NCBI RefSeq assembly: GCF_034932065.1 | Contig: NZ_JAYGHP010000008.1 | Location: 1 to 64,000, forward strand | DNA: 64,000 nucleotides | Origin: Crocosphaera sp. UHCC 0190 | GTDB taxonomy: Bacteria; Cyanobacteriota; Cyanobacteriia; Cyanobacteriales; Microcystaceae | Direction: 5' to 3' | Shown here: positions 1 to 64,000 of the stretch, one piece after another | How positions within the stretch are numbered: position 1 is the first letter of the stretch | How the letters are laid out: every line of letters starts with the position of its first letter | Notes under the pieces: model-generated | Seen by the model: the letters and a program-made list of their open reading frames with translations, nothing else | Told to the model about the DNA's origin: nothing | Databases searched by the model: none | Position numbers and translations under genes: made by a program

Positions 1-68
1 ACGCTCACAACTTCCCCTTAGACTTAGCTTCTGCTGAGCCTATTTCTGCTCCTGCTATCAACGGTTAA
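1..68 (+). CDS. psbA: Photosystem II protein D1, C-terminal end (partial)
   Basis: Only the last 21 codons are in the window, read from base 3 to the TAA at 66-68. They encode AHNFPLDLASAEPISAPAING, the diagnostic end of cyanobacterial D1, the photosystem II reaction-centre subunit in the thylakoid membrane. In the family, CtpA cleaves after the Ala of the DLA motif and removes the short tail, leaving a free carboxylate that ligates the Mn4CaO5 cluster. The tail here (SAEPISAPAING) is of normal length. A strong terminator follows 26 bases after the stop, so the gene is probably the end of its transcript. Which psbA paralogue this is cannot be told from the tail. Confidence 0.95.
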   Translation, partial: AHNFPLDLASAEPISAPAING

Positions 69-94
69 TTCCTTGATTACAACTAAATATTAGC

Positions 95-127
95 AAAAAA
101 GCACTCTCAGAAATGGGGGTGCTTTTT
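95..127 (+). terminator. Rho-independent terminator after psbA
   Basis: The arms AAAAAGCAC (96-104) and GTGCTTTTT (119-127) pair perfectly around a 14-base loop and end in a T run. It lies 27 bases after the psbA stop on the same strand. Confidence 0.85.
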
Positions 128-183
128 GCTGTTGAAATAAGGTTTGTTAGTTCCGAGAAAGTTGTGGGCATTCTAGCTTATAG

Positions 184-663
184 ATGTTCCGGTTTATTTT
201 TATGACTAATCAGAGTATATCTATACATATTCATTCAGACGTTGAAGCCTTTTTAAAAGATTGTCAAGATCAGGCTTTGTACACAAGCACATGGGAGTGT
301 ATTGACAAAATTGCTCAAAGGCAATTTGATGGAGGATTAAGGGTCAAAAAACTCAAAGGGATCTCTAGAAAAATTTGGGAAGCTCGAATTACTCAAGCCA
401 GTCGTTTACTTTTTACATATAGTCCAGAGGGTGTCATTATTCAAGATGTTTGTTTGGATCATGATGATGTTGCAAGACGGGCAAGAGCGAGAACAAAAGC
501 TGATGACAGAGAGTTGTTAGATAGGATAGATGAAGAAATTATCGGAGATTTAGATCAAGATCGTGCTTCATTAACTGATGAAGAAAAAGACAAAATAGAA
601 ATGGCAAGAGAAGAAGACTTAAATCTTCCAGAAGATTTTGGCTCTCCCGACATCTTGGTATAA
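184..663 (+). CDS. RelE/ParE-like N-terminal fragment of a UvrD-type helicase, standalone
   Basis: 159 residues; an ATG at 202 (MTNQSI) may be the real start rather than 184. The core DGGLRVKKLKG...WEARITQASRLLFTY...QDVCLDHDDVARRARAR has the RelE/ParE toxin-fold pattern. From memory of cyanobacterial genomes, this exact module usually sits at the N-terminus of a much larger UvrD/Rep helicase. Here a stop follows an acidic linker (around residues 100-159) and no helicase motifs occur downstream. It is therefore probably a truncated helicase gene, although the short ORF is intact and could still give a RelE-like protein. No antitoxin gene is adjacent. The downstream flank is mobile-element debris (a palindrome and an IS66 relic), which fits a truncation. 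Confidence 0.6.
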   Translation: MFRFIFMTNQSISIHIHSDVEAFLKDCQDQALYTSTWECIDKIAQRQFDGGLRVKKLKGISRKIWEARITQASRLLFTYSPEGVIIQDVCLDHDDVARRARARTKADDRELLDRIDEEIIGDLDQDRASLTDEEKDKIEMAREEDLNLPEDFGSPDILV

Positions 664-692
664 AATGTATAATCAGCTACAATACTTAAGAT

Positions 693-759
693 GGTGGGTT
701 ACGACGCGGATTAAAACTTATTAGTTTTTCATCAAAATCATAGCCGCGTCTAACCCACC
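693..759. repeat. Palindromic repeat, GGTGGGTTA family
   Basis: GGTGGGTTA-CGACGCGG (693-709) pairs with CCGCGTC-TAACCCACC (744-759) with one bulged base, around a roughly 34-base loop. This resembles dispersed cyanobacterial GGTGGGTTA/TAACCCACC palindromes. It sits between two truncated genes. Confidence 0.7.
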
Positions 760-773
760 CTACGAATTATAAG

Positions 774-1274
774 CTTTACTTATCACCACAAGTACGGGAG
801 AGCCATTTGTTGGGAGAAAATTTTGAGGGTATATGGGGGAGCGATCGTTTAGGTAGTTACAACTGGGTGGATGTGAAGCGAAGACAGTTATGTTGGGCGC
901 ATCTAAAACGGGAGTTTCAGATGTTGAAGGTGGAAACAGCCTTGTGGTTATTTGTGGAAGTAGAAGATGTGGAACCGACTAATAATTCGGCGGAAAGAGC
1001 GATTCGCCCTGCTGTATTGTGGAAAAAGAACAGTTTTGGTTCTCAAAGTGAGAATGGCAGTATATTCGTGGCGAGAATGCTGACGGTGGTAAGTAGTTTG
1101 CGGTCTCAAAATCGTAGTGTTTTGGATTTTATCCGAGAAACCATCATCGCACATCGACAAGGATTTTCAACACCATCTTTAGTTCCAACAGCGATCTACT
1201 CTGAAGATCGAGAAGATGCGAGCGTTACTTCCAATCTTGAAAGAAAAGATGAGTCTATGCCTTTAGTTGCCTAA
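774..1274 (+). pseudogene. IS66-family transposase relic with internal deletion
   Basis: The reading frame is open from about 762, and similarity to IS66 TnpC begins near 774 (LYLSPQVRE). It contains a catalytic-domain segment (GSDRLGSYNWVDVKRRQLCWAHLKREF) and the C-terminal conserved segment (EPTNNSAERAIRPAVLWKKNSFGSQ). These two blocks are normally separated by about 80-100 residues, but here only about 20 residues lie between them. The N-terminal half of the transposase, the accessory tnpA/tnpB genes and clear terminal repeats are absent. The element cannot be autonomous. Both ends adjoin repeat-rich intergenic DNA. Confidence 0.8.
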
Positions 1275-1345
1275 CCCTCTGAACGCTTACAATAATTCAG
1301 ATATTTTCCATTTTCAACAATCCTCTCATCTTTAGGTTCTCGGTA

Positions 1346-1369
1346 ATTATTCATTATTCATTATTCATT
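1346..1369. repeat. Short tandem heptanucleotide repeat
   Basis: ATTATTC is repeated 3.4 times without error. It lies just downstream of the IS66 relic and past the 3' end of the DUF29-like gene. Heptanucleotide tandem repeats (STRR type) are common in cyanobacterial genomes. Confidence 0.8.
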
Positions 1370-1387
1370 GGTGAAAATTCTATCCCA

Positions 1388-1810
1388 TTATTCCCAAATC
1401 AACCCCATCGCTTGATCAATAATTGCTATTTGATCAACCATAGCGGCAATTTCTTCTGCTTCATATTTACCATCTAAAGCCTCCTTTGCTGCACCTTTCA
1501 ACCCCAATTCATAGGCATCCTCTAACGTCTCTCGCAATTCCTCCTTTGTTAGATATATTCCCCCCGTTTTGCGCCTTTTATTAGTGCGTTGAATCTCTTT
1601 GGTGGCATTAGCAATAGACAAATCCCATGATCTTGTTGTCCGCTTTTCTGCTGCTTGTTTAATCAGATGTAAGACCAAAATCTTACCAAAACTAAAAATT
1701 TTGTTAAGCTTATCATCTTTGCTCATTTCCGTCATTTCCTCTACTAGCAACAAAGCATCATTGATATTTCCCGCTAGTAGTAAATCCTTGAGTTCTAGTA
1801 ATTCTTCCAT
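1388..1810 (-). CDS. DUF29-like protein
   Basis: 140 residues from the second in-frame methionine (MEELLEL, 1810); an upstream start at 1828 is possible. The protein is helical and charged. The block LVLHLIKQAAEKRTTRSWDLSIANATKEIQR resembles the DUF29 core (a HLLKW-like helix followed by a W-x-x-S/T-I segment), a family abundant and multicopy in cyanobacteria with no established function. The C-terminal half (EELRETLEDAYELGLKGAAKEAL) is less typical. It has no obvious operon partner. The family assignment is moderate. Confidence 0.55.
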   Translation of the reverse strand: MEELLELKDLLLAGNINDALLLVEEMTEMSKDDKLNKIFSFGKILVLHLIKQAAEKRTTRSWDLSIANATKEIQRTNKRRKTGGIYLTKEELRETLEDAYELGLKGAAKEALDGKYEAEEIAAMVDQIAIIDQAMGLIWE

Positions 1811-2090
1811 TTTGCACCTTCTTCTCAATTTGTTAATTCTTCAGGTAAGAATTGTATCAATTTATTCTGAAGTAAATTACACGAATATTTTTTTTGCTAA
1901 CGTCGATGACCGCTTTTAATATTAACACAATTGGCTAATTAATCTAATTAGGGTTGAATATCTTCACCTCAAGAAATTGGGGCCCCAGGAAATAAAAAAT
2001 CCTCAGACAAAGCAAAGGGACGTGCATGGGGGCCATCAATCAGTTAAAATTAGTAAAGAATCACAAAATGTTAACTCTTTATTTAAAACT

Positions 2091-3254
2091 ATGGATCGCG
2101 TTGGGATCTTATTACTCAATTTAGGGGGCCCAGAACAGTTAGAGGATGTTCGTCCCTTTCTATTTAATCTGTTTTCTGATCCAGAAATCATTCGTTTACC
2201 CTTTCCTTGGCTACAAAAACCCTTAGCTTGGCTCATTTCTACCCTAAGAAGTGGCAAATCCCAGGAAAATTATCGCCAAATTGGGGGAGGCTCTCCCTTA
2301 AGAAAGATTACGGAGGCACAAGGGGAAGCTCTAGAACAGCGACTGGCAGAAATTGGCCAAGAAGCCAGTATCTATGTTGGAATGCGTTATTGGAATCCCT
2401 TTACAGAAGAAGCCATCGCTCGCATTAAACGCGATCGCCTGCAAAAATTAGTAATTCTTCCCCTTTATCCCCAATTTTCCATCAGTACCAGTGGGTCTAG
2501 TTTCCGTGTTCTGGAAGAAATGTGGCAACAGGATTCATCCCTGAGACAAATTGAATATACCTTAATTCCCTCTTGGTACGATCATCCAAGCTATTTGGGG
2601 GCCATGGCGGATTTAATTGCTCAAGAATTAGACAAAATTGCTGACCCTGACCAAGTTCATATCTTTTTCAGCGCCCATGGGGTTCCTCAAAGCTATGTAG
2701 AAGAAGCGGGTGATCCTTATCAAGCAGAAATTGAAGCTTGTACGCGCTTGATCATGAAAACCCTGAACCGTCCCAACCCTCATACCCTCGCTTATCAAAG
2801 TCGGGTGGGCCCGGTGGAATGGTTAAAACCCTATACAGAAGACGCTTTACAAGAATTAGGGGAACAAGGAATCAAAGATTTATTGGTAGTTCCCATTAGT
2901 TTTGTTTCAGAACATATTGAAACCTTACAAGAAATTGATATTGAGTATCGAGAATTGGCTGAAGAAGCGGGCATTACTAATTTTCAACGGGTTCCTGCTT
3001 TAAATACCCATCCTCTTTTTATTGACTCTCTCGCTCAGTTAGTGGTGCATTCTTTGCAAGAACCCCCCATTACCTTTGATTGTGTCACTCATCCCAAGAA
3101 AAACATGAAAATGTATCCCCAAGAACGTTGGGCCTGGGGGATGACGACGGCCGCTGAAGTCTGGAATGGACGGTTAGCGATGGTGGGATTTCTGGGTTTA
3201 TTAATTGAGTTAATTAGTGGCCATGGCCCCTTACATTTTGTCGGTATTTTATAG
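2091..3254 (+). CDS. hemH: Ferrochelatase with C-terminal chlorophyll-binding-like segment
   Basis: Ferrochelatase inserts Fe2+ into protoporphyrin IX, the last step of haem synthesis. The ATG at 2091 ([20 protein letters not shown]) matches the family start and gives 387 residues, the usual cyanobacterial length; an in-frame extension to 1977 is not family-like. Conserved features include LLNLGGP near the N-terminus, [10 protein letters not shown] and the active-site-region [11 protein letters not shown]. Residues about 354-387 form a helix with the light-harvesting motif ([14 protein letters not shown]), the CAB/Hlip-like tail typical of cyanobacterial and plastid enzymes and thought to link haem synthesis to the membrane and chlorophyll. 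The 3' end overlaps the opposite-strand NACHT gene by 6 bases. Confidence 0.95.
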
Positions 3255-6200
3255 GGGTGAATGAACTTGTTTAGTCATCCATTCTAATAATGTGGGGATT
3301 AACTGAGGATCATCTGGGGAAAAAATCGGGATAGCGGACGATGTTTGCTGACTGATGACACCAATAACCCCTTTAAATTTACCCAAGATTTCTAAGAAAT
3401 CAGTGGATAAATGAGGAGTGTGAGCATCATCATAAAACAATAAAATTAATTGAGTTTTTGATGAGTTTCGCTGTAAAAGATGCCAATAAAGACGTAATTT
3501 TGCTAGGTTTTCTGGCAACCCATGTTCAAAGGGTTGACATTGTTGTTCTAACATTTGATCGTAAATATCAATCGCAGGATTTCCTGGATCAATAAAGCGA
3601 CTACTTTCAATCCACACTAACTTAATTGAATTGAATTGAGGAATTTTTTCTGTCTCTTGCCCTAATTTTTCAAGGACCGTTAAAGATGAATTGACAACAG
3701 GCGGAATAAGAGGTTTCGGGAGATTTTTAGACGAGAGTAAGGGAGTCGGTAAAGCCCGTTGATGCCAAGCTTGATAAAACTCTCGATAAGATAAATATTG
3801 GGCGCAATGCCACATTACTTTGTAACAAGCAGAGGATTCGGAATCAGGTTCTTTTAATAAAGAATCCCGTAATTGAATCACGATCTGAGGCATTTGTTTC
3901 AAGGGCAAAATATCGATTAAACTCTCAGCAATTTCTATTCCTAGATTGGAATTATTTACGGTTTGGAGAAGTTTCACAAAAACGGCGATCGCTTCTTTAT
4001 TTCCTGGGGCAACTTTTCCCAAACTTTTAGCAGCACATCGGAGGTTTTCAAGATTGGTACTGGTTTCTAATAATCGAATTAAAGTAGCCATTGCCACCGG
4101 ATTTCCTGGGCCAATATCTCCCAAACTTTCAGCCGCTAACCCTCGAATATCGGCATCATCCGTAGACTGAATCAGATTAACTAATACCCTCAACGCTTCT
4201 AAATTGCCTGGATTAATTTTACCTAAACTTGCTGCGGCTTGACGAAGGGTAAATTCATCCCGTGAGGTTTGTAAAATTTGGGTTAACCCATTAATAGCCC
4301 CTGGATTTCCAGGATCAAGCTTACCTAAACTTTCCGCAATTTCTCGATAGGTTTCCTCATCTTCCACCTGTTTCATTAATTCAAGAGAAACTTGCATAAT
4401 GGCGGAATTTTTGGGAGCAATTTTGCCTAAACTATCTAAGGCTTCTTTACGAAGTAGTAAGGATTCCCCAGAGTGCATAAGGTTTTCTAAAATAGCGATC
4501 GCCTGTTCATTTCCTTCGCCAATTTTGCCTAAACTACTAATGGCAATCCAACCCAGATAAACATCATTATTTTGTTGTAAAAGAGTGACCAAAGCCATAA
4601 TGGCCTGAACATTACCCGGACAAACTTCTCCTAAACTATAAACCGCCTCTTGACGAATGGTTGGGTTGTTAGCTGTTTCCAGTAATTGTACCAAAACAGT
4701 AATGGCGGTGGGATTGCCGGGATCAATTTTTTCCAAACTTTCGGCCGCTTGCCGTCGAATGCCAATTTCTTTAGTTGTCCGAATGAGTTGCACCAGAATA
4801 GCAATAGCTGTAGCATTGCCCTGGCCAATGATTTCTAAGGCTTGAAACGTCCGTCGTCTTAGGGAAGGAGAAGATTGACTGTGGAGTAAATGAATGAGGG
4901 CTTTGATCCCTTGAAGATTACCTTGGGCAATTTTTTCTAACCCTAAAAAAGCCATTTGACGAGTTTCGTCCGTTGTGGCAGTTTCTAGCAACTCAACAAA
5001 AATAGCGATCGCTTGTGCATTCCCCGAATCAATGGTTCCGAGGGTTTCCGCGATTTGCCAGCCAAGAGATGGAGAGGTGGCCGTTGTGAGAAATTGAGTT
5101 AAAGCCGCGATCGCCACAGCATTGCCTTTTGCCAGTCGCCCTAAAAATTGTAGTCTCTCTTTTTGTTCCTCTTCATCTGTAGAATTCTCAATTAGAGTGA
5201 TAAGGGCAGCGATGGCCAAGGGACGATAAAGGGTATGAAGACTCTCTTTTGCTGCCAATGAGCGTAAACTTAAAGCAACAGTCTGAGAGGAAGATGGCAC
5301 AGATGTAGTCTCAAATCCCCAATCCAGAAGTTGTTCCACCATTTGCGTCCCGTAGGAACAATTAGGAATTTCTCCTAATCCCGTGGTTGCGATGAAATAG
5401 GCCCTCAGTCCATAGAAATTGGCTGGGCCACATTGGTCATCAATCGTCATCAAGGCTTTTATTAAGGTTTCTTTGTCGTCTGTAGAAATATCTTCCCTTC
5501 CTAACCAAAAGCGAAAACTATTCTGCCATTGGTAGCTAAAAATGGGATAGGTCGTATTATGACTATTTAAAAAACACTGCCAGTCATCAATGGCGAGGGC
5601 AGCAAAGTAGTCTCGAAAGGTCTGATCGCAAAAAGTATAATAATTGTTCTCCTCATTTTCTGTGACCATTCCCACGGGAATCAGCCATTTTAATTGAACC
5701 GCTAAGGAAAATAGAGGAAGATTTTCCCCAAAACTATCCACAATCATCTCATAGTCAATGATCGAAGAAGTTTCACTGTGGGACTGATTTTTTAGAGCTA
5801 AGATAGCCAGTAAATGACTTAATTGTTGCTTTTGTTGAAGGGTTGTCGAGATGTTTTCTGCTTGCCATTGATAGAATTCATTGACTAACCCCTGATAGAG
5901 TTGCGCGGAGGTTTTAGGGAACTGATTGGGATTTTTCAGCCAAAAACGGCATAACAACGCTAAACGTTGCGGATTTTTCAGCCATCGTTGCAGGTGTTGG
6001 GTTTCGGGTTCCTCTAAAATCCGACATAATTGCTGATCTAAATGTTCTTTGAGGGGTTTTCGTTGTTCGAAGAGCAAGCTAGGAAGAAACCATTGCTGAA
6101 TAAACTGTTTAATGTGATGGTGATTTTCTAAGGGTTGAGTTTGATAGACTTCAAATTTGGGTAAAAGACGGGGTTTATTTCCCCAGGTTTGGGTTTGACA

Positions 6201-6917
6201 GGTTAAGATGATTGGTAGTTGATCTGTCATGTCTTGGCGTTGTTCTATCAACCATTCCAGAGGAGAGGACGCAACCCGATCGACAGATTCATCAAACCAA
6301 TAATCCATGCCATCGCACAATAACCAAACTTTTTGATGGGCTAATAATTGCTCAAATTCTCGTTGCCAAACTTCTCTGGGAATAGAGTCTTGGGTGCGGT
6401 AGCGATTTGACCCTTGAATCAGCCATTTTTCCCATAAATATTCCTGTAATTTGTTTTTTCTAAGTTGATGAGGCCCTATCCAAATGGGTATTTTATCCGT
6501 TTGCTCTAGTATCAGATGGGCAATTTTTTGTAAGAAAAGGGTTTTACCCATACCGGATTCTCCGATAATGGCAATGTTTTGCGGAAGGTTGTGAGCATTA
6601 TCTGAGAGGAATATCTTTTGAAAAAATTGTTCTTGTTGGTAGATTCTATCCTTGGAAATATCAAGGCTTAAATCTGGGGATAAGTTTGTTCCTGGGGTTT
6701 GATGGGGAGGATAATGGGTAGAATCAGGTTCAAATCCCAGGGCTAAGGAAATCGATGCTTGTTGCTCATCTGTTCCCATCTCGTCAGGTTGGGTATTCAT
6801 GGGATTGATGGGCAATGAATATTTAAGCATGACACGGCCAACTTCTCTCCAGTTAATACTGAACCGTGAGGAGGGAGGAAAAGACGTATCCTTCGGAGAT
6901 AAGTGGCTTGGGGACAT
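3249..6917 (-). CDS. NACHT-type NTPase with HEAT-repeat array
   Basis: 1,222 residues. A P-loop GESGMGKT (119-126), a Walker-B-like strand LLCDGMD (about 199-205) and a following helical region mark a NACHT/STAND NTPase. From about residue 555 to 1010 there are a dozen or more HEAT/PBS-lyase-type repeats of about 35 residues, each with a G-N-x-x-A-I and a SLGKI-P-like motif. A C-terminal region of about 200 residues (from about 1020) is not recognised. STAND proteins typically sense a ligand with the repeats and oligomerise on NTP binding; many bacterial ones act in antiphage defence, but the N-terminal 90 residues show no known effector. MLKYSL (residue 30) or MNTQPDE (residue 40) are alternative starts. 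Regular codon use gives no sign of decay. Confidence 0.8.
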
Positions 6918-7082
6918 ACTTATTGTTACCTGCTTTGACTATAATTTTACCAAAAATATGGATTTTTCTCATTTTCGATCATTGACTGAGTTTGAAAGTA
7001 ACAGCAATGACAAAGGGTTGTGGCTTTCTTGAGTTAACATGATGACGGTTTGAGCCGGGAAAATTTGAAGGTAGAGCAAATT

Positions 7083-7283
7083 ATGGAAAATTCCGTTAAC
7101 TGTCAAATTGATTGTGTGAATGGTTGCATTTTAGGAGAACAATGTCCTCATCGAGAACACGCCGAAGAAGCGACAAAGTTTATTCAAGAAACTTCCTTAG
7201 ATAAAATTTTGGCAATGGCCGAGGAAGCCAGGCGAAAGAAACTCACTCAGCCGCCTCAATGGGTGATTCCTGATGATTTTTAA
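7083..7283 (+). CDS. Small cysteine-rich conserved protein
   Basis: 66 residues from the ATG at 7083 (MENSVNCQIDC); an upstream TTG at 7050 would add 11 residues. The N-terminus has a C-x3-C-x3-C-x4-CPH pattern (CQIDCVNGCILGEQCPH), reminiscent of a metal site. It is followed by a helical segment and the C-terminal QPPQWVIPDDF. I do not recognise a named family, although the tail looks like conserved small cyanobacterial proteins. It stands alone, downstream of and divergent from the NACHT gene. Confidence 0.6.
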   Translation: MENSVNCQIDCVNGCILGEQCPHREHAEEATKFIQETSLDKILAMAEEARRKKLTQPPQWVIPDDF

Positions 7284-7673
7284 GGCAATTAGTGGGGGTA
7301 ATTCCTGAATTCCCCCTACCATCGCCTACCGATAGTTTAAATTTTTAAGGGTTTCTACTGAACTTCTTCAATAACTCTCCCAAAATTTACTGATTAATTG
7401 CGAAAATTTTCAGTTATTTTTTAATGATTTAGTTAGACTACTTAAGTATTTATTTAAAGTTTTGATAAAGTAAACTTTTAAAAAAATATTCGACAATTAT
7501 CTTCTTTTTGCGTATAATTAAGGAGATTATATTCCTGAAACCTTGGCTGGCATCCGTGTTTTTCCGCTAGTATGGTCACAAACTAGACTAGGTGGTTATT
7601 ATTCTGGGGTTTTGAAGAGGTTTTTTGGTGGTTAGTGTTTTATTTGCTTTTGATTAATATCGAGGATTTTCCC
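7284..7673. other. Intergenic region with probable comFB leader
   Basis: About 390 bases without a convincing gene. It contains the probable comFB promoter (7489-7518) and an approximately 150-base leader with several short complementary stretches. I do not recognise a riboswitch class in it. Confidence 0.4.
7489..7518 (+). promoter_or_regulatory. Probable sigma-70-type promoter for comFB
   Basis: TTCGAC (7489-7494) and TATAAT (7513-7518) are separated by 18 bases, with an AT-rich stretch upstream. Transcription would start near 7525, leaving a leader of about 150 bases before comFB. Confidence 0.45.
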
Positions 7674-8222
7674 ATGAGCAACACCAGAGAAAATGCGTCT
7701 CAGGTTCATATCAATATCATGGAATTATTGGTAAAAGAAGAACTGGAAAAACAACTCAAATTTTATCCTAAAAATCTCAAATGTTATCTTAACAAAATTG
7801 AAGTTTCAACCTATGCCCTTAATCGCCTACCGCCCCTTTATGCTTCTAGTGTAATTGGAAAAGAGCAACAAAAACGCATAGGAAAAGAAAAATATAAAGC
7901 ACAGATTAATTTAGCAGTTCGTCGTGCTTTAGCAGCTATTGAACGTGATCCCTTAAGAAAGTCAATGCCATTGGTTTCAGAAACATCTGCTGAATATCAA
8001 ATGGCTAATCTTGCACTAAAAAAATTACAAAATTTTCTGCAAGAACGTTCTTTATTGCCTGTAAATCAGACCCTATCTTGGCATAATCTGACGATGGTTA
8101 TGCAGCAGGTTTTTAGAAAAGTTTCTGCTAAAAATTTTTCATATTCTCCAATTTCAGCAGCTAATCATGATCTGAATAATCAATTTTTAAATCTACCTAA
8201 AAGCCATAAAAAATCAGAATAA
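7674..8222 (+). CDS. comFB: ComFB-family cyclic dinucleotide-binding protein
   Basis: 182 residues from the ATG at 7674 (MSNTRENASQ), preceded by a GAGG ribosome-binding site eight bases upstream; an in-frame start at 7635 lacks this. Residues about 15-105 match the late-competence ComFB domain: MELLVKEELEKQL, KCYLNKIEVSTYALNRLPPLY, then KAQINLAVRRALAAIERDP. Cyanobacterial ComFB proteins have been described as cyclic di-nucleotide receptors that influence pili, motility, competence and cell size. The C-terminal 75 residues (KKLQNFLQERSLLP onward) are an extension beyond the core. It is monocistronic. Confidence 0.85.
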   Translation: MSNTRENASQVHINIMELLVKEELEKQLKFYPKNLKCYLNKIEVSTYALNRLPPLYASSVIGKEQQKRIGKEKYKAQINLAVRRALAAIERDPLRKSMPLVSETSAEYQMANLALKKLQNFLQERSLLPVNQTLSWHNLTMVMQQVFRKVSAKNFSYSPISAANHDLNNQFLNLPKSHKKSE

Positions 8223-8612
8223 GCCTTCGTTTAATTTCAGACAAACTGATTTAAAGTTACTGGTTGACCACTTTTAGTTAGCCTTTTTTTATTAGAAATC
8301 AAAAAATTATGATCTAAAATTCTCCACAATTTCTTAATGTTAAGAGTTACAAAAAATCTGATTAAATAGGTGACTTTTAAGTAAAATAGGACTAAGTGGG
8401 AGTCCTATTTTCACCAATCAAATAGGCTCTATTGCCGGGCTATTTCATTCTCCCTGATGCTGACACCCTAAAGGGTTTAGCTATTATCGCCAAGCCCGTG
8501 AAGGCGGGCTTCGTTAGTATAACCCTAGGCTTTAGACTGAGGGAATGAGAAAGAATAAAATAGCCTTGGCTCTATGGCCATAACCAAAACAGTTCTAAAC
8601 TCCTAGAAATCT
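8223..8612. other. Intergenic region with a large palindromic element
   Basis: This 390-base gap holds no convincing gene. Its centre (8438-8565) is an imperfect long hairpin that contains a dispersed repeat, annotated separately. Confidence 0.6.
8438..8565. repeat. Long palindromic, MITE-like element (family B, copy 1)
   Basis: The outer arm beginning GGCTATTTCATTCTCC (8438) is complementary, with mismatches, to the arm ending in AAAATAGCC (8565). The inner CAAGCCCGTGAAGGCGGGCTT (8491-8511) is a tight hairpin. Bases 8457-8546 recur in inverted orientation at 39551-39640, including flanks outside the hairpin. This makes it a dispersed mobile or REP-like unit rather than a simple terminator. 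Confidence 0.65.
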
Positions 8613-8891
8613 GTGTTACACCTTCTCTACACCTCAAGGGAAATCCTACAGGGGATTCTTGTTCCCCTTTGCTTTATTACTGCTTGGACATTCCTGATCA
8701 TGTTAGTATTAACCCTAGGGAGTGCCATTCAGGAAACAACAAATCGAGCTAAGTTAATGCACAAAATTCCCTGTAGCACCTGTCAATATTTCACGAATGA
8801 TTATCGTCTAAAATGTCCTGTTAACCCTGATCAAGCGAATACAGAACAAGCAATTAATTGTCAAGATTATCACCCTAGATCAAATTATTAA
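8613..8891 (+). CDS. Small membrane protein with a cysteine-containing tail
   Basis: 92 residues starting at GTG. One clear membrane helix (about residues 14-37, ILVPLCFITAWTFLIMLVLTL) is followed by a hydrophilic tail with a C-x2-C and two further cysteines (CSTCQYF, LKCPV, NCQDYHP), suggesting a metal-binding or disulphide tail. The stop overlaps the tyrA start by one base (TAATG), so the two are translationally coupled. Small membrane proteins of this type are conserved in cyanobacteria, but I know of no assigned function. Confidence 0.7.
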   Translation: MLHLLYTSREILQGILVPLCFITAWTFLIMLVLTLGSAIQETTNRAKLMHKIPCSTCQYFTNDYRLKCPVNPDQANTEQAINCQDYHPRSNY

Positions 8892-9739
8892 TGAAAATTG
8901 GTATTATTGGATTAGGATTAATTGGTGGTTCCCTCGGTCTAGATTTGCGCCATCTTGGCCATGAAATTCTGGGGGTTTCTCGTCAAGAAAACACCTGTCA
9001 ACGAGCCAGAGAAAGAGGTGTGGTTGACCAAGCTGATACGAATATAAGTTTACTTGCTTCCACCGATATTATCTTTATTTGTACGCCTATTGGCTTAATT
9101 TTTCCAACTTTACAACAATTAAAACCCTATTTAAAGAAAGACACAATTATTACAGATGTCGGGTCAGTAAAAACGCCAATTGTCCAGGAATGTGCAGCTT
9201 TATGGCAAAACTTTGTGGGAGGACATCCCATGGCTGGAACAGCCGAACAAGGCATAGAAGCAGCGCAAACTAACTTATTTAAAAATGCTCCTTATGTCAT
9301 TACGCCTATAGAAAATACACCAAAAGATGGAGTTAAAATTTTAGAAGATTTGGCTCAATCTCTGGGTTCAATTGTTTATCATTGTTCCCCGGAAAATCAT
9401 GATCAAGCTGTTGCTTGGATCTCCCATTTACCCGTGATGATTAGTGCTAGTTTAATCGCTAGTTGTGTCAGAGAAAGTGATCCCATTGTCCTCAAATTAG
9501 CACAACAATTAGCCAGTTCTGGTTTTAGAGATACCAGTCGCGTTGGAGGGGGAAACCCCGAATTAGGGATGATGATGGCTCAATATAATCAAAGGGCTTT
9601 ATTGCGATCGCTGATGACTTATCGTCAACAATTGGATCAGGTTATTGAACAAATAAACACAGAAGACTGGGACTCCCTAGAAAAATTACTCAACGAGACT
9701 CAACAAGGGCGATCGCCATTTACCACACCTCCCCATTAG
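8891..9739 (+). CDS. tyrA: Arogenate/prephenate dehydrogenase
   Basis: TyrA oxidatively decarboxylates arogenate (or prephenate) in tyrosine synthesis; cyanobacterial TyrA enzymes are generally NADP-dependent arogenate dehydrogenases. The 282-residue length matches the single-domain cyanobacterial form without ACT or chorismate mutase domains. Visible motifs are the Rossmann loop GLGLIGGSLG (7-16), the ICTPI segment, DVGSVKTP, GGHPMAGTAEQG containing the substrate-binding histidine region, and the C-terminal helices with GFRDTSRVGGGNPE. It is translationally coupled to the upstream small membrane protein. Confidence 0.93.
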   Translation: MKIGIIGLGLIGGSLGLDLRHLGHEILGVSRQENTCQRARERGVVDQADTNISLLASTDIIFICTPIGLIFPTLQQLKPYLKKDTIITDVGSVKTPIVQECAALWQNFVGGHPMAGTAEQGIEAAQTNLFKNAPYVITPIENTPKDGVKILEDLAQSLGSIVYHCSPENHDQAVAWISHLPVMISASLIASCVRESDPIVLKLAQQLASSGFRDTSRVGGGNPELGMMMAQYNQRALLRSLMTYRQQLDQVIEQINTEDWDSLEKLLNETQQGRSPFTTPPH

Positions 9740-9823
9740 TTCTGCTTTTTTTCTGGAATCTTTACGCAAAAATACTTACCTTGCTTTATAATCAAGAGAA
9801 TTTAAAGAGTAGAGTTAACAACC

Positions 9824-10045
9824 ATGAAAAATGAGATGACATTGACAACCCCCCACAAAGTTTTCTTTAATTTCAGCTTAATTATGTTAGGGGTTTGCGC
9901 TAATGGCGCATTTTTCTCGATCATGGCAACTTTATTAGTTGGAACAGCTATTTTAGGGTTTTTGAAAAATCAACCTGAGCGGGTTTTATTAACCCATGAT
10001 CAAACCCTAAAAGGAGAGGAAAAATTACCAGTCACCCGTTTCTAA
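9824..10045 (+). CDS. Small single-pass membrane protein, unknown function
   Basis: 73 residues with one long hydrophobic segment (about residues 14-47, FFNFSLIMLGVCANGAFF then MATLLVGTAILGFL) and a short charged C-terminus. The ATG at 9824 is preceded by AT-rich promoter-like DNA about 35-40 bases upstream (TTGCTTTATAATC), with TATAAT at 9785-9790. I do not recognise a family. A hydrophobic small ORF of this kind is plausible but not proven. Confidence 0.5.
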   Translation: MKNEMTLTTPHKVFFNFSLIMLGVCANGAFFSIMATLLVGTAILGFLKNQPERVLLTHDQTLKGEEKLPVTRF

Positions 10046-10420
10046 GTCTTCTCCTCATGACTCATAAAAAAAACGGCATTAGCTAGGTGACTACGCCGTG
10101 ATTTTATATTTCTTGGGTTGGCTTTTCGGGGGCTTATTTGATAGCTTCTTCGATGTTAGAACCTTTTGTTTTGGCTGCCTCTAAATTAGATAAATTAATT
10201 TATATACTTGTAGAGATCAACGGTTGTTGACCCCTAGGATGTTTCTGAAAAAACCTCAAGAGTTGACCCTTGATTAATTGGTTCTACCGAACTTGCCATG
10301 TAAAATTAATAAATGAATACAGGCTAAAGCCTTATTCTATAAGCGCCAAGGCTGTCTACACAGCCTAATTTTAAGCCTGTAATTTTTAATGGTTTTACAT
10401 CCTAGGTTCGGTAGAGCCGA
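10046..10420. other. Intergenic region, mostly repeats
   Basis: No gene seen. An ACGGC/GCCGT hairpin near 10068-10099 may terminate the upstream small gene. A short unit ending GTTGACCCCTAGGA near 10226-10240 recurs near 54530-54541. The right half is a 153-base inverted-repeat element. Confidence 0.5.
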
Positions 10421-10425
10421 TTAAT
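10273..10425. mobile_element. MITE-like element with long terminal inverted repeats (family A, copy 1)
   Basis: The left end ATTAATTGGTTCTACCGAAC (10273-10292) matches the reverse complement of the right end (10406-10425) at 18 of 20 positions. Complementarity continues inward for about 15 further bases with gaps (ATGTAAAA). Bases 10289-10379 recur almost identically (2 differences in 91) at 61766-61856. The right end overlaps the stop codon of the amylase gene, so the inserted element supplies its last bases. Confidence 0.75.
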
Positions 10426-11884
10426 TAATAGTAATTATTAATCCAGAACGAGAAGGAATGGTTAAGCTTAAATAATCTTGACCCCATTCAATGGTTCCTT
10501 CTCCATACACAACTTGACTCGGTTGTAAAGCTAAAATTGATTGACAATTCTCGAATTCTGTTACTTTAATATTATTAGCTTTCTCTCCTTTATTTAGAGC
10601 AATAATGAATATTTGATTGTCTAAAATACGAGCGAAACTATAAATATTTCCTTGAGCATATAAAGTGTGATATTCTCCCGTGCGTAATGCTGTATATTTT
10701 TGACGTAATTGTATTAATTTACGATGATAACTTAATACTTCTTGATTCCAATTTTCTGGAGAAGGAAATCCATAACGACAGTCAGGATCATGACTTCCTT
10801 CTAAACCGATTTCATCCCCATAAAAGATATTAGGAGTACCAGGAAAGGTAAATAATAAGAGAGTCGCTAATTTAACTAAATTATGATCGCCTCCTGCCAT
10901 GGTAATTAATCTGGCTGTATCATGACTATCTAACAGGTTTAATTGGGTTAATTGAATTTCCCAAGGATGGCGTTTTAATAATTGATTAATTTCTGTGGCA
11001 TAATCAGCCGCATCTAGGGCAGGATAGGGTTTATAGAAACCAGGAACGGCTGTTTTGTCCAAGCGATCGCCAACAATAAAAGCAATAGTTGCGCGGCCAA
11101 AAGGATAATTCATTACCCCATCAAATTGCTTTCCATCTAACCATTGAGTGGCATCAAAAGCAATTTCTCCAACAATATAAGCATCAGGATTAATAGCTTT
11201 TACCCGTTGCCGAAATTCTTGCCAAAAACCTGGAGTTTTGATACAATCTGGTACATCTAAACGCCAGCCATCAATTCCCTGTTTTAACCAATATTCACCC
11301 ACCTGCATAATATATTCCCTGACGGCGGGATTATCATGATTAAACTGGGGTAAAGCGCGATAATCAATCCAAGAAACATAATTGGCGGGAAGACTGCCAT
11401 CATAGGCGGAAAGGGGCCATCCTTCAATTTTAAACCAATCTAACCAGGGGGAATTAGGGCCGTTTTCCAAAATATCATTAAAGAAGAAAAAGCCCCGACT
11501 AGCATGATTAAAAACCCCATCTAAAACCACTTTAAACCCTCGTTCATGGGCCGTTTTTAACAAGATATCAAAGGCTTTATTTCCCCCTAATAAGGGGTCA
11601 ATTTGATAATAATCATGGGTATGATAACGATGATTACTAGCAGAACGAAAGATCGGGGTAAAATAAAGGGCCGTTACCCCTAAATCTTGTAAATAATCTA
11701 ACTTATCGATTACTCCCCAAAGGTTTCCCCCTTTATATCCTTGATAAGTGGGGGAAGCATCCCAGTTTTCTAAGGGGATATCCAATAACCATTGTTGGTG
11801 AGAGGGGATGCTTCTAGCGAAAGCATCGGGATAAATTTGATAAAAAACGGCGTGTTTTACCCAGTCGGGGGTTTGAATTAGCAT
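10421..11884 (-). CDS. GH13 alpha-amylase family glycosidase
   Basis: 487 residues from the ATG at 11884 (MLIQTPDWVKHAVFYQIYPD); a TTG four codons upstream is less likely. The GH13 signature regions are all present: DGVFNHA, GWRLDVPD with the nucleophile Asp, GEIAFD with the acid/base Glu, and LLDSHDTAR with the third acid. It resembles the cyclomaltodextrinase/neopullulanase/maltogenic group, which cleaves short maltodextrins or cyclodextrins in the cytoplasm, but lacks the N-terminal CBM34 domain of that group. There is no signal peptide. Its stop codon lies inside a repeat element. Exact substrate is not settled by sequence. Confidence 0.88.
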   Translation of the reverse strand: MLIQTPDWVKHAVFYQIYPDAFARSIPSHQQWLLDIPLENWDASPTYQGYKGGNLWGVIDKLDYLQDLGVTALYFTPIFRSASNHRYHTHDYYQIDPLLGGNKAFDILLKTAHERGFKVVLDGVFNHASRGFFFFNDILENGPNSPWLDWFKIEGWPLSAYDGSLPANYVSWIDYRALPQFNHDNPAVREYIMQVGEYWLKQGIDGWRLDVPDCIKTPGFWQEFRQRVKAINPDAYIVGEIAFDATQWLDGKQFDGVMNYPFGRATIAFIVGDRLDKTAVPGFYKPYPALDAADYATEINQLLKRHPWEIQLTQLNLLDSHDTARLITMAGGDHNLVKLATLLLFTFPGTPNIFYGDEIGLEGSHDPDCRYGFPSPENWNQEVLSYHRKLIQLRQKYTALRTGEYHTLYAQGNIYSFARILDNQIFIIALNKGEKANNIKVTEFENCQSILALQPSQVVYGEGTIEWGQDYLSLTIPSRSGLIITIN

Positions 11885-11928
11885 GAAATTTCTCAATGAT
11901 TCGGTTATCAGTCATCAGTCAGAAGTAA

Positions 11929-11947
11929 GGGCGCAAGGCTTGCGCCC
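11929..11947. terminator. Perfect palindrome between argC and the amylase gene
   Basis: GGGCGCAAG-G-CTTGCGCCC is a 9-base-pair perfect stem with a 1-base centre, followed on the + strand by CTAC. It lies about 95 bases past the argC stop and 45 bases before the amylase start. It is either a terminator-like hairpin or a member of the GGGGCGCAAG palindromic repeat family common in cyanobacteria. There is no T run on the minus strand. Confidence 0.5.
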
Positions 11948-12040
11948 CTACATTCATCAGATGCGGGGGAGGCTTTCATCTTGCTGGCAGTGATTTCATA
12001 ATATGAAATTGAGATGGGTATTACCTTATTTTCGTTAATT

Positions 12041-13099
12041 TTAAGGGTAGAAACACAAATTCGGTAAACCGAGGGTTTCCTCCCATCCCATCATCAGATT
12101 TAAACATTGTATCGCCTGACCTGCTTGACCTTTAATTAGGTTATCAATGGCCGAGAGAACAATCACGCGATCAGTGCGAGGATCGGTTTCGATGCCAATG
12201 TAGCAAAGATTTGTGCCAGCAGCCCATTTAGTTTGTGGATAAACCCCATTAGGCAAGATTTTGACAAAAGGAGAGGAACGATAAAAGGCACTGTAAATGG
12301 TCAAAATATCGTCTCTAACTAACCCAGGATCTCTTAAGGTTGCGTAGACGGTGGCAAGGATACCTCGTACCATAGGCAGTAAATGGGGGGTAAATTGTAC
12401 CCTGACTTCATGACCGGCTAATTCAGAACAAACTTGCTCAATTTCTGGGGTATGACGGTGTTTTCCTACCCCATAGGCCCCAAATGATCCTTCTGCTTCC
12501 GCTAACAAAAGGTTAATTTTTCCCTGTCTACCTCCCCCTGAAGTGCCTGATTTTGCGTCAATAATCGCGGTTTCTGGCACGATTAATCCTTGTTTCAGTA
12601 AGGGGGAAAGGGCCATCAAACTCGCCGTAGGATAACACCCAGGACAACCAATAAGAGAAGCTGATTTAATCTCCTCACGGTACAATTCTGGCAGTCCATA
12701 AACTGCTTTTGATGCGGTTTCTGTGTCTTTTCTTTCTGTATGATACCAACTACTATAGGTTTGTAAGTCTCTAAAGCGATAGTCAGCAGAGAGATCTAAG
12801 ACTTTACAGCCTTTTTCAATTAGTTGGGGGGCCAGATCGCAAGCGAGGCCATTGGGAAGACCTAAAAATACTACCTCACAGCGAGCCGCGATCGCATCTG
12901 TGTCAATGGGTTCAATGGTCAAATTAACTTGATGCCCTAAATGGGGATACAATTCAGCGTAGGGCTTCCCGGCACTGCCTTTCCCTCCCAAATACACCAC
13001 TTCTGCCTTGGGATGTTCTTGCAGTAATCTCACTAACTGTACACCACCGTATCCCGAAGCTCCGATAATTCCAACTGAGATTTTTTCTGACTCACCCAT
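12041..13099 (-). CDS. argC: N-acetyl-gamma-glutamyl-phosphate reductase
   Basis: ArgC performs the NADPH-dependent reduction of N-acetylglutamyl phosphate, the third step of arginine synthesis. 352 residues, normal for the family. The Rossmann motif [10 protein letters not shown] (10-19) and the catalytic cysteine in GCPGCYPTA (Cys155) are present, as are SGTSGGGR and the KHRHTPEI substrate/NADP loop. It is transcribed alone; other arg genes are not in the window, as is usual in cyanobacteria where they are dispersed. Confidence 0.96.
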
Positions 13100-13248
13100 A
13101 TAAGTTACTTCCTAACCCTTTTTTTCATCAATCTAACGTTGGCCGAATTGTAGTATTAAATCTTAACTTTGAATCAGAAGCTTTTGTAAAGTCTCTTATG
13201 TTGATGGGGTAATAAGAAAATTTTCTCCTCATCTCCTCACTGAAACCG

Positions 13249-13746
13249 TTACCACCCCCAACTCCCTGCAACACCCTTAAAGGGGCCAACAATATCAGAG
13301 GTGATCCAACCGCCATAAAAACCGCCAGGTTGAGGGGTTACTTTTTCTCCATTGACCAAACATTCATCCATCGGACTCACATAAAAAGCCAGATAATCTT
13401 TAATGGGGGCAAACTCTGGAGTTGGGTTAGGATAACACCAAGCCACATTAACCGCTTGTTTATCCCCAACCATTATAGTGTAATAATTTGCGGGCCCTTT
13501 CCATTCACAAAAAGACTGTTGATTTGTCGGGTGTAAATATTCCATTTTAATATCTTCGGGAGGAATGTAATAAGATGGGGGATGACTGGTTTCTAAGACT
13601 CGATAACTCCGCCGACTTTCCACTAGAGTGATCCCATTAAAAATAATGATAATTTGTTGATCACAGGGTTCTAAACGGGGAGGACGGGGATAGTCCCAGA
13701 CAGACTCTTGACCAGGTAATGGTGCAATAGGTTGGGGTCGAAACAT
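13249..13746 (-). CDS. DUF427 domain protein
   Basis: 165 residues. The core RRSYRVLETSHPPSYYIPPEDI...CEWKGPANYYTI...AWCYPNPTPEFAPIKDYLAFY is the DUF427 signature: beta-rich domain, W-K-G-x-A-x-Y-Y motif and a final acidic segment. The family is widespread and of unknown biochemical function. The tail beyond the domain contains the motif QPGGFYGGWITSDIVGPFKG, usual in the longer cyanobacterial versions. It is monocistronic. Confidence 0.9.
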   Translation of the reverse strand: MFRPQPIAPLPGQESVWDYPRPPRLEPCDQQIIIIFNGITLVESRRSYRVLETSHPPSYYIPPEDIKMEYLHPTNQQSFCEWKGPANYYTIMVGDKQAVNVAWCYPNPTPEFAPIKDYLAFYVSPMDECLVNGEKVTPQPGGFYGGWITSDIVGPFKGVAGSWGW

Positions 13747-13885
13747 AGAAGATAGTATTTATAATTGAGAGGTAAACAGTAACACAGCCTTCTAGACTGT
13801 CACAAATAAGATACTTATTGTAATCAATCGGTTATTACTCAAAGATTATAGCAATGTTCATCAAACTTTGGTAGCTTAGTAAATT

Positions 13886-14320
13886 ATGACAATTCGACCC
13901 TTTCATATTGCTTTCCCTGTAACTAATTTGGCTGAAACTAGATATTTTTATGAAACTATTCTAGGTTGTCCTGTTGGTAGAACTTCTGAGACATGGATTG
14001 ATTTTAGTCTCTTTGGCCATCAAATTACTGCCCATCTTTGTTTAACGGAGTCTGAAACAATACCCGTTAATACTGTGGATGGAAAACAAGTTCCGGTCAG
14101 ACATTGGGGGGTTATTTTAGAGATGAAAGAATGGGAAACTTTAGCCGATCGCTTAAAACAACAAGGAATTGATTTTGTCATTGAACCTTATCTTCGGTTT
14201 AAAGGAGAAGTTGGAGAACAAGCAACGATGTTTTTTCTTGATCCAAGTGGCAATGCGTTAGAATTTAAAGCGTTTAACAATGATGAAATGATCTTTCAAC
14301 CCACAAGCTTTGAGCAATAA
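13886..14320 (+). CDS. VOC-family (glyoxalase/dioxygenase fold) protein
   Basis: 144 residues with two beta-alpha-beta-beta-beta modules. The first starts [25 protein letters not shown] and carries a candidate metal His (FHIAFPV). The second ends [15 protein letters not shown] with the Glu ligand typical of VOC proteins. HWGVILEM gives another His candidate. These fit a metal-dependent VOC enzyme of the glyoxalase/dioxygenase-like group, but the substrate cannot be assigned. It is followed 75 bases later by a GTPase gene on the same strand. Confidence 0.85.
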
Positions 14321-14395
14321 TTGATAAAATGGTGAATGAGGGCATTTTTAGGAATGCTGAAACTCATAAATAAGTTAAGGGTTAATTGCTGATCT

Positions 14396-15991
14396 ATGCC
14401 GCTTCCTCGTCTAATGATTTTGGTTATTGGTCTTAGTATCATTCTAGGGCTAATTATTTGGTTAATTAATTCTATTTACAGACTTTATATTCAAGTTTCT
14501 TTTACGGCCCCTCTTCTCGCTAATTTTTTGATTTTTCTGATTATGGGGTTGTTAGGTTTATCAATTTATGGGTTTATTTATTATTTTAATTTAACCACAT
14601 CTCGGAAATCTCGAAAAAGTAAACGTCGTCAGCTAAAATTACCTGAACAAAAAACCGAAGCAGCAGAAGAAAACTTAAAAGCTGTCCGTCGTCAAGTCCA
14701 ACAAATTCAGGATAAAGTTGCCCAAAAAGCACTATTAAATCGTTCCCAAGAAATTGCACAAAGTTTAATCAGAGGTGAGTTAAAAGTAATTGTTTTTGGG
14801 ACAGGTTCAGCCGGAAAAACATCTTTAGTTAATGCTTTAATTGGGGAGATTGTTGGTCAGGTAGATGCTACTATGGGAACGACTAAAATTGGGGAAACTT
14901 ATCATTTAAAATTAAAGGGAATTTCACGAGAAATTTTAATTACTGATACCCCAGGTATTTTAGAAGCAGGAATAGAAGGAACGGAACGAGAAACTCTAGC
15001 TAGACAGTTAGCAACAGAAGCAGATTTATTGTTGTTTGTGGTGGATAATGATTTGCGTCAATCAGAATATGAACCTTTACACATTCTGGCAGATATTGGT
15101 AAGCGATCGCTATTAATTTTTAATAAGATTGACCTTTATACCGAAGAAGAACAAGAGCAAATCATGCAGCAGTTACGGCAAAGAGTTAAAGGATTTATTG
15201 CTGCTTCTGATGTCATTTCTATTGCTGCTAACCCCCAACAATTTAAACGCACAACGGGGGAAATTATGCAACCTGAACCTGATATTATTCCCCTCATTAA
15301 ACGCTTAGCTGTGGTATTAAGAGCAGAGGGAGAAGATTTAATCGCTGATAACATTTTACTACAATCACAACGCTTAGGAGAAGAAGCAAGAAAAATTATT
15401 GATCGTCAACGCAAAAGACAAGCTGATCAGATTATTGATCGTTATCAATGGATCGGTGCAGGTGTCATTGCTGTTACCCCTTTACCTGTGGTTGATATGT
15501 TAGCAACTGCCGCAGTTAATGCTCAAATGGTAGTAGAAATTGGTAAAGTTTATGGGTGCGAATTAAACAGTGATAATGGGAAAGATTTAGCCCTTTCTTT
15601 AGGCAAAACTTTAGTCAGTTTAGGAGTAGTTAAAGGGGCCGTTGATTTATTAAGTAGGGTATTACAATTAAATATGGCAACCTATCTCATTGGTAAAGTC
15701 ATTCAAGGAGTAACAGCAGCTTATTTAACTCGCATTGCTGGCAAAAGTTTTGTTGAATATTTCCGTCATGATCAAGACTGGGGAGATGGGGGAATTACAG
15801 AAGTTGTACAAAGACAGTTTCAATTAAGTCGAAAAGATGAATTTATTAAGGGATTTGTTAAAGATGCGATCGCTAAAGTAGTGCAACCTTTAACAGATAC
15901 TTGGGAGGAAGAAACAGAAGAACTTCCAGAAGAATTTAAACAACCACCCATTCAACAAAAAGCAGTATTAGAAGAAGAAGATGACTGGTAA
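14396..15991 (+). CDS. Membrane-anchored GTPase with DUF697 domain
   Basis: 531 residues. Two N-terminal membrane helices (about 6-28 and 40-63) precede a coiled-coil linker (around 75-115). A G domain follows with G1 GTGSAGKTS, G3 TDTPG and G4 NKID. The C-terminal half (QWIGAGVIAVTPLPVVDMLATAAVNAQMVVEIGKVYG) is DUF697, as in the YcjF/Era-like membrane GTPases. The function of the cyanobacterial members is not established. The start codon shown (ATG 14396) is directly before the first membrane helix, consistent with the family. Confidence 0.88.
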   Translation: MPLPRLMILVIGLSIILGLIIWLINSIYRLYIQVSFTAPLLANFLIFLIMGLLGLSIYGFIYYFNLTTSRKSRKSKRRQLKLPEQKTEAAEENLKAVRRQVQQIQDKVAQKALLNRSQEIAQSLIRGELKVIVFGTGSAGKTSLVNALIGEIVGQVDATMGTTKIGETYHLKLKGISREILITDTPGILEAGIEGTERETLARQLATEADLLLFVVDNDLRQSEYEPLHILADIGKRSLLIFNKIDLYTEEEQEQIMQQLRQRVKGFIAASDVISIAANPQQFKRTTGEIMQPEPDIIPLIKRLAVVLRAEGEDLIADNILLQSQRLGEEARKIIDRQRKRQADQIIDRYQWIGAGVIAVTPLPVVDMLATAAVNAQMVVEIGKVYGCELNSDNGKDLALSLGKTLVSLGVVKGAVDLLSRVLQLNMATYLIGKVIQGVTAAYLTRIAGKSFVEYFRHDQDWGDGGITEVVQRQFQLSRKDEFIKGFVKDAIAKVVQPLTDTWEEETEELPEEFKQPPIQQKAVLEEEDDW

Positions 15992-15998
15992 GATAAAT

Positions 15999-16574
15999 TT
16001 ACCAAATTGATGTTAAGTCTAAGATAAAATCAGGTAAGATATCTTCTCCTGATAATGTCTTGGGATTATCTAATATTGCCAAGTCTTTTCCTTGTCTATA
16101 AATCTCTACTTTTTTTGTTTCTAAATCAATTAACCATCCTAAACTTGTTCCGTTTTCTAGATACTCTCGCATTTTTGCTTGTAACCGAGATAGTTTATGC
16201 TGTTTTGACTGTAATTCAATGATAAAATCAGGAGATAAAGGAGCAAATTTTTCTCTTTCATTTTGATTTAATGCTTCCCATTTTTCTTGTTTTATCCATG
16301 CAGCATCAGGGGAACGAACTGCACCATTAGGTAAAGTAAATCCGACATCTGAACCAAAAACAATACCTAATTTATAATTTTTATTCCAGGTTCCTAATTG
16401 ATATGTAATATTACCATTAATATTACTGGTTAATGCACCAACTAATGGCATTAAAACCATTGTTCTGTCTGCATTTCGTTCAAAGTTAACTAATTCGTGT
16501 TCTTGACAGAGTTGAAAAAATTGCTCATCAGTTAAATTAATCAAGGAACTAAGATCAAGGTTAACAGAGTCCAT
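15999..16574 (-). CDS. Uma2 family (DUF820) putative endonuclease
   Basis: 191 residues. The PD-(D/E)xK-like motifs are visible: G(S)DVGFTLPNGAVRSPDAAWI, then PDFIIELQSKQHKLSRLQAKMREYLENG, then LGWLIDLETKKVEIYR and the tail LPDFILDLTSIW. The family is hugely expanded in cyanobacteria, and members are often linked to mobile or conflict loci, with no proven role. A second copy lies at 28702-29271. Its 3' end is 7 bases from the opposite-strand GTPase gene stop. Confidence 0.9.
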   Translation of the reverse strand: MDSVNLDLSSLINLTDEQFFQLCQEHELVNFERNADRTMVLMPLVGALTSNINGNITYQLGTWNKNYKLGIVFGSDVGFTLPNGAVRSPDAAWIKQEKWEALNQNEREKFAPLSPDFIIELQSKQHKLSRLQAKMREYLENGTSLGWLIDLETKKVEIYRQGKDLAILDNPKTLSGEDILPDFILDLTSIW

Positions 16575-16668
16575 TATGGGTATAACATTGGGTATCTTAA
16601 TTAACTATTATAGGTGATAAATGGGTTCAACAACCATCTTATATACAATCTTGAACTAGAGATCTTTT

Positions 16669-16896
16669 TTAAATAGACAATTCGCTGACATATTGATCTT
16701 CATAATTTTCAATTAATACCCCTATTACTTCCATTAATGAAGCTAAGGGATGAGATTCATCCTCACCTACAATATCAATTAATTCGTCAAGAATCGCCAC
16801 TAATTTTTTATATTCTGCTTCAGTATGAGGAACGAAAATATTATCTTCAAGATTAGACCAAGAATTAACCGTTTGATTTAAGTTAGTTGTCAGCAT
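16669..16896 (-). CDS. HigA-type N-terminal domain protein without HTH
   Basis: 75 residues. The segment HTEAEYKKLVAILDELIDIVGEDESHPLASLMEVIGVLIENYEDQY matches the N-terminal dimerisation part of HigA-type antitoxins (COG5499-like). In these, it is normally followed by an XRE helix-turn-helix, which is missing here. The stop is clean. No HigB toxin gene is adjacent. It may be a shortened antitoxin or an independently functioning small protein. Confidence 0.6.
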   Translation of the reverse strand: MLTTNLNQTVNSWSNLEDNIFVPHTEAEYKKLVAILDELIDIVGEDESHPLASLMEVIGVLIENYEDQYVSELSI

Positions 16897-16927
16897 ATCT
16901 TATTCCTTTAGAATGTTTCAATTGTCA

Positions 16928-17542
16928 TTATTGATAACTTAGATTTTCTAGGCTATGTCTTTCTAGTTTAGTTGCTTCGCGCCATTCTCCAGGTTTTAAG
17001 TCTCCTAAACTCAATTTTTCTAGGGTTTTACCTGTTTTAAAACCGATAGAAACCCGCACTAATCTTAAGGTAGGATAGCCTATAGCAGCAGTCATCCGTC
17101 TAACTTGTCGGTTTCTTCCCTCAGTTAAGGTTATTTCTAACCAAGAGGTAGGAACGGTTTTACGGTAGCGAATAGGGGGGTTACGGGGGGATAAATTCGG
17201 GGGAGTTGCTAACAGTTTTACTTGGGCCGGACGAGTACAATAATCTTTAATTTGTACCCCTTGACGTAAATGATTCAGTGTGGGTTCATCAGGAATGCGT
17301 TCTACTTGTACCCAATAAGTGCGAGGATGGGCAAATTCTCGATGGGACAAACGATGTTTTAGAGGGCCATTATTCGTTAATAATAATAACCCTTCACTAT
17401 CAAAATCAAGTCTTCCGACGGAATAAATATCAGGAATTGGAATATAATCTTTAAGGGTTGGACGGGGAGTATTTGGGTTATCTTTATCAGTAAATTGACA
17501 TAATACTCCATAGGGTTTATTGAACAAAATATATTGATTCAT
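16928..17542 (-). CDS. RluE/RsuA-type rRNA pseudouridine synthase
   Basis: 204 residues with the RsuA-family catalytic motif [19 protein letters not shown] (catalytic Asp in GRLD) and the closing [14 protein letters not shown] motif. The N-terminal S4 domain of RsuA/RluB is absent, as in RluE, which modifies 23S rRNA U2457 in E. coli. The target in this organism is not proven. The reading frame upstream of the ATG runs without stop into a 30-base relic of a hicB gene (17548-17577). Confidence 0.88.
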
Positions 17543-17547
17543 AATAT

Positions 17548-17577
17548 TTGAGATAGGATATTTAAGGGATAAAAAAT
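17548..17577 (-). repeat. 30-base hicB relic upstream of the pseudouridine synthase
   Basis: These 30 bases are identical to 20378-20407, which encode the FLSLKYPIS segment of the HicB-like gene at 20175-20432. On the minus strand the relic keeps the same reading frame ([16 protein letters not shown]) and runs into the downstream gene. Confidence 0.7.
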
Positions 17578-17612
17578 GTTTTCAGATAGATTTTAAATTA
17601 TGATTTCTCCTT

Positions 17613-17876
17613 TTATTGTTTATAAATTTTACTACGATGGCCAATTTTAATTACTAAAACAACTAAAGTATTATTCTCGACCCTATAAATAATTCTATAG
17701 TCTCCTATTCTTATTCTTAATCTGCCATCACCATTTTTGAGTTGTTTAACATCAGGAGGATAAGGATTAATTTTTAACGTATCAATTTTATTTCTGATTC
17801 GTTCCTGAATGTCTCTAGACAGTTTTGACAGTTCTTTTTTAGCTGTTTTTAGGAATTCAATTCTATAATCTGTCAT
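17613..17876 (-). CDS. RelE/ParE-family toxin
   Basis: 87 residues; RelE-fold toxins are typically ribosome-dependent mRNA endonucleases. The pattern YRIEFLKTAKKELSKL, then DGRLRIRIGDYRIIYRVENNTLVVLVIKIGHRSKIYK shows the conserved Arg-rich strand and the final H-R-x-x-x-Y motif of active RelE members. It is intact. The antitoxin gene precedes it on the same strand with 8 bases between them, giving the antitoxin-first order of type II modules. Confidence 0.9.
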   Translation of the reverse strand: MTDYRIEFLKTAKKELSKLSRDIQERIRNKIDTLKINPYPPDVKQLKNGDGRLRIRIGDYRIIYRVENNTLVVLVIKIGHRSKIYKQ

Positions 17877-17884
17877 AACTTAGA

Positions 17885-18142
<258 letters not shown>

Positions 18143-18168
18143 TTAATTTTAGCTTAACAAAGAATATT

Positions 18169-18678
18169 CTATTGCTGACTGGCGATAATTTTACTAACTT
18201 CTTGAATAGATAAGTCTAAAGCTTCAGCAATTTGTTCTGCTGTTAATCCTAATTTAACTAAACGGGGAATAGTTTCTCGTTTTGTTTTCTTCTGGATAGG
18301 GTCAATTATAATTTGATCATCGGGAATAATATCATTATTTTCTTCAATATCAGGATAAGAATTAGGACAAAAATTAAGTTTATCAATTTGAACAATATTA
18401 CCAACAATCTTAGAATTTTTACCTTTTATTCTTTCAATAGTTGCACGTAAATTAGACTTATTAATATCTTCACCTAATGTATCAGAAAGAACTTGCCAAA
18501 GTTTATAAGCTTCATCTTTTGCGTGACCCGTGCTAGAATTATATTTTTTTGCAATATCCGTATATTTTTGACCATTTAAAACCCCTTTTAAAATAGCCGT
18601 TTGTAAACTATCAATATGTTTTCCTGTTGAGGAGAATATCAACTCATCTAAATAGCTTACTAACTCTTGGGAATTCAT
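18169..18678 (-). CDS. vMAP-type N-terminal HTH protein, standalone
   Basis: 169 residues. Residues about 15-85 (LQTAILKGVLNGQKYTDIAKKYNSSTGHAKDEAYKLWQVLSDTLGEDINKSNLRATIER) match the winged-HTH-like domain seen at the N-terminus of vWA-MoxR-associated proteins and of cyanobacterial NACHT/WD40 or TIR proteins. In those, it precedes an effector or STAND module; here it is followed only by an acidic linker and a second small HTH-like end (LVKLGLTAEQIAEALDLSIQEVSKI). It is a free-standing version with unknown partner, in a TA-rich neighbourhood. A regulatory or adaptor role is inference. Confidence 0.65.
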   Translation of the reverse strand: MNSQELVSYLDELIFSSTGKHIDSLQTAILKGVLNGQKYTDIAKKYNSSTGHAKDEAYKLWQVLSDTLGEDINKSNLRATIERIKGKNSKIVGNIVQIDKLNFCPNSYPDIEENNDIIPDDQIIIDPIQKKTKRETIPRLVKLGLTAEQIAEALDLSIQEVSKIIASQQ

Positions 18679-18851
18679 AGGTATTTAACCGTTTATGCCA
18701 GTCTTTATCCGCTATTATCCGCTAAAAGCTGTCTTTTGTAAAGATTATTTAGAAAAGTCCCGTTTTTTTCCGTCTTGATGAGACTATTCATACTAATCCT
18801 TAATCAATTTTAATTAAAGAAAAGACTTGAGTTTGTAGAAAAAGGACAATT

Positions 18852-19421
18852 ATGAAAAAACTCTATTTAGCAACCTTAATTGCTGTTGCTTTTACGGTTC
18901 CGACAATTAGTGTATGTTTGTCTAATATCCCACCAGCAATCGCGGGATGTGGTTGGGGAGATATTACTTGTAATCCTGATGATTGGACTTGTCCACCAGG
19001 GGGATGTCCACCAACGCCGCGTCCTAATCCTAGAGCGCAACAGACTGGACAGCCTATCTCTATTAGTTCTACTAATTATGTAGTTTTTATTGGAACAGTT
19101 CGTAATAATACAGGATACCTCACAAGAATAGCAGGTGACACTATAGCTTCCGTTGGGAACGCAAAATGGGATACCTGTCCTCAAAACACACAATTATTGG
19201 GACATGATTTTCAGCAAAACGGATTTTGGATCTGCGCTAGTCCTCAAATAGCTCAAGGAACTTGGTACTTTGGTAATGTAGTCAAGGACAAGGGGTACTA
19301 TTGGGAAATATCCGGCGGAAAAGCTAAGGCTGCAGGTAATGTTAAATGGGATACTTGCTGGAGTGGTAGTTTATTAGCAAGGAATTTTCATTCCAATGGT
19401 TATTGGGTTTGTTCTCCTTAG
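18852..19421 (+). CDS. Secreted protein with duplicated C-W-D-T-C repeat
   Basis: 189 residues. An N-terminal signal peptide (MKKLYLATLIAVAFTVPTISVCL, cleavage likely near the AIAG at about 31-34) is followed by a Cys/Pro-rich linker (CNPDDWTCPPGGCPPTPRPNPR). Two copies of a module of about 60 residues follow, each ending with KWDTC, a leucine-rich turn and NGFWICAS / NGYWVCSP. The paired cysteines per module suggest disulphides outside the cytoplasm. I do not recognise a named family. A GGTGCATTA palindrome follows the stop. Confidence 0.65.
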   Translation: MKKLYLATLIAVAFTVPTISVCLSNIPPAIAGCGWGDITCNPDDWTCPPGGCPPTPRPNPRAQQTGQPISISSTNYVVFIGTVRNNTGYLTRIAGDTIASVGNAKWDTCPQNTQLLGHDFQQNGFWICASPQIAQGTWYFGNVVKDKGYYWEISGGKAKAAGNVKWDTCWSGSLLARNFHSNGYWVCSP

Positions 19422-19440
19422 TGCGATGCTTATTTTGTAG

Positions 19441-19466
19441 GGTGCATTACACTTCGTTAATGCACC
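19441..19466. repeat. GGTGCATTA palindromic repeat, terminator-like
   Basis: GGTGCATTA (19441-19449) pairs perfectly with TAATGCACC (19458-19466) around an 8-base loop, preceded by TAG and followed by TTCTTT. A related unit, GGTGCGTTA/TAACGCACC, lies at 28445-28470. It could terminate the secreted-protein transcript. Confidence 0.7.
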
Positions 19467-19530
19467 TTCTTTAAGGGTTATTATGGTAAGATCAAAAAGG
19501 GTATAAATAGTATTCTAAAAGCCTATCAAT

Positions 19531-19917
19531 ATGGATCAAAATTCGCAATCTAGTGATCCCTTACCAATGGCGAGATATGCCGAGATTGATCCTCGCAAGT
19601 TTACAGAATATTCTATGAATCCATCCAACCCTAATAATCAGGGAAAATCGAAAGCCTTTCAAGCACTTGGTTATAATATAGACAGTCCCCAAAGTCGTCA
19701 AATAGCAGTTCAATTGATTATTAATCAAATACGTTCAGAATTAGAACAGATTTCAGCTATTTTGGATGAACCGAGTCCATACGGGACTAGATTTACTGTT
19801 ATTATATCTATAACTGGTCTTAATAATCGTAAGGGTAAATTAGTAACAAAATGGCAAATTGACAACAATCAAACTATCCCTAGATTAATCACAAATTGGC
19901 TGGAAGTTCTTAAATAA
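19531..19917 (+). CDS. DUF6883 domain protein
   Basis: 128 residues. The sequence LPMARYAEIDPRKFTEYSMNPSNPNNQGKSKAFQALGY, then YGTRFTVIISITGLNNRKGKLVTKWQIDNNQTIPRLITNWL follows the DUF6883 pattern, a small domain found alone or at the ends of large toxin-like proteins. It is followed 15 bases later by a DUF4926 gene; this pair recurs in bacteria and is suggestive of a toxin/immunity or toxin-antitoxin relationship, which is inference. Confidence 0.7.
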   Translation: MDQNSQSSDPLPMARYAEIDPRKFTEYSMNPSNPNNQGKSKAFQALGYNIDSPQSRQIAVQLIINQIRSELEQISAILDEPSPYGTRFTVIISITGLNNRKGKLVTKWQIDNNQTIPRLITNWLEVLK

Positions 19918-19932
19918 AAGGATTAACATAAA

Positions 19933-20178
19933 ATGAAAGCAAAACTCTATGATGGAATTATTACCTTAGTAGATATTAAAACTAATTCTGCTAGAAATGT
20001 TATCCCTAAAGGAACACAAGGAAGCATTGTTGAATGTTATGAAAATCCTGAAGGATATGCAGTTGATTTAGCTATTCCTGATAATAGTTTAATAACAGAT
20101 TATGATTATGAAAATGTGATTCTTTATCCCGAACAATTTAGGGTAATTAATTCGATTAATGAAACGGTTGCGGTTTAA
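19933..20178 (+). CDS. DUF4926 domain protein
   Basis: 81 residues. KLYDGIITLVDIKTNSARNVIPKGTQGSIVECYENPEGYAVDLAIPD...ENVILYPEQFRVI is the DUF4926 core: a small SH3-like beta barrel. The usual partner is a DUF6883 gene, here directly upstream. The 3' end overlaps the opposite-strand hicB-like stop by 4 bases (20175-20178). Confidence 0.75.
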   Translation: MKAKLYDGIITLVDIKTNSARNVIPKGTQGSIVECYENPEGYAVDLAIPDNSLITDYDYENVILYPEQFRVINSINETVAV

Positions 20179-20432
20179 TCGATATTATAGCGACTTTTTT
20201 TCATTTTTCTTGAGGGTAAAGGAATCTCTTTTTTGCCACTATAATAAACGGTTTCTATCCATAATTCTCTTGCTTCCTCAATATTAATGACAACTTCTTC
20301 TAATGTCTCTCCTTGCGTTATACACCCTGGTAAATCGGTAATTAAAGCAGTATATCCCCCCTCATCTTCAGGGTAAATTGAGATAGGATATTTAAGGGAT
20401 AAAAAATAGTCTAAAGACGGACGTTCTAACAT
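20175..20432 (-). CDS. HicB-like antitoxin, no HicA partner
   Basis: 85 residues. The N-terminal half (YPISIYPEDEGGYTALITDLPGCITQGETLEEVVINIEEARELWIETVYYSG) is the HicB partial-RNase-H-like fold. The basic C-terminal tail (PSRKMKKSRYNID) lacks a DNA-binding domain. No HicA toxin gene is adjacent on either side. Part of its sequence is duplicated as a relic at 17548-17577, showing earlier rearrangement between these TA loci. Confidence 0.8.
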   Translation of the reverse strand: MLERPSLDYFLSLKYPISIYPEDEGGYTALITDLPGCITQGETLEEVVINIEEARELWIETVYYSGKKEIPLPSRKMKKSRYNID

Positions 20433-20498
20433 AAAGGAAGATCTTGAAAATAATATAACTCCTGAAAGTATCTCATAAAAATTTAAAAAATTACTAAT

Positions 20499-21083
20499 TT
20501 ATATCCATAAATTTATAGGATTATTTTTATCTTCTTCCCATTTAATCGGATTATTAATAATATATTCTCTGATTCGCTCTAATGATCCATCATTACGAAT
20601 AATATGATCATAAAATCTAGGTTGCCAGGCAAAATTGTTATATTTATTTTGACCACACCAACGGGTAACAGCAGATTTATAGGATCGAATTATGGTACTT
20701 AATGACCCTGCTTTGGGTGATATTTGTGACATGACTTTAGGTAAATTATATTCATCATTAATCATGGTTTGTGTAGAGACGTTGCCTGCAACGTCTCTAC
20801 ATCTGGATTTAGGATTTTCAATAATGATAATTCCATGAATATGATTAGGCATAATAATAAAAGTATCAATAAATATATTCTGATGGTGTTGAGGAATTTC
20901 TACCCAATATTGCTGTGCAATGTCACCTATTGGCGATCGCTGCATTTTAGTATTAATAATATCGCCAAAATAATTAATTTTTTTATAAGTACAAATTGTG
21001 ACAAAATACCATCCATTTTGAGTATAGTCTCTATTGGGTAATCGAATAGACTTAGTACGATATTGGTTTTGATATAAATTCAT
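20499..21083 (-). CDS. REP-associated tyrosine transposase (RAYT, Y1 HUH family)
   Basis: 194 residues. The N-terminal RLPNRDYTQNGWYFVTICTY and the metal-binding HUH triad MPNHIHGIII (His81, His83) identify a TnpA-REP/Y1 single-strand transposase. The C-terminal motif FYDHIIRNDGSLERIREYIINNP contains the likely catalytic Tyr174. RAYTs nick and move short palindromes; here GTAGAGACGTTGC palindromes lie 80 bases upstream of the start and about 950 bases further. Unusually, a third copy lies inside the coding region (residues about 95-104, CRDVAGNVST) without breaking the frame. Confidence 0.88.
   Translation of the reverse strand: MNLYQNQYRTKSIRLPNRDYTQNGWYFVTICTYKKINYFGDIINTKMQRSPIGDIAQQYWVEIPQHHQNIFIDTFIIMPNHIHGIIIIENPKSRCRDVAGNVSTQTMINDEYNLPKVMSQISPKAGSLSTIIRSYKSAVTRWCGQNKYNNFAWQPRFYDHIIRNDGSLERIREYIINNPIKWEEDKNNPINLWI
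20773..20800. repeat. GTAGAGACGTTGC palindrome, copy 1 (inside RAYT gene)
   Basis: 28 bases: 13-base perfect arms GTAGAGACGTTGC / GCAACGTCTCTAC around CT. It lies within the RAYT coding region. Confidence 0.95.
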
Positions 21084-21163
21084 AGAAATTTTGCCAATAA
21101 AGCTAATTGATATTTAAAATGCCCAAAATAATCAATAAATTTACATTTTTCCCCTAAAACCCT

Positions 21164-21191
21164 GTAGAGACGTTGCAGGCAACGTCTCTAC
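21164..21191. repeat. GTAGAGACGTTGC palindrome, copy 2
   Basis: 28 bases with perfect 13-base arms around AG, preceded by AAAACCCT. It lies between the RAYT start (21083) and the 3' end of the glycine-zipper gene at 21215. Confidence 0.95.
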
Positions 21192-21214
21192 GCGATTAAT
21201 TATGTAAATTTATT

Positions 21215-21466
21215 CTAGTTGTTTTTAGCCCATTGTACTCCTTTATAAATACCATAACCTGCTAATCCAGCAAAAACAACAACACCTGCTACTGGAACAG
21301 CAACAGTCGTTGTTGTTGTAAATCCTATTGCTCCTAAAATACCAGAAGCAGGAGCAGTGATTTCTGCAACTACAATTGCATCAGCAATAACATTTGCAGC
21401 AATAGCACCAATAGCACCAATAGCAGCAATAACTTGAGCGTCATTGGTAAATTGAACGTCATCCAT
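21215..21466 (-). CDS. Hydrophobic glycine-zipper protein
   Basis: 83 residues from the ATG at 21466 (MDDVQFTNDAQ), chosen because a strong AGGAGG site (21474-21479) lies 7 bases upstream; an in-frame start at 21499 does not. Nearly the whole protein is Ala/Gly/Val-rich with two membrane-seeking segments and GxxxG spacing (VPVAGVVVFAGLAGYGIYKG). The stretch GILGAIGFTTTTTVAVPV closely resembles the C-terminus of the LRAT protein at 27781-28305. It follows a similar gene by 19 bases in one operon. Function unknown; pore-like or bacteriocin-like activity is only a possibility. Confidence 0.7.
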   Translation of the reverse strand: MDDVQFTNDAQVIAAIGAIGAIAANVIADAIVVAEITAPASGILGAIGFTTTTTVAVPVAGVVVFAGLAGYGIYKGVQWAKNN

Positions 21467-21485
21467 AATTTTTCCTCCTAAAATA

Positions 21486-21878
21486 CTATTTTTTGTCAAA
21501 AAGTTTTTTTAATCCATAGCCAGCGAGTCCTACGACTGCCCCTACTGCTGCAACGGGAGCCATTCCTACACCAACTGCTGTTCCTGCGACAGCTAATCCC
21601 ATTCCTCCTACAATGGTTGACACTCCTGCGCCTGTTACTGCACCTGCAGCTACTGCACCTAAAGCGGACAAATCTTGATTGTCAATAGCTTTTTTGGCAC
21701 CATAAGCAGCAGCACCAACAACAGCACCCGCAGCAGTAACGGGAGCAGCACCAATGGCTACTCCCCCAAATCCACCAACTAACCCCATACCGCCAATAGT
21801 GGCAGACAAACCAGCACCCGCAGCAGTTCCACCAGCGACTAAGGCTGTCCCTTCTGCTTTGTCTTTAAAGTTCGTCAT
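21486..21878 (-). CDS. Duplicated glycine-zipper membrane protein
   Basis: 130 residues consisting of two tandem copies of a module of about 60 residues. Each has a Gly/Ala-rich hydrophobic run containing IGGMGL or VGGMGL, an APV(T/A)A segment, a Y-G-(A/L)-K-K motif and a charged end (KKAIDNQD, KKLFDKK). The regular GxxxG spacing suggests packed membrane helices. It is first in an operon with the smaller hydrophobic gene. A near-perfect CRP-type site (21942-21957) and a weaker one (21965-21980) lie 64 and 87 bases upstream, as in the LRAT gene. Function unknown. Confidence 0.75.
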   Translation of the reverse strand: MTNFKDKAEGTALVAGGTAAGAGLSATIGGMGLVGGFGGVAIGAAPVTAAGAVVGAAAYGAKKAIDNQDLSALGAVAAGAVTGAGVSTIVGGMGLAVAGTAVGVGMAPVAAVGAVVGLAGYGLKKLFDKK

Positions 21879-21941
21879 ATTTGGTTTAACTTCCTCAGCA
21901 ATAACACCAATCTATTATATTCTTTAAAAAACTATGATATT

Positions 21942-21957
21942 AGTGATATTAATCACA
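21942..21957. promoter_or_regulatory. CRP-type site upstream of the glycine-zipper operon
   Basis: AGTGA-TATTAA-TCACA matches the CRP/SyCRP1 consensus TGTGA-N6-TCACA at 9 of 10 fixed positions; the inner 14 bases (21943-21956) equal the reverse complement of the site at 28383-28396. Confidence 0.6.
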
Positions 21958-21964
21958 ACATTAG

Positions 21965-21980
21965 TGTGATTGAATTCATT
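21965..21980. promoter_or_regulatory. Second, weaker CRP-type site
   Basis: TGTGA-TTGAAT-TCATT keeps the left half-site and three positions of the right half. Its centre lies 23 bases from the stronger site, about two helical turns. Confidence 0.4.
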
Positions 21981-22029
21981 GACAAATGATATTAGATACG
22001 TACTTTTTTATGGTTCTTTACCCAAAAAA

Positions 22030-22057
22030 GTAGAGACGTTGCAGGCAACGTCTCTAC
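22030..22057. repeat. GTAGAGACGTTGC palindrome, copy 3
   Basis: 28 bases, perfect 13-base arms around AG. It lies 24 bases past the chlH stop (chlH is on the minus strand), so it could also end the chlH transcript. Confidence 0.95.
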
Positions 22058-22080
22058 AGTCAGTTATTAAGGATTAGTTT

Positions 22081-25000
22081 CTACTCTACTCCTTCAATTC
22101 TGTCCTCAACCTCCTGATATAATTCCTGTAACCTGTCTAAGTTTTCTTCTGAGGTTTCCCAGTAACCTCGGCCATTTACTTCGAGTAAAGTACCGACCAT
22201 TTTACGGAAAGAATTAGGGTTTAAATTCATCAGACGTTTACACATTTCCTCATCTTGAATAAAGGTTGTGTTAACATCTTCATACACCCAATTATCTACT
22301 GCATCAGCAGTTGCAGACCATCCCATTGTATTGACTAAACGCTTAGAAAGTTCCCGTACACCTTCATAACCGTGAGATAACATTCCTTCATACCATTTAG
22401 GGTTTAATAACTTGGTACGCGCATCTAAACGGACGGTTTCGGATAATGTACGAACTTGTGCGTTAGCAGTTGTTGTATCCGCAATATAAGCAAAAGGTTT
22501 TTTACCATCTTCCCGTAAACTAGACACTACTTTTGTCGGGTCAGAGTCGAAATAATGGGAAACATCCGTTAAACTAATCTCGGAAGAATCTAAGTTTTGG
22601 AATGTCGCATCAGCCGTTTTTAACGCTGCTTCAAACACTTTGCGGTTATCATTCATGACTCCTGGGTTATCAGAGTCGAAGGCGAAACCTTTGCGGTTGA
22701 GATACATATTTTGTAACTCTTTTTCTTCTTCCCAACTGCTGTTTTCTACCGCTAAGTTTACGTTAGAAGAATAGGAACCAGAAGCATTAGAAAAGATACG
22801 GGTTGCTGCTTGACGCAGGTTAATTCCCATTTCGTCTGCTTGTTGTAATGCGTGTTTACGAACATAGTTCATCTCTAAGGGTTCGTTCGCTTCTGCTGCC
22901 ATTTTAACCGCTTGATCTAAAAGGTTCATTTGGTTAATAAATAGGTCACGGAACACACCAGAACAGTTGACAACTACATCAATACGAGGTCTTCCTAATT
23001 CTTCGAGGGAAATTAACTCTAATTTATTGACCCTTCCTAACGCATCGGGTACAGGTTTAACCCCTACCATCCACATGATTTGTGCGAGAGACTCCCCATA
23101 AGTCTTGATGTTATCGGTTCCCCATAATACACAAGCAATGGTTTCAGGATAATTGCCTCCGTTGTCAATTTTTTGACGGGCTAACAGGCGATCTACCACA
23201 ATTTTAGCAGACTTAACGGCGGCTAAGGTAGGAATAGATTGAGGGTCTAACGCATGGATGTTTTTACCAGTAGGTAAAACGTTGGGGTTACGAATAGGAT
23301 CACCACCAGGGCCAGGTAATACATATTCCCCTTCTAATGCTTTCAGTAAACCCCCTAATTCATTATCTGCACAAACTTGTTCTAAACAGAATTCGAGGTA
23401 TTCAAACAGGGGTTTTAAGGCATCTTGATCGACTTTAGGATAACCTAAATTATGTAAAGTATCTACCCAAGGTGTCTTTTTACCCATGTTAAAAAAGTTG
23501 AGTTTAGAGACAAAAGAAACTCGTCCTTCTGCATCTATTTGTTCTTTAACTAAAGCAGAAACTGCTTCACGGGTTGCTAAAGTTATTTGTTGTAGTAACT
23601 CTACATCTTCTAAAATTCCGCGATCGCTGTTTTGATAAATTTCCTCAATGTTTCGTCCCAAACTGTTAGCAATAATGCGAGGTAAAGCGAGAATTTCTTC
23701 TTCTTCCCGATCTAAAGCAGCAATATTTACTAAAGTTGCGATCGCTTCTTCTGCGGTGGGAGGTTTTCCAATGACATGAAGTCCACAAGGTAATAAACGG
23801 GACTCAATTTCCATCAATTTTCGGTAGGCCAAACCGACAATATTATCCCGTTCTTCTTGGGTCATATCTTTAGCATCCGTATCAGGTAATTCAATATCCT
23901 GATCCAAATTGACTATCCGACATTGATCCATGATGGTGTTAACAATGGGAACACCGCGACCACTATCTTTTAAGGTTTGATAAGAACCAATTAACTCACT
24001 TAATTCTTTTAATCCCTTATATAACCCTGCATTCTCAGCAGGAGGAGTCAAATAAGAGATGGTTTCTGCATAGCTGCGACGTTTAGCAATAGTTGCTTCT
24101 GAGGGATTATTTGCCGCATAATAATACAAATTGGGAATCATACCAATGAGAGTATCAGGGTAACAGTCCCCGGACATTCCCATCTGTTTTCCTGGCATAA
24201 ATTCCAGTGATCCATGAGTCCCAAAATGTAACACCGCATCCGCTTTCCAAACTTGGTTTAAATAGGTGTAATAAGCAGCAAACCCATGATGAGGACTCGC
24301 AGATCTCGAAAACAGTAACCGCATGGGATCACCTTCATATCCAAAGGTAGGTTGTACCCCAATAAATACATTGCCAAACTGTTTACCATAGATCAGTAAA
24401 TTTTGTCCGTCACTGTTCAAATTTCCAGGAGGTGGCCCCCAATTTTCCTCTAAACGGACGGAATATGGCGTTAAGCGTTCATATTGCTCCACAGACATCC
24501 GATAAGCTACATTTAACTCAGGAGAGGCATATTGAGCCTGAGCATCATGGATCACCGCTTCCATCAATTCTTTAGGAGATTCAGGTAATTCTGGCAGATC
24601 ATAGCCATTGCCTCGTAAAGCTTTCATTACCTCGTAAATAGACCCAAATACGTCTAAATACGCGGCAGTTCCCACATTTCCCTTATCTGGTGGGAAACTA
24701 AACACCGTAATAGCGACTTTTTTCTCTAATTTCGGTTTTTTCCGTAAATTAGCCCATTTCATCGCTCGTTGGGCCACTGCTTCGATCCGATCTTGAAGTG
24801 CGATCGCCCGTCCTGTATTACCGTCCCGTCCTGATAAGATAATAGGTTCAATGGCCCCATCTAACTCAGGTATGGCTATTTGTAGCGCAACTTGGATCGG
24901 ATGTAACCCTAAATCACTTGCTTCCCATTCCTGGGTAGTTTGAAATACCAAGGGTAAGGCGCACATATAGGGACGGTTGAGGCGTTTTAATGATTCTATC

Positions 25001-26073
25001 GCTTTGGGGTGATCTTGACGCGCTGGCCCCCCAACTAAGGCAAACCCTGTTAATGATACTACCGTGTCTACAATCGGAACAGGTTCAACTCCTTTAACCG
25101 TATTATCTAAGAAATAAGCTTCTACGGGTTTAGAAAAGTCTAACCCTCCCGCAAAAACGGGAATAACCCTTGCGCCCATGCACTCTAATTCTTGTACCAT
25201 AGCAACATAATGAGCATCATCTCCTGTTACTAGGTGAGTCCGTTGTAATATTAATCCCACACAAGGGGCCAAAGGATCTTTTAACTCATCAGAAATATCA
25301 GTCCGACTGTTATACCAGTTCAAATAGGAGGGGACATCTTCAAACATTTTCATGGATAAAGGATGCCAGATTCCCATATCAAGATAGACAACAGGATCTT
25401 TATATTCAACCTTTTGATCCTTGAGTAATTCTTGATAGGAATACTTATGGGCCAACATTAACAGAAAATTCTCTAAATTCTCCGATGAACCCCCTAACCA
25501 ATATTGGAAACTTAACATGAAATTGCGAGCATCTTGGGCTTTTTCTACCGGAAGATACTTCAACACTTGAGGAAGTGTTCGCAATAACTTTAACATCGCA
25601 TCTTGGAAACCGGCCCCAGAATTTTCCTTCCGTTTCCGCATAAATTGGGCGATCGCACTTTTGGACTGTCCCAACTGTGCCATGGAAAAGCTGCCTAATT
25701 TATTAAGACGCATTACTTGGGGCATTGAGGGGAACACCACCACCGCATCTAGGTTATCACGATGGGGTTTAACCGCGTCTACCACTTTATCGGCCAAGTC
25801 TTCAATGAAAATGAGAGAAGCAATAAATAAGTTTGCTTCTGCCACATCTTGTTTAAATTCTTCGTAATTTTCGGGGTTTCTCAATTCTTCTATGAGATAA
25901 CCACTAATTTCGATGGCTAAATTGGGATTATTCTTATTGATAGCATTAACGGCCGCCGAGAGAGAACTCTGATATTGAGGTTCTAACACGACATAGACCA
26001 CCTTGAGCAAAGAACGACCATTTATTGCCTCTGGAACGATATGGCGAATGGTGGACTTGACGTGAGTAAACAT
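22081..26073 (-). CDS. chlH: Magnesium chelatase subunit H
   Basis: ChlH is the large porphyrin-binding subunit of Mg-chelatase, which inserts Mg2+ into protoporphyrin IX at the haem/chlorophyll branch with ChlI and ChlD. 1,330 residues, the normal cyanobacterial length, starting [15 protein letters not shown]. Recognisable segments include [60 protein letters not shown] (a CobN/BchH signature) and [15 protein letters not shown]. It stands alone, flanked by accessory genes on both sides. hemH, which draws on the same protoporphyrin pool, is about 20 kb away. Confidence 0.97.
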
Positions 26074-26475
26074 CTATGATAATGCTCCTTAATTTTGATG
26101 ATAGCCTAAACAGGTTATAAACAGTGCAACCCCTTAGAGGAGTTGGCAAAAAATGAAATAGGACTCCTCTGTGTTTGTAGCAGAAAATGACACCCGATTG
26201 ATGGTTTAATCGATGATTTGACACATTTTGTAAAGAAACATGAAATATTTCGTTACAAATTTTGACAAATTGCCTGAGTGTATAGTCCAATTTTGCTTAA
26301 TAAAAGTTATTTAATTAAATATTGACAAAAAATACATTAAGTGTATTTAAAATAATGCTGCTATAATTTTGGTTAAGATTAGCTCAGTTATGATACAAAA
26401 ATCAACGTCATTGATTTAATGCAATAGATAACATAGATTTATGATGGATATTGATGAAGCTATAGGGAGACAATC
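26074..26475. other. Intergenic region with divergent promoters
   Basis: About 400 bases between the divergent chlH and hicB-like genes. On the + strand TTGACA (26322-26327) precedes an AATACA-TTAAG-TGTATT inverted repeat at 26331-26347, a plausible promoter and operator for the downstream TA cluster. The chlH side holds AT-rich DNA without a motif I can name. Confidence 0.4.
26331..26347. promoter_or_regulatory. Inverted repeat, possible operator of the hicB-like/VapBC cluster
   Basis: AATACA and TGTATT are perfect inverted arms around TTAAG, placed four bases after a TTGACA hexamer. Overlap with the promoter spacer fits a repressor site. Confidence 0.35.
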
Positions 26476-26703
26476 ATGATTGATATTAATTATTACGTTA
26501 AAAATTATTCTTATCTCGTTGAATTTTCGTCAGAAGATGAAGATTATTTAGCGAAATGTTTTGAATTGGGAATTATGGCACATGGAGATAGTCAAGAAGA
26601 AACAATTCAAGAAATTAAAGAAGCAGTTATGGTTCATTTATTGATGTTAATTGAAGATGGGGATGAAATTCCTGAACCTCAATCAATTATGGTAAACTTA
26701 TAA
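26476..26703 (+). CDS. HicB-like protein (copy 1)
   Basis: 75 residues: YSYLVEFSSEDEDYLAKCFELGIMAHGDSQEETIQEIKEAVMVHLLMLIEDGDEIPEPQSI is the HicB/UPF0150 fold with the usual conserved strand, G-D-S turn and final helix. An AGGGAGA site is 8 bases upstream of the ATG. No hicA is adjacent. It is duplicated at 27379-27585, and the two copies flank a VapBC-type module, suggesting the cluster arose by duplication or insertion. Confidence 0.8.
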   Translation: MIDINYYVKNYSYLVEFSSEDEDYLAKCFELGIMAHGDSQEETIQEIKEAVMVHLLMLIEDGDEIPEPQSIMVNL

Positions 26704-26742
26704 TTAATGTAAGCATATAAATAAAAAATGGAGCTAAATTTT

Positions 26743-26970
26743 ATGCAAAAACTTTACTTAAAAGAAGCAAATAATCAATTAGAGGAACTAATTAAAAAAG
26801 CATCTCAAGGAGAAGAAGTGATTATTATTAGTGATGATGGGGAATGTTTTCAAATTCTACCTCTGAAGTCAAAAAAACCTCGTCCAAAATTTGGAAGTGC
26901 TAAAGGTTTGATTGAAATGTCAGATGATTTTGATGAACCTTTAACAGATTTTGAAAATTACGAACCATGA
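26743..26970 (+). CDS. Phd/YefM-type antitoxin (vapB-like)
   Basis: 75 residues from the ATG at 26743 (MQKLYLKEANNQLEELIKKASQGEEVIIISDDGECFQILPL), preceded by GGAG eight bases upstream; an ATG at 26728 is in frame but overlaps that site. The N-terminus is the Phd fold, and the acidic C-terminus (EMSDDFDEPLTDFENYE) would bind the toxin. The stop overlaps the toxin start by 4 bases (ATGA), the classic TA coupling. Confidence 0.88.
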   Translation: MQKLYLKEANNQLEELIKKASQGEEVIIISDDGECFQILPLKSKKPRPKFGSAKGLIEMSDDFDEPLTDFENYEP

Positions 26971-27353
26971 AATTATTACTTGACACTCATACTTTTCTTT
27001 GGTTTATTGATGGAAGTTCAAATCTGAGTCAGACAGCAAGACAGTTAATTGAAAATAAAGATAACCAGCGTTTTGTAAGTATTGCTAGTTTATGGGAAAT
27101 AGCAATTAAAGTTAGTATTGGTAAGCTTAAATTAGGAGTATCATTGCCTGATCTAGTAAAGCAACAGGTCTATGATAATGATATAGAATTGCTTGCAATT
27201 AGTCCTGAGCATTTAGATATATTAAGAAAGCTAGATTTTCATCATAAAGATCCCTTTGATCGCTTGATCATTTCACAAAGTATAGTAGAGAAAATGACAA
27301 TCATCACTAAAGATACTGCGTTTATTAGTTATTCTGTTCAGATTTTATGGTGA
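26967..27353 (+). CDS. VapC-type PIN-domain toxin
   Basis: 128 residues. The PIN-domain acidic residues are present: LLLDTHTFLWF (first Asp), SIASLWEIAIK (Glu), DPFDRLIISQ (Asp/Asp) and the final strand TIITKDTAF (Asp). These coordinate Mg2+ for RNase activity in the family. It is intact and overlaps the antitoxin gene by 4 bases. It is flanked by the two HicB-like copies. Confidence 0.92.
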   Translation: MKLLLDTHTFLWFIDGSSNLSQTARQLIENKDNQRFVSIASLWEIAIKVSIGKLKLGVSLPDLVKQQVYDNDIELLAISPEHLDILRKLDFHHKDPFDRLIISQSIVEKMTIITKDTAFISYSVQILW

Positions 27354-27378
27354 TTATTGGTATCTGAGGGAAAGAACA

Positions 27379-27585
27379 ATGATAAATATCTCAGAGTATA
27401 TTAAAAATTATTCTTATCTTGTTGAATTTTCGTCAGAAGATCAGGTATATTTAGCAAAATGTATAGAATTGGTAATTATGGCGAATGGTGACAGTCAAGA
27501 GGAAGCAATTCAAGAAATTAAAGAAGCAGTTAGGGTTCATTTATTGATGTTATTAGAAGATGGAGATCAAATTCCTCAACCTTAA
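27379..27585 (+). CDS. HicB-like protein (copy 2), truncated by a nonsense mutation
   Basis: 68 residues, closely similar to the copy at 26476-26703 in both protein and DNA. Where copy 1 reads CCTCAATCAATTATGGTA, this copy reads CCTTAATCAATTATGGTA. A single C-to-T change turns CAA into TAA and removes the last seven codons, whose sequence still follows in frame to an old stop. The core fold is probably preserved, so activity is uncertain. Confidence 0.75.
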   Translation: MINISEYIKNYSYLVEFSSEDQVYLAKCIELVIMANGDSQEEAIQEIKEAVRVHLLMLLEDGDQIPQP

Positions 27586-27780
27586 TCAATTATGGTAAGA
27601 TTATAGTTATTTTTTTTAATTTGTCAACTTATGGACTCAAAAAATAATCCAAAATTATTATTCAAACAGGTTAGATTTTAGAGAGTAGGGGTAGGGCGAG
27701 AAAATTTAGGTAATTTAACCTTTTCATGAGAAATTATATTCTTTTTCCCACCCTACAAAAGCTTAAAATTACTCTATTTC

Positions 27781-28305
27781 TTAATCAGAATTGTCCAATG
27801 CTTTTAAGCCTAAATAGCCTAGCCCTGCTACTAAACCACCGAGTGCAATAGTAGGAGCAAGAGCGACAGCAGTAGTAGTAACACCAACTAATCCAAGAAT
27901 GCCACCAGCCGAAACTGTTGCAGTTACTGGAGCTAATCCAGCTACAGTCATACCAAGTGCTAATGCACTACCTCCATTTATTACTTGCGGACTATCAGGT
28001 TTACCTTGAGTGCAATCATACGCAAAATGTTCACAGTTATTAAATATTAGATTATAGCCTTCTTTATAAGAGTTTTTTAATCTAAATTCTGCTCTCTGAA
28101 CTATTAAATCAAGAGAATATTTATTTTCGTACGTTTTAACCTTAATTGATTTTCCATTGGCAAACTTACTCTTGGAGTCCCTAACTATTTTTTTTGTTCC
28201 TCCTTTAATAGAACCAGAATAATGAATCACTGTACCATCACCACAATCTATGCCATGATGATCATAACCAAGGCATTGAATATAAATATGATCCCCTTTA
28301 GCCAT
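27781..28305 (-). CDS. LRAT/NlpC-like domain protein with glycine-zipper C-terminus
   Basis: 174 residues. The N-terminal LRAT domain shows GDHIYIQCLGYDHHGIDCGDGTVIHYSG (catalytic-His region) and the NCEHFAYDC motif with the nucleophile Cys; LRAT-fold proteins are acyltransferases or thiol hydrolases acting on lipids. Residues about 112-170 form two Gly/Ala-rich hydrophobic segments (GGILGLVGVTTTAVALAPTI, then GGLVAGLGYLGLKAL), like the 83- and 130-residue proteins at 21215-21878. Two CRP-type sites lie 55 and 77 bases upstream. Membrane-associated lipid modification is inference. Confidence 0.8.
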   Translation of the reverse strand: MAKGDHIYIQCLGYDHHGIDCGDGTVIHYSGSIKGGTKKIVRDSKSKFANGKSIKVKTYENKYSLDLIVQRAEFRLKNSYKEGYNLIFNNCEHFAYDCTQGKPDSPQVINGGSALALGMTVAGLAPVTATVSAGGILGLVGVTTTAVALAPTIALGGLVAGLGYLGLKALDNSD

Positions 28306-28359
28306 AAGAAAAGCTCCAAATAAGTAACTATATATTCCCCTTTAAATCATATATTTGTC

Positions 28360-28375
28360 TGTGATACTAATCATA
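28360..28375. promoter_or_regulatory. CRP-type site, promoter-proximal
   Basis: TGTGA-TACTAA-TCATA, matching TGTGA-N6-TCACA at 9 of 10 fixed positions, 55 bases upstream of the LRAT gene start (28305). Confidence 0.55.
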
Positions 28376-28381
28376 TTTTTC

Positions 28382-28397
28382 TGTGATTAATATCACA
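28382..28397. promoter_or_regulatory. CRP-type site, perfect consensus
   Basis: TGTGA-TTAATA-TCACA is a perfect match to the CRP/SyCRP1 consensus and is fully palindromic. Its centre is 22 bases from the adjacent site, two helical turns. Confidence 0.7.
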
Positions 28398-28444
28398 ATT
28401 AATATAATTAGTAGTAAGTTCTAGTGCGATCGCTGCTCTTGTAG

Positions 28445-28470
28445 GGTGCGTTAATGAAATGTAACGCACC
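28445..28470. repeat. GGTGCGTTA palindromic repeat
   Basis: GGTGCGTTA (28445-28453) pairs perfectly with TAACGCACC (28462-28470); preceded by TGTAG as at 19441. It is a second member of this repeat family. Confidence 0.75.
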
Positions 28471-28701
28471 TTAACTGATAGATTCTAGCCCATTTATTGG
28501 CAAATTCTTACTCAATAAGTAATAACAATAGCAATGAAACAATTAATGAAACAGCCGTCATCTTGGCTACCCAATGGAATAACCCTGAACCCATCTGATC
28601 AATATCGTCCTTTTTCCTTTACTGAAGAATTACAAATAAGATTAGAGTGTGATTCTCATAAATTCCTGCACGACTCACCGCATAATCCGATGGTTAAAGA
28701 A

Positions 28702-29271
28702 TTATATAACAGGTATATCTAAAATAAAATCAGGTAACACATCTTCCCCCGATAAATTAGCAGGAAGAGATACAATTTCTTTATCTTGATTTAGGCGATA
28801 AATTTCTACTTGTTGCTGTTGGGGATTAATTAACCATCCTAACCGTAATCCTGCATCAAGATATTCCGCCATTTTCTCTTGTAAGTCTTCTAATTTGTCG
28901 GTTCGTGAACGCAATTCTAGCACAAAATCAGGGCATAAAGGAGGAAATTTTTCTTGTTCTTCGTCTGTTAAACTATCCCATCTTTCTAATTTAACCCATG
29001 CCACATCAGGGGAACGTTTTCCCCCATTAGGTAAACGAAAAACAGTTGAAGAACTAAAGACGATTCCTAATTTTGTTTGTTCATTCCATAACCATATTTT
29101 ACTAATTAATCTGGCTTCTCGACTACCACTTTTTCCACCTAATGGGGACATAATCAATAATTCTCCTTTAGACGTTAATTCCAATCGCCATGCTTGATTG
29201 ACTTGGCAAAGTTGATAAAATTCTTCATCGGTGAGTTGAACGGGTTTTACATTAAGCGTGATGGTGTTCAT
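28702..29271 (-). CDS. Uma2 family (DUF820) putative endonuclease
   Basis: 189 residues from the ATG at 29271 (MNTITLNVKPVQLTDEEFYQLCQ); an in-frame start nine codons upstream is less family-like. Motifs are RLPNGGKRSPDVAWV, PDFVLELRSRTDKLEDLQEKMAEYLDAG, LGWLINPQQQQVEIYR and LPDFILDIP. It is a paralogue of the gene at 15999-16574, with a similar domain order and diverged sequence. Role unknown. Confidence 0.9.
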   Translation of the reverse strand: MNTITLNVKPVQLTDEEFYQLCQVNQAWRLELTSKGELLIMSPLGGKSGSREARLISKIWLWNEQTKLGIVFSSSTVFRLPNGGKRSPDVAWVKLERWDSLTDEEQEKFPPLCPDFVLELRSRTDKLEDLQEKMAEYLDAGLRLGWLINPQQQQVEIYRLNQDKEIVSLPANLSGEDVLPDFILDIPVI

Positions 29272-29360
29272 TATTGAATTATTAATTGTGAATATCAATA
29301 GCTATTGTTCACAGTGCTATTTTAGTGTATTTTTACAAATTGAAAATGATTCAAAACTAA

Positions 29361-30806
29361 TCAAGAAAGTCTAGCATTAACCACTTGATCACGTCCTTGT
29401 TTTTTCGCTTTAAATAAAGCATCATCTGCACTATCAATTAAAGATTTAAGATCTAATTCTAAAGAAGGAATCATCGTTGCTACTCCTAAACTCATGGTGA
29501 CATAAGGTTGAACATCTGAGGCTTTATGAGGTATATTTAAAGCGCGAATCCCTTCTAAAATGCGCTGGGCCACTTGTGTTGCCCCTTCATGGGGAGTTTC
29601 GGGCAAAATAACCGCAAACTCTTCTCCACCATAACGAGCGACTAAATCAGCAGGACGTAAGGCTGTATTAGCGATCGCCTTTGCCACTTTTTTCAAACAA
29701 TCATCTCCCCCTAAATGGCCATAAGTATCATTGTACCGTTTAAAATAGTCAATATCTCCTAAAATCAAGGATAAGGGTTTTTTCTCCCTTGCTAAACGTC
29801 GCCATTCTTGTTCTAAGGTTTCATCAAAACAACGACGGTTAGCCACTTCGGTTAAGCCATCAAGATTGGCTAATCGATGTAATTTATAATTAAGATCGTG
29901 TAATTCCCTGTTCATTTTGTTCAGAGATGCTTCATATCTTTGTTGTTCTTCTTCTGCTCGTTTTCTGGTGCTTACATCAGTTTGTACGCCAATATAATAA
30001 ATGACTTTTTCTGATTCATCAAGAACGGGAGATAAAGACACTTCATTCCAAAATAAAGAACCATCTTTTCGATAATTTCTGAGGATAACACAGCAAGCTT
30101 TCCCCTCTGCAATACGGTGATGTAGTTGTTCTATTTGGGGTTGATGGCGATCACTTCCTTGCAAAAAACGGCAATTTTTTCCTTTAACTTCTTTTAAAGA
30201 ATACCCTGTCATTTTTTCAAATCCAGGATTAACATACATAATAGGATAATCAGGATGAGTGGCATCGGTAATAATAATTCCATTATGAGTTGCCGCCACC
30301 GCTTGATGCAATAAGTAGGCTTCAATTTGGGGTTGAGAATAAAATTGTTGGGCAGCTTCTGTTAATTTTAATTGTTGTTTTAGCTGACTATTATTTCCTT
30401 TTAATTGTTGACTGGATAAACTGATTTTTACTTGATTTTCAACCCTAGCTAAAACTTCCTCCAGTTGATAAGGTTTTGTAATATAATCTACTCCTCCCAT
30501 TTCAAAAGCTTTCACTTTTTCCCCAATTTGATCGAAAGCACTGAGAAAAATGACCGGAATTTCAGCCGTATTCTTTTTAGCCTTTAATTGCTGACAAACC
30601 TGATAACCATCCAATTGAGGAAGTTTAATATCTAATAACATTAAATCAGGGGGTTGAGTTTCCGCCGCAAGTAAAGCCATTTCTCCATCAATAGCTTGTC
30701 TAACTTGATAGCCTTGATCTTGAAGAATATTAGAGAGTAATCGTAGATTGTCAAGTTGATCTTCAACGATTAAAATATTGGCTTGATAGGGAGTTTCTGT
30801 CTTCAT
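29361..30806 (-). CDS. REC-PAS-GGDEF diguanylate cyclase
   Basis: 481 residues. Domain order: receiver (about 10-125, phospho-acceptor Asp in LMLLDIKLPQ), coiled-coil linker, PAS/LOV-like sensor (GIIITDATHPDYPIMYVNPGFEKMTGYS...GKNCRFLQGSDRHQP; the NCRFLQ motif with its cysteine is typical of flavin-binding LOV domains), then GGDEF (RYGGEEFAVILPE). The RPAD motif five residues before GGEEF is the product-inhibition I-site. It should make c-di-GMP under phosphorelay and possibly blue-light control. Its start overlaps the upstream hybrid kinase stop by 4 bases. Confidence 0.9.
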   Translation of the reverse strand: MKTETPYQANILIVEDQLDNLRLLSNILQDQGYQVRQAIDGEMALLAAETQPPDLMLLDIKLPQLDGYQVCQQLKAKKNTAEIPVIFLSAFDQIGEKVKAFEMGGVDYITKPYQLEEVLARVENQVKISLSSQQLKGNNSQLKQQLKLTEAAQQFYSQPQIEAYLLHQAVAATHNGIIITDATHPDYPIMYVNPGFEKMTGYSLKEVKGKNCRFLQGSDRHQPQIEQLHHRIAEGKACCVILRNYRKDGSLFWNEVSLSPVLDESEKVIYYIGVQTDVSTRKRAEEEQQRYEASLNKMNRELHDLNYKLHRLANLDGLTEVANRRCFDETLEQEWRRLAREKKPLSLILGDIDYFKRYNDTYGHLGGDDCLKKVAKAIANTALRPADLVARYGGEEFAVILPETPHEGATQVAQRILEGIRALNIPHKASDVQPYVTMSLGVATMIPSLELDLKSLIDSADDALFKAKKQGRDQVVNARLS

Positions 30807-33361
30807 GATTCATTCATTAAAGGTTGAGTAAGTTCTCGGATTTGACGAAAATTAAAGTGATTAACTAACTCAGTCATCCCGATAGCAACAGCAATCTGTT
30901 GATGGGGTATTTGTTGAATTAATTTATACAAACTTTGACTATCTCCAGCACTCGCCGCCCAAGACACTTGATTAATCCAATCCAGGGGCATCATCTCTAA
31001 AGATGACGGGGTTAAATGAATCGATAAATTCTCTTCATTCTTTATTTCCCTTTCTTCATTTTCGTAATCATAGTTCACGCCTAAATGTAGTTTGATTTTA
31101 TGGAGTAATCGCTCAATTTCAAAAGGTTTATACAAAATGTCATCACAAACTGAAGCTAATCTATTAATGTGATCATTTTCTAACGTACCTGACGAAATTG
31201 CAATAATAGTTGTCTTATTTTGTTGAGTTAAATCCTTAATTTGTTGAATGGCTCTATAGCCATCCATGATTGGCATACGAGTATCCATAAAAATTAAATT
31301 AGGTCGCCAATTATACCAAATTTCTAAGGCTTCTTGTCCATTATTAGCTTCTTGGAGTTGAAAGCCAATAGGCTGTAAAAATTTCATTAATAACTGTCTA
31401 TTTTCTAAGTGATCGTCTACAATTAAAATTCGATATTCTTGTTGATTGGGAGTAAGTCTAATGATTTTTCGATTCGCCCCAATTTGGCTGACTTCAGGCT
31501 CTTCAGGCAGAATAATAGGCAAATAAAACTGAATAATTGTTCCTTGATTGACTTGACTATTTAAGTAAATTTTTCCTCCCATTAAATGCACTAATTTTTG
31601 AGTAATGGATAAGCCTAATCCTGCCCCTTCCGTGGGAATTCCTCGAAAAAAGGGTTCAAATACTTTTTGTTGTATGTCTAAAGGAATTCCACAGCCTGTA
31701 TCCTCCACTTCAATCCAAATAATCTGTTGTGAAGAATCATTATTATTGCTAATTTCATCCAATGTCCATGATTGATTATTACTGACTAATCGTAAGGTAA
31801 TACTGCCCTTATCTGTAAATTTTATTGCATTGTCTAAAAGATTAATTAATATTTGTCTTAATTTATTTTCATCGGTTTTAATATAGGTAGGAACTTCGAG
31901 ATCAATATCAAGGATTAGCTGTAAATTTTTGCTCTGAGCTTTAAGCTTTAACATTTCAATAATTGGCTCAATTAGTTTTTTCAAATTAAAGGAAGTTGGA
32001 TTAACAAAATCTGAACCGACTTCTAATTTTGAAATTTCTAAAATATCGTTAAACAAGGTCAATAAATATTCGCCACTCCGACGCATAATGGTTAAATTTT
32101 CTTGTTGTTCTAGGGTCAAGGTGCGATCTCGGTTCAGTAATTCTAGAAATCCCAAAATAATATTGAGAGGAGTACGCAATTCATGGCTCATTTGTCCTAA
32201 TAATTCATTTTTCCCTTGATTAGCAGCTTCTAATTGAGCCGTTCTTTGCTTTACCCGTTCTTCTAATTCTTCTGTGGTTTTAATCAATTCGGCAGTTCGT
32301 GCTTCTACTAATTCCTCAATTCGCTTTTTTTCTACTAAAGTTTTTCCTATATAAGCAGTAACCAAAGCTGTTAATCCTAGTCCAAACATCAAAATTATTC
32401 CTGATTTTACGACGATAGGAAATAACTTAATATTAGGAGTTATTATTAATGACCATTTACGATCAGCTACTTTTAGTGTTCGCTGACAATTTAATAATTG
32501 TTGACAGCTAGATGGCAGATTTAAGGTTATATTTTTAGACTTCTTAAACTGTTTAGATTGAGCATCAAATGTCAAAAAAATATCGTTATTTTTAGTTGGT
32601 TCTTGCTCAATTAAATAAAAGCTAAGCTCGTAATTAGGTAAATGCTTCAACGTCATTTTTATTAAGTCTTCAAGGCGATAAACTGTATAGGCAGTTCCCC
32701 TAAATTCTTGATGGCGTTGTGAGTCAGTATTTACCGTGCTACCACGACGATAAATGGGGTAATAAAGAATAAATCCTATCCCTCCATTAATTAAATTAAT
32801 TGGCTCACTTGCTGTAATTTTTCCCGTATTTCTTGCTTTTTGTAGCGGAATATTTAAGCTTTCCGTTGACCCCAAATTTAAACCGATTACTGATTGATAA
32901 ATGGCTTTTGGTTCTCCATAAGTAACTGGAAAATATTCACTGTTATTTTCTGGATTTTTACCATCTTTTTCCCAAATTGTAAAATCAGGAAAGCCCTCAA
33001 ATTTCATTTTTTTTTCATAAAGAGGACGTTCTTTTTGAGAAATTCGAGGGGCCCATGCCATGCCCAAAATGCCTGAATACTCCTCTAAAAAAGGTGTCGT
33101 AAAAGCTCGAAAATCTTCACCAGTTACTTCATCAGATGCCTCATAAAAAATCCCTAAAGCATTCGTCACTTGAATATATTCTTGAAGATGTTGTTGAATA
33201 TGTTGGGCCAAGTGATCTCCTTGTCCTTCAAATACCTTCTTAGCTTGATTTAATTCGAGATTCCAACCCGTCCAAGCAGCGATGACTGAAATTCCCCCCC
33301 CGATCAATAAACTAATACCTAGGGGAAGATAGGAATGAAAACGGGAGGACGGATCTGTCAT
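30803..33361 (-). CDS. CHASE-domain hybrid sensor histidine kinase
   Basis: 852 residues. An N-terminal membrane helix (about 12-32), an extracytoplasmic CHASE domain (about 60-250) and a second helix (about 318-340) precede a coiled coil. The transmitter has HisKA (MSHELRTPLNIILGF), the ATPase N-box (QILINLLDNAIKFTDKG) and G boxes (GCGIP, GAGLGLSI). A receiver follows (ILIVDDHLENRQ, phospho-acceptor Asp in LIFMDTRMP), with a C-terminal helical tail. CHASE proteins sense small extracellular ligands. It is translationally coupled to the downstream REC-PAS-GGDEF gene, so the cyclase is its likely output. Confidence 0.93.
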   Translation of the reverse strand: MTDPSSRFHSYLPLGISLLIGGGISVIAAWTGWNLELNQAKKVFEGQGDHLAQHIQQHLQEYIQVTNALGIFYEASDEVTGEDFRAFTTPFLEEYSGILGMAWAPRISQKERPLYEKKMKFEGFPDFTIWEKDGKNPENNSEYFPVTYGEPKAIYQSVIGLNLGSTESLNIPLQKARNTGKITASEPINLINGGIGFILYYPIYRRGSTVNTDSQRHQEFRGTAYTVYRLEDLIKMTLKHLPNYELSFYLIEQEPTKNNDIFLTFDAQSKQFKKSKNITLNLPSSCQQLLNCQRTLKVADRKWSLIITPNIKLFPIVVKSGIILMFGLGLTALVTAYIGKTLVEKKRIEELVEARTAELIKTTEELEERVKQRTAQLEAANQGKNELLGQMSHELRTPLNIILGFLELLNRDRTLTLEQQENLTIMRRSGEYLLTLFNDILEISKLEVGSDFVNPTSFNLKKLIEPIIEMLKLKAQSKNLQLILDIDLEVPTYIKTDENKLRQILINLLDNAIKFTDKGSITLRLVSNNQSWTLDEISNNNDSSQQIIWIEVEDTGCGIPLDIQQKVFEPFFRGIPTEGAGLGLSITQKLVHLMGGKIYLNSQVNQGTIIQFYLPIILPEEPEVSQIGANRKIIRLTPNQQEYRILIVDDHLENRQLLMKFLQPIGFQLQEANNGQEALEIWYNWRPNLIFMDTRMPIMDGYRAIQQIKDLTQQNKTTIIAISSGTLENDHINRLASVCDDILYKPFEIERLLHKIKLHLGVNYDYENEEREIKNEENLSIHLTPSSLEMMPLDWINQVSWAASAGDSQSLYKLIQQIPHQQIAVAIGMTELVNHFNFRQIRELTQPLMNES

Positions 33362-33658
33362 TGAAAAGAACCACAGCCTTAAAAATTAAGAAAAGAGTCA
33401 ACTATCGCTCTTGAGTGAAACCTTCCCAATGCCGACAATCAGCAACAATCAGGGATATTCTGTAGATTAGCTCAGTTTGGTGGGTTATTGCTTAGGCAAT
33501 CTTGCGGATCTCTTTTACTGTTTTTTAGCAAAACTCTGTGCATTTACTGTTCTATTTTGTGTCTTGCTACTTTTGATGACTGACTTGTTTGTAAAGATTT
33601 TTTATATTATATTAAGAACAGTGACTAAAATAAAAAATTTAATGTAGAGGAATTTTTC

Positions 33659-33847
33659 ATGCCCTATACAACAGAAGAAGGCGGACGTTTAAATAACTTT
33701 GCGGCAGAGCCAAAAGTCTATGAGGCCGCTCCTCCCACCAAGTCTCAACAACGTAACTACATTATCATGGGAGTTGCTGCTTTGTTGTTAATCGGTGGTT
33801 TATTGACTGTTGCGGTATATGCCTCCTCTAATGTGGGTGTTAGCTAA
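33659..33847 (+). CDS. psb34: Photosystem II assembly protein Psb34
   Basis: 62 residues. The N-terminal motif YTTEEGGRLNNFAAEPKVYEA...QQRNYIIMG and one C-terminal membrane helix (about 34-56) match Psb34, a small Hlip-related subunit of photosystem II assembly intermediates (CP47/RC47). An AGGA site lies 8 bases upstream of the ATG. It is monocistronic with its own terminator at 33875-33907. Confidence 0.9.
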   Translation: MPYTTEEGGRLNNFAAEPKVYEAAPPTKSQQRNYIIMGVAALLLIGGLLTVAVYASSNVGVS

Positions 33848-33874
33848 CGAAGCTATCCCAACTCATCATAACAA

Positions 33875-33907
33875 AAGCCACCCCTTAATCTATTATAGAG
33901 GTGGCTT
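33875..33907 (+). terminator. Rho-independent terminator after psb34
   Basis: AAGCCACC (33875-33882) pairs with GGTGGCTT (33900-33907), followed by AATT; 28 bases after the psb34 stop. Confidence 0.8.
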
Positions 33908-33945
33908 AATTCATTGTTGTGATCGCCGTCAAACTTTTAGACAGC

Positions 33946-34659
33946 TTAAAAGAATTTGGGTTGATGACGGATTAAATTGAGGAATTCCTCACGGGTTTTT
34001 TGCTCTTCTTGAAAATCTCCCAGCATGGCACTGGTGACAGTCCAAGAGCCAGGTTTTTGAACGCCGCGCATAACCATACACATATGAGTAGCTTCCATCA
34101 CAACAGCTACCCCACGAGGTTCTAAAATTTCTTGAATGGCCTCAGCAATTTGACGGGTGAGACGCTCTTGTACCTGCAAACGACGGGAATACATTTCGAC
34201 GATCCGCGCTAATTTGCTCAGTCCAACCACTTTCTGGTTAGGAATATAAGCGACGTGGGCCTGGCCCATAAACGGCAACATATGGTGTTCACACAAGCTA
34301 AAGAAATTAATATCTCGAACTAACACCATTTCATTGTGTCCCTCGTCAAAGATCGCCCCATTGACTAATTCTTCGAGAGACTGATCATAACCTTGGGTGA
34401 GAAATTTCATGGCCTCTGCTACCCGTTTCGGGGTTTTGAGCAACCCTTCCCGCTCCGGATCTTCTCCCACCGCTTCTAACATCGTGCGGACAGCATCCAT
34501 CATCTTCTCGGTACTAACATCAGAAGGGGTCTGAATTTTAGCTTGCTGTCCATTGTGGGTATTGCGATCAGGCCGAGTCACTACTACTCGCTCCGTTAAA
34601 TTAGGGTTAAGGGCATTGGAGTTAAGGCGATTGGAGCCGTTGGAAGAAGCTATTGTCAT
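33946..34659 (-). CDS. folE: GTP cyclohydrolase I
   Basis: 237 residues. FolE converts GTP to 7,8-dihydroneopterin triphosphate, the entry to folate and pterin synthesis. Zn ligands and active-site residues are visible: [12 protein letters not shown] (Cys and His), [21 protein letters not shown] and [15 protein letters not shown] (second Zn Cys). A 40-residue N-terminal extension ([21 protein letters not shown]) precedes the core. It is 27 bases downstream of the SDR gene and probably in the same operon. Confidence 0.95.
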
Positions 34660-34686
34660 AGTTAAAGTAAAAACGCTTATCGGGGA

Positions 34687-35415
34687 TTAAAGGGTTCCAG
34701 CACTGGGTAAAATGGTGATCTCTTCCATGACGGCTTCTGCTGGCAAGAGGGCCGCCTGAAGGATGGTTTGCGCCACAAGCTCAGGCTTGAGCATAGCAGC
34801 GCGATCAAAGTCGGCCTGTACCGTCTCCGTGTCCCAAATCGGTGTATTAACTGCACCAGGCACAATGGTCACGACACGAATACCATGGCTTCGCTCTTCC
34901 GCCGCTAAGACTTTGGAAAAAGATACCAAACCCGCTTTACTGACACAGTAGGCTCCCCAGCCCGCAAAAGGCTGAGTGGCGGCAATAGAGGCGACATTAA
35001 TAATGGTTCCTCGGCGGCGATCGCGCATCTGGGGTAAGACCCCTTGAACACATTGAAAGACACTGGTTAGGTTCAAATCCATGACCCGTTGCCAGTCTGA
35101 TAGGGATGTCTCCCGCAACAAATTGGTGTACCCCATTCCTGCGTTATTGACTATAATTTCAATGCCATCAAAATCAGCGACAATTTTTTGGATTTTTGCT
35201 GGTATTTCTGATAGCTGACTTAAGTCAATCCCATAGGCTTTGGCCTTGACTCCCTGTTCTCTAGCTGTTTGAGCCACAGCTTCGAGTTCAGCAAGGGAAC
35301 GGCTAACCAGGGCAACGTCAATCCCTGCTTGGGCAAAGGCTAAACTGGTTGCCTTGCCAATACCACGACTTGCGCCTGTGATAATTGCTTTGGGTTGATT
35401 TGATGAAGAACTCAT
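34687..35415 (-). CDS. Short-chain dehydrogenase/reductase
   Basis: 242 residues with the classical SDR motifs: TGASRGIGKA (cofactor loop), NNAGMGY, the catalytic Ser (INVASIAATQP), YCVSK (Tyr-x3-Lys) and PGAVNTPIW. It resembles FabG-type 3-oxoacyl reductases and cyanobacterial SDRs of unknown substrate; a role next to folE in pteridine reduction is possible but not shown. The start is the first ATG with MSSSSNQPK. Confidence 0.9.
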   Translation of the reverse strand: MSSSSNQPKAIITGASRGIGKATSLAFAQAGIDVALVSRSLAELEAVAQTAREQGVKAKAYGIDLSQLSEIPAKIQKIVADFDGIEIIVNNAGMGYTNLLRETSLSDWQRVMDLNLTSVFQCVQGVLPQMRDRRRGTIINVASIAATQPFAGWGAYCVSKAGLVSFSKVLAAEERSHGIRVVTIVPGAVNTPIWDTETVQADFDRAAMLKPELVAQTILQAALLPAEAVMEEITILPSAGTL

Positions 35416-35719
35416 GGTATACTCATCTTTCTATATAAACCGCTAGCGAGGGGAAAACGCTTTCGGTAATCAGGGGAATTCTCAGATAGGGTTTTCTTGG
35501 CGGTCAAGACAACAGACTATCGATTGTCTTAGCTCCGGTTTCCTGGACTTGACTAAGTGACAACCTCCCTTGGGCAAAGCAAACGTAACATTTCAAAATC
35601 TAAGAAATTGTTACAAAAGTTCACTTTGAAATTATAACATTCTCTGGGGACAGTTCACGGTTAAGGATCTTGAAATCCAATGATTGTGGGACTGATCCCC
35701 GATACCTTTCTATCATGAG
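35416..35719. other. Intergenic region between accA and the SDR gene
   Basis: About 300 bases with no gene seen. The presumed SDR-folE promoter lies here (AT-rich DNA near 35590-35645). No named regulatory element is recognised. Confidence 0.3.
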
Positions 35720-36718
35720 CTAGTGGGTTGCGGTTAAAGCGGGTTCTCGCTCTAAAAAGACCCCAATCTTCCGGAATTTCTGATACCGCAAGGCTTTGCG
35801 CTGTTCAGGGGACAACATTGATAATTCTTCCAGATGTTTTAATAAGGTTTGTTTGAGAAGGGCCGCAGCTTCTAGGGGTTTAGCGTGGGCTGCCCCAGAG
35901 GGTTCGGGGATGATTTCATCAATAATTCCCAACTCTTTTAAGTCGCTGGAGGTGATTTTGAGAGCAACAGCGGCCTGGGGAGATTTTTTCGCATCTTTCC
36001 AGAGAATGGCCGCACAGGCTTCGGGGGTAGCAACGGTATAAACGGCGTGTTCTAGCATCAGTAATTGATCGCCGACTCCAATCCCTAAAGCACCGCCTGA
36101 TCCTCCTTCCCCGATCACAGTACAGATAATGGGGACATCAAAACTAAACATTTGACGAAGGTTAAAGGCGATCGCTTCTCCTTGACCTAATTTTTCTGCA
36201 TCTACCCCGGCCCAAGCCCCAGGGGTATCAATAAAGGTAATAATGGGCATCCCAAATTGGTTAGCGTGTTCCATGAGGCGAATGGCTTTGCGATAACCTC
36301 CAGGGGCCGGCATTCCAAAATTACGGGCGACATTATCCTTCGTATCCCGTCCTTTTTGATGGCCTAAAATAAGGACAGGACGACCCCCTAAACGGGCCAC
36401 ACCTCCCACTAAGGCCGGATCATCAGATCCCCCGCGATCGCCATGTAACTCAAACCATTCATCGGCGATCGCCTGTATATAGTCGAGGGTACTGGGGCGA
36501 CGAGGATGACGGGCTAACTGGAGACGTTGGGAGGGGGTTAATGCGGTAAAAATCTCTTGACGTAGGGTTTCGGCACGATTTTCCAGTTGAGCGATTTGCT
36601 CGGAGACATCGACATTGTTTTCTTCTGCTAATTGCCGAATTTGCTCAATGCGGGCTTCCAACTCCCATAAAGGTTTTTCAAAGTCCAGCAGAAAGGTTCG
36701 GCGTTCGTTTTTGCTCAT
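35720..36718 (-). CDS. accA: Acetyl-CoA carboxylase carboxyltransferase, alpha subunit
   Basis: 332 residues. AccA with AccD transfers CO2 from biotin-BCCP to acetyl-CoA, making malonyl-CoA for fatty acid synthesis. Motifs: the N-terminal [17 protein letters not shown] helix, [39 protein letters not shown] (oxyanion/acyl-CoA loop) and [12 protein letters not shown]. Length is normal. It is transcribed alone; accD and the biotin subunits are elsewhere. Confidence 0.96.
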
Positions 36719-36834
36719 GAAATCCCCAATAGCTCATCAGGCAGGTCTGACATTATATTATACCCTTTGAGGTTATGCTTGGATTTTCTTTGATGGGATA
36801 CAATCATAAAATTGTAATAACCTGGCAATTGTCT

Positions 36835-38769
36835 ATGGATACTTGGTTACAACCTGACGCAACGGTTAATCATCGCTATCAGATCCTACGTCAACTCGGA
36901 CAAGGAAAATTAGGACGGACATACTTAGCTGAAGATCGTCATCGCTTCAAGGAACTTTGTATTCTGCAAGAATTTGCCCCTGATGTTCATGATCCCCAGG
37001 CTTTACAAAAAACCGAAGAACTCTTTCAACGAAAAGCCCAAATTCTCTACACTCTTGAGCATCCTCAAATTCCTCGTTTTCGTGAATTATTTCCCTTCAA
37101 ACACGAAGAAAAAATCAGTTTATTTTTAGCACAAGATTATATCGAAGGGTCAACTTATCGTCAGCTATTAAATCAACGTTTAAGTCAAGGACAAGTCTTC
37201 TCAGAAGCAGAAGTGACCCGATTTTTATTAGATATTTTACCCGTTCTCATTTATCTTCATGGCAAGGGGATTATTCACCGTGATTTAACCCCTGATAATA
37301 TTCTTGGTCCTGATGAGGATAAATTACCGATTCTTATTGATTTTGGCAGTGTTAAACAACTATCTGCTATTGCCACAACCTATTTTAAAGAACCTCAATT
37401 ACTCACCGCCAAAATTCTACAAATTGGTCAACCAGGATATGCCCCCCAGGAACAGATTAATCAGGGAATCGTCTCGGTTTCTAGTGATTTATACGGGTTA
37501 GCTGCCACTGCTCTTGTTTTGCTGACGGGTAAGGAACCTCTAACCCTAATTGATCCACACACATTCCTTTGGCATTGGCCCTCAGAATTGTCTTTAAGCG
37601 ATTCTTTGACCCATATTTTACAAAAAATGTTGGCTCAAGATCCCGGCGATCGCTATGATTCGGCCCAAGGGGTGATTGATGCCCTAACTAATCTTACTCC
37701 TCAACTCACCACCCCCGCAAAATTAGTTGTTAATTCTAGAGAGAATCCTGTTATAATTTCTCAGATTTCTACTGGAAAAAATTCTAATCAACCAACCTCT
37801 GAAATACAAACCAATATGACATTGACTAGCAGTAAAAATAGTCCGCTCACTGGCTGTTTAGGTAAGCTTATTTTAATTTTGAGCCTAGTTCTAGGCTCAG
37901 GAATGATTGGATGGTGGGCAGGAAAAGTCTGGCTCTCTCAGGTACTAGCATCTAAGAAAAATCATGAGAATGTTTCTGTTTTTTCTAACGAAGAATCAAC
38001 GACAAAAATCAGTGATAAAGAGTTACAACGTAAAACGGAATTACGCACTCGTCGTCGTCAATTAGGGCTGGATCAAAGTTGGTTTGTCAATGTGGTTGAT
38101 GAGATGTTTAATGATCAGTATCCTTCGGAGAAAGGACGGATCTTGAGTAATGGGAAAGATGATGCTTCTTGGCGAGAAAAATGGGATCAAACGGCGGCTA
38201 ATTTGTTAGATACTCTAGAAGGGTTAAGTGGGGAAGCAATGCAAGGAATCGGCAGTTATACTCAAGAACAACGAGATAGTTGGAAGTTACGGGTTAATAA
38301 TTTACATTTGAGTAGTCGAGCGTTATATGATTTAGTGGATGGGCAATTTTTGTCGAAGTTTCCTGAACAGATAAACCAGGATTTTTTGGATAAACCTATT
38401 GGTCAAGTTTGGAGTGCGATGGTGTTAGATACCTTAACAGCTTTACAGTCAGGAACTGTCTATGAAAAGCTTTCTTTAGCATCAGAATTTCCCACAATTG
38501 AAAGAGAAGAAAGGTTAGAAGTTGGGGCAGGAAAAGCCTATGTTTTACAATTAAATGCCTCAGAAAAAATAGAGGTAAAGTTAGAAGGTAATCGCCATTT
38601 ATTGTTATCGATTTATTCACCGACTGGCAATAATAATCTATTAGAAGATTCTCCAGAACATCAATGGTCAGGAGAACTCCCCGAAAGCGGTTATTATGAG
38701 TTTACAGTGGTATCTAAAGCGGATAAACCTGTTAATTATAAGTTGAATATTACGGTTTCTCAAGAATAG
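36835..38769 (+). CDS. Ser/Thr protein kinase-like protein lacking the ATP-binding lysine
   Basis: 644 residues from the ATG at 36835 (MDTWLQPDATVNHRYQ), the standard start of cyanobacterial Spk kinases; an in-frame start at 36775 is not. The kinase domain has the glycine loop GQGKLG (22-27), the catalytic HRDLTPDN and the DFG motif. The strand normally reading C-V-L-K-E-F reads CILQEF, so the ATP-anchoring Lys is Gln45. A membrane helix follows (about 342-370), then an extracytoplasmic region ending in a beta-rich PPC-like domain. Kinase activity is therefore uncertain. Confidence 0.88.
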   Translation: MDTWLQPDATVNHRYQILRQLGQGKLGRTYLAEDRHRFKELCILQEFAPDVHDPQALQKTEELFQRKAQILYTLEHPQIPRFRELFPFKHEEKISLFLAQDYIEGSTYRQLLNQRLSQGQVFSEAEVTRFLLDILPVLIYLHGKGIIHRDLTPDNILGPDEDKLPILIDFGSVKQLSAIATTYFKEPQLLTAKILQIGQPGYAPQEQINQGIVSVSSDLYGLAATALVLLTGKEPLTLIDPHTFLWHWPSELSLSDSLTHILQKMLAQDPGDRYDSAQGVIDALTNLTPQLTTPAKLVVNSRENPVIISQISTGKNSNQPTSEIQTNMTLTSSKNSPLTGCLGKLILILSLVLGSGMIGWWAGKVWLSQVLASKKNHENVSVFSNEESTTKISDKELQRKTELRTRRRQLGLDQSWFVNVVDEMFNDQYPSEKGRILSNGKDDASWREKWDQTAANLLDTLEGLSGEAMQGIGSYTQEQRDSWKLRVNNLHLSSRALYDLVDGQFLSKFPEQINQDFLDKPIGQVWSAMVLDTLTALQSGTVYEKLSLASEFPTIEREERLEVGAGKAYVLQLNASEKIEVKLEGNRHLLLSIYSPTGNNNLLEDSPEHQWSGELPESGYYEFTVVSKADKPVNYKLNITVSQE

Positions 38770-39062
38770 AATTATAATGTTTTTGATATCAATTTTTATT
38801 TTTAATGAGAATAGGAAAAATAAAAACAATGTTGATTTTCACCAATCTTAATTTTTATTTAAAGAAGTACGAAAGTAAGCTTCTCAACCCTTTTATTCCC
38901 TGCCAGATAAGGGATTTTAGGTAATCACAATCCAAATATAATCTATCCATAACTCTATCTTAAAAAGTGTCTGGTAAGCTGCGTATGTGAATTTATGAGA
39001 CTCATTAAAAATATCCAACTCAGCATTTAATTTTCATTAACTGTCAATTATTAACAGTCTAA

Positions 39063-39521
39063 CCTAGGGATGATGCTTTCTCAATTCTCCTAAATGGTAA
39101 CAATGCTACGGTTAATCAATTTGTCAGCCAAAACACCATCGACGAAGCAACGGGCTTAGCGGTGGGGAATGTTTTCAACAATCCAGATAACTTGGCGATC
39201 GATTCTAAAGGCAATATCTACATTGTCGAAGATCAACCTGGTGGCGATGCTGATATCTGGTTCGTGCGTGATGTCAACCGTGACGGGGTGGCTGAGTCAA
39301 TCGCACGTTGGGCAAGTATGTCTACTTTAGGGGCTGAACCAACTGGTTTGTATTTCGATCCGTTTAACCCCAATGTAGCCTATGTTAACATCCAACACGC
39401 AGATAGCGATGTTGACCGCACCATCAGGATCACAAGCGTTCCTGAGCAGGGAACATCTGCCCTTAGCTTGGCGGCTTTTGGTTTAGTTAGTGCGGCTTTA
39501 CTCAGACGCAAACGCAAATAG
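39063..39521 (+). pseudogene. 5'-truncated DUF839/PhoX-like protein with PEP-CTERM signal
   Basis: The frame is open only from 39063, just after a TAA, and has no proper start; a GTG at 39162 is internal. The text FNNPDNLAIDSKGNIYIVEDQPGGDADIWFV...GLYFDPFNPNVAYVNIQHADSDVDRTI is the C-terminal part of the DUF839 (PhoX-like phosphatase) beta-propeller. It ends with VPEQGTSALSLAAFGLVSAALLRRKRK, a PEP-CTERM sorting tail (VPE, hydrophobic helix, basic end). Several hundred N-terminal residues are missing. Confidence 0.75.
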
Positions 39522-39550
39522 CTCAAATTTTAAGCTGAAACTCATTAAAA

Positions 39551-39640
39551 TTCCCTCAGTCTCAAGCCTGGGATTATACAAACAAAGCCCGCCTTCGCGG
39601 GCTTTGACCTTATAGCTGAACTCTTAAGGGTTCAGCTTCT
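39551..39640. repeat. Dispersed repeat family B, copy 2 (inverted)
   Basis: The reverse complement aligns over about 90 bases with 8457-8546, including the AAGCCCGCGAAGGCGGGCTT hairpin and the outer CCCAGGCTT...GACTGAGGGAA segment. It lies between two convergent genes, where the hairpin could also stop transcription. Confidence 0.75.
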
Positions 39641-40823
39641 AAATAAACTTAGCGATCGCCTCAGCAATGCCTTGAGATCCCCCTGGTTTTCCGACTCTTT
39701 CTTGACCATTTTTGACACAATTTTCTAAATAAGCATTATCTTTTAAAATTCTTTGAATTGTTTGAGCAGCTTGGGTAAACATAGCAGGATTTTTATAATT
39801 GTTGCCAATTGTGGTTATAGAATTGCCTAATAGTCGCATTTGGGCTTCAGCAAATTCATAGGTAAATTGGGGGCCTTTTCCTGGTAATTGAATGACGGGT
39901 TTTCCTAAGCCTACTACTTGTTCAACGGCGGTTCCTGCCATGCCAATTGCTAAATTACATTGATAAATAATATCAGAAAAAGCATTATAATAACCTTGAA
40001 TAATTATTGTTTTATCTGTTGATTTTTTGGTGAGTATTCCTGGGAATTGATAGTGCCATCCTTGTTTTTTCGCCAAATTTTCTAAGTCTAATTCTGTAAT
40101 ACTTTTCACCAAAGCAACCCGAAATTGAACTGTTTCTAAATCAGCTAATATTTCACAGACTTGTAATTGTAATTCTAAGTTATGAATAGCTTCAGGAACC
40201 CGACTACCTGGTAATAAAGCAATCATAGGAATATTAGGGTTTAAATGCAAATCTTGACCGGTTGGCGTGAGAACATCCATGATAGGATAGCCCGCAAAAA
40301 TTGCCTTTTTCATCCCTTGATTTTGTAAGTCTTTTGCAGTAAAATTATCTCTGGTAAAGATAGCTAAACATCGGGGCGATCGCAAACCTAAACGGGTTAA
40401 CCAAGGAAGCTGTAATTTTCCTTCATAAAAGCTGGATGTAGACACCAAAAAAGCCACATAGGGACGACCAGAAATATAGGCCATGGTGACGGGAAAAATA
40501 TCCCCAACAGCCACAATTAAATCATAATTAGAGCTAGATTTTAAGAGGGTACGAATTTGATAGATAGTGAGTCCAATTAACCCGGCACTTAAATCCTTCA
40601 GTAACGTGAATATATTCATATAAAAAATGCCGCCAGATGGCAAATTTTGGGGTTTGCCGACAATAGAAATATCTAAAGAATGGTAAGCGTTGCCTTCCCC
40701 AACCAAAGGCATTCCTGCTACAATGATTTGAGGAGCAATTTTTACTAATGCCTGGAGAATGAGACTAGCATTAAGGTCTTCTCCATGCCCATTACTCATA
40801 AATAATACTTGTTTTTTGAGCAT
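39639..40823 (-). CDS. Lipid-A-disaccharide-synthase-related glycosyltransferase
   Basis: 394 residues from MLKKQVLFMSNGHGED (40823); an in-frame ATG at 40844 is possible. Motifs: LFMSNGHGED near the N-terminus, VAVGDIFP, LLPGSRVPEAIHN, and the donor-site AIGMAGTAVEQVVGLGKPVIQLPGKGPQFTYEFAEAQ. This is the LpxB-related family (TIGR03492-type) found in cyanobacteria and plants, distinct from true LpxB. It probably transfers a sugar to a lipid, but the substrate is unknown. It is divergent from the PlsY-fusion gene, 153 bases away. Confidence 0.85.
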   Translation of the reverse strand: MLKKQVLFMSNGHGEDLNASLILQALVKIAPQIIVAGMPLVGEGNAYHSLDISIVGKPQNLPSGGIFYMNIFTLLKDLSAGLIGLTIYQIRTLLKSSSNYDLIVAVGDIFPVTMAYISGRPYVAFLVSTSSFYEGKLQLPWLTRLGLRSPRCLAIFTRDNFTAKDLQNQGMKKAIFAGYPIMDVLTPTGQDLHLNPNIPMIALLPGSRVPEAIHNLELQLQVCEILADLETVQFRVALVKSITELDLENLAKKQGWHYQFPGILTKKSTDKTIIIQGYYNAFSDIIYQCNLAIGMAGTAVEQVVGLGKPVIQLPGKGPQFTYEFAEAQMRLLGNSITTIGNNYKNPAMFTQAAQTIQRILKDNAYLENCVKNGQERVGKPGGSQGIAEAIAKFI

Positions 40824-40975
40824 GATTGATGTTGACAAAAGCATTCTTTGTTAAGATAACATAAATTTAGTTTAAACCTTGGCAATTAATGGCTAAAATC
40901 GGAGAACACCTCTTAAACTTAAAATTTATAGATTGATAAATAAAAAATTATATTATCTTAATTCCTAACTTTATT

Positions 40976-43876
40976 ATGACATCAATTTGGGGTTCTCTAG
41001 TTATTTTTTTCTTTTGTCCTCTCCTTGGGGGACTGCCTATTATTGAGTGGTTAACTTATATTTTTACTGGACAAAAATTGTCGCAACTAGGAACAGGAAA
41101 TGTCTCAGTTTCTGCTGCTTTTTATCATGGGGGAACCTTTGTTGGAATTTTAGCGGCTTTATCAGAAGCAGGAAAAGGAATTATTGCTATTTTATTAGCC
41201 CGTTATTTTTTTCCCGTGCAACCAATATGGGAATTAATGGCATTAATTGCCCTAATTATGGGACGATATTGGATGGGAAAAGGTGCCGGAACCACTAATT
41301 TATTTTGGGGCATGATAGCCCATGATTGGCAAGCAACCTTTTTAACTGCATTAATAGGTGGGGGCAGTTTTACTATTTTTCGTGATCGTAGCACAGGCCG
41401 TTTAGTGGCATTATTCTTATTAGCTTTTATCCTAACATTGAGACATCCTAATGATTCAGGATATATTGCTATGGCTTGGAGTTTATCAGGGTTAATGGCT
41501 TGGATTTTTAGCAAAATTCCTGATGATTTAGAGTTACCAGAAACAGGGGTTAAAACTTCTTCTAGAAAAATGTTTAAATTCTTCCGAGGCGAGAAAGCGA
41601 TTGTTTCCTTAAATCATCAATTAGAGGCGACAAAAGTTGGGCAAAAAGCAGCGACTTTATCCTCTCTTAAGGGTTTAGGGTATCAAGTTCCTGATGGTTG
41701 GATCTTCCTTCCTGGTGATGATCCACAGCTTTTAATAGATTACCTTGATCCGAGTCCCATTCACCCCCTTGTGGTGCGATCTTCTGCTATTGGAGAAGAT
41801 AGTGAAACTGCTTCAGCAGCAGGGCAATATTTGACAATTTTAAATGTTACAAATCAAGCTGAATTACAAGCTGCTCTTTTAGATTGTTTGGCATCTTATA
41901 ATCATCCTCATGCCATTAAATATCGTCGAGATCAAGGACAAAGCGATCAAGGTATGGCTGTCTTAATTCAAAACCAAGTTAAAGGGCTATTTTCTGGGGT
42001 TGCTTTTAGTCGAGATCCGGTTAATCCTCTTAGTAATTTTGTTGTTATAGAAGCTTTGCCAGGAGAAGCTAATCAGGTTGTATCAGGAAAAATTACACCT
42101 AAACAATATCAAGTCGAAGTTTACCATAACAACGAAACTGATGCAATTAAAATCAACAAGTTAGAAGCTCAAAATACAGGAGATGTTCCACCACAACTAA
42201 TTGAAAAAGTGGCAATTTTGGCGAGAGATTTAGAAGCCTTATATCATGGAATTCCTCAAGATATAGAATGGAGTTATGATGGGGAGCAATTATGGTTATT
42301 ACAAACCCGAACAATTACCAATTTACGACCAATTTGGACGCGGAAAATTGCCTCAGAAGTAATTCCAGGGGTAATTCATCCTCTCACTTGGTCAATTAAT
42401 AGACCCTTGACTTGTGGGGTTTGGGGGGATATTTTTACTCTAGTTTTAGCTAAACAATCTCAAGGTTTAGACTTCGACGAAACAGCGACTTTACATTATC
42501 AAAGAGCTTATTTTAACGCAACCCTATTAGGAGATATTTTTCAACGAATGGGCCTACCTCCAGAAAGTTTAGAATTTCTCACTAGAGGGGCAAAAATGAG
42601 TAAGCCCTCTTTAATTTCTACTCTCATTAGTTTACCTGGTTTATTACGTTTATTGAGGAAAGAAGGCAAGTTAGAAAAAGACTTTAAAAAGGACAATAAA
42701 ACATTATTTAAGCCTCATCTGGATAAATTATATAATCAATCGCTGCCTGATTTATCTCCCCAAGATTTATTAAAGCGAATTGAAAGCATTTTATTATTGC
42801 TAAAATCAGCCACTTATTATAGTATTTTAGCTCCCTTAAGTTTAGCTTTACGACAAAATTTATTAAAAGTTCCTCCTGAAACCCTAGATAACCAAGAAAC
42901 TCCAGAAATTGCTTCTTTACAAGCCTTAGAAAAGTTAGCTTTTCAGACGAAAGCTTTAATTAATGGTCGTATAATTGATAATTGTGATGCTTTATTTGAG
43001 GAAATTAGTCATCATCCTCAAGGACAAAAAATAATCCTAGAATTTAATTCTATTTTAGCAAAATATGGTTATCTAAGTGATGTGGCTACGGATATTGCTG
43101 TTCCTTGTTGGCAAGATAATCCTCAAAGTGTTAAACTATTATTTACTCAGTTGGTTTTAAAGGATAAACCTGTAGAAATTAATAGCAAACAAATTACTAA
43201 AAACTGGACAACTAAACAGGTTCAAAAAAGATTAAATCTCAAAGGAAAAGTTACGGAAATTTATTCTCAATTACTCGCTCAATTACGTTGGAGTTTTCTT
43301 AGTTTAGCTGATTTCTTAATTAAACAAGGCATAATCTCACAAACTCAAGACATCTTTTTCTTAACCTATGATGAAATTTTTGAAATTATTTCCCATCAAA
43401 ATGTAGCCTTAGAGTCAAATATTTCGGCACAAATAAAGCGACGAAAAGCAGAATTCAGCCAAAACCAAAACCTTGTCACAATTCCCTATATTGTCTATGG
43501 TAATATCACCCCAACTCTTAATCAATTTGAGCCTTCATTATCAATAATTAATCAACAAATAAAAGGAATTGGGGCCAGTTTTGGTCAAGCGGAAGGTTGG
43601 ATTAAAATTTGTAGAAATTTCCAAACTTTGGCAGAAATCCCCCCAAATACAATCATTGTTGTTCCCTATGCTGATTCAGGATGGGGCCCCTTATTAGCCC
43701 GTGCTAGTGGTATCATAGCAGAAGTAGGGGGTTCCTTGTCTCATGGGGCAATTGTTGCCAGAGAATATGGAATTCCAGCAATTATGGATGTTCACCATGC
43801 GACTGAATTATTGAGAGATGGCCAACGAGTAAGAATTGATGGACAGCAAGGAATTATTGAACTTTTAGAAAGTTAA
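40976..43876 (+). CDS. PlsY-like acyltransferase fused to a PEP-synthase/RPH-like phosphotransferase
   Basis: 966 residues. About 1-185 is a multi-helix membrane domain resembling PlsY (GTGNVSVSAAFYHGG and EAGKG; the usual PlsY Asp-x-x-Lys-Gly is Glu-Ala-Gly-Lys-Gly). Residues about 205-455 form an ATP-binding domain of the PEP-synthase/pyruvate-phosphate-dikinase group (VRSSAIGEDSETASAAGQY, GVAFSRDPVN, DIEWSYDGEQLWLLQTR). The C-terminus holds the swivelling phosphohistidine domain (GGSLSHGAIVAREYGIPAIMD). The dikinase half resembles rifampicin phosphotransferases. Whether the halves act in one pathway is not known. Confidence 0.85.
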   Translation: MTSIWGSLVIFFFCPLLGGLPIIEWLTYIFTGQKLSQLGTGNVSVSAAFYHGGTFVGILAALSEAGKGIIAILLARYFFPVQPIWELMALIALIMGRYWMGKGAGTTNLFWGMIAHDWQATFLTALIGGGSFTIFRDRSTGRLVALFLLAFILTLRHPNDSGYIAMAWSLSGLMAWIFSKIPDDLELPETGVKTSSRKMFKFFRGEKAIVSLNHQLEATKVGQKAATLSSLKGLGYQVPDGWIFLPGDDPQLLIDYLDPSPIHPLVVRSSAIGEDSETASAAGQYLTILNVTNQAELQAALLDCLASYNHPHAIKYRRDQGQSDQGMAVLIQNQVKGLFSGVAFSRDPVNPLSNFVVIEALPGEANQVVSGKITPKQYQVEVYHNNETDAIKINKLEAQNTGDVPPQLIEKVAILARDLEALYHGIPQDIEWSYDGEQLWLLQTRTITNLRPIWTRKIASEVIPGVIHPLTWSINRPLTCGVWGDIFTLVLAKQSQGLDFDETATLHYQRAYFNATLLGDIFQRMGLPPESLEFLTRGAKMSKPSLISTLISLPGLLRLLRKEGKLEKDFKKDNKTLFKPHLDKLYNQSLPDLSPQDLLKRIESILLLLKSATYYSILAPLSLALRQNLLKVPPETLDNQETPEIASLQALEKLAFQTKALINGRIIDNCDALFEEISHHPQGQKIILEFNSILAKYGYLSDVATDIAVPCWQDNPQSVKLLFTQLVLKDKPVEINSKQITKNWTTKQVQKRLNLKGKVTEIYSQLLAQLRWSFLSLADFLIKQGIISQTQDIFFLTYDEIFEIISHQNVALESNISAQIKRRKAEFSQNQNLVTIPYIVYGNITPTLNQFEPSLSIINQQIKGIGASFGQAEGWIKICRNFQTLAEIPPNTIIVVPYADSGWGPLLARASGIIAEVGGSLSHGAIVAREYGIPAIMDVHHATELLRDGQRVRIDGQQGIIELLES

Positions 43877-43903
43877 TTTATTAACAATTAAAGCGTTATA
43901 ACT

Positions 43904-45391
43904 ATGGAAAATAAACCGAACAAAAAAGCCTGGCACCAAAAATTAAAACAATTTGATTGGATAGTATTAGGATGTATTATTGTCCTTAGTTTGCTCTTAG
44001 GTAGTTTGTTAGTAAGGGGTGAACAAGTTCCTTTACAAGTCAGTTATTTTAGTTGGGAAGGGAAAAAAGTAGGGGTACAGGATAGAACCTTTAATCTCAA
44101 ATTTAATCGTCCCGTAAATCAGGATAGTGTTGAAAAGAATTTAACCATTGATCCCCCCCTTCCTGGAAGAATTACCTGGCAAGGAAAAACCCTAATTTAC
44201 ACTTTAAATGATCCCCCAATTTACGGAACAAACTATCAAATTAAGCTGCAAAATGCTCAAAGAAGCTATGACGAAAACACCATAGAACCTTTTGTGAGTT
44301 TGTTTACTACCCGTGATCGGGTTTTAGCTTATATTGGCATTGAAAAAGAAGAAAGAGGTCGCTTAATTCTGTATAATATTACCGATATTAATCAACCCAA
44401 AAAGACCATTTTAACGCCCCGTGATTTAGTGGTGACAAACTTTAAAATTTACCCTAATAGTGAGCAAATTATTTTTAGTGCATTTGAACCTAGTCTTCGG
44501 ACTCAAGGAATTACTAAACAAGAACTTTATGCAGTCACCACTGGGTTTAATATTTCTCCCTCAATAAACCCTTCTCAAAGAGCAGGAAGACTTAAACGAA
44601 TTTTAGACGCAAACGATTATCAGAATCTCAGTTTTGACCTTTCAAAAAATGGGAAAACTATCATTGTTTGGCGGATTAATAATAAAAATCAGGCTGACTC
44701 TAGTTTATGGATAATTCCTGAAGAAGAAAAACCTAGATCCCTAGGAATTCCTGGATCAAATTTTGTTATTTCTCCTGATGGTAAACGTTTAGCTGTCGCA
44801 CAACAAGGAGGAATCAGAATTGTCCCTTTAGGATCTGATGCTGGTTCTTCTCAAATTTTATCAAACTATGAAAAAACTTTGGGATTTTCTCAAAATGGAG
44901 AGAAACTTTTACTGGTAAAAGACAATGTTGATTACACTCGTTCTTTAGTTTTGATCAATAAAGATGGAGAAAAACAAGAACTCTTGAGAACCCCTTATCC
45001 CATTATTGATTGTGAGTTTGAACCGAGGGAAAAACAAAATATTTATTGCTTGAAAACTGACCTAATACAAGGGGAAAATGGACAGTATCACGAAGAACCT
45101 TTTCTGTCAGTTGTTAACTTAAAAACCAAGACAGATTTGCCTTTATTAGCTTTACCAAATTATCGAGATGTCGTCTTGAGTATGTCCCCTGATGGAGTTG
45201 CCTTATTGTTCGATCAAGTAGTAACAACTGTCCCCCAATCTGAGTATGATTTATTAACATCTGAAAAGCAAGCGATCGCCGATGGACAACTCTGGTTACT
45301 TCCCCTACCTGAATTAGAAGGAGCGAAAAAATCGATTAAAATTCAACCCCAAGAATTGACCACAGGATTTAAACCTCAATGGCTACCCTAA
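43904..45391 (+). CDS. Membrane-anchored Ig-like/beta-propeller protein
   Basis: 495 residues. An N-terminal cytoplasmic tail and one membrane helix (about 22-42) precede an Ig-like domain (TFNLKFNRPVNQDSVEKNLTIDPPLPG, a Big/SbsA-like pattern). The remaining about 350 residues have regular beta-propeller-like strands with S-P-D-G-K motifs (NFVISPDGKRLAVAQQGG, FSQNGEKLLLVKDN). It is most likely periplasmic. It follows the PlsY fusion by 27 bases on the same strand, so the two may be co-transcribed and both act at the membrane. Function unknown. Confidence 0.75.
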   Translation: MENKPNKKAWHQKLKQFDWIVLGCIIVLSLLLGSLLVRGEQVPLQVSYFSWEGKKVGVQDRTFNLKFNRPVNQDSVEKNLTIDPPLPGRITWQGKTLIYTLNDPPIYGTNYQIKLQNAQRSYDENTIEPFVSLFTTRDRVLAYIGIEKEERGRLILYNITDINQPKKTILTPRDLVVTNFKIYPNSEQIIFSAFEPSLRTQGITKQELYAVTTGFNISPSINPSQRAGRLKRILDANDYQNLSFDLSKNGKTIIVWRINNKNQADSSLWIIPEEEKPRSLGIPGSNFVISPDGKRLAVAQQGGIRIVPLGSDAGSSQILSNYEKTLGFSQNGEKLLLVKDNVDYTRSLVLINKDGEKQELLRTPYPIIDCEFEPREKQNIYCLKTDLIQGENGQYHEEPFLSVVNLKTKTDLPLLALPNYRDVVLSMSPDGVALLFDQVVTTVPQSEYDLLTSEKQAIADGQLWLLPLPELEGAKKSIKIQPQELTTGFKPQWLP

Positions 45392-45471
45392 AAAGTCAAG
45401 GGACAACAGGGAATATATAGGTTAAAATTGAGAAATAGTTGACTTAAGTAAACATCAAGAGGGTTAAGATC

Positions 45472-45666
45472 GTGAATTTTATCTCTATCATTATCTTAGG
45501 AATTTATTTGGTTGGTATCTGGAAATTTGTCTTAGGATACAACAACACTAATTTTAGTCGTCAATTACCAACAAAATTAACCCTAGCTTTGTTATGGCCA
45601 GCCTTATTAGTCATTAATTCCTCCTATCGTCAAAACTTTACAAAAGCCTTAAAAGGAAGGAATTAA
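45472..45666 (+). CDS. Small membrane protein, unknown
   Basis: 64 residues from GTG (45472), preceded by GAGGG 10 bases upstream. Two hydrophobic segments (about 4-22 and 37-50) carry only a short tail (SSYRQNFTKALKGRN). Such proteins are conserved upstream of cobK or alone in several cyanobacteria as far as I recall. It ends 10 bases before cobK, so both are probably in one operon. Confidence 0.65.
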   Translation: MNFISIIILGIYLVGIWKFVLGYNNTNFSRQLPTKLTLALLWPALLVINSSYRQNFTKALKGRN

Positions 45667-45676
45667 TACAAGTTTA

Positions 45677-46447
45677 ATGGCGAAAAAATCTGGGAAAATT
45701 TGGTTAATTGGGGGGACAGGAGACAGCGTAAATATTGCATCGGCGATCGCCTCCCATAAGTTTTCTTGCCTTGTTACAGTCACCACCCCTACGGCTCAAA
45801 ATCTTTACCCGATAAGTCCCCAAATAACCGTCAAAGTTGCTAAATTAGAGGCAGGAGAAATCAAACAATTATGCCATGAAGAAAATATTAAAGGAATTAT
45901 TGATGCGTCTCATCCTTTCGCCGTGAATATTTCTCAAAAAGTTCTAGAATTTTCTCAAAACAACTCTATCCCTTATTTGCGCTATGAAAGGCCTAGTTTA
46001 AATTACCATTCTGAGATGATTGAATTAGATAATTTTGAGACTCTCATTAAGGGTAATTATTTGTTAAATAAACGAGTTTTACTAACCATAGGATGTAAAG
46101 CTTTACCTCGATTTAAACAATGGCATGATCGGACTGTTTTATATGCTCGTATTCTCCCTAAAATTGACTCCTTAGATATGGCATTAAAAGCGGGATTTAG
46201 TAACAATAGAGTGATAGCTTTACGTCCTCCTATTACCCTAGAATTAGAAAAAGCATTATGGCAACAATGGAACATTAACTTAGTAGTAACAAAAGCATCA
46301 GGAAGACAGGGAGGAGAAGACATTAAAGCAACAGTTGCTAAAGAATTAGGCATTCCTTTAATTGTGATTAAACGACCCCAATTAAATTATCCTCAACAAA
46401 CAGAGCAATTATCTGATATTATTGAATTTTGTTATCAATATTGTTAG
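45677..46447 (+). CDS. cobK: Precorrin-6A reductase
   Basis: 256 residues. CobK/CbiJ reduces precorrin-6A in cobalamin (B12) synthesis with NADPH. Motifs: IWLIGGTGDSVNIASAIAS near the N-terminus, GIIDASHPFAVNIS, YLRYERPS and LVVTKASGRQGGEDIKATVAKELGIPLIVIKRP at the end. Length and order are normal. A DUF2470 gene follows after 9 bases. Confidence 0.92.
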   Translation: MAKKSGKIWLIGGTGDSVNIASAIASHKFSCLVTVTTPTAQNLYPISPQITVKVAKLEAGEIKQLCHEENIKGIIDASHPFAVNISQKVLEFSQNNSIPYLRYERPSLNYHSEMIELDNFETLIKGNYLLNKRVLLTIGCKALPRFKQWHDRTVLYARILPKIDSLDMALKAGFSNNRVIALRPPITLELEKALWQQWNINLVVTKASGRQGGEDIKATVAKELGIPLIVIKRPQLNYPQQTEQLSDIIEFCYQYC

Positions 46448-46456
46448 GAATCAATC

Positions 46457-46741
46457 ATGTCTGAATCAATTACCCCTGCTATTAGCGATCGCATTTGTAA
46501 ACACATGAATGAAGATCACACCGATGCCATTATTTTGTATGCCAAAGTCTTCGGAAATACCCCAGACACCGAAACAGCAAAAATGGACTCAATTGATCCT
46601 GAAGGAATGAATTTATCTGTAGAAGTTAAGGGAGAAACGATTCCAGTTAGAGTGACATTTGATCATTTGTTAAAGGATGCAGAAGATGCTCATCATACTT
46701 TAATTGATATGATCAAACAGGCACGGATTTCTAAACATTAA
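46457..46741 (+). CDS. DUF2470 domain protein
   Basis: 94 residues. ISDRICKHMNEDHTDAIILYAKVFG...AKMDSIDPEGMNLSVEVKGETIPVRVTF is the DUF2470 domain, related to the C-terminal part of haem-degrading HugZ-type proteins and found alone or fused to pyridoxamine-oxidase folds. Cyanobacterial standalone copies are proposed to handle haem or tetrapyrroles; its place directly behind cobK fits. No catalytic role is proven. Confidence 0.88.
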   Translation: MSESITPAISDRICKHMNEDHTDAIILYAKVFGNTPDTETAKMDSIDPEGMNLSVEVKGETIPVRVTFDHLLKDAEDAHHTLIDMIKQARISKH

Positions 46742-46818
46742 TTCGATAATTGTAAACTTTTCAGAACAAGCTTGAAATAATCTTAAGAACTTGATTGGCA
46801 AAAATTCTCAAGCAATAC

Positions 46819-46859
46819 ACTATATATAGTAGTTTTGTACATTATTTTTCTATATATAG
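46819..46859. promoter_or_regulatory. Two CTATATATAG palindromes, likely HigA operators
   Basis: The 10-base palindrome occurs at 46820-46829 (extended to the 12-base ACTATATATAGT at 46819-46830) and at 46850-46859, exactly 30 bases apart, three helical turns. They are 113 and 83 bases upstream of the toxin gene, where a HigA-type repressor would bind. Confidence 0.5.
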
Positions 46860-46942
46860 CGTATTTCTTTCCCAAATTCCATTTTACTAACTTAAAATAG
46901 TATTAACCCCTGGGGTTAATAAAATCACGATAATGATGTAAG

Positions 46943-47278
46943 ATGGATATAGTTTTTCAAGATCCCAAGTTAGAGAAGGAATGTAACAATCAAAAACTCT
47001 TACAGCGAAAGCATGGTCAAGATCGAGCAAAACGCATTAGGAGAAGACTTGATGACTTAAAAGCAGCATCTACCCTTGAAGATATGCGAAATATCCCAGG
47101 ACGCTGCCATGAGCTAACAAATAATCGTGCTGGTCAGTTATCTTTAGATTTAGACCACCCTTATCCATTGATATTTGAACCCGCAAATAATCCTATTCCC
47201 AGAAAACCTGATTGGGGACTTGATTGGACAAAGATAACGACAATTAGAATTATTGGTGTAGAAAATACCCATGAGTAA
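46943..47278 (+). CDS. higB: HigB-type toxin
   Basis: 111 residues. The segment KLEKECNNQKLLQRKHGQDRAKRIRRRLDDLKAASTLEDMRNIPGRCHELTNNRAGQLSLDLDHPYPLIFEP matches the HigB/RelE-like plasmid-maintenance killer fold. The catalytic motif differs from canonical HigB, as usual in this IrrE-associated subgroup. It overlaps the downstream antitoxin by 8 bases. Confidence 0.82.
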   Translation: MDIVFQDPKLEKECNNQKLLQRKHGQDRAKRIRRRLDDLKAASTLEDMRNIPGRCHELTNNRAGQLSLDLDHPYPLIFEPANNPIPRKPDWGLDWTKITTIRIIGVENTHE

Positions 47279-48392
47279 CGTCCTAGAAAATAGATATAAA
47301 CCTGACTATGTTTCTCCCCCTGGTGAAACAATTGAAGATATTTTAGAAGAAAGAGGAATGACTCAATCAGAACTTGCTGAACGAATGGGTCGCCCTAAAA
47401 AAACTATTAATGAAATCATTAAAGGTAAGGCTGCTATTACCCCAGAAACCGCCTTACAATTGGAATTAGTTCTCAATATTCCTGCGACTTTTTGGAATAA
47501 TAGAGAACAGCAATATCGAGATTATTTAGCTAGAAAGGACGAAAATGAAAGGTTGAAAGGGCAAATTAAAGGGCTAAAAAAAATTCCTTACAAAGCTATG
47601 ATTAAACTCGGTTGGATAAGCGAATTTCAGGATGAGATTGAGCAATTAAGGGAAATTTTTAATTTTTTTGCTGTCACTTCTTTTGAACAATGGCAAGGAA
47701 TTTGGGAGAAAAGTTTATCTGTAGATTTTAGAAAATCTGAAACATTTGACATTGACGATTCTGCATTAACGGCTTGGTTACGCAAAGGACAAATTGAAGC
47801 GGCTAAAATTAATTGTGCTGAATATGACGCTAATAAATTCAGAGAAATACTGCAAGAAATAAGATTATTAACGATTGAATCTCCCAACATATTTAAACCA
47901 AAAATACAATCATTATGTGCTGAAGCTGGTGTTACTTTCATTTTAGTGCCTCAACTGCCAAAAACACGGGTTAGTGGTGCTGCTTATTGGTTAAATCCTA
48001 ATAAACCTTTAATTCAATTAAGTTTACGTTACAAAACTAATGATCATTTTTGGTTTAATTTTTTTCATGAGGCTGGACATATTCTTTTACATGGGAAGCG
48101 AGATGTATTTCTTGAAACCTTTGAACAACAAGAATTTGAAAAACAAGAGTTAGCAAGACAAAAAAAAGAAGAAGAAGCTAATAAATTTGCCTGTAACACT
48201 CTAATTCCGCCAAATGAATGGAAAGATTTTTTAGTTTCTTTTTCAAAAACGGAGGATTATATTATTAATTTTGGCAACAAGTTAAGAATTTCTCCTGGAA
48301 TTATTTTAGGTAGACTACAGCATGAAAAAGTTTTGAAATACACCTATTTTAATGACTTGAAACAACAACTAAATTGGGATGTGATTAATTAG
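47271..48392 (+). CDS. higA: HigA-type XRE antitoxin with ImmA/IrrE metallopeptidase domain
   Basis: 373 residues. The N-terminal HTH (about 20-75: TIEDILEERGMTQSELAERMGRPKKTINEIIKGKAAITPETALQLE) would bind the promoter. A middle helical region leads to an ImmA/IrrE domain with the Zn-peptidase motif FHEAGHILLH (HEAGH) and a following EEEANKFACNTLIP helix. ImmA/IrrE enzymes cleave repressors, so this antitoxin may control its own stability or that of another regulator. It overlaps the toxin gene by 8 bases. The module is fully intact. Confidence 0.9.
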   Translation: MSNVLENRYKPDYVSPPGETIEDILEERGMTQSELAERMGRPKKTINEIIKGKAAITPETALQLELVLNIPATFWNNREQQYRDYLARKDENERLKGQIKGLKKIPYKAMIKLGWISEFQDEIEQLREIFNFFAVTSFEQWQGIWEKSLSVDFRKSETFDIDDSALTAWLRKGQIEAAKINCAEYDANKFREILQEIRLLTIESPNIFKPKIQSLCAEAGVTFILVPQLPKTRVSGAAYWLNPNKPLIQLSLRYKTNDHFWFNFFHEAGHILLHGKRDVFLETFEQQEFEKQELARQKKEEEANKFACNTLIPPNEWKDFLVSFSKTEDYIINFGNKLRISPGIILGRLQHEKVLKYTYFNDLKQQLNWDVIN

Positions 48393-48515
48393 GTATTTTT
48401 GTTAATAATGTTTAAGATTTAAGAAAATCATACCTAATTAATAGTTTCTGATTTGATTTAGCGTTATGCTGATATTGGGTTTTATTGTTTAACTCAATCG
48501 ATCTTTGTTATTATT

Positions 48516-49658
48516 ATGTTTAACTTCGCTCAACCTGTTTATCCCTTAATTCTCGCTGCTGCTAAAAACAACCCAGAAAACGCCCATCAGCAACTTCTAA
48601 AAACCCTCAACTATCTTGATAGCAACCGTCACACTTTTTGGGGACAATGGGTACTCTCTCAGATGGAGAGTTCTTTCTGTTTCCATGATCTCCGTCTTCA
48701 ACAAACATTATGGGGGTTAAACTTTAATAACCCCGTCGGGTTGGCCGCAGGATGTGATAAAGATGGAATTGCCGCAGGTATCTGGAGTCATTTAGGCTTT
48801 GGATTTGCAGAAATTGGGGCTGTAACCCTCCATTCTCAACCAGGAAACCCGCTACCTCGTTTATTTCGTTTACCCCTGGATAAAGCCGCTTTAAACCGCT
48901 TAGGGGCCAATAATCAAGGGGCAGAAATTATCGCCCAAACTTTACAAAATACCTGGCAACGTCAACCCCGTCAAATTCCTATTGGCATTAATTTATGTAA
49001 GTCAAAAATTACGCCTTTAGAGGCAGCAGCAGAGGATTATGTAGGGAGTTTTTGTTATCTTGAAAACTGGGCAGATTATTTTGTGGTTAATGTGAGTTCT
49101 CCCAATACTCCTGGACTGCGATCGCTACAAGAAGGGGAACAATTAAACCTTATTTTAGACGCATTACAACAAGCAAATAAACAACATAAACCCCTCTTTG
49201 TTAAGATTTCTCCTGACTTAACTTGGGAAGGGATTACCATTATTATTAACTTAGCTAAAACCTACCAATTAGCGGGAATTATTGCGACTAATACCACCAT
49301 AAAACGGGAAGGGTTAAAGACAAATATTCTTGAAAAAACAGGCAATTTAATTGAGCAAGAAGCGGGGGGAATTAGTGGCCAACCTATTCGCCAACGTTCC
49401 ACTGAGGTGATTCGATTTATTTATGAACAAACTCAAGGAAAATTGCCTATTATTGGGGTTGGGGGAATTTTTAATACTGACGATGCTTGGGAAAAAATTA
49501 CCGCAGGAGCCAGTTTATTACAATTATATACAGGTTGGATTTATCAAGGGCCTTGGATGATTCCACAAATTAATAAAGAGTTAATTACTAAGTTAGAAAA
49601 ACACGGATTTTCCCAGATTTCAGAAGCCGTTGGCACTTCGGTTATTAAAATAGGTTAA
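48516..49658 (+). CDS. pyrD: Dihydroorotate dehydrogenase (quinone, class 2)
   Basis: 380 residues. PyrD oxidises dihydroorotate to orotate in pyrimidine synthesis; class 2 enzymes are membrane-associated and use quinone. The N-terminal amphipathic extension before the barrel, [53 protein letters not shown] with the catalytic Ser, and GGISGQPI all fit class 2. The ATG at 48516 gives the normal length. Confidence 0.96.
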
Positions 49659-49659
49659 C

Positions 49660-49687
49660 GTAGAGACGTTGCCTGCAACGTCTCTAC
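49660..49687. repeat. GTAGAGACGTTGC palindrome, copy 4
   Basis: 28 bases, perfect 13-base arms around CT, followed by AGGGTTTT (the flank of copy 2 reversed). It overlaps the last 4 bases of the small gene at 49684 and starts 1 base after the pyrD stop. Confidence 0.95.
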
Positions 49688-50169
49688 AGGGTTTTGTCTT
49701 CTATAAGCTGTAATTGATTTCGAGGCAGGGTATAGTAAATTTTATTATCTTCGAGTCTAACCCCTTCTGGTAAGTTGTCATTGGGAATTTTTCCACCTAA
49801 AAAGGTTTTCCACCCTGCGATTAGATAACGGTAAACAATAGAGTCAGTTTGAAATTCAGGGGATGTTAATAAACGAAGCTGTCCTTCAATACAATCTTCA
49901 TGAAGGGTGATTTTCTCCGGGGTAAAATGTAGTTTTACTTGAATTTCTTTATGTTCTATAGTAGCAATCAGTCCTTCTGATGAGTGAGGTTCTAAACTTT
50001 TTAATTGTTCAACTCTAGAGACTGCTTGTTGACAGAGAAGTAAAACAGTTTTTTTTCTCAAGGTTAATTGTTTAGTTTCTGAATTAAACAGAATATAGTC
50101 TTTAAGAATTCCTTTTAGGATTTGTCGGGAATCTTGAACAGTGGCTTTCAGTTTGTTAAATATGCTCAT
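49684..50169 (-). CDS. Protein of unknown function in the dynamin-like locus
   Basis: 161 residues, soluble. The N-terminal MSIFNKLKATVQDSRQILKGILKDYILFN is amphipathic, and a beta-rich middle (GLIATIEHKEIQVKLHFTPEKITLHEDCIEGQLRLL) precedes YRYLIAGWKTFLGGKIPNDNLPEGVRLEDNKIYYTLP. I do not recognise the family. The gene lies 27 bases downstream of the dynamin-like gene on the same strand, so it is almost certainly cotranscribed. Its last codons are supplied by the palindrome at 49660-49687. Confidence 0.7.
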   Translation of the reverse strand: MSIFNKLKATVQDSRQILKGILKDYILFNSETKQLTLRKKTVLLLCQQAVSRVEQLKSLEPHSSEGLIATIEHKEIQVKLHFTPEKITLHEDCIEGQLRLLTSPEFQTDSIVYRYLIAGWKTFLGGKIPNDNLPEGVRLEDNKIYYTLPRNQLQLIEDKTL

Positions 50170-50196
50170 AGTTAGCTCATTGAATAAGTTGATAGA

Positions 50197-52149
50197 TTAG
50201 AAATCATTTACAAGCTGCTCGATTTGCTTGCTAAATTGTTGTAGTTCTTGAGATTTTTGAGTAATCATAGTTTTGTTGGTTTGACGTTTTTCTATGGTTT
50301 CTTGATAGAGTTTTTCTTGTGCCTCTAACATATTTTCATAAAGAGATATGAATTCTGTGATAATGCTATCTGCTTTTTCCACTCGCTTATCAATAGTTGA
50401 GAACACTATCTCATCAAGTTTCTTTTTCATAGGGTCTAGGGATTTTCTAAAAGACTTCCACCCTTGCTCAAAAACTTTGTTTTTAAGTTTTATTTCCTTG
50501 TTTTTATCATGTTTTCTACTTAAACCATCTATCACAAAACCTAAAATTACTGGAGTTAAAATAATAACAAACATAGGCAATAGAGTTTCTAGTAGTAATA
50601 AACCTACTACACACGCACCTGATAAACCAGCACTTATTCTTATTTCTTCTCCTAAAATAAACTCTATTTCTATAGACTCAAGAATTGTATTAAGTTCGTT
50701 AGTTAGATCACTTTTTATCTGCTGCTCTATTCCATCTATACCTCTTTTTATCTTTTCAAACTCTAGCTTTAACTGTTGATCTAGAATGAGACAATTCTCT
50801 TTAATTAGAGGAATTAATTTGTCTTTTTCAAACTTAGTTATTTCACATTTTAAATCTTCAGAAAATTGCTGTTGATAATCTTTAATAACAGCTTCTTGTT
50901 CCTTTTCTAATGAATGTGAAGAAGACCAATGAATAACTTTATCAGTCAATCTATCTTTTAAGTTTTCTTTTCCCCAATTGTCTAAGGCTTCGTGAAGCTT
51001 CTCTTTGATTTGTTTGGAAGTTTCAGAAGCAAGTTTGTTAATTCGTCCATGACAACCACTTATTTGACCTATTTGTTCTATCATTTTTTGCTTTTCAGCT
51101 TCAGAGCTTTTTAACTTTTCTTCAAAGTCTTGGTCTGTTTGTCCCAATTGTTTTATACTAACTTCAACTAAATTATGTATTTGATTAGGAACTTTCTGAA
51201 ATTTTAGTAAACCCCTATCTTTAGCCAGGAAAGTCTCAAGAGACTGGGTAAAATATTGAAAATTATCTAAATGTTGGCTATCAGATTGTTCAATAATTGC
51301 CTTTAGAACTTTTTGAGCAGATAAAAAATGAATTCTGTTTTCACCAGAGATTAGAGCAGTTTCTCCCAAACAAATCAGTTCAATTCGTTCTTTAACGTCT
51401 TGACGTTCTTGTTCTTCTTCATCATCCAAAAGATCCCATTTATTAACAACAAGAAAAAGATTACTAGCAGGTTGATCTGAAATTCCTCCATTGAGAGATA
51501 TTTTTAATTCTTGAATCAGTTCTATTTCTGTTTGTTTTAAGCTGTCAGAAGAATTTGTTAAAAAAATAATAGCATCGATATCTTCAAGCAGTTGTTTCGT
51601 AACAGCAGTACGCTCAGGATGTTCATTTAACCCTGGAGAATCAAGAATGGTTACTCCATTCTTACATAATTCTAAATTGGGATGCTCAAAAATAATTTCC
51701 TTAATTGGATTTTTCTTCAGTCCTTCGCTGAACCTGCCTTTAGCTATATCTTTATCAATAGATGCTTTTTCTTGATACTGTTCTAAGGAAATTTCTTCTT
51801 GTTTGCCATTTTTATACACACAAGTTACTCGCTTTTGTGTACCATATTTGAGAACACTTATAGTTCCAGTACAAGGAATTGTTCTAACAGGTTGAATTTT
51901 TTCTCCTAGTAAGGCATTTAATAAAGTTGATTTCCCTTTGCTATACTCCCCGACAACAGCCACTCGAAACGCCTCCGAATTTAGGAATTGAGAAATTGTT
52001 TCTAGCTCTTTAATCTGCTCAAAACTAAGAAACTCATTTTCGCAACAATCTTTGAGAATGAGAGTAATCTGATGAAATAGGTCTTCAATTTGTTGCCGAT
52101 AAACTTGAAACTTTTCTAATTCTTTATAAACTACGTTCGTTTTATTCAT
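50197..52149 (-). CDS. Bacterial dynamin-like GTPase
   Basis: 650 residues. The GTPase domain has G1 GEYSKGKST (67-75), a G2 candidate TGTISVL, G3 LDSPGLNE and G4 VVNKWDL. Long charged helical regions follow, with a double membrane segment (about 510-550, GACVVGLLLLETLLPMFVIILTPVILGFVI) and C-terminal coiled coils. This is the architecture of bacterial dynamin-like proteins, which remodel or fuse membranes; some act in toxin export or antiphage defence. A small gene follows, and a 430-residue gene is divergently transcribed 159 bases upstream. Confidence 0.9.
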   Translation of the reverse strand: MNKTNVVYKELEKFQVYRQQIEDLFHQITLILKDCCENEFLSFEQIKELETISQFLNSEAFRVAVVGEYSKGKSTLLNALLGEKIQPVRTIPCTGTISVLKYGTQKRVTCVYKNGKQEEISLEQYQEKASIDKDIAKGRFSEGLKKNPIKEIIFEHPNLELCKNGVTILDSPGLNEHPERTAVTKQLLEDIDAIIFLTNSSDSLKQTEIELIQELKISLNGGISDQPASNLFLVVNKWDLLDDEEEQERQDVKERIELICLGETALISGENRIHFLSAQKVLKAIIEQSDSQHLDNFQYFTQSLETFLAKDRGLLKFQKVPNQIHNLVEVSIKQLGQTDQDFEEKLKSSEAEKQKMIEQIGQISGCHGRINKLASETSKQIKEKLHEALDNWGKENLKDRLTDKVIHWSSSHSLEKEQEAVIKDYQQQFSEDLKCEITKFEKDKLIPLIKENCLILDQQLKLEFEKIKRGIDGIEQQIKSDLTNELNTILESIEIEFILGEEIRISAGLSGACVVGLLLLETLLPMFVIILTPVILGFVIDGLSRKHDKNKEIKLKNKVFEQGWKSFRKSLDPMKKKLDEIVFSTIDKRVEKADSIITEFISLYENMLEAQEKLYQETIEKRQTNKTMITQKSQELQQFSKQIEQLVNDF

Positions 52150-52308
52150 GGGGATCTGTTTATCGAGTGGGTTTCTGGATCTAACATTCCCAGATTTAAT
52201 ACTGAAATTAATAATATTCCCTAAAAATACGTAAAAATGCGGATGAGTTAGCCAACTTAAGCGATTAATCTAGACACAGATAGTTCTTTACACCAGGAAA
52301 ACAGCAAA

Positions 52309-53601
52309 ATGTTGTTTCAGTTCTCTCCTCTCATTCAAGCAGGAATCGAAGCAGGTCAATATGCGCCAGTCTTTTCTTCTGGGGTTCCCATTGGTCTTGC
52401 CAGAGATGCAGCCACAGGGCAGTTTGTTGGTCTTGCCCAAGGTTTGCTCAATAGTGCAGGAATGCCACTTAACCCCCTAACCTCTCCCATACAACTGCTG
52501 TCCAGTGGCGCACAAATGTATCAAAATCACAGAGGTTTTCAAGTCGTGCAACAAGGGCTTCAATCTATCCAAGCCAGTGTAGGAGTCTTGCAAGCTACTA
52601 CCGCCGTCATTGGGGTAGGAGTGGCCGCAGGGGTTGCGCTTTCTGCTGTCAATCTCTATCACACCCTAAAATTAAGAAAAGCCGTAGAGAGATTAGAAAT
52701 AAAAGTAGAAAACGGCTTTATTGACCTGAAACAAGCTTTGAAAGACCAAGGACGAGAAATTATTCAACTAATAGAAGAAGTCGCTCAAGATATTAAATTT
52801 GAGCAACATCGTTTAATCTTAGTCAAAGCCTATGGTTTGTTTACAAAGGCAATAAATCGTTTGCGTTCAGCCCTTCAAATACAAGATATTAGCCGCAGAA
52901 ATGCTGAAATCGATGCAGCACGAGGAATGTTATATGAAGCTCTAGCAGACTATACTAACCCCCAATTACTTGAGGAAATATCAGCCCCAGGAATCCTTCG
53001 CCGCGACGAATGCGCTTGGGGTATTGAACAAACCATTATCTCAACTTACCAAATGCAAGGGGAGTTATCCGTTGTCAGCGATCGCCTTAAGTGTCTCCAA
53101 GGTAAGATCCGCCAAGATACGGTTAAAGTCGTTAAATCTTGTGAAACTAAAGACGAGTTTGATTTTCTTTTTCCTGAAATCAGCCGAATTCGTTATCATG
53201 ATCTAGTCGTCATAGAGTCTTGGCAAACTCAAAATGATTGGATAAAGTCGCTTCCTTCTGAAGACCTAAAATTACTTCAAAGTGCTGATTTTAGCCAAAC
53301 AGATGTTTCCCATAGTGCTGATCAAAAAGACATTCCACTTATCCCCTCAGAACCATTAGAACTTTCGCTTTATAAAGAGTTACAAGAAAAGTCTCATCCT
53401 GGTTCTCTACGAGATCAGTTATTCTTTATGATGGACTCTAATTTACGTCAAAACGCTGAATTATATATTAGTCAGCAAGCTAATTTATCGGCACACAAAA
53501 CTTTAGCTTCATCGAATTTACAAATCGCTTCAGATTTAACCGTTGCTAATCTTTACTGGTATTTTAAATTAAGAGATGATTCAGAGGATATTTTAAAGTA
53601 G
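52309..53601 (+). CDS. Membrane/coiled-coil protein of the dynamin-like locus
   Basis: 430 residues. A Gly/Ala-rich N-terminus (GIEAGQYAPVFSSGVPIGLARD) precedes a strongly hydrophobic stretch (89-116, ASVGVLQATTAVIGVGVAAGVALSAVNL), then a coiled coil (118-165, LKLRKAVERLEIKVENGFIDLKQALKDQG). The rest is helical. The pattern recalls ClyA-like or other pore-forming helical proteins, but that is only a comparison. AGGA lies 10 bases before the ATG. It is divergent from the dynamin-like gene, and the shared upstream region suggests joint control. I do not recognise the family. Confidence 0.75.
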   Translation: MLFQFSPLIQAGIEAGQYAPVFSSGVPIGLARDAATGQFVGLAQGLLNSAGMPLNPLTSPIQLLSSGAQMYQNHRGFQVVQQGLQSIQASVGVLQATTAVIGVGVAAGVALSAVNLYHTLKLRKAVERLEIKVENGFIDLKQALKDQGREIIQLIEEVAQDIKFEQHRLILVKAYGLFTKAINRLRSALQIQDISRRNAEIDAARGMLYEALADYTNPQLLEEISAPGILRRDECAWGIEQTIISTYQMQGELSVVSDRLKCLQGKIRQDTVKVVKSCETKDEFDFLFPEISRIRYHDLVVIESWQTQNDWIKSLPSEDLKLLQSADFSQTDVSHSADQKDIPLIPSEPLELSLYKELQEKSHPGSLRDQLFFMMDSNLRQNAELYISQQANLSAHKTLASSNLQIASDLTVANLYWYFKLRDDSEDILK

Positions 53602-53651
53602 TAAAAGCCGCATAGAAAAGGTGTTATAAATCCGCCAAGGGACGGTTAAAG

Positions 53652-53879
53652 TTAGCGAGATTTATTTAATTCATGTTCTTTGTAAGCTTTAGCAGAAGCT
53701 TTTATCCAAGTCGTCGCAGCTATGACAAAGGGAACAAACATCACAATAAATCCCGTGAATAAAGGATGTTGACGACCAAAAGAATTATTCATTAAAAAGG
53801 CAATAATCAGCCCACAATACACTAATCCCACTAAGGGTAAACCGATCACCAATAAGGCAAATTTTGTATCTTTATCCAT
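53652..53879 (-). CDS. Small membrane protein
   Basis: 75 residues from MDKDTKFALL (53879); an upstream ATG at 53888 is in frame. Two membrane helices (about 7-30 and 41-60) and a short charged tail (AYKEHELNKSR) are visible. No named family recognised. It is 34 bases upstream of nothing on its strand; the next gene on its strand (GST) lies 35 bases before it, so they may form an operon. Confidence 0.65.
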   Translation of the reverse strand: MDKDTKFALLVIGLPLVGLVYCGLIIAFLMNNSFGRQHPLFTGFIVMFVPFVIAATTWIKASAKAYKEHELNKSR

Positions 53880-53913
53880 GATTAACACTCCTCATTTTTT
53901 ACCAGAATATCGG

Positions 53914-54480
53914 TTAATTTGTGGGGTTTGGCTGTCCCATTACCTTTGCAAAGACGGGACGTTCCATCATTCGCTTAACATATTCTGCCACAGCAGGATA
54001 TTCATTAAAGTTCATCTTTAACATAAATTGAGCAAAGGTAAGAACTGACCCCACAGCAACATCAACAACGGTAAATTCATTGTTCATTAAGTAGGAATTA
54101 TTAGCTAAAAATTGCTCTAAAGCTGATAATAATTTAGGAGTTTCTCTTTCTCTGTTTGCTTCCACAAATAACCCAGTTGCTAAAGAAGAATTGGCAAATA
54201 ATACCCATTGATAAACAATACTTTTTTCTTCGATAGATTGGGGTAATTTACCGTATTTTTCGGCTAGATAAAGTAAAATTGCCCCAGACTCCCACAGGGT
54301 AAAATCCCCATCGACAATGGCCGGAACTTTGCCCATAGGATTAATGGCTAAAAATTCTGGTTGACGATGTTCTCCTGCTTGCATATCTAAGAGAACAAAT
54401 TCATAAGGAATTCCTAATTCTTCCAAATACCATTGAACAATTGTTGCTCGTGAAATTTTCCCACCATAAAGTTTTAACAT
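53914..54480 (-). CDS. Glutathione S-transferase family protein
   Basis: 188 residues: thioredoxin-fold N-terminal half (MLKLYGGKISRATIVQWYLEELGIPYEFVLLDM...INPMGKVPAIVDGDFTLWESGAILLYLAEKYG, with the glutathione-binding P-A-I and E-S-A-I motifs) and a helical C-terminal half with the N-cap FTVVDVAVG. The catalytic residue appears to be Ser or Cys-type (SRAT) rather than Tyr. Substrate unknown. It is 63 bases downstream of the ThiO/ThiG gene. Confidence 0.92.
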   Translation of the reverse strand: MLKLYGGKISRATIVQWYLEELGIPYEFVLLDMQAGEHRQPEFLAINPMGKVPAIVDGDFTLWESGAILLYLAEKYGKLPQSIEEKSIVYQWVLFANSSLATGLFVEANRERETPKLLSALEQFLANNSYLMNNEFTVVDVAVGSVLTFAQFMLKMNFNEYPAVAEYVKRMMERPVFAKVMGQPNPTN

Positions 54481-54542
54481 GACTTATTTTTCTCCTGAAT
54501 TAACCATCAATATAGGGATCAACTACTGTTGACCCCTAGGAA

Positions 54543-56510
54543 TTAAACAACCGTTCCCGTTAAAGGAGAACTAGCGATCGCATATTCTTTAACGGGTATT
54601 CGTCCCCCTAAATAAGCGAGTCTTCCTGCTTCTGTAGCCATTCCCATCGCTTTAGCCATGATAACGGGATTTTGGGCTAAGGCGATCGCACTATTAATTA
54701 ACACCGCATCTGCCCCCATTTCCATTGCTTGGGAGGCTTCACTTGGGGTTCCGATTCCCGCATCAACAACGACGGGAATCTTCGCTTCTTCGATAATAAT
54801 GGCAATATTAGCCTGATTACGAATGCCTTGGCCCGAACCAATAGGCGAACCTAATGGCATCACCGTAGCACATCCTACCTCTTCTAACCGCTTGGCCAAA
54901 AGGGGATCGGCGTTAATATAGGGAAGTACAGCAAAACCCTCTTTAACCAACTTTTCAGCAGCTTCTAGGGTTCCTATGGGGTCAGGTAACAAATATTTAG
55001 CATCGGGTATCACTTCTAACTTGACAAAATTATTGTCTTCCTGGCCCAATAATTTCGCCATTTCTCGACCTAAACGGGCCACCCTGATGGCTTCTTCTGC
55101 TGTCTGACAACCAGCCGTATTGGGCAACATCCAAATTTTACCCCAATCTAACGCTTCTGCTAACCCTTCATGGCCAGGGGCGTTAGTTTGGACTCTCCTC
55201 ACTGCTACGGTAACGATTTGACACCCACTGGCCACCACACTTTGCTGCATAATGGGGATGCTAGGATATTTACCCGTCCCTGTCATCAACCGCGAGTGAA
55301 ATTTGCGCCCCGCAATGATTAAATAATCATCAGTAGCAGGAAGGTGAGAGGTTCCGTTATTGCCATTCATGGCTTTAGGAACCGCATAATGGTTAAAAGT
55401 GGTCATAGATAGGGGTTGGGGGGAAGGTTGAGTATAGAAGCGATCGCCTTTAAAATTATCGAGTAAGGGATCAGCTTTTTGATTAATGACTAAATCAGCA
55501 ATCAGAGATGCTGTCACAGGGGCCAATAAAATACCGTTGCGATAATGGCCAGTGGCTAAAATTAAGTTATCACAGCCATATTGACCTAAAATGGGCAATT
55601 CATCGGGAGTACCGGGACGATAACCCCACCAAAATTCTTCGATGGGCCAATCTGCCATTTCAGGATACAATCTCGTGGCCCGTTTAATCAAGGTTTCGAT
55701 CCCTTGGGGGGTATTATGGGGAGTCCATCCCACATCTTCAGAGGTGGCCCCGATGATCAAACGTCCATTCTGTCGGGGTACTAAGTAGGTTTGTGGCCCG
55801 TATAAAACCCTTTGTAGGGGATAGGGTTCATTGGGGTGTTGCGGCATCCTCACGGCTAACATTTGCCCTTTGATGGGACGCACGGGCAGGGGTAAAATTT
55901 GACTAGCCCAAGATCCACTGGCAATAATGTAGGTTTTGCCTTCTAATTCCCCTTGGTTCGTTAAAATACTGGTAATTTTGCCCTGTTTTTGTTGTAGGTT
56001 ATTAACGGTTACGCCATCACGAAGATCAACCCCTAATTGTTGGGCTGCTTGACGTAGAGCTTGAACTACTTGGCGGTTGTCTACTTGTCCATCTTCAGGA
56101 TACCACCAACCTCCTACCACATCATCCCCTAACCCTTGTTGATAGAGACGAATGGCGGTTTTATCTAGCCATTGGGACTTAGAATTGTTGCGTAATTCGA
56201 CAGAGGGTAAGTCATAGACAGGGGCCAAGATACCACAAGGATTGTAACCGAGATCGAGTCCGGTGAGATCTTGCAGTTTCCGCACCCATTCAGGATATAA
56301 CCAACGGGACTTTAAACATAAGTCTAACAATGGGCCAGAGGGTAATTCTTCCGCATAAGGGGCTAACATTCCTGCTGCTGCTACGGAGGCAGTTTGGGGG
56401 AAGTTACGGTTACAAACAGTGACAGAGGCCCCTCGCAGTTTCAGATCCACTGCGATCGCCATTCCGATGATGCCACCGCCTATGATGATAATATCGTTTG
56501 TTGCGTTCAT
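54543..56510 (-). CDS. thiO/thiG: Bifunctional glycine oxidase / thiazole synthase
   Basis: 655 residues, a natural cyanobacterial fusion. Residues 1-360 are ThiO, an FAD enzyme oxidising glycine to iminoglycine (dinucleotide motif [29 protein letters not shown]). After a linker (about 360-392), ThiG ([20 protein letters not shown]...[15 protein letters not shown] with the Schiff-base Lys, [29 protein letters not shown]) makes the thiamin thiazole from the iminoglycine, deoxyxylulose phosphate and ThiS thiocarboxylate. ThiS and ThiF are not in the window. Confidence 0.96.
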
Positions 56511-56661
56511 GGTTGCTCAGTAATTTCACCCCACTCTTACCTTACCGTGTTTGGGGTCTGGATTAGGAGCGATCGCTGTTTTGAATTGGGAAATTTTAAT
56601 TAAGAGTAGGGATAATTCATGAATTGCCCCGATCATCAATCTAATTTATTCATCTGATATT

Positions 56662-57063
56662 ATGAAACCTTCTTATTGGAATATTGAACAGTTACCAGGA
56701 TTAAGTAAATCAGAACAAGAGCAATTAAAAGCCCTAGGAATTAACACAACTCAATCTTTACTTAATCATGCCAAAAACCCAACAGAAAAACAAGCCTTAG
56801 CTAATCAATTAAAATCTCCCGTACAATTAATTAGTAAATGGGTAGCCTTAGCAGATTTAGCGAGGGTTCCCACGGTAGGATGCAATTATTGTGGACTTAT
56901 TTTACACTCAGGTATCATCTCAACCAAACAGTTAGCAGAAACCCCTGTTTCTTTCTTACACCGACAAATTCTGAAATTACAGGTTGCGACTCTACAACGC
57001 AAAGATTTATGTCCGTCTCCTGATATGATTCAAGCTTGGATTAATGAAGCAAAGAAATTATGA
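56662..57063 (+). CDS. DUF4332 domain protein
   Basis: 133 residues with helix-hairpin-helix-like motifs: LPGLSKSEQEQLKALGINTTQSLL and DLARVPTVGCNYCGLILHSGIISTKQLAETP are characteristic of DUF4332. Members are thought to bind DNA or mediate interactions but have no fixed role. It is monocistronic and divergent from thiO/thiG. Confidence 0.85.
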   Translation: MKPSYWNIEQLPGLSKSEQEQLKALGINTTQSLLNHAKNPTEKQALANQLKSPVQLISKWVALADLARVPTVGCNYCGLILHSGIISTKQLAETPVSFLHRQILKLQVATLQRKDLCPSPDMIQAWINEAKKL

Positions 57064-57197
57064 ATTATTAATTGATTCTAAGATTGAGGCTACCCTAGTT
57101 TGATTTTGTGATATTTAGAAAGTAGATAAGGATTATTTTACCAAATAATGCTAATTTAATGATACGAATAAATATGAAATAAGGAGTCTAACCAATC

Positions 57198-58241
57198 ATG
57201 ACAATGATCCTAGCGGGAGACATTGGGGGAACAAAAACTATTTTACGTCTTGTTGTTCTAGAAACATCAACAAACGAGTATAATTTACCCCAATTAACTA
57301 CTTTACATCAACAATCTTATCCTAGTCAAAAGTTTCCAGATATTGTCCCGATTGTACAACAATTTTATACCAATGCTCAGAAACAATTAAATCAAGAAAT
57401 ATTCGTTAAAAATGCTTGTTTTGGAATTGCCGGCCCAGTGGTTAATAATACTTCAGAATTAACTAATTTAAACTGGTCATTAAGTGGTGATCGCTTACAA
57501 CAAGAACTATCTTTAAATCAAGTAAGTCTCATTAATGATTTTGCTGCCATTGGTTATGGTATTCTAGGCTTAACAAAAGAGGATTTATACACCCTACAAG
57601 ATGTTCAACCAAACCCCAAATCTCCTATCGCTGTTTTAGGAGCAGGAACCGGGTTAGGGGAAGGGTTTCTTGTCCCTTTATCCACCGGAAAATATGAGGT
57701 ATTTTCCTCAGAAGGTTCTCATGCTGATTTTCCTCCCCGTACTCCCTTGGAATTTGAATTATTAACCTATATTCAAGACAAATATCAATTATCTAGAGTA
57801 TCAGTAGAACGGGTTGTTTCAGGATTAGGAATTGCCGCAATTTATCAATTTTTACGCCATAAAAACCCCGAACAAGAATCACCCATTTTAAAACAAATAT
57901 ATCAAACTTGGGCAAGAGAAAAAAGTCTTGATCTTTCTGCTGAAGTTGCCAAAGCTGCCCTAGAGAAAGATGATATTTTATGTCAACAGGCGATGAAAAT
58001 ATTTATTGAAGCTTATGGAGCAGAAGCAGGTAATCTTGCCTTAAAATTATTACCTTATGGGGGACTATATGTAGCGGGAGGAATTGCTGCTAAAATATTA
58101 CCTTTGATGAAAAATGGAGACTTTATGAGAGCATTTCAATCCAAAGGTCGAATGACTCCCCTATTAAATCAAATACCTGTTCATATCATTTTAAATCCTG
58201 ATATTGGTCTAATTGGAGCAGCTTTACGGGCAGCAGAATAA
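57198..58241 (+). CDS. glk: Glucokinase
   Basis: 347 residues. Glk phosphorylates glucose with ATP. The start MTMILAGDIGGTKT (phosphate loop GDIGGTKT), GIAGPV, LINDFAAIGYG (catalytic Asp), LGAGTGLGEGFL, EGSHADFPPRTPLE and the C-terminal GLYVAGGIAAKI are all present. An AAGGAG site lies 10 bases upstream. It is followed 45 bases later by proB. Confidence 0.96.
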   Translation: MTMILAGDIGGTKTILRLVVLETSTNEYNLPQLTTLHQQSYPSQKFPDIVPIVQQFYTNAQKQLNQEIFVKNACFGIAGPVVNNTSELTNLNWSLSGDRLQQELSLNQVSLINDFAAIGYGILGLTKEDLYTLQDVQPNPKSPIAVLGAGTGLGEGFLVPLSTGKYEVFSSEGSHADFPPRTPLEFELLTYIQDKYQLSRVSVERVVSGLGIAAIYQFLRHKNPEQESPILKQIYQTWAREKSLDLSAEVAKAALEKDDILCQQAMKIFIEAYGAEAGNLALKLLPYGGLYVAGGIAAKILPLMKNGDFMRAFQSKGRMTPLLNQIPVHIILNPDIGLIGAALRAAE

Positions 58242-58286
58242 TTATAATCTAAAACCCTTTTTATTATAGACTTTTTCCCGAATAGC

Positions 58287-59408
58287 ATGAATAATAAACC
58301 TACCCTTGTCGTTAAAATTGGTACTTCTAGTCTGACTCAACCAGAGACAGGAAAATTAGCTTTATCCACCATTGCATCTCTAGTGGAAACCTTGACCCAA
58401 TTACGGCAATTAGGTCATCATTTAGTGTTAGTTTCATCCGGTGCTGTTGGGGTTGGTTGTGGTCGTTTAAATTTAAAAGAAAGGCCCAAAAAAATTGCGG
58501 TTAAACAAGCGGTTGCGGCTGTCGGCCAAGGACGTTTAATTCGCGTCTATGATGACCTTTTTAGTACATTGGGACAACCCATTGCCCAAGTTTTATTAAC
58601 CCGACGAGAATTAATAGATCGGAACTGTTATGTTAATGTTAAAAACACCTTTGAAGCTCTCTTAGAATTAGGGGTAATTCCCATTGTTAATGAAAATGAT
58701 ACAGTGGCAATTGAAGAGTTAAAATTTGGGGATAATGATACCCTTTCTGCTTTAGTTGCTAGTTTAATTAAAGCTGATTGGTTATTCTTATTAACGGATG
58801 TAGATCGACTTTATTCTGCTGATCCCCGTGTTGTTCCTGATGCTAAACCTATTGACCTGGTGAATAGTAGCGAATTTGCTCAATTACAAGTAAAAGCAGG
58901 GGATAAAGGGTCACAATGGGGAACGGGAGGAATGTCCACTAAATTAACAGCGGCCCGCATTGCCACAGGAGCAGGAGTAAGGACGGTTATTACTCATGGC
59001 AAATACCCCGAAAATCTACTTAAAATTATCCAAGGGGAAAATATTGGTACTCAATTTGAACCTCAACCTAAACATGATAATGCTCGCAAACGTTGGATCG
59101 CCTATGGACTTTTGCCCACAGGAAAACTATACTTAGATAAGGGAGCCGTTCGCGCTATTTGTCAAGGAGGTAAGTCCTTATTAGCGGCCGGAGTTCTCCA
59201 AGTAGAAGGAGAATTTGAAGCGTCAGACTCTGTGGAATTATGTAATGAAACAGGTCAAGAAATTGCCAGGGGTATTGTGAATTATAATAGTGGAGAAATT
59301 GATAAAATAAAGGGAAATCATTCTGATAAAATTCCGCAATTATTAGGGTATAGTGGAGCAGAAACTATTATTCATCGAGATAATTTAGTTATCAATGAAA
59401 TTTTTTAA
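58287..59408 (+). CDS. proB: Glutamate 5-kinase
   Basis: 373 residues. ProB phosphorylates glutamate in the first step of proline synthesis. Amino-acid-kinase core: [46 protein letters not shown] and [15 protein letters not shown]. The C-terminal PUA domain (about 275-370, [21 protein letters not shown]) is intact. It is 12 bases upstream of a glycosyltransferase gene, in apparent operon with it. Confidence 0.96.
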
Positions 59409-59420
59409 AGCTTTTTTAAA

Positions 59421-60554
59421 ATGTTAAAAATGTCTAATCCTGATCATTACAGTTTTGTTTTCTTAGAAATCTTCTCCCAAGAAGGGGGAATACAAGCTTA
59501 TGTTAAAGATATCTTACAAGCTTACTTATCTTTAATTAAGCAATCATCAAAACTAGCAAAAACCGATATTTTCTTATTAAGAGATTCCCCAGATTGCCAT
59601 AATCCTTTTAGCACTGAATTAATTAATTTTCACTATCTCAAAACCCTTCCTCCCTGGAAAGGAAGGATAAAACTAGCCTATACCTTACTGATTCATTTAA
59701 TTCAGAAACGTCCGAAAAAAGTTTTTTGTGGTCATATTAATTTAGCCCCACTAATTCAATTCTTTTGTCAACCCTTGGGTATTCCCTATACAGTTTTAAC
59801 CTATGGCAAAGAAGTCTGGAAACCCCTACCTCCACAACAACAAAAAGCTCTACAAAATGCTGAGGCAATTTGGACAATTAGTCGCTATAGTCGAGATTGT
59901 TTATGCCAAGCTAATAATATTGATCCCAAAACAGTTGAGATTTTGCCTTGCATCGTTGATGGTAATCAATTTACCCCAGGAAAAAAACCCATTGAATTGA
60001 TAGAAAAATATGATCTAAAAGATGCTAAAATACTAATGACAGTGGCGCGATTATGGTCAGGGGATATTTATAAAGGGGTTGACGTTACCATCAGGGCATT
60101 ACCGAAAATTTTACAATCTTTTCCTAATATTAGGTATCTGATAATTGGTCGAGGGGATGATCGCCCTCGCTTAGAACAATTAACCAAAGCTCTAGGAGTG
60201 GGCGATCGTGTTATCTTTGCGGGTTTTGTCCCTAACGAAGATCTAGCGAACCATTATCGGGTTGCCGATGCCTATATCATGCCTTCACAAGAGGGATTTG
60301 GCATTGTTTATCTCGAAGCCATGGCCTGTGGAATTCCCGTTTTGTCAGGAGATGCTGACGGTTCAGCTGATCCCCTGCAAGATGGAAAATTAGGCTGGCG
60401 AGTTCCCCATCGTGATTCTGATGCGGTTGCCCAAGGATGTCTCGAAATCCTGCAAGGCAATGATCAACGGTGTCACGGGGAATGGTTACGACAAGAGACG
60501 TTAGACCAGTTTAGTCCAGAAGCTTTATCTCAGAAATTAGCGCAATTGCTTTAA
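59421..60554 (+). CDS. GT4-family glycosyltransferase
   Basis: 377 residues; MSNPDHY at residue 4 is an equally possible start. The N-terminal half has FLEIFSQEGGIQAYVKDIL, the C-terminal GT-B half has MTVARLWSGDIYKGVDVTIRALP, RLEQLTKALGVGDRVIFAGFV and the E-x7-E motif in EGFGIVYLEAMACGIPV. GT4 enzymes use nucleotide sugars for polysaccharide or glycolipid synthesis; the acceptor is unknown. Position after glk-proB says little about the role. Confidence 0.9.
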   Translation: MLKMSNPDHYSFVFLEIFSQEGGIQAYVKDILQAYLSLIKQSSKLAKTDIFLLRDSPDCHNPFSTELINFHYLKTLPPWKGRIKLAYTLLIHLIQKRPKKVFCGHINLAPLIQFFCQPLGIPYTVLTYGKEVWKPLPPQQQKALQNAEAIWTISRYSRDCLCQANNIDPKTVEILPCIVDGNQFTPGKKPIELIEKYDLKDAKILMTVARLWSGDIYKGVDVTIRALPKILQSFPNIRYLIIGRGDDRPRLEQLTKALGVGDRVIFAGFVPNEDLANHYRVADAYIMPSQEGFGIVYLEAMACGIPVLSGDADGSADPLQDGKLGWRVPHRDSDAVAQGCLEILQGNDQRCHGEWLRQETLDQFSPEALSQKLAQLL

Positions 60555-60797
60555 AAACGGTTTAAAATCCATAAGTTAAAGCAACCACGGAGGGTTTATC
60601 CCTAAAGTCTTGGTCGATATCTTCCCAGATGTATGGACAAGTGTAGACAATCGTGGAAGAAATATGAGAAAAAGCTGAAAAGAAACTAAAAAATAGAGGG
60701 TTATTTGAGTTTTAACGTTGTAAGTCTTGATTTTAAGCGATACCATAGGAATGGTAGTTACTTAATTACTTCTCACACGGCATAGCCGCTAATCATT

Positions 60798-61067
60798 ATG
60801 GAAAGTATACAACTCATCAATATTGGGTTTGGTAATATTGTGTCTGCGAATCGGGTCATTGCAATTGTTAGCCCAGAATCAGCCCCGATTAAACGGATTA
60901 TCAGCGATGCCCGCGAACGCGGACAGTTGATTGATGCCACCTATGGCCGTCGTACCCGTGCGGTGATCATGACTGATTCTAGTCATGTTGTCTTATCAGC
61001 TATCCAACCAGAAACGGTGGCCCATCGTTTTGTGGTTAGCAAGGAAGCTACTGCTAATAGTAACTAA
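60798..61067 (+). CDS. remA: RemA-like DUF370 regulator
   Basis: 89 residues: [70 protein letters not shown] is the DUF370/RemA family, small ring-forming DNA-binding proteins that regulate matrix genes in Bacillus. In cyanobacteria it usually precedes gmk, as here (23 bases). A role in gmk regulation or biofilm is not shown. Confidence 0.93.
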
Positions 61068-61090
61068 TTTACTAATTCACTGGTAATCTC

Positions 61091-61642
61091 ATGGCATCGG
61101 GAAAGCTTATTGTATTAACTGGGCCGAGTGGTGTGGGTAAAGGGACGTTGGTTCGCGCTTTATTGGCGCGTCACCCTGACTTATATTTGTCTGTCTCTGC
61201 AACTACTCGTTCTCCTCGTTCTGGAGAAATTGACGGGAAAGATTATTATTTCCTCCCTCGTGCCGATTTTGAAAAAATGATTCAGCAAAACGAATTACTC
61301 GAATGGGCTGAATATGCGGGGAATTATTACGGAACACCCCGCGCCAAGGTTGAATCACAAATCAACCTAGGGAACACCGTACTTTTAGAAATAGAAGTAA
61401 TCGGTGCTAAAGCCATTAAACAAACATTTCCTGATGCTTTGAGAATCTTTATTTTGCCTCCTTCTTTTGCTGAATTAGAACGCCGTTTGAGGGGTCGAGG
61501 AACGGATTCAGAAGAAGCAATGATGGGTCGTCTTGATCGGGCTAAAGAGGAGTTAGAAGTAAGTCAAGAATTTGATAAAACGATTGTTAATGATGACTTA
61601 GAAACTGCTTTAAAACATCTTGAATTAGCTATTATTTCCTGA
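61091..61642 (+). CDS. gmk: Guanylate kinase
   Basis: 183 residues. Gmk phosphorylates GMP to GDP. P-loop [11 protein letters not shown] (11-21), [21 protein letters not shown], the GMP-binding [10 protein letters not shown] and [21 protein letters not shown] are visible. The gene ends by overlapping the 3' end of a truncated hicB on the other strand. Pairing with remA is the usual cyanobacterial arrangement. Confidence 0.96.
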
Positions 61643-61760
61643 TATTAGTGAGAATTTCTTGAGTGAGTAACTTTTGCTTTTCTTCATCAGTCAAAGTCGA
61701 TAAATAAAGTTCGATAGCTTCTTGGATATTACTTTTCACTTCTTCTAAAGAATAGCAGTA
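61632..61760 (-). pseudogene. 5'-truncated HicB-like antitoxin gene
   Basis: Minus-strand codons from about 61751 down to the TAA at 61632-61634 encode [39 protein letters not shown], the C-terminal half of a HicB/UPF0150 protein. The N-terminal half, including the start, is missing; similarity stops within 15 bases of the left end of repeat family A copy 2 (61766). The stop overlaps the end of gmk by 11 bases. Insertion of the repeat is a plausible cause of truncation. Confidence 0.65.
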
Positions 61761-61765
61761 GCACG

Positions 61766-61856
61766 GAACTTGCCATGTAAAATTAATAAATGAATACAGG
61801 CTAAAGCCTTATTCTATAAGCACAAAGGCTGTCTACACAGCCTAATTTTAAGCCTG
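61766..61856. repeat. Repeat family A, copy 2
   Basis: 91 bases identical to 10289-10379 except for 2 substitutions near the centre (AGCGCCAAGG versus AGCACAAAGG). It keeps the left part and centre of the MITE-like element, but its right half is replaced by a different hairpin-bearing sequence (CTTAACCCTTAAGGG near 61880). Confidence 0.85.
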
Positions 61857-61921
61857 GCTACCCAGGCTTAGTTCCTATAGCTTAACCCTTAAGGGTCGAA
61901 GACTGTTCGACCCTACAAATT

Positions 61922-62959
61922 TTATATGCTTCCAACTTCATGACGAGATGTGCGTAATTGCCCACAAGCAGCATCCGCTTCTAAACCCCTCGAATAACGA
62001 ACACTGGCGGCAATTCTACGCTCTTGTAAGAGTTGCATAAATTTTTGAATACTGTGTTCATCTGGTCGTTGATAATCAGCTTCTGCAATGGGATTATAGG
62101 GAATTAAATTCACATGACTTTGAAACCCTTTGAGGTGATTTGCTAATTCAATGGCGTGTTCTGGTAAATCATTTACCCCCCCTAATAAAACATATTCAAA
62201 TGTTACCCGTCGCCCTGTAATATCAACATATTTTCGACAGTCTGCTAACAATTTTCCCAGGGTATAATGTTTAGCCCCAGGAATCAATTCTTCCCGTAAA
62301 GCTTGGTTAGAAGCATGAAGACTGACAGCAAAAGTTATTTGTAATTGATAATGAGCAAGTTGTAAGATTTTTTGGGGAATACCTACCGTAGAAATAGTAA
62401 GCGATCGCTGGCCAATTCCCACATCTTGATTGATTATTTTGACAGCTTTCACTACATCTTTGATGTTTAATAAAGGTTCTCCCATTCCCATAAAAACAAC
62501 ATGACTTACTCTTTGTTGAAAGTCTTCTTGAACAGTTAATACTTGATCGACGATTTCGGCACAGGTTAAATTTCTTTCATATCCTCCTTTTCCTGTTGCA
62601 CAAAAATCACAATTCATCGGACAACCCACTTGGGAAGATACACAAACTGTTAAGCGTTTTGAGGTGGGAATGCCAACCGCTTCAATGATTAAACCATCTG
62701 CTAAACTTAAGAGGTATTTCCTTGTACCATCAGGGGCAATGGTTCGGTGAGCAATTTTTGATCGTCCGATGGGATAATCACTTAATTCTTCCCGCCAAGT
62801 TTTGGGGAAGACAGAGATTTCTGTCAGCGATCGCGCTCCTTTTTCATACAACCATTGATGGAGTTGTTTGCCTCGATATGCGGGTTGTCCCTGTTGTTTT
62901 ACCCAGGTGGTTAATTCGTCTACAGATTTTCCTAATAAGGTTTCTTGAGTGAGTGGCAT
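61922..62959 (-). CDS. rlmN: 23S rRNA (adenine-2503-C2)-methyltransferase
   Basis: 345 residues. RlmN is a radical-SAM methyltransferase acting on A2503 of 23S rRNA and A37 of some tRNAs. The cluster motif [11 protein letters not shown] (C-x3-C-x2-C), [27 protein letters not shown], the SAM-binding SLHAS and the second catalytic Cys in DAACGQLR are present. Length is normal. An intergenic stretch with repeat relics lies downstream. Confidence 0.96.
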
Positions 62960-63046
62960 TGAGATTAATGATAAGTGTAATTATTTTTATTTTAAGGCAA
63001 ATAACTAAATAGAGCGCAAAGCTAAGGTTTAGTAAGTATTCAGCCG

Positions 63047-63247
63047 TCAGCGTTCAGTATTCAGCTTTTGAATGAAAGCGGTAAGCATTCGTTTAATCTC
63101 AGTCACTTTCGATGATAGGGATTCATCGTTTTTGGCTTCGAGTAACTTAAGATCATAAGCAAGTAACAGGTGATATTCAAGTTCACTGACAGATAAAGTA
63201 AGCTGATGAGCTTTTTCCCACACTTTCAATTCTCTAAAGTTTCTCAA
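63047..63247 (-). CDS. Four-helix-bundle (S23/IVP-like) protein with internal deletion
   Basis: 66 residues. The start MRNFRELKVWEKAHQLTLSV and the end ELEYHLLLAYDLKLLEAKNDESLSSKVTEIKRMLTAFIQKL are the first and last parts of the four-helix-bundle family (23S rRNA intervening-sequence protein type), normally about 115-120 residues. The middle two helices with the R-A-x-x-S-I-x-x-N-I-A-E-G motif are absent, yet the frame is kept. It lies between CAGC-type short repeats. Likely non-functional or a minimal relic. Confidence 0.7.
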   Translation of the reverse strand: MRNFRELKVWEKAHQLTLSVSELEYHLLLAYDLKLLEAKNDESLSSKVTEIKRMLTAFIQKLNTER

Positions 63248-63656
63248 TGTTAAATCCTCCTTATCTTTGCGTTAGTTTTAAGCTGATGGCTGACGGCTGA
63301 TAGCTGAATGCTTACAAGGTTTAAGATTTCCTCCTCGAACTAACCAACGAATAAAACCGCTAACATGAAAAGAGACAATTATGTTAGAATAAGCTCCTAA
63401 TCTGCCTAAATAAAACCAGATAAAATCAGTTACTATGAAAAATATAGATAAATTTACCCTCATGGGAAGTTCATAAACTCGTCAAACAACTCTGGAATGA
63501 AAGAAAAATTAGTAAAGTATCTGGAAATATTTTGTATAACCTTTTACCTATTTTAAAGGAATTATTCCCCGTCAAGACTTACCCGAAGTTTTAAAACAGT
63601 TTAACTTACCTTAAACGTTTATTGATAAATATTTTAAACAGTCTTAAGCTTCAACT
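63248..63656. other. Intergenic region with degenerate repeats and a possible relic
   Basis: 409 bases without a convincing gene. Near 63280-63310 GCTGATGGCTGACGGCTGATAG-type degenerate repeats occur, which are inverted relative to a similar tract at 63040-63068 on the other side of the shrunken gene. From about 63450 to 63614 the + strand shows frame-shifted protein-like text (KVSGNILYNLLPILK, then GIIPRQDLPEVLKQFNLP), probably a decayed gene I cannot name. Confidence 0.4.
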
Positions 63657-63995
63657 TTAAGGTAAATATTTCTGAACCACAGACCAACCTGATAAACTAA
63701 CTAAAGCAAAGCTTAAAAATAAAATAATATTAGTGCCAATATGTACCATTCTCATTCTAGGACGTTCTGGACTAATTTGGCTGGCTGCTGTGGCAGAAAT
63801 TAAGACTAAAATAACCGTAACTAAGCCAGCAATTAAATGATAAGAATGACCTAAACTACCATAATGACCTAATGTTCCAACTAAACCAATGACTAACAAT
63901 AATAACACTAACATAACCATAATCGCCCCAATCACATAATGAACAGGGCGCAACCATAAAGGAGGAGAACTTTGAGTCTTTCGCCGATAAAACAT
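63657..63995 (-). CDS. DUF4079-family membrane protein (probably partial at the window edge)
   Basis: 112 residues with three membrane helices (about 18-42, 50-68, 90-108): RPVHYVIGAIMVMLVLLLLVIGLVGTLGHYG, HLIAGLVTVILVLISATAASQI and MRMVHIGTNIILFLSFALVSLSGWSVVQKYL. The histidines (HYVIG, HLIAG, MVHIG) and cytochrome-b561-like layout match cyanobacterial DUF4079. The ATG at 63993-63995 leaves five bases to the window end and the frame is open beyond it, so the true start may lie outside. Confidence 0.7.
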   Translation of the reverse strand: MFYRRKTQSSPPLWLRPVHYVIGAIMVMLVLLLLVIGLVGTLGHYGSLGHSYHLIAGLVTVILVLISATAASQISPERPRMRMVHIGTNIILFLSFALVSLSGWSVVQKYLP

Positions 63996-64000
63996 CCATC

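Follow-up and report, generated by a model that had tools for sequence, protein, structure and literature searches.

A RAYT (TnpA_REP) transposase gene of Crocosphaera sp. UHCC 0190 carries in frame, in the loop between its HuH strand and the next helix, a REP palindrome of the type that flanks the gene. The gene was studied in a stretch of 64,000 nucleotides, here called the window, and was compared with relatives from other genomes. In our view the best explanation, with a probability of about 0.7, is that the RAYT inserted the palindrome locally into its own gene, where it has persisted because the loop tolerates it. The observation is sound and ordinary in kind for subclass 2.4, since passages of PMC6006769 (BMC Genomics 2018) already describe in-frame REPs inside tnpA_REP genes of this subclass. 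What is added here, from sequence comparison, is that the in-gene REP usually belongs to the type found beside the same gene and that its two arms change together.

The RAYT gene and its palindromes

The 194-residue protein contained the motifs NHIH (residues 80-83), WQ (153-154) and YIINNP (174-179). It matched Pfam Y1_Tnp with 24.4 bits (cut-off 23) and NCBIfam REP_Tyr_transpos with an E value of 2.6e-19 and 69.6 bits, under the cut-off of 80, which is an annotation rule and no biological definition. The profile match to PDB 4er8, the solved E. coli TnpA_REP, had an E value of 1.1e-4, and 4er8 was also the best Foldseek match of the structure model (E 2.6e-6). Because of the motifs, the matches to 4er8 and the REP linkage, the gene was classed as a RAYT despite its NCBIfam score, in agreement with an earlier sequence-only reading of the window. 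It fits subclass 2.4 (RAYT group 4). The motif set NH[IFV]H, WQ and YIxNNP was complete, the variable insert between the HuH strand and alphaC was present, and REPs were located both within and beside the gene. The protein had no C-terminal extension past the core, with 15 residues following the NNP motif.

Table 1. Positions of the RAYT gene, the REP palindromes of the window and in-frame copies elsewhere.
Feature	Position or locus	Strand	Remarks
RAYT / TnpA_REP gene	20499..21083	-	194 aa, ATG start, HIH 81-83
In-frame double-foot REP palindrome	20773..20800	.	codons 95-104, read TGT AGA GAC ...
Identical-arm REP	21164..21191	.	upstream of RAYT start codon
Identical-arm REP	22030..22057	.	beyond two Gly/Ala-rich ORFs
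Identical-arm REP	49660..49687	.	within degenerate copy of MITE-like repeat
In-frame copies, own genome	L170, L171, L177, L179 (other contigs)		glutamate synthase, leucyl-tRNA synthetase, Fer4_8 iron-sulphur protein, PFOR
In-frame copies, other genomes	L222, L228, L231, L233, L235, L236, L241, L243, L245, L250

The in-gene REP, GTAGAGACGTTGC-CT-GCAACGTCTCTAC, is a perfect palindrome of 28 bases with a GTAG foot at either end, and scores 14 pairs. In the reading direction of the gene, TGTAGAGACGTTGCAGGCAACGTCTCTACA encodes residues CRDVAGNVST, so that the ten in-frame residues described earlier were confirmed by the open reading frame. In the structure model residues 93-115 had pLDDT values below 50, between a strand at 81-88 and a helix at 128-145. 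Residues 95-104 are thus predicted to be unstructured, in a model built on a four-sequence alignment (the best of five had a mean pLDDT of 70.4, the others 56.4 to 35.7).

The three identical-arm copies named in the sequence-only reading were all exact. GTAGAGACGTTGC was found eight times in the window, as four palindromes, in a search that allowed 2 mismatches; the expected count was 0.39, and none of 100 shuffles reached eight. The upstream copy begins 81 bases beyond the RAYT ATG, with 80 bases between them, the copy at 22030 lies 23 bases from the stop of a magnesium chelatase gene, and the foot of the copy at 49660 forms the stop of a minus-strand ORF of 161 aa. Across the whole genome (4.43 Mb) 36 palindrome places were found with up to 3 mismatches, and a reversed control gave 0.

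The RAYT gene is adjoined by an ORF for a HicB-like antitoxin (20175-20432, minus strand, Pfam PF15919). Between two of the palindromes lie two short hydrophobic ORFs rich in Gly and Ala (94 and 130 aa; 21215-21878, minus strand), neither of which had a Pfam match.

A MITE-like repeat carries most copies of the window type

The genome contained 19 copies of the window type (GTTGC type) with at most 1 mismatch. Three were at the RAYT locus, and 14 had all or part of a MITE-like flank on one or both sides. The remaining two (L001, L003) had flanks in common with each other and a similar terminal inverted repeat. The consensus of the MITE-like repeat is about TATACCAAATCCGGTTATCAAAATAGATTAAC-REP-TGGGTTTTGTTGGTTTTAATAACTC...GCGGATTTGGTATA, with the 28-mer in the centre and short terminal inverted repeats near TATACCAAATCCG. 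MITE-borne copies were those at 49660-49687 and at L002, L004-L009, L013-L015 and L166-L169. When left ends of the repeat were searched by pattern (up to 3 mismatches), 10 of 10 abutted a palindrome. A REP probably entered one MITE-like repeat and then hitch-hiked with it. Another subtype, GTTTCATGAAAC, had varied flanks in the same genome and made up three of the four copies located in host genes.

The sequence-only reading had proposed to see whether the copies share flanks with the upstream copy; the four copies of the window do not. By eye, the three copies at the RAYT locus had no flank in common with the MITE-like repeat or with each other, and the 49660 copy sits in a separate, larger repeat. 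Being part of a MITE-like repeat, that copy is no evidence of RAYT mobilisation. Most GTTGC-type copies drop out as evidence for RAYT activity in the genome for the same reason, and with 14 of 19 copies MITE-flanked, genome-wide copy number was rejected as a sign of RAYT mobilisation. The copy number of a REP may therefore reflect hitch-hiking and not the RAYT.

Palindromes in the loops of related genes

Relatives of the RAYT were found in 108 of 195 genomes of the order. The loci comprised the matches listed in that search, the own genome's three and three named loci (from Fischerella, Westiellopsis and a Bacillota MAG). These 150 loci gave 162 ORFs with a match, of which 128 were full-length single-frame ORFs, the window gene included; L018, ORFs with runs of N and ORFs spanning part of the profile were left out. 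The relatives were picked by similarity to the insert-bearing protein and are the matches listed, weaker ones lying outside the sample.

The loop makes up 15% of the coding length across RAYT genes, and its length ranged from 4 to 110 residues over the 128 genes. A palindrome score of at least 11 was found in the loop of 39 genes, in the N-terminal part of 0 and in the C-terminal part of 2. In codon shuffles (20 per gene, 128 genes) the corresponding means were 0.0 for the loop, 0.3 for the N-terminal and 0.2 for the C-terminal part. For the comparisons below, 43 genes were taken to have an in-gene palindrome (score at least 10) and 79 to have none (score below 9), six genes with a score of 9 belonging to neither group. 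Partial ORFs had palindromes too (L045, L082, L109, L126, L143), and in L045 and L082 the palindrome adjoined the frame break.

A loop palindrome score of at least 9, present in 49 of the 128 genes, required 17 changes on a FastTree tree built from the core without the loop; shuffled labels required 39.6 on average. Judging from this tree, the loop palindrome is inherited in clades, yet has been gained or lost several times. Because 15 of the 17 genes of the window clade scored at least 10, the insertion in this clade is, by its distribution, old and inherited; the inserts of L032 (score 8) and L028 (score 0) look decayed. The earlier claim that the element inserted into its own mobiliser stands as far as a flanking-type palindrome in the predicted loop is concerned, but the insertion is not private to the window gene.

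None of the four catalytic residues checked was missing from any gene, either among the 43 with an in-gene palindrome or among the 79 without one, and catalytically intact relatives with loops of only 4 to 10 residues exist. In the core, dN/dS was about 0.07 to 0.21 in eight of nine RAYT pairs (for example, dN 0.056 and dS 0.82 for L030/L031); the ninth pair, L041/L042, was nearly identical and uninformative. These ratios indicate that the family is under purifying selection and that the gene is kept working.

Both feet were intact in 34 of the 43 in-gene palindromes. In L035 and L092 the in-gene feet had changed symmetrically (GGAG/CTCC and GTCG/CGAC), while the flanking copies were still GTAG/CTAC; these altered-foot copies might represent an escape from the guide sequence. 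Loops expanded in frame by tandem repeats were seen in the RAYTs L111, L117, L121, L132 and L139 (for instance GLHSEGLHS and RRNVSTHPT), some of them apparently built from half a palindrome.

In-gene copies match the flanks of their own gene

Another palindrome was located within 560 nt in 34 of the 43 genes with an in-gene palindrome. The in-gene copy was 0.91 identical to its own flank, compared with 0.57 after permutation (0/5000 permutations, n=34), and within the window clade the values were 0.94 and 0.78 (0/5000, n=13). A palindrome at most 200 nt from the gene was present in 29 of 43 genes with an in-gene copy and in 11 of 79 without one (p 3e-9), leaving 14 of the 43 with none at that distance. 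The sister genes L016 and L022 had different cores, each matching its own upstream copy.

The own flank was the best-ranked match in 26 of the 34 genes. In the other eight it was not, the in-gene and upstream copies of L023 (genome G024) differed, and in G064 the in-gene copy was unlike about 50 genomic copies of another variant; homogenisation would accordingly be slow or incomplete. A congener, G041, had the same in-gene copy as G064. Matches to the general family pattern numbered 3 in all in G041 and 55 in G064, so that the genomic family may grow or shrink with the in-gene copy constant.

Homologues that lack the insert do exist, namely L021 and L162. The latter is sister to L076 and L087; its gene is flanked on either side by the in-gene REP type of L087, and its loop, of 9 residues, is empty. 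From this arrangement L162 looks like an empty site, with the insert present in its sisters.

The association between core type and in-gene type was examined in 58 of the 195 genomes. Of these, 38 have a loop palindrome or its relic, in some cases in a partial gene, and the other 20 come from the 87 genomes that gave no match. Outside the gene, the exact GTTGC type occurred in 4 of 5 genomes with the same in-gene type, 4 of 33 other RAYT genomes and 0 of 20 genomes without a match. G024 had none outside, its sole copy being in the gene, and the in-gene copy of G138 had 1 mismatch. The GTTCC type occurred outside the gene in 3 of 3 (one gene being partial and one having 1 mismatch), 6 of 35 and 0 of 20 genomes. 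The exact GAACGGCC type was present outside the gene in 3 of 6 genomes with an exact in-gene copy (the others being G041, G064 and G149), in both of the 2 genomes whose in-gene copy is a near variant, in 6 of 30 other RAYT genomes and in 1 of 20 without a match. We grade this association over genomes as weak, the location of the outside copies having been read for part of the genomes.

The common element is DNA and not peptide

One and the same 28-mer, TGTAGAGACGTTGCATGCAACGTCTCTACA, was read as CRDVACNVST in L023 and L024 and as VETLHATSL in L027. Because one palindrome is read in two frames, the common element is the DNA and not the peptide. Among the 49 loop palindromes scoring at least 9, phases 0, 1 and 2 were found 29, 20 and 0 times; the absence of phase 2 matches expectation, since that phase puts the TAG of the foot in frame. 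In the window clade of 17, phase 1 was found in 11 genes, the window gene included, and phase 0 in a nested group.

The 11 phase-1 palindromes (9 distinct) had changes on both sides at 6 of 13 pairs, with 97.4% of cells paired, compared with at most 1 pair changed on both sides and at most 48.9% paired in slid versions. Four of five covariation measures beat all 500 shuffles; for the fifth, further pair types, 22 of the 500 attained the observed value. This shuffle control ignores relatedness. The pattern indicates that the in-gene arms change together, by compensatory pairs. Homologues with the same residues and no palindrome at the DNA level were not found among the genes compared: the window gene, and each of 10 relatives that read similar residues in this frame, has retained a palindrome in its DNA with a score of at least 11. 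Conservation at the peptide level was rejected on the grounds of the two frames and the compensatory pairs.

In-frame palindromes in host genes

Away from RAYT loci 71 copies were read in seven genomes, 32 in the own genome, where 35 of the 36 palindromes were read and one near a contig end was left out, and 39 in six others (in G040, 8 of 25 GTTCC copies were read). Across six genomes, 14 of the 71 copies were in frame in Pfam-supported genes (Table 1), which makes in-frame residence in host genes common for these repeats. Four of these 14 were among the 32 copies of the own genome and read VETFHETSL or VETFHGTSL. In the six other genomes 16 of 39 copies were traversed by an ORF of at least 100 aa; 10 of these ORFs were run against Pfam and 10 of 10 were above the cut-off in the palindrome-traversing frame, the domain not always lying across the palindrome. 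Seven further ORF-borne copies (L176, L239, L240, L249, L251, L252, L258) are outside the Pfam-supported set.

The Pfam-supported hosts were glutamate synthase (in two genomes), leucyl-tRNA synthetase, PFOR, a Fer4_8 iron-sulphur protein, IPP transferase, and HMGL-like, AIR synthase type, CobN type, acyl transferase, CCG cysteine-rich type, DUF2887, WD40 and PAS proteins. In leucyl-tRNA synthetase (LeuS) the palindrome takes the place of loop residues, the balance being 1 residue more than in the nearest relative, and in glutamate synthase it adds 5 to 11 residues compared with ten relatives. For glutamate synthase (L199, G196) the nearest relative has VVGPNGQGN in the same loop. These residues resemble the remnant of a different palindrome type (VGANGRSPL), and the glutamate synthase loop may be a repeated landing site. 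In-frame palindrome residence is not unique to RAYTs, and through copies in glutamate synthase, leucyl-tRNA synthetase and the like, palindromes reshape host proteins. The RAYT loop is much denser in palindromes than host genes are, the two being counted on different repeat sets.

Discussion

The position of the insert, the matching of types and the empty-site relative are the reasons for which we infer self-insertion. The RAYT would cut and join single-stranded DNA at its own REPs, and its own gene could receive a copy of a REP lying a few hundred bases off. Insertions outside the loop, or in an unreadable frame, would be lost. Conversion, re-insertion or hairpin-templated correction may afterwards maintain the likeness of in-gene and flanking copies. 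The presence of the in-gene copy can be explained without giving it a function.

It is rather unlikely that palindromes simply spread anyhow into the loops of many proteins, with no cis preference at the RAYT. The 14 of 71 non-RAYT copies in Pfam-supported genes are what such a spread would give, but RAYT genes are a tiny share of a genome, yet 39 of 128 hold a palindrome in a loop of 15% of their coding length, and the in-gene type matches the gene's own flanks. A peptide function, with the ten residues selected and the palindrome a by-product, is highly improbable. CRDV..NVST-like residues do recur in the 11 frame-1 genes of the window clade, the window's included, but the other frame of the same DNA gives an unrelated peptide, the arms co-change at 6 of 13 pairs and so alter the residues, and the region is predicted to be unstructured.

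Selection might also act on the nucleic acid, with the in-gene REP serving as an mRNA hairpin, as a site of self-cleavage that limits the transposase, or as a portable founder copy; we think this quite improbable. The feedback suggested in the sequence-only reading would act through an mRNA hairpin, and folding of 176 nt around the in-gene REP predicted one (z -4.39, MFE -40.3 kcal/mol). The arms are compensatory, both feet are intact in 34 of 43 genes, and perfect palindromes persist where close copies are rare, as in G041 with 3 pattern matches and G024, whose sole GTTGC-type copy is the in-gene one. Against this, 79 of 128 genes are without a loop palindrome (score below 9), none of the 79 having lost any of the four catalytic residues, tandem-repeat and decayed loops exist, and L035 and L092 have both feet changed. 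Hairpin-templated repair could maintain palindrome symmetry without selection. The symmetry may be owed to selection, to conversion or to such repair. It is unlikely that group-4 RAYT genes have the in-gene REP as a selected working part, either a protected founder copy or a built-in brake. As a founder copy it would allow a transferred gene to seed a new REP family; as a brake it would act through self-cleavage or the mRNA hairpin.

Local self-insertion thus remains our preferred reading. Guesses at the REP that a RAYT recognises are usually based on the flanks. Should the in-gene copy be a reliable match to them, the gene would itself contain a second label of its cognate REP, and RAYTs could be paired with their substrates from sequence alone in cyanobacteria. 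Quentin and colleagues are reportedly the authors of the 2018 study of tnpA_REP genes in BMC Genomics.

Passages of PMC6006769 assign RAYT group 4 to subclass 2.4 and describe double-foot REPs, and they also report an 8-residue insertion at the end of alphaB in this subclass. The window gene agrees with these passages in the motifs NH[IFV]H, WQ and YIxNNP, a length of about 194, the occurrence in cyanobacteria, the variable beta3-alphaC insert, and GTAG...CTAC double-foot REPs beside and inside the gene with the frame kept; nothing in them was found to separate it from subclass 2.4. Among the matches listed in a search of mostly non-subscription literature, PMC6006769 was the one description of in-frame REPs in RAYTs of cyanobacteria, which is no proof that others are lacking. 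Enzymes of other TnpA_REP groups are described in parts of PMC8266576 as cutting single strands beside the REP at CT (or CA), with GTAG the proposed guide for cleavage in those groups.

Di Nocera et al. 2013 (PMC3733652) described cyanobacterial REPs of the GTAG kind as well as REPs within ORFs of diverse function, and the GTAG-tagged palindromes found here near RAYT genes and inside ORFs are of the same kind as those in the sections concerned. For the in-frame cases in cyanobacterial housekeeping genes we claim no novelty against the intragenic list of that paper, as far as its sections on these repeats go. Rickettsia palindromic elements (RPE), cited in the same sections of PMC3733652, are likewise in-frame palindromes in conserved genes; unlike the window REP, they are of another sequence family and, in the passages concerned, have no linked transposase. 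Beyond the passages of PMC6006769, the matching of in-gene and flanking copies, the reading of one palindrome in two frames and the compensatory changes were measured here.
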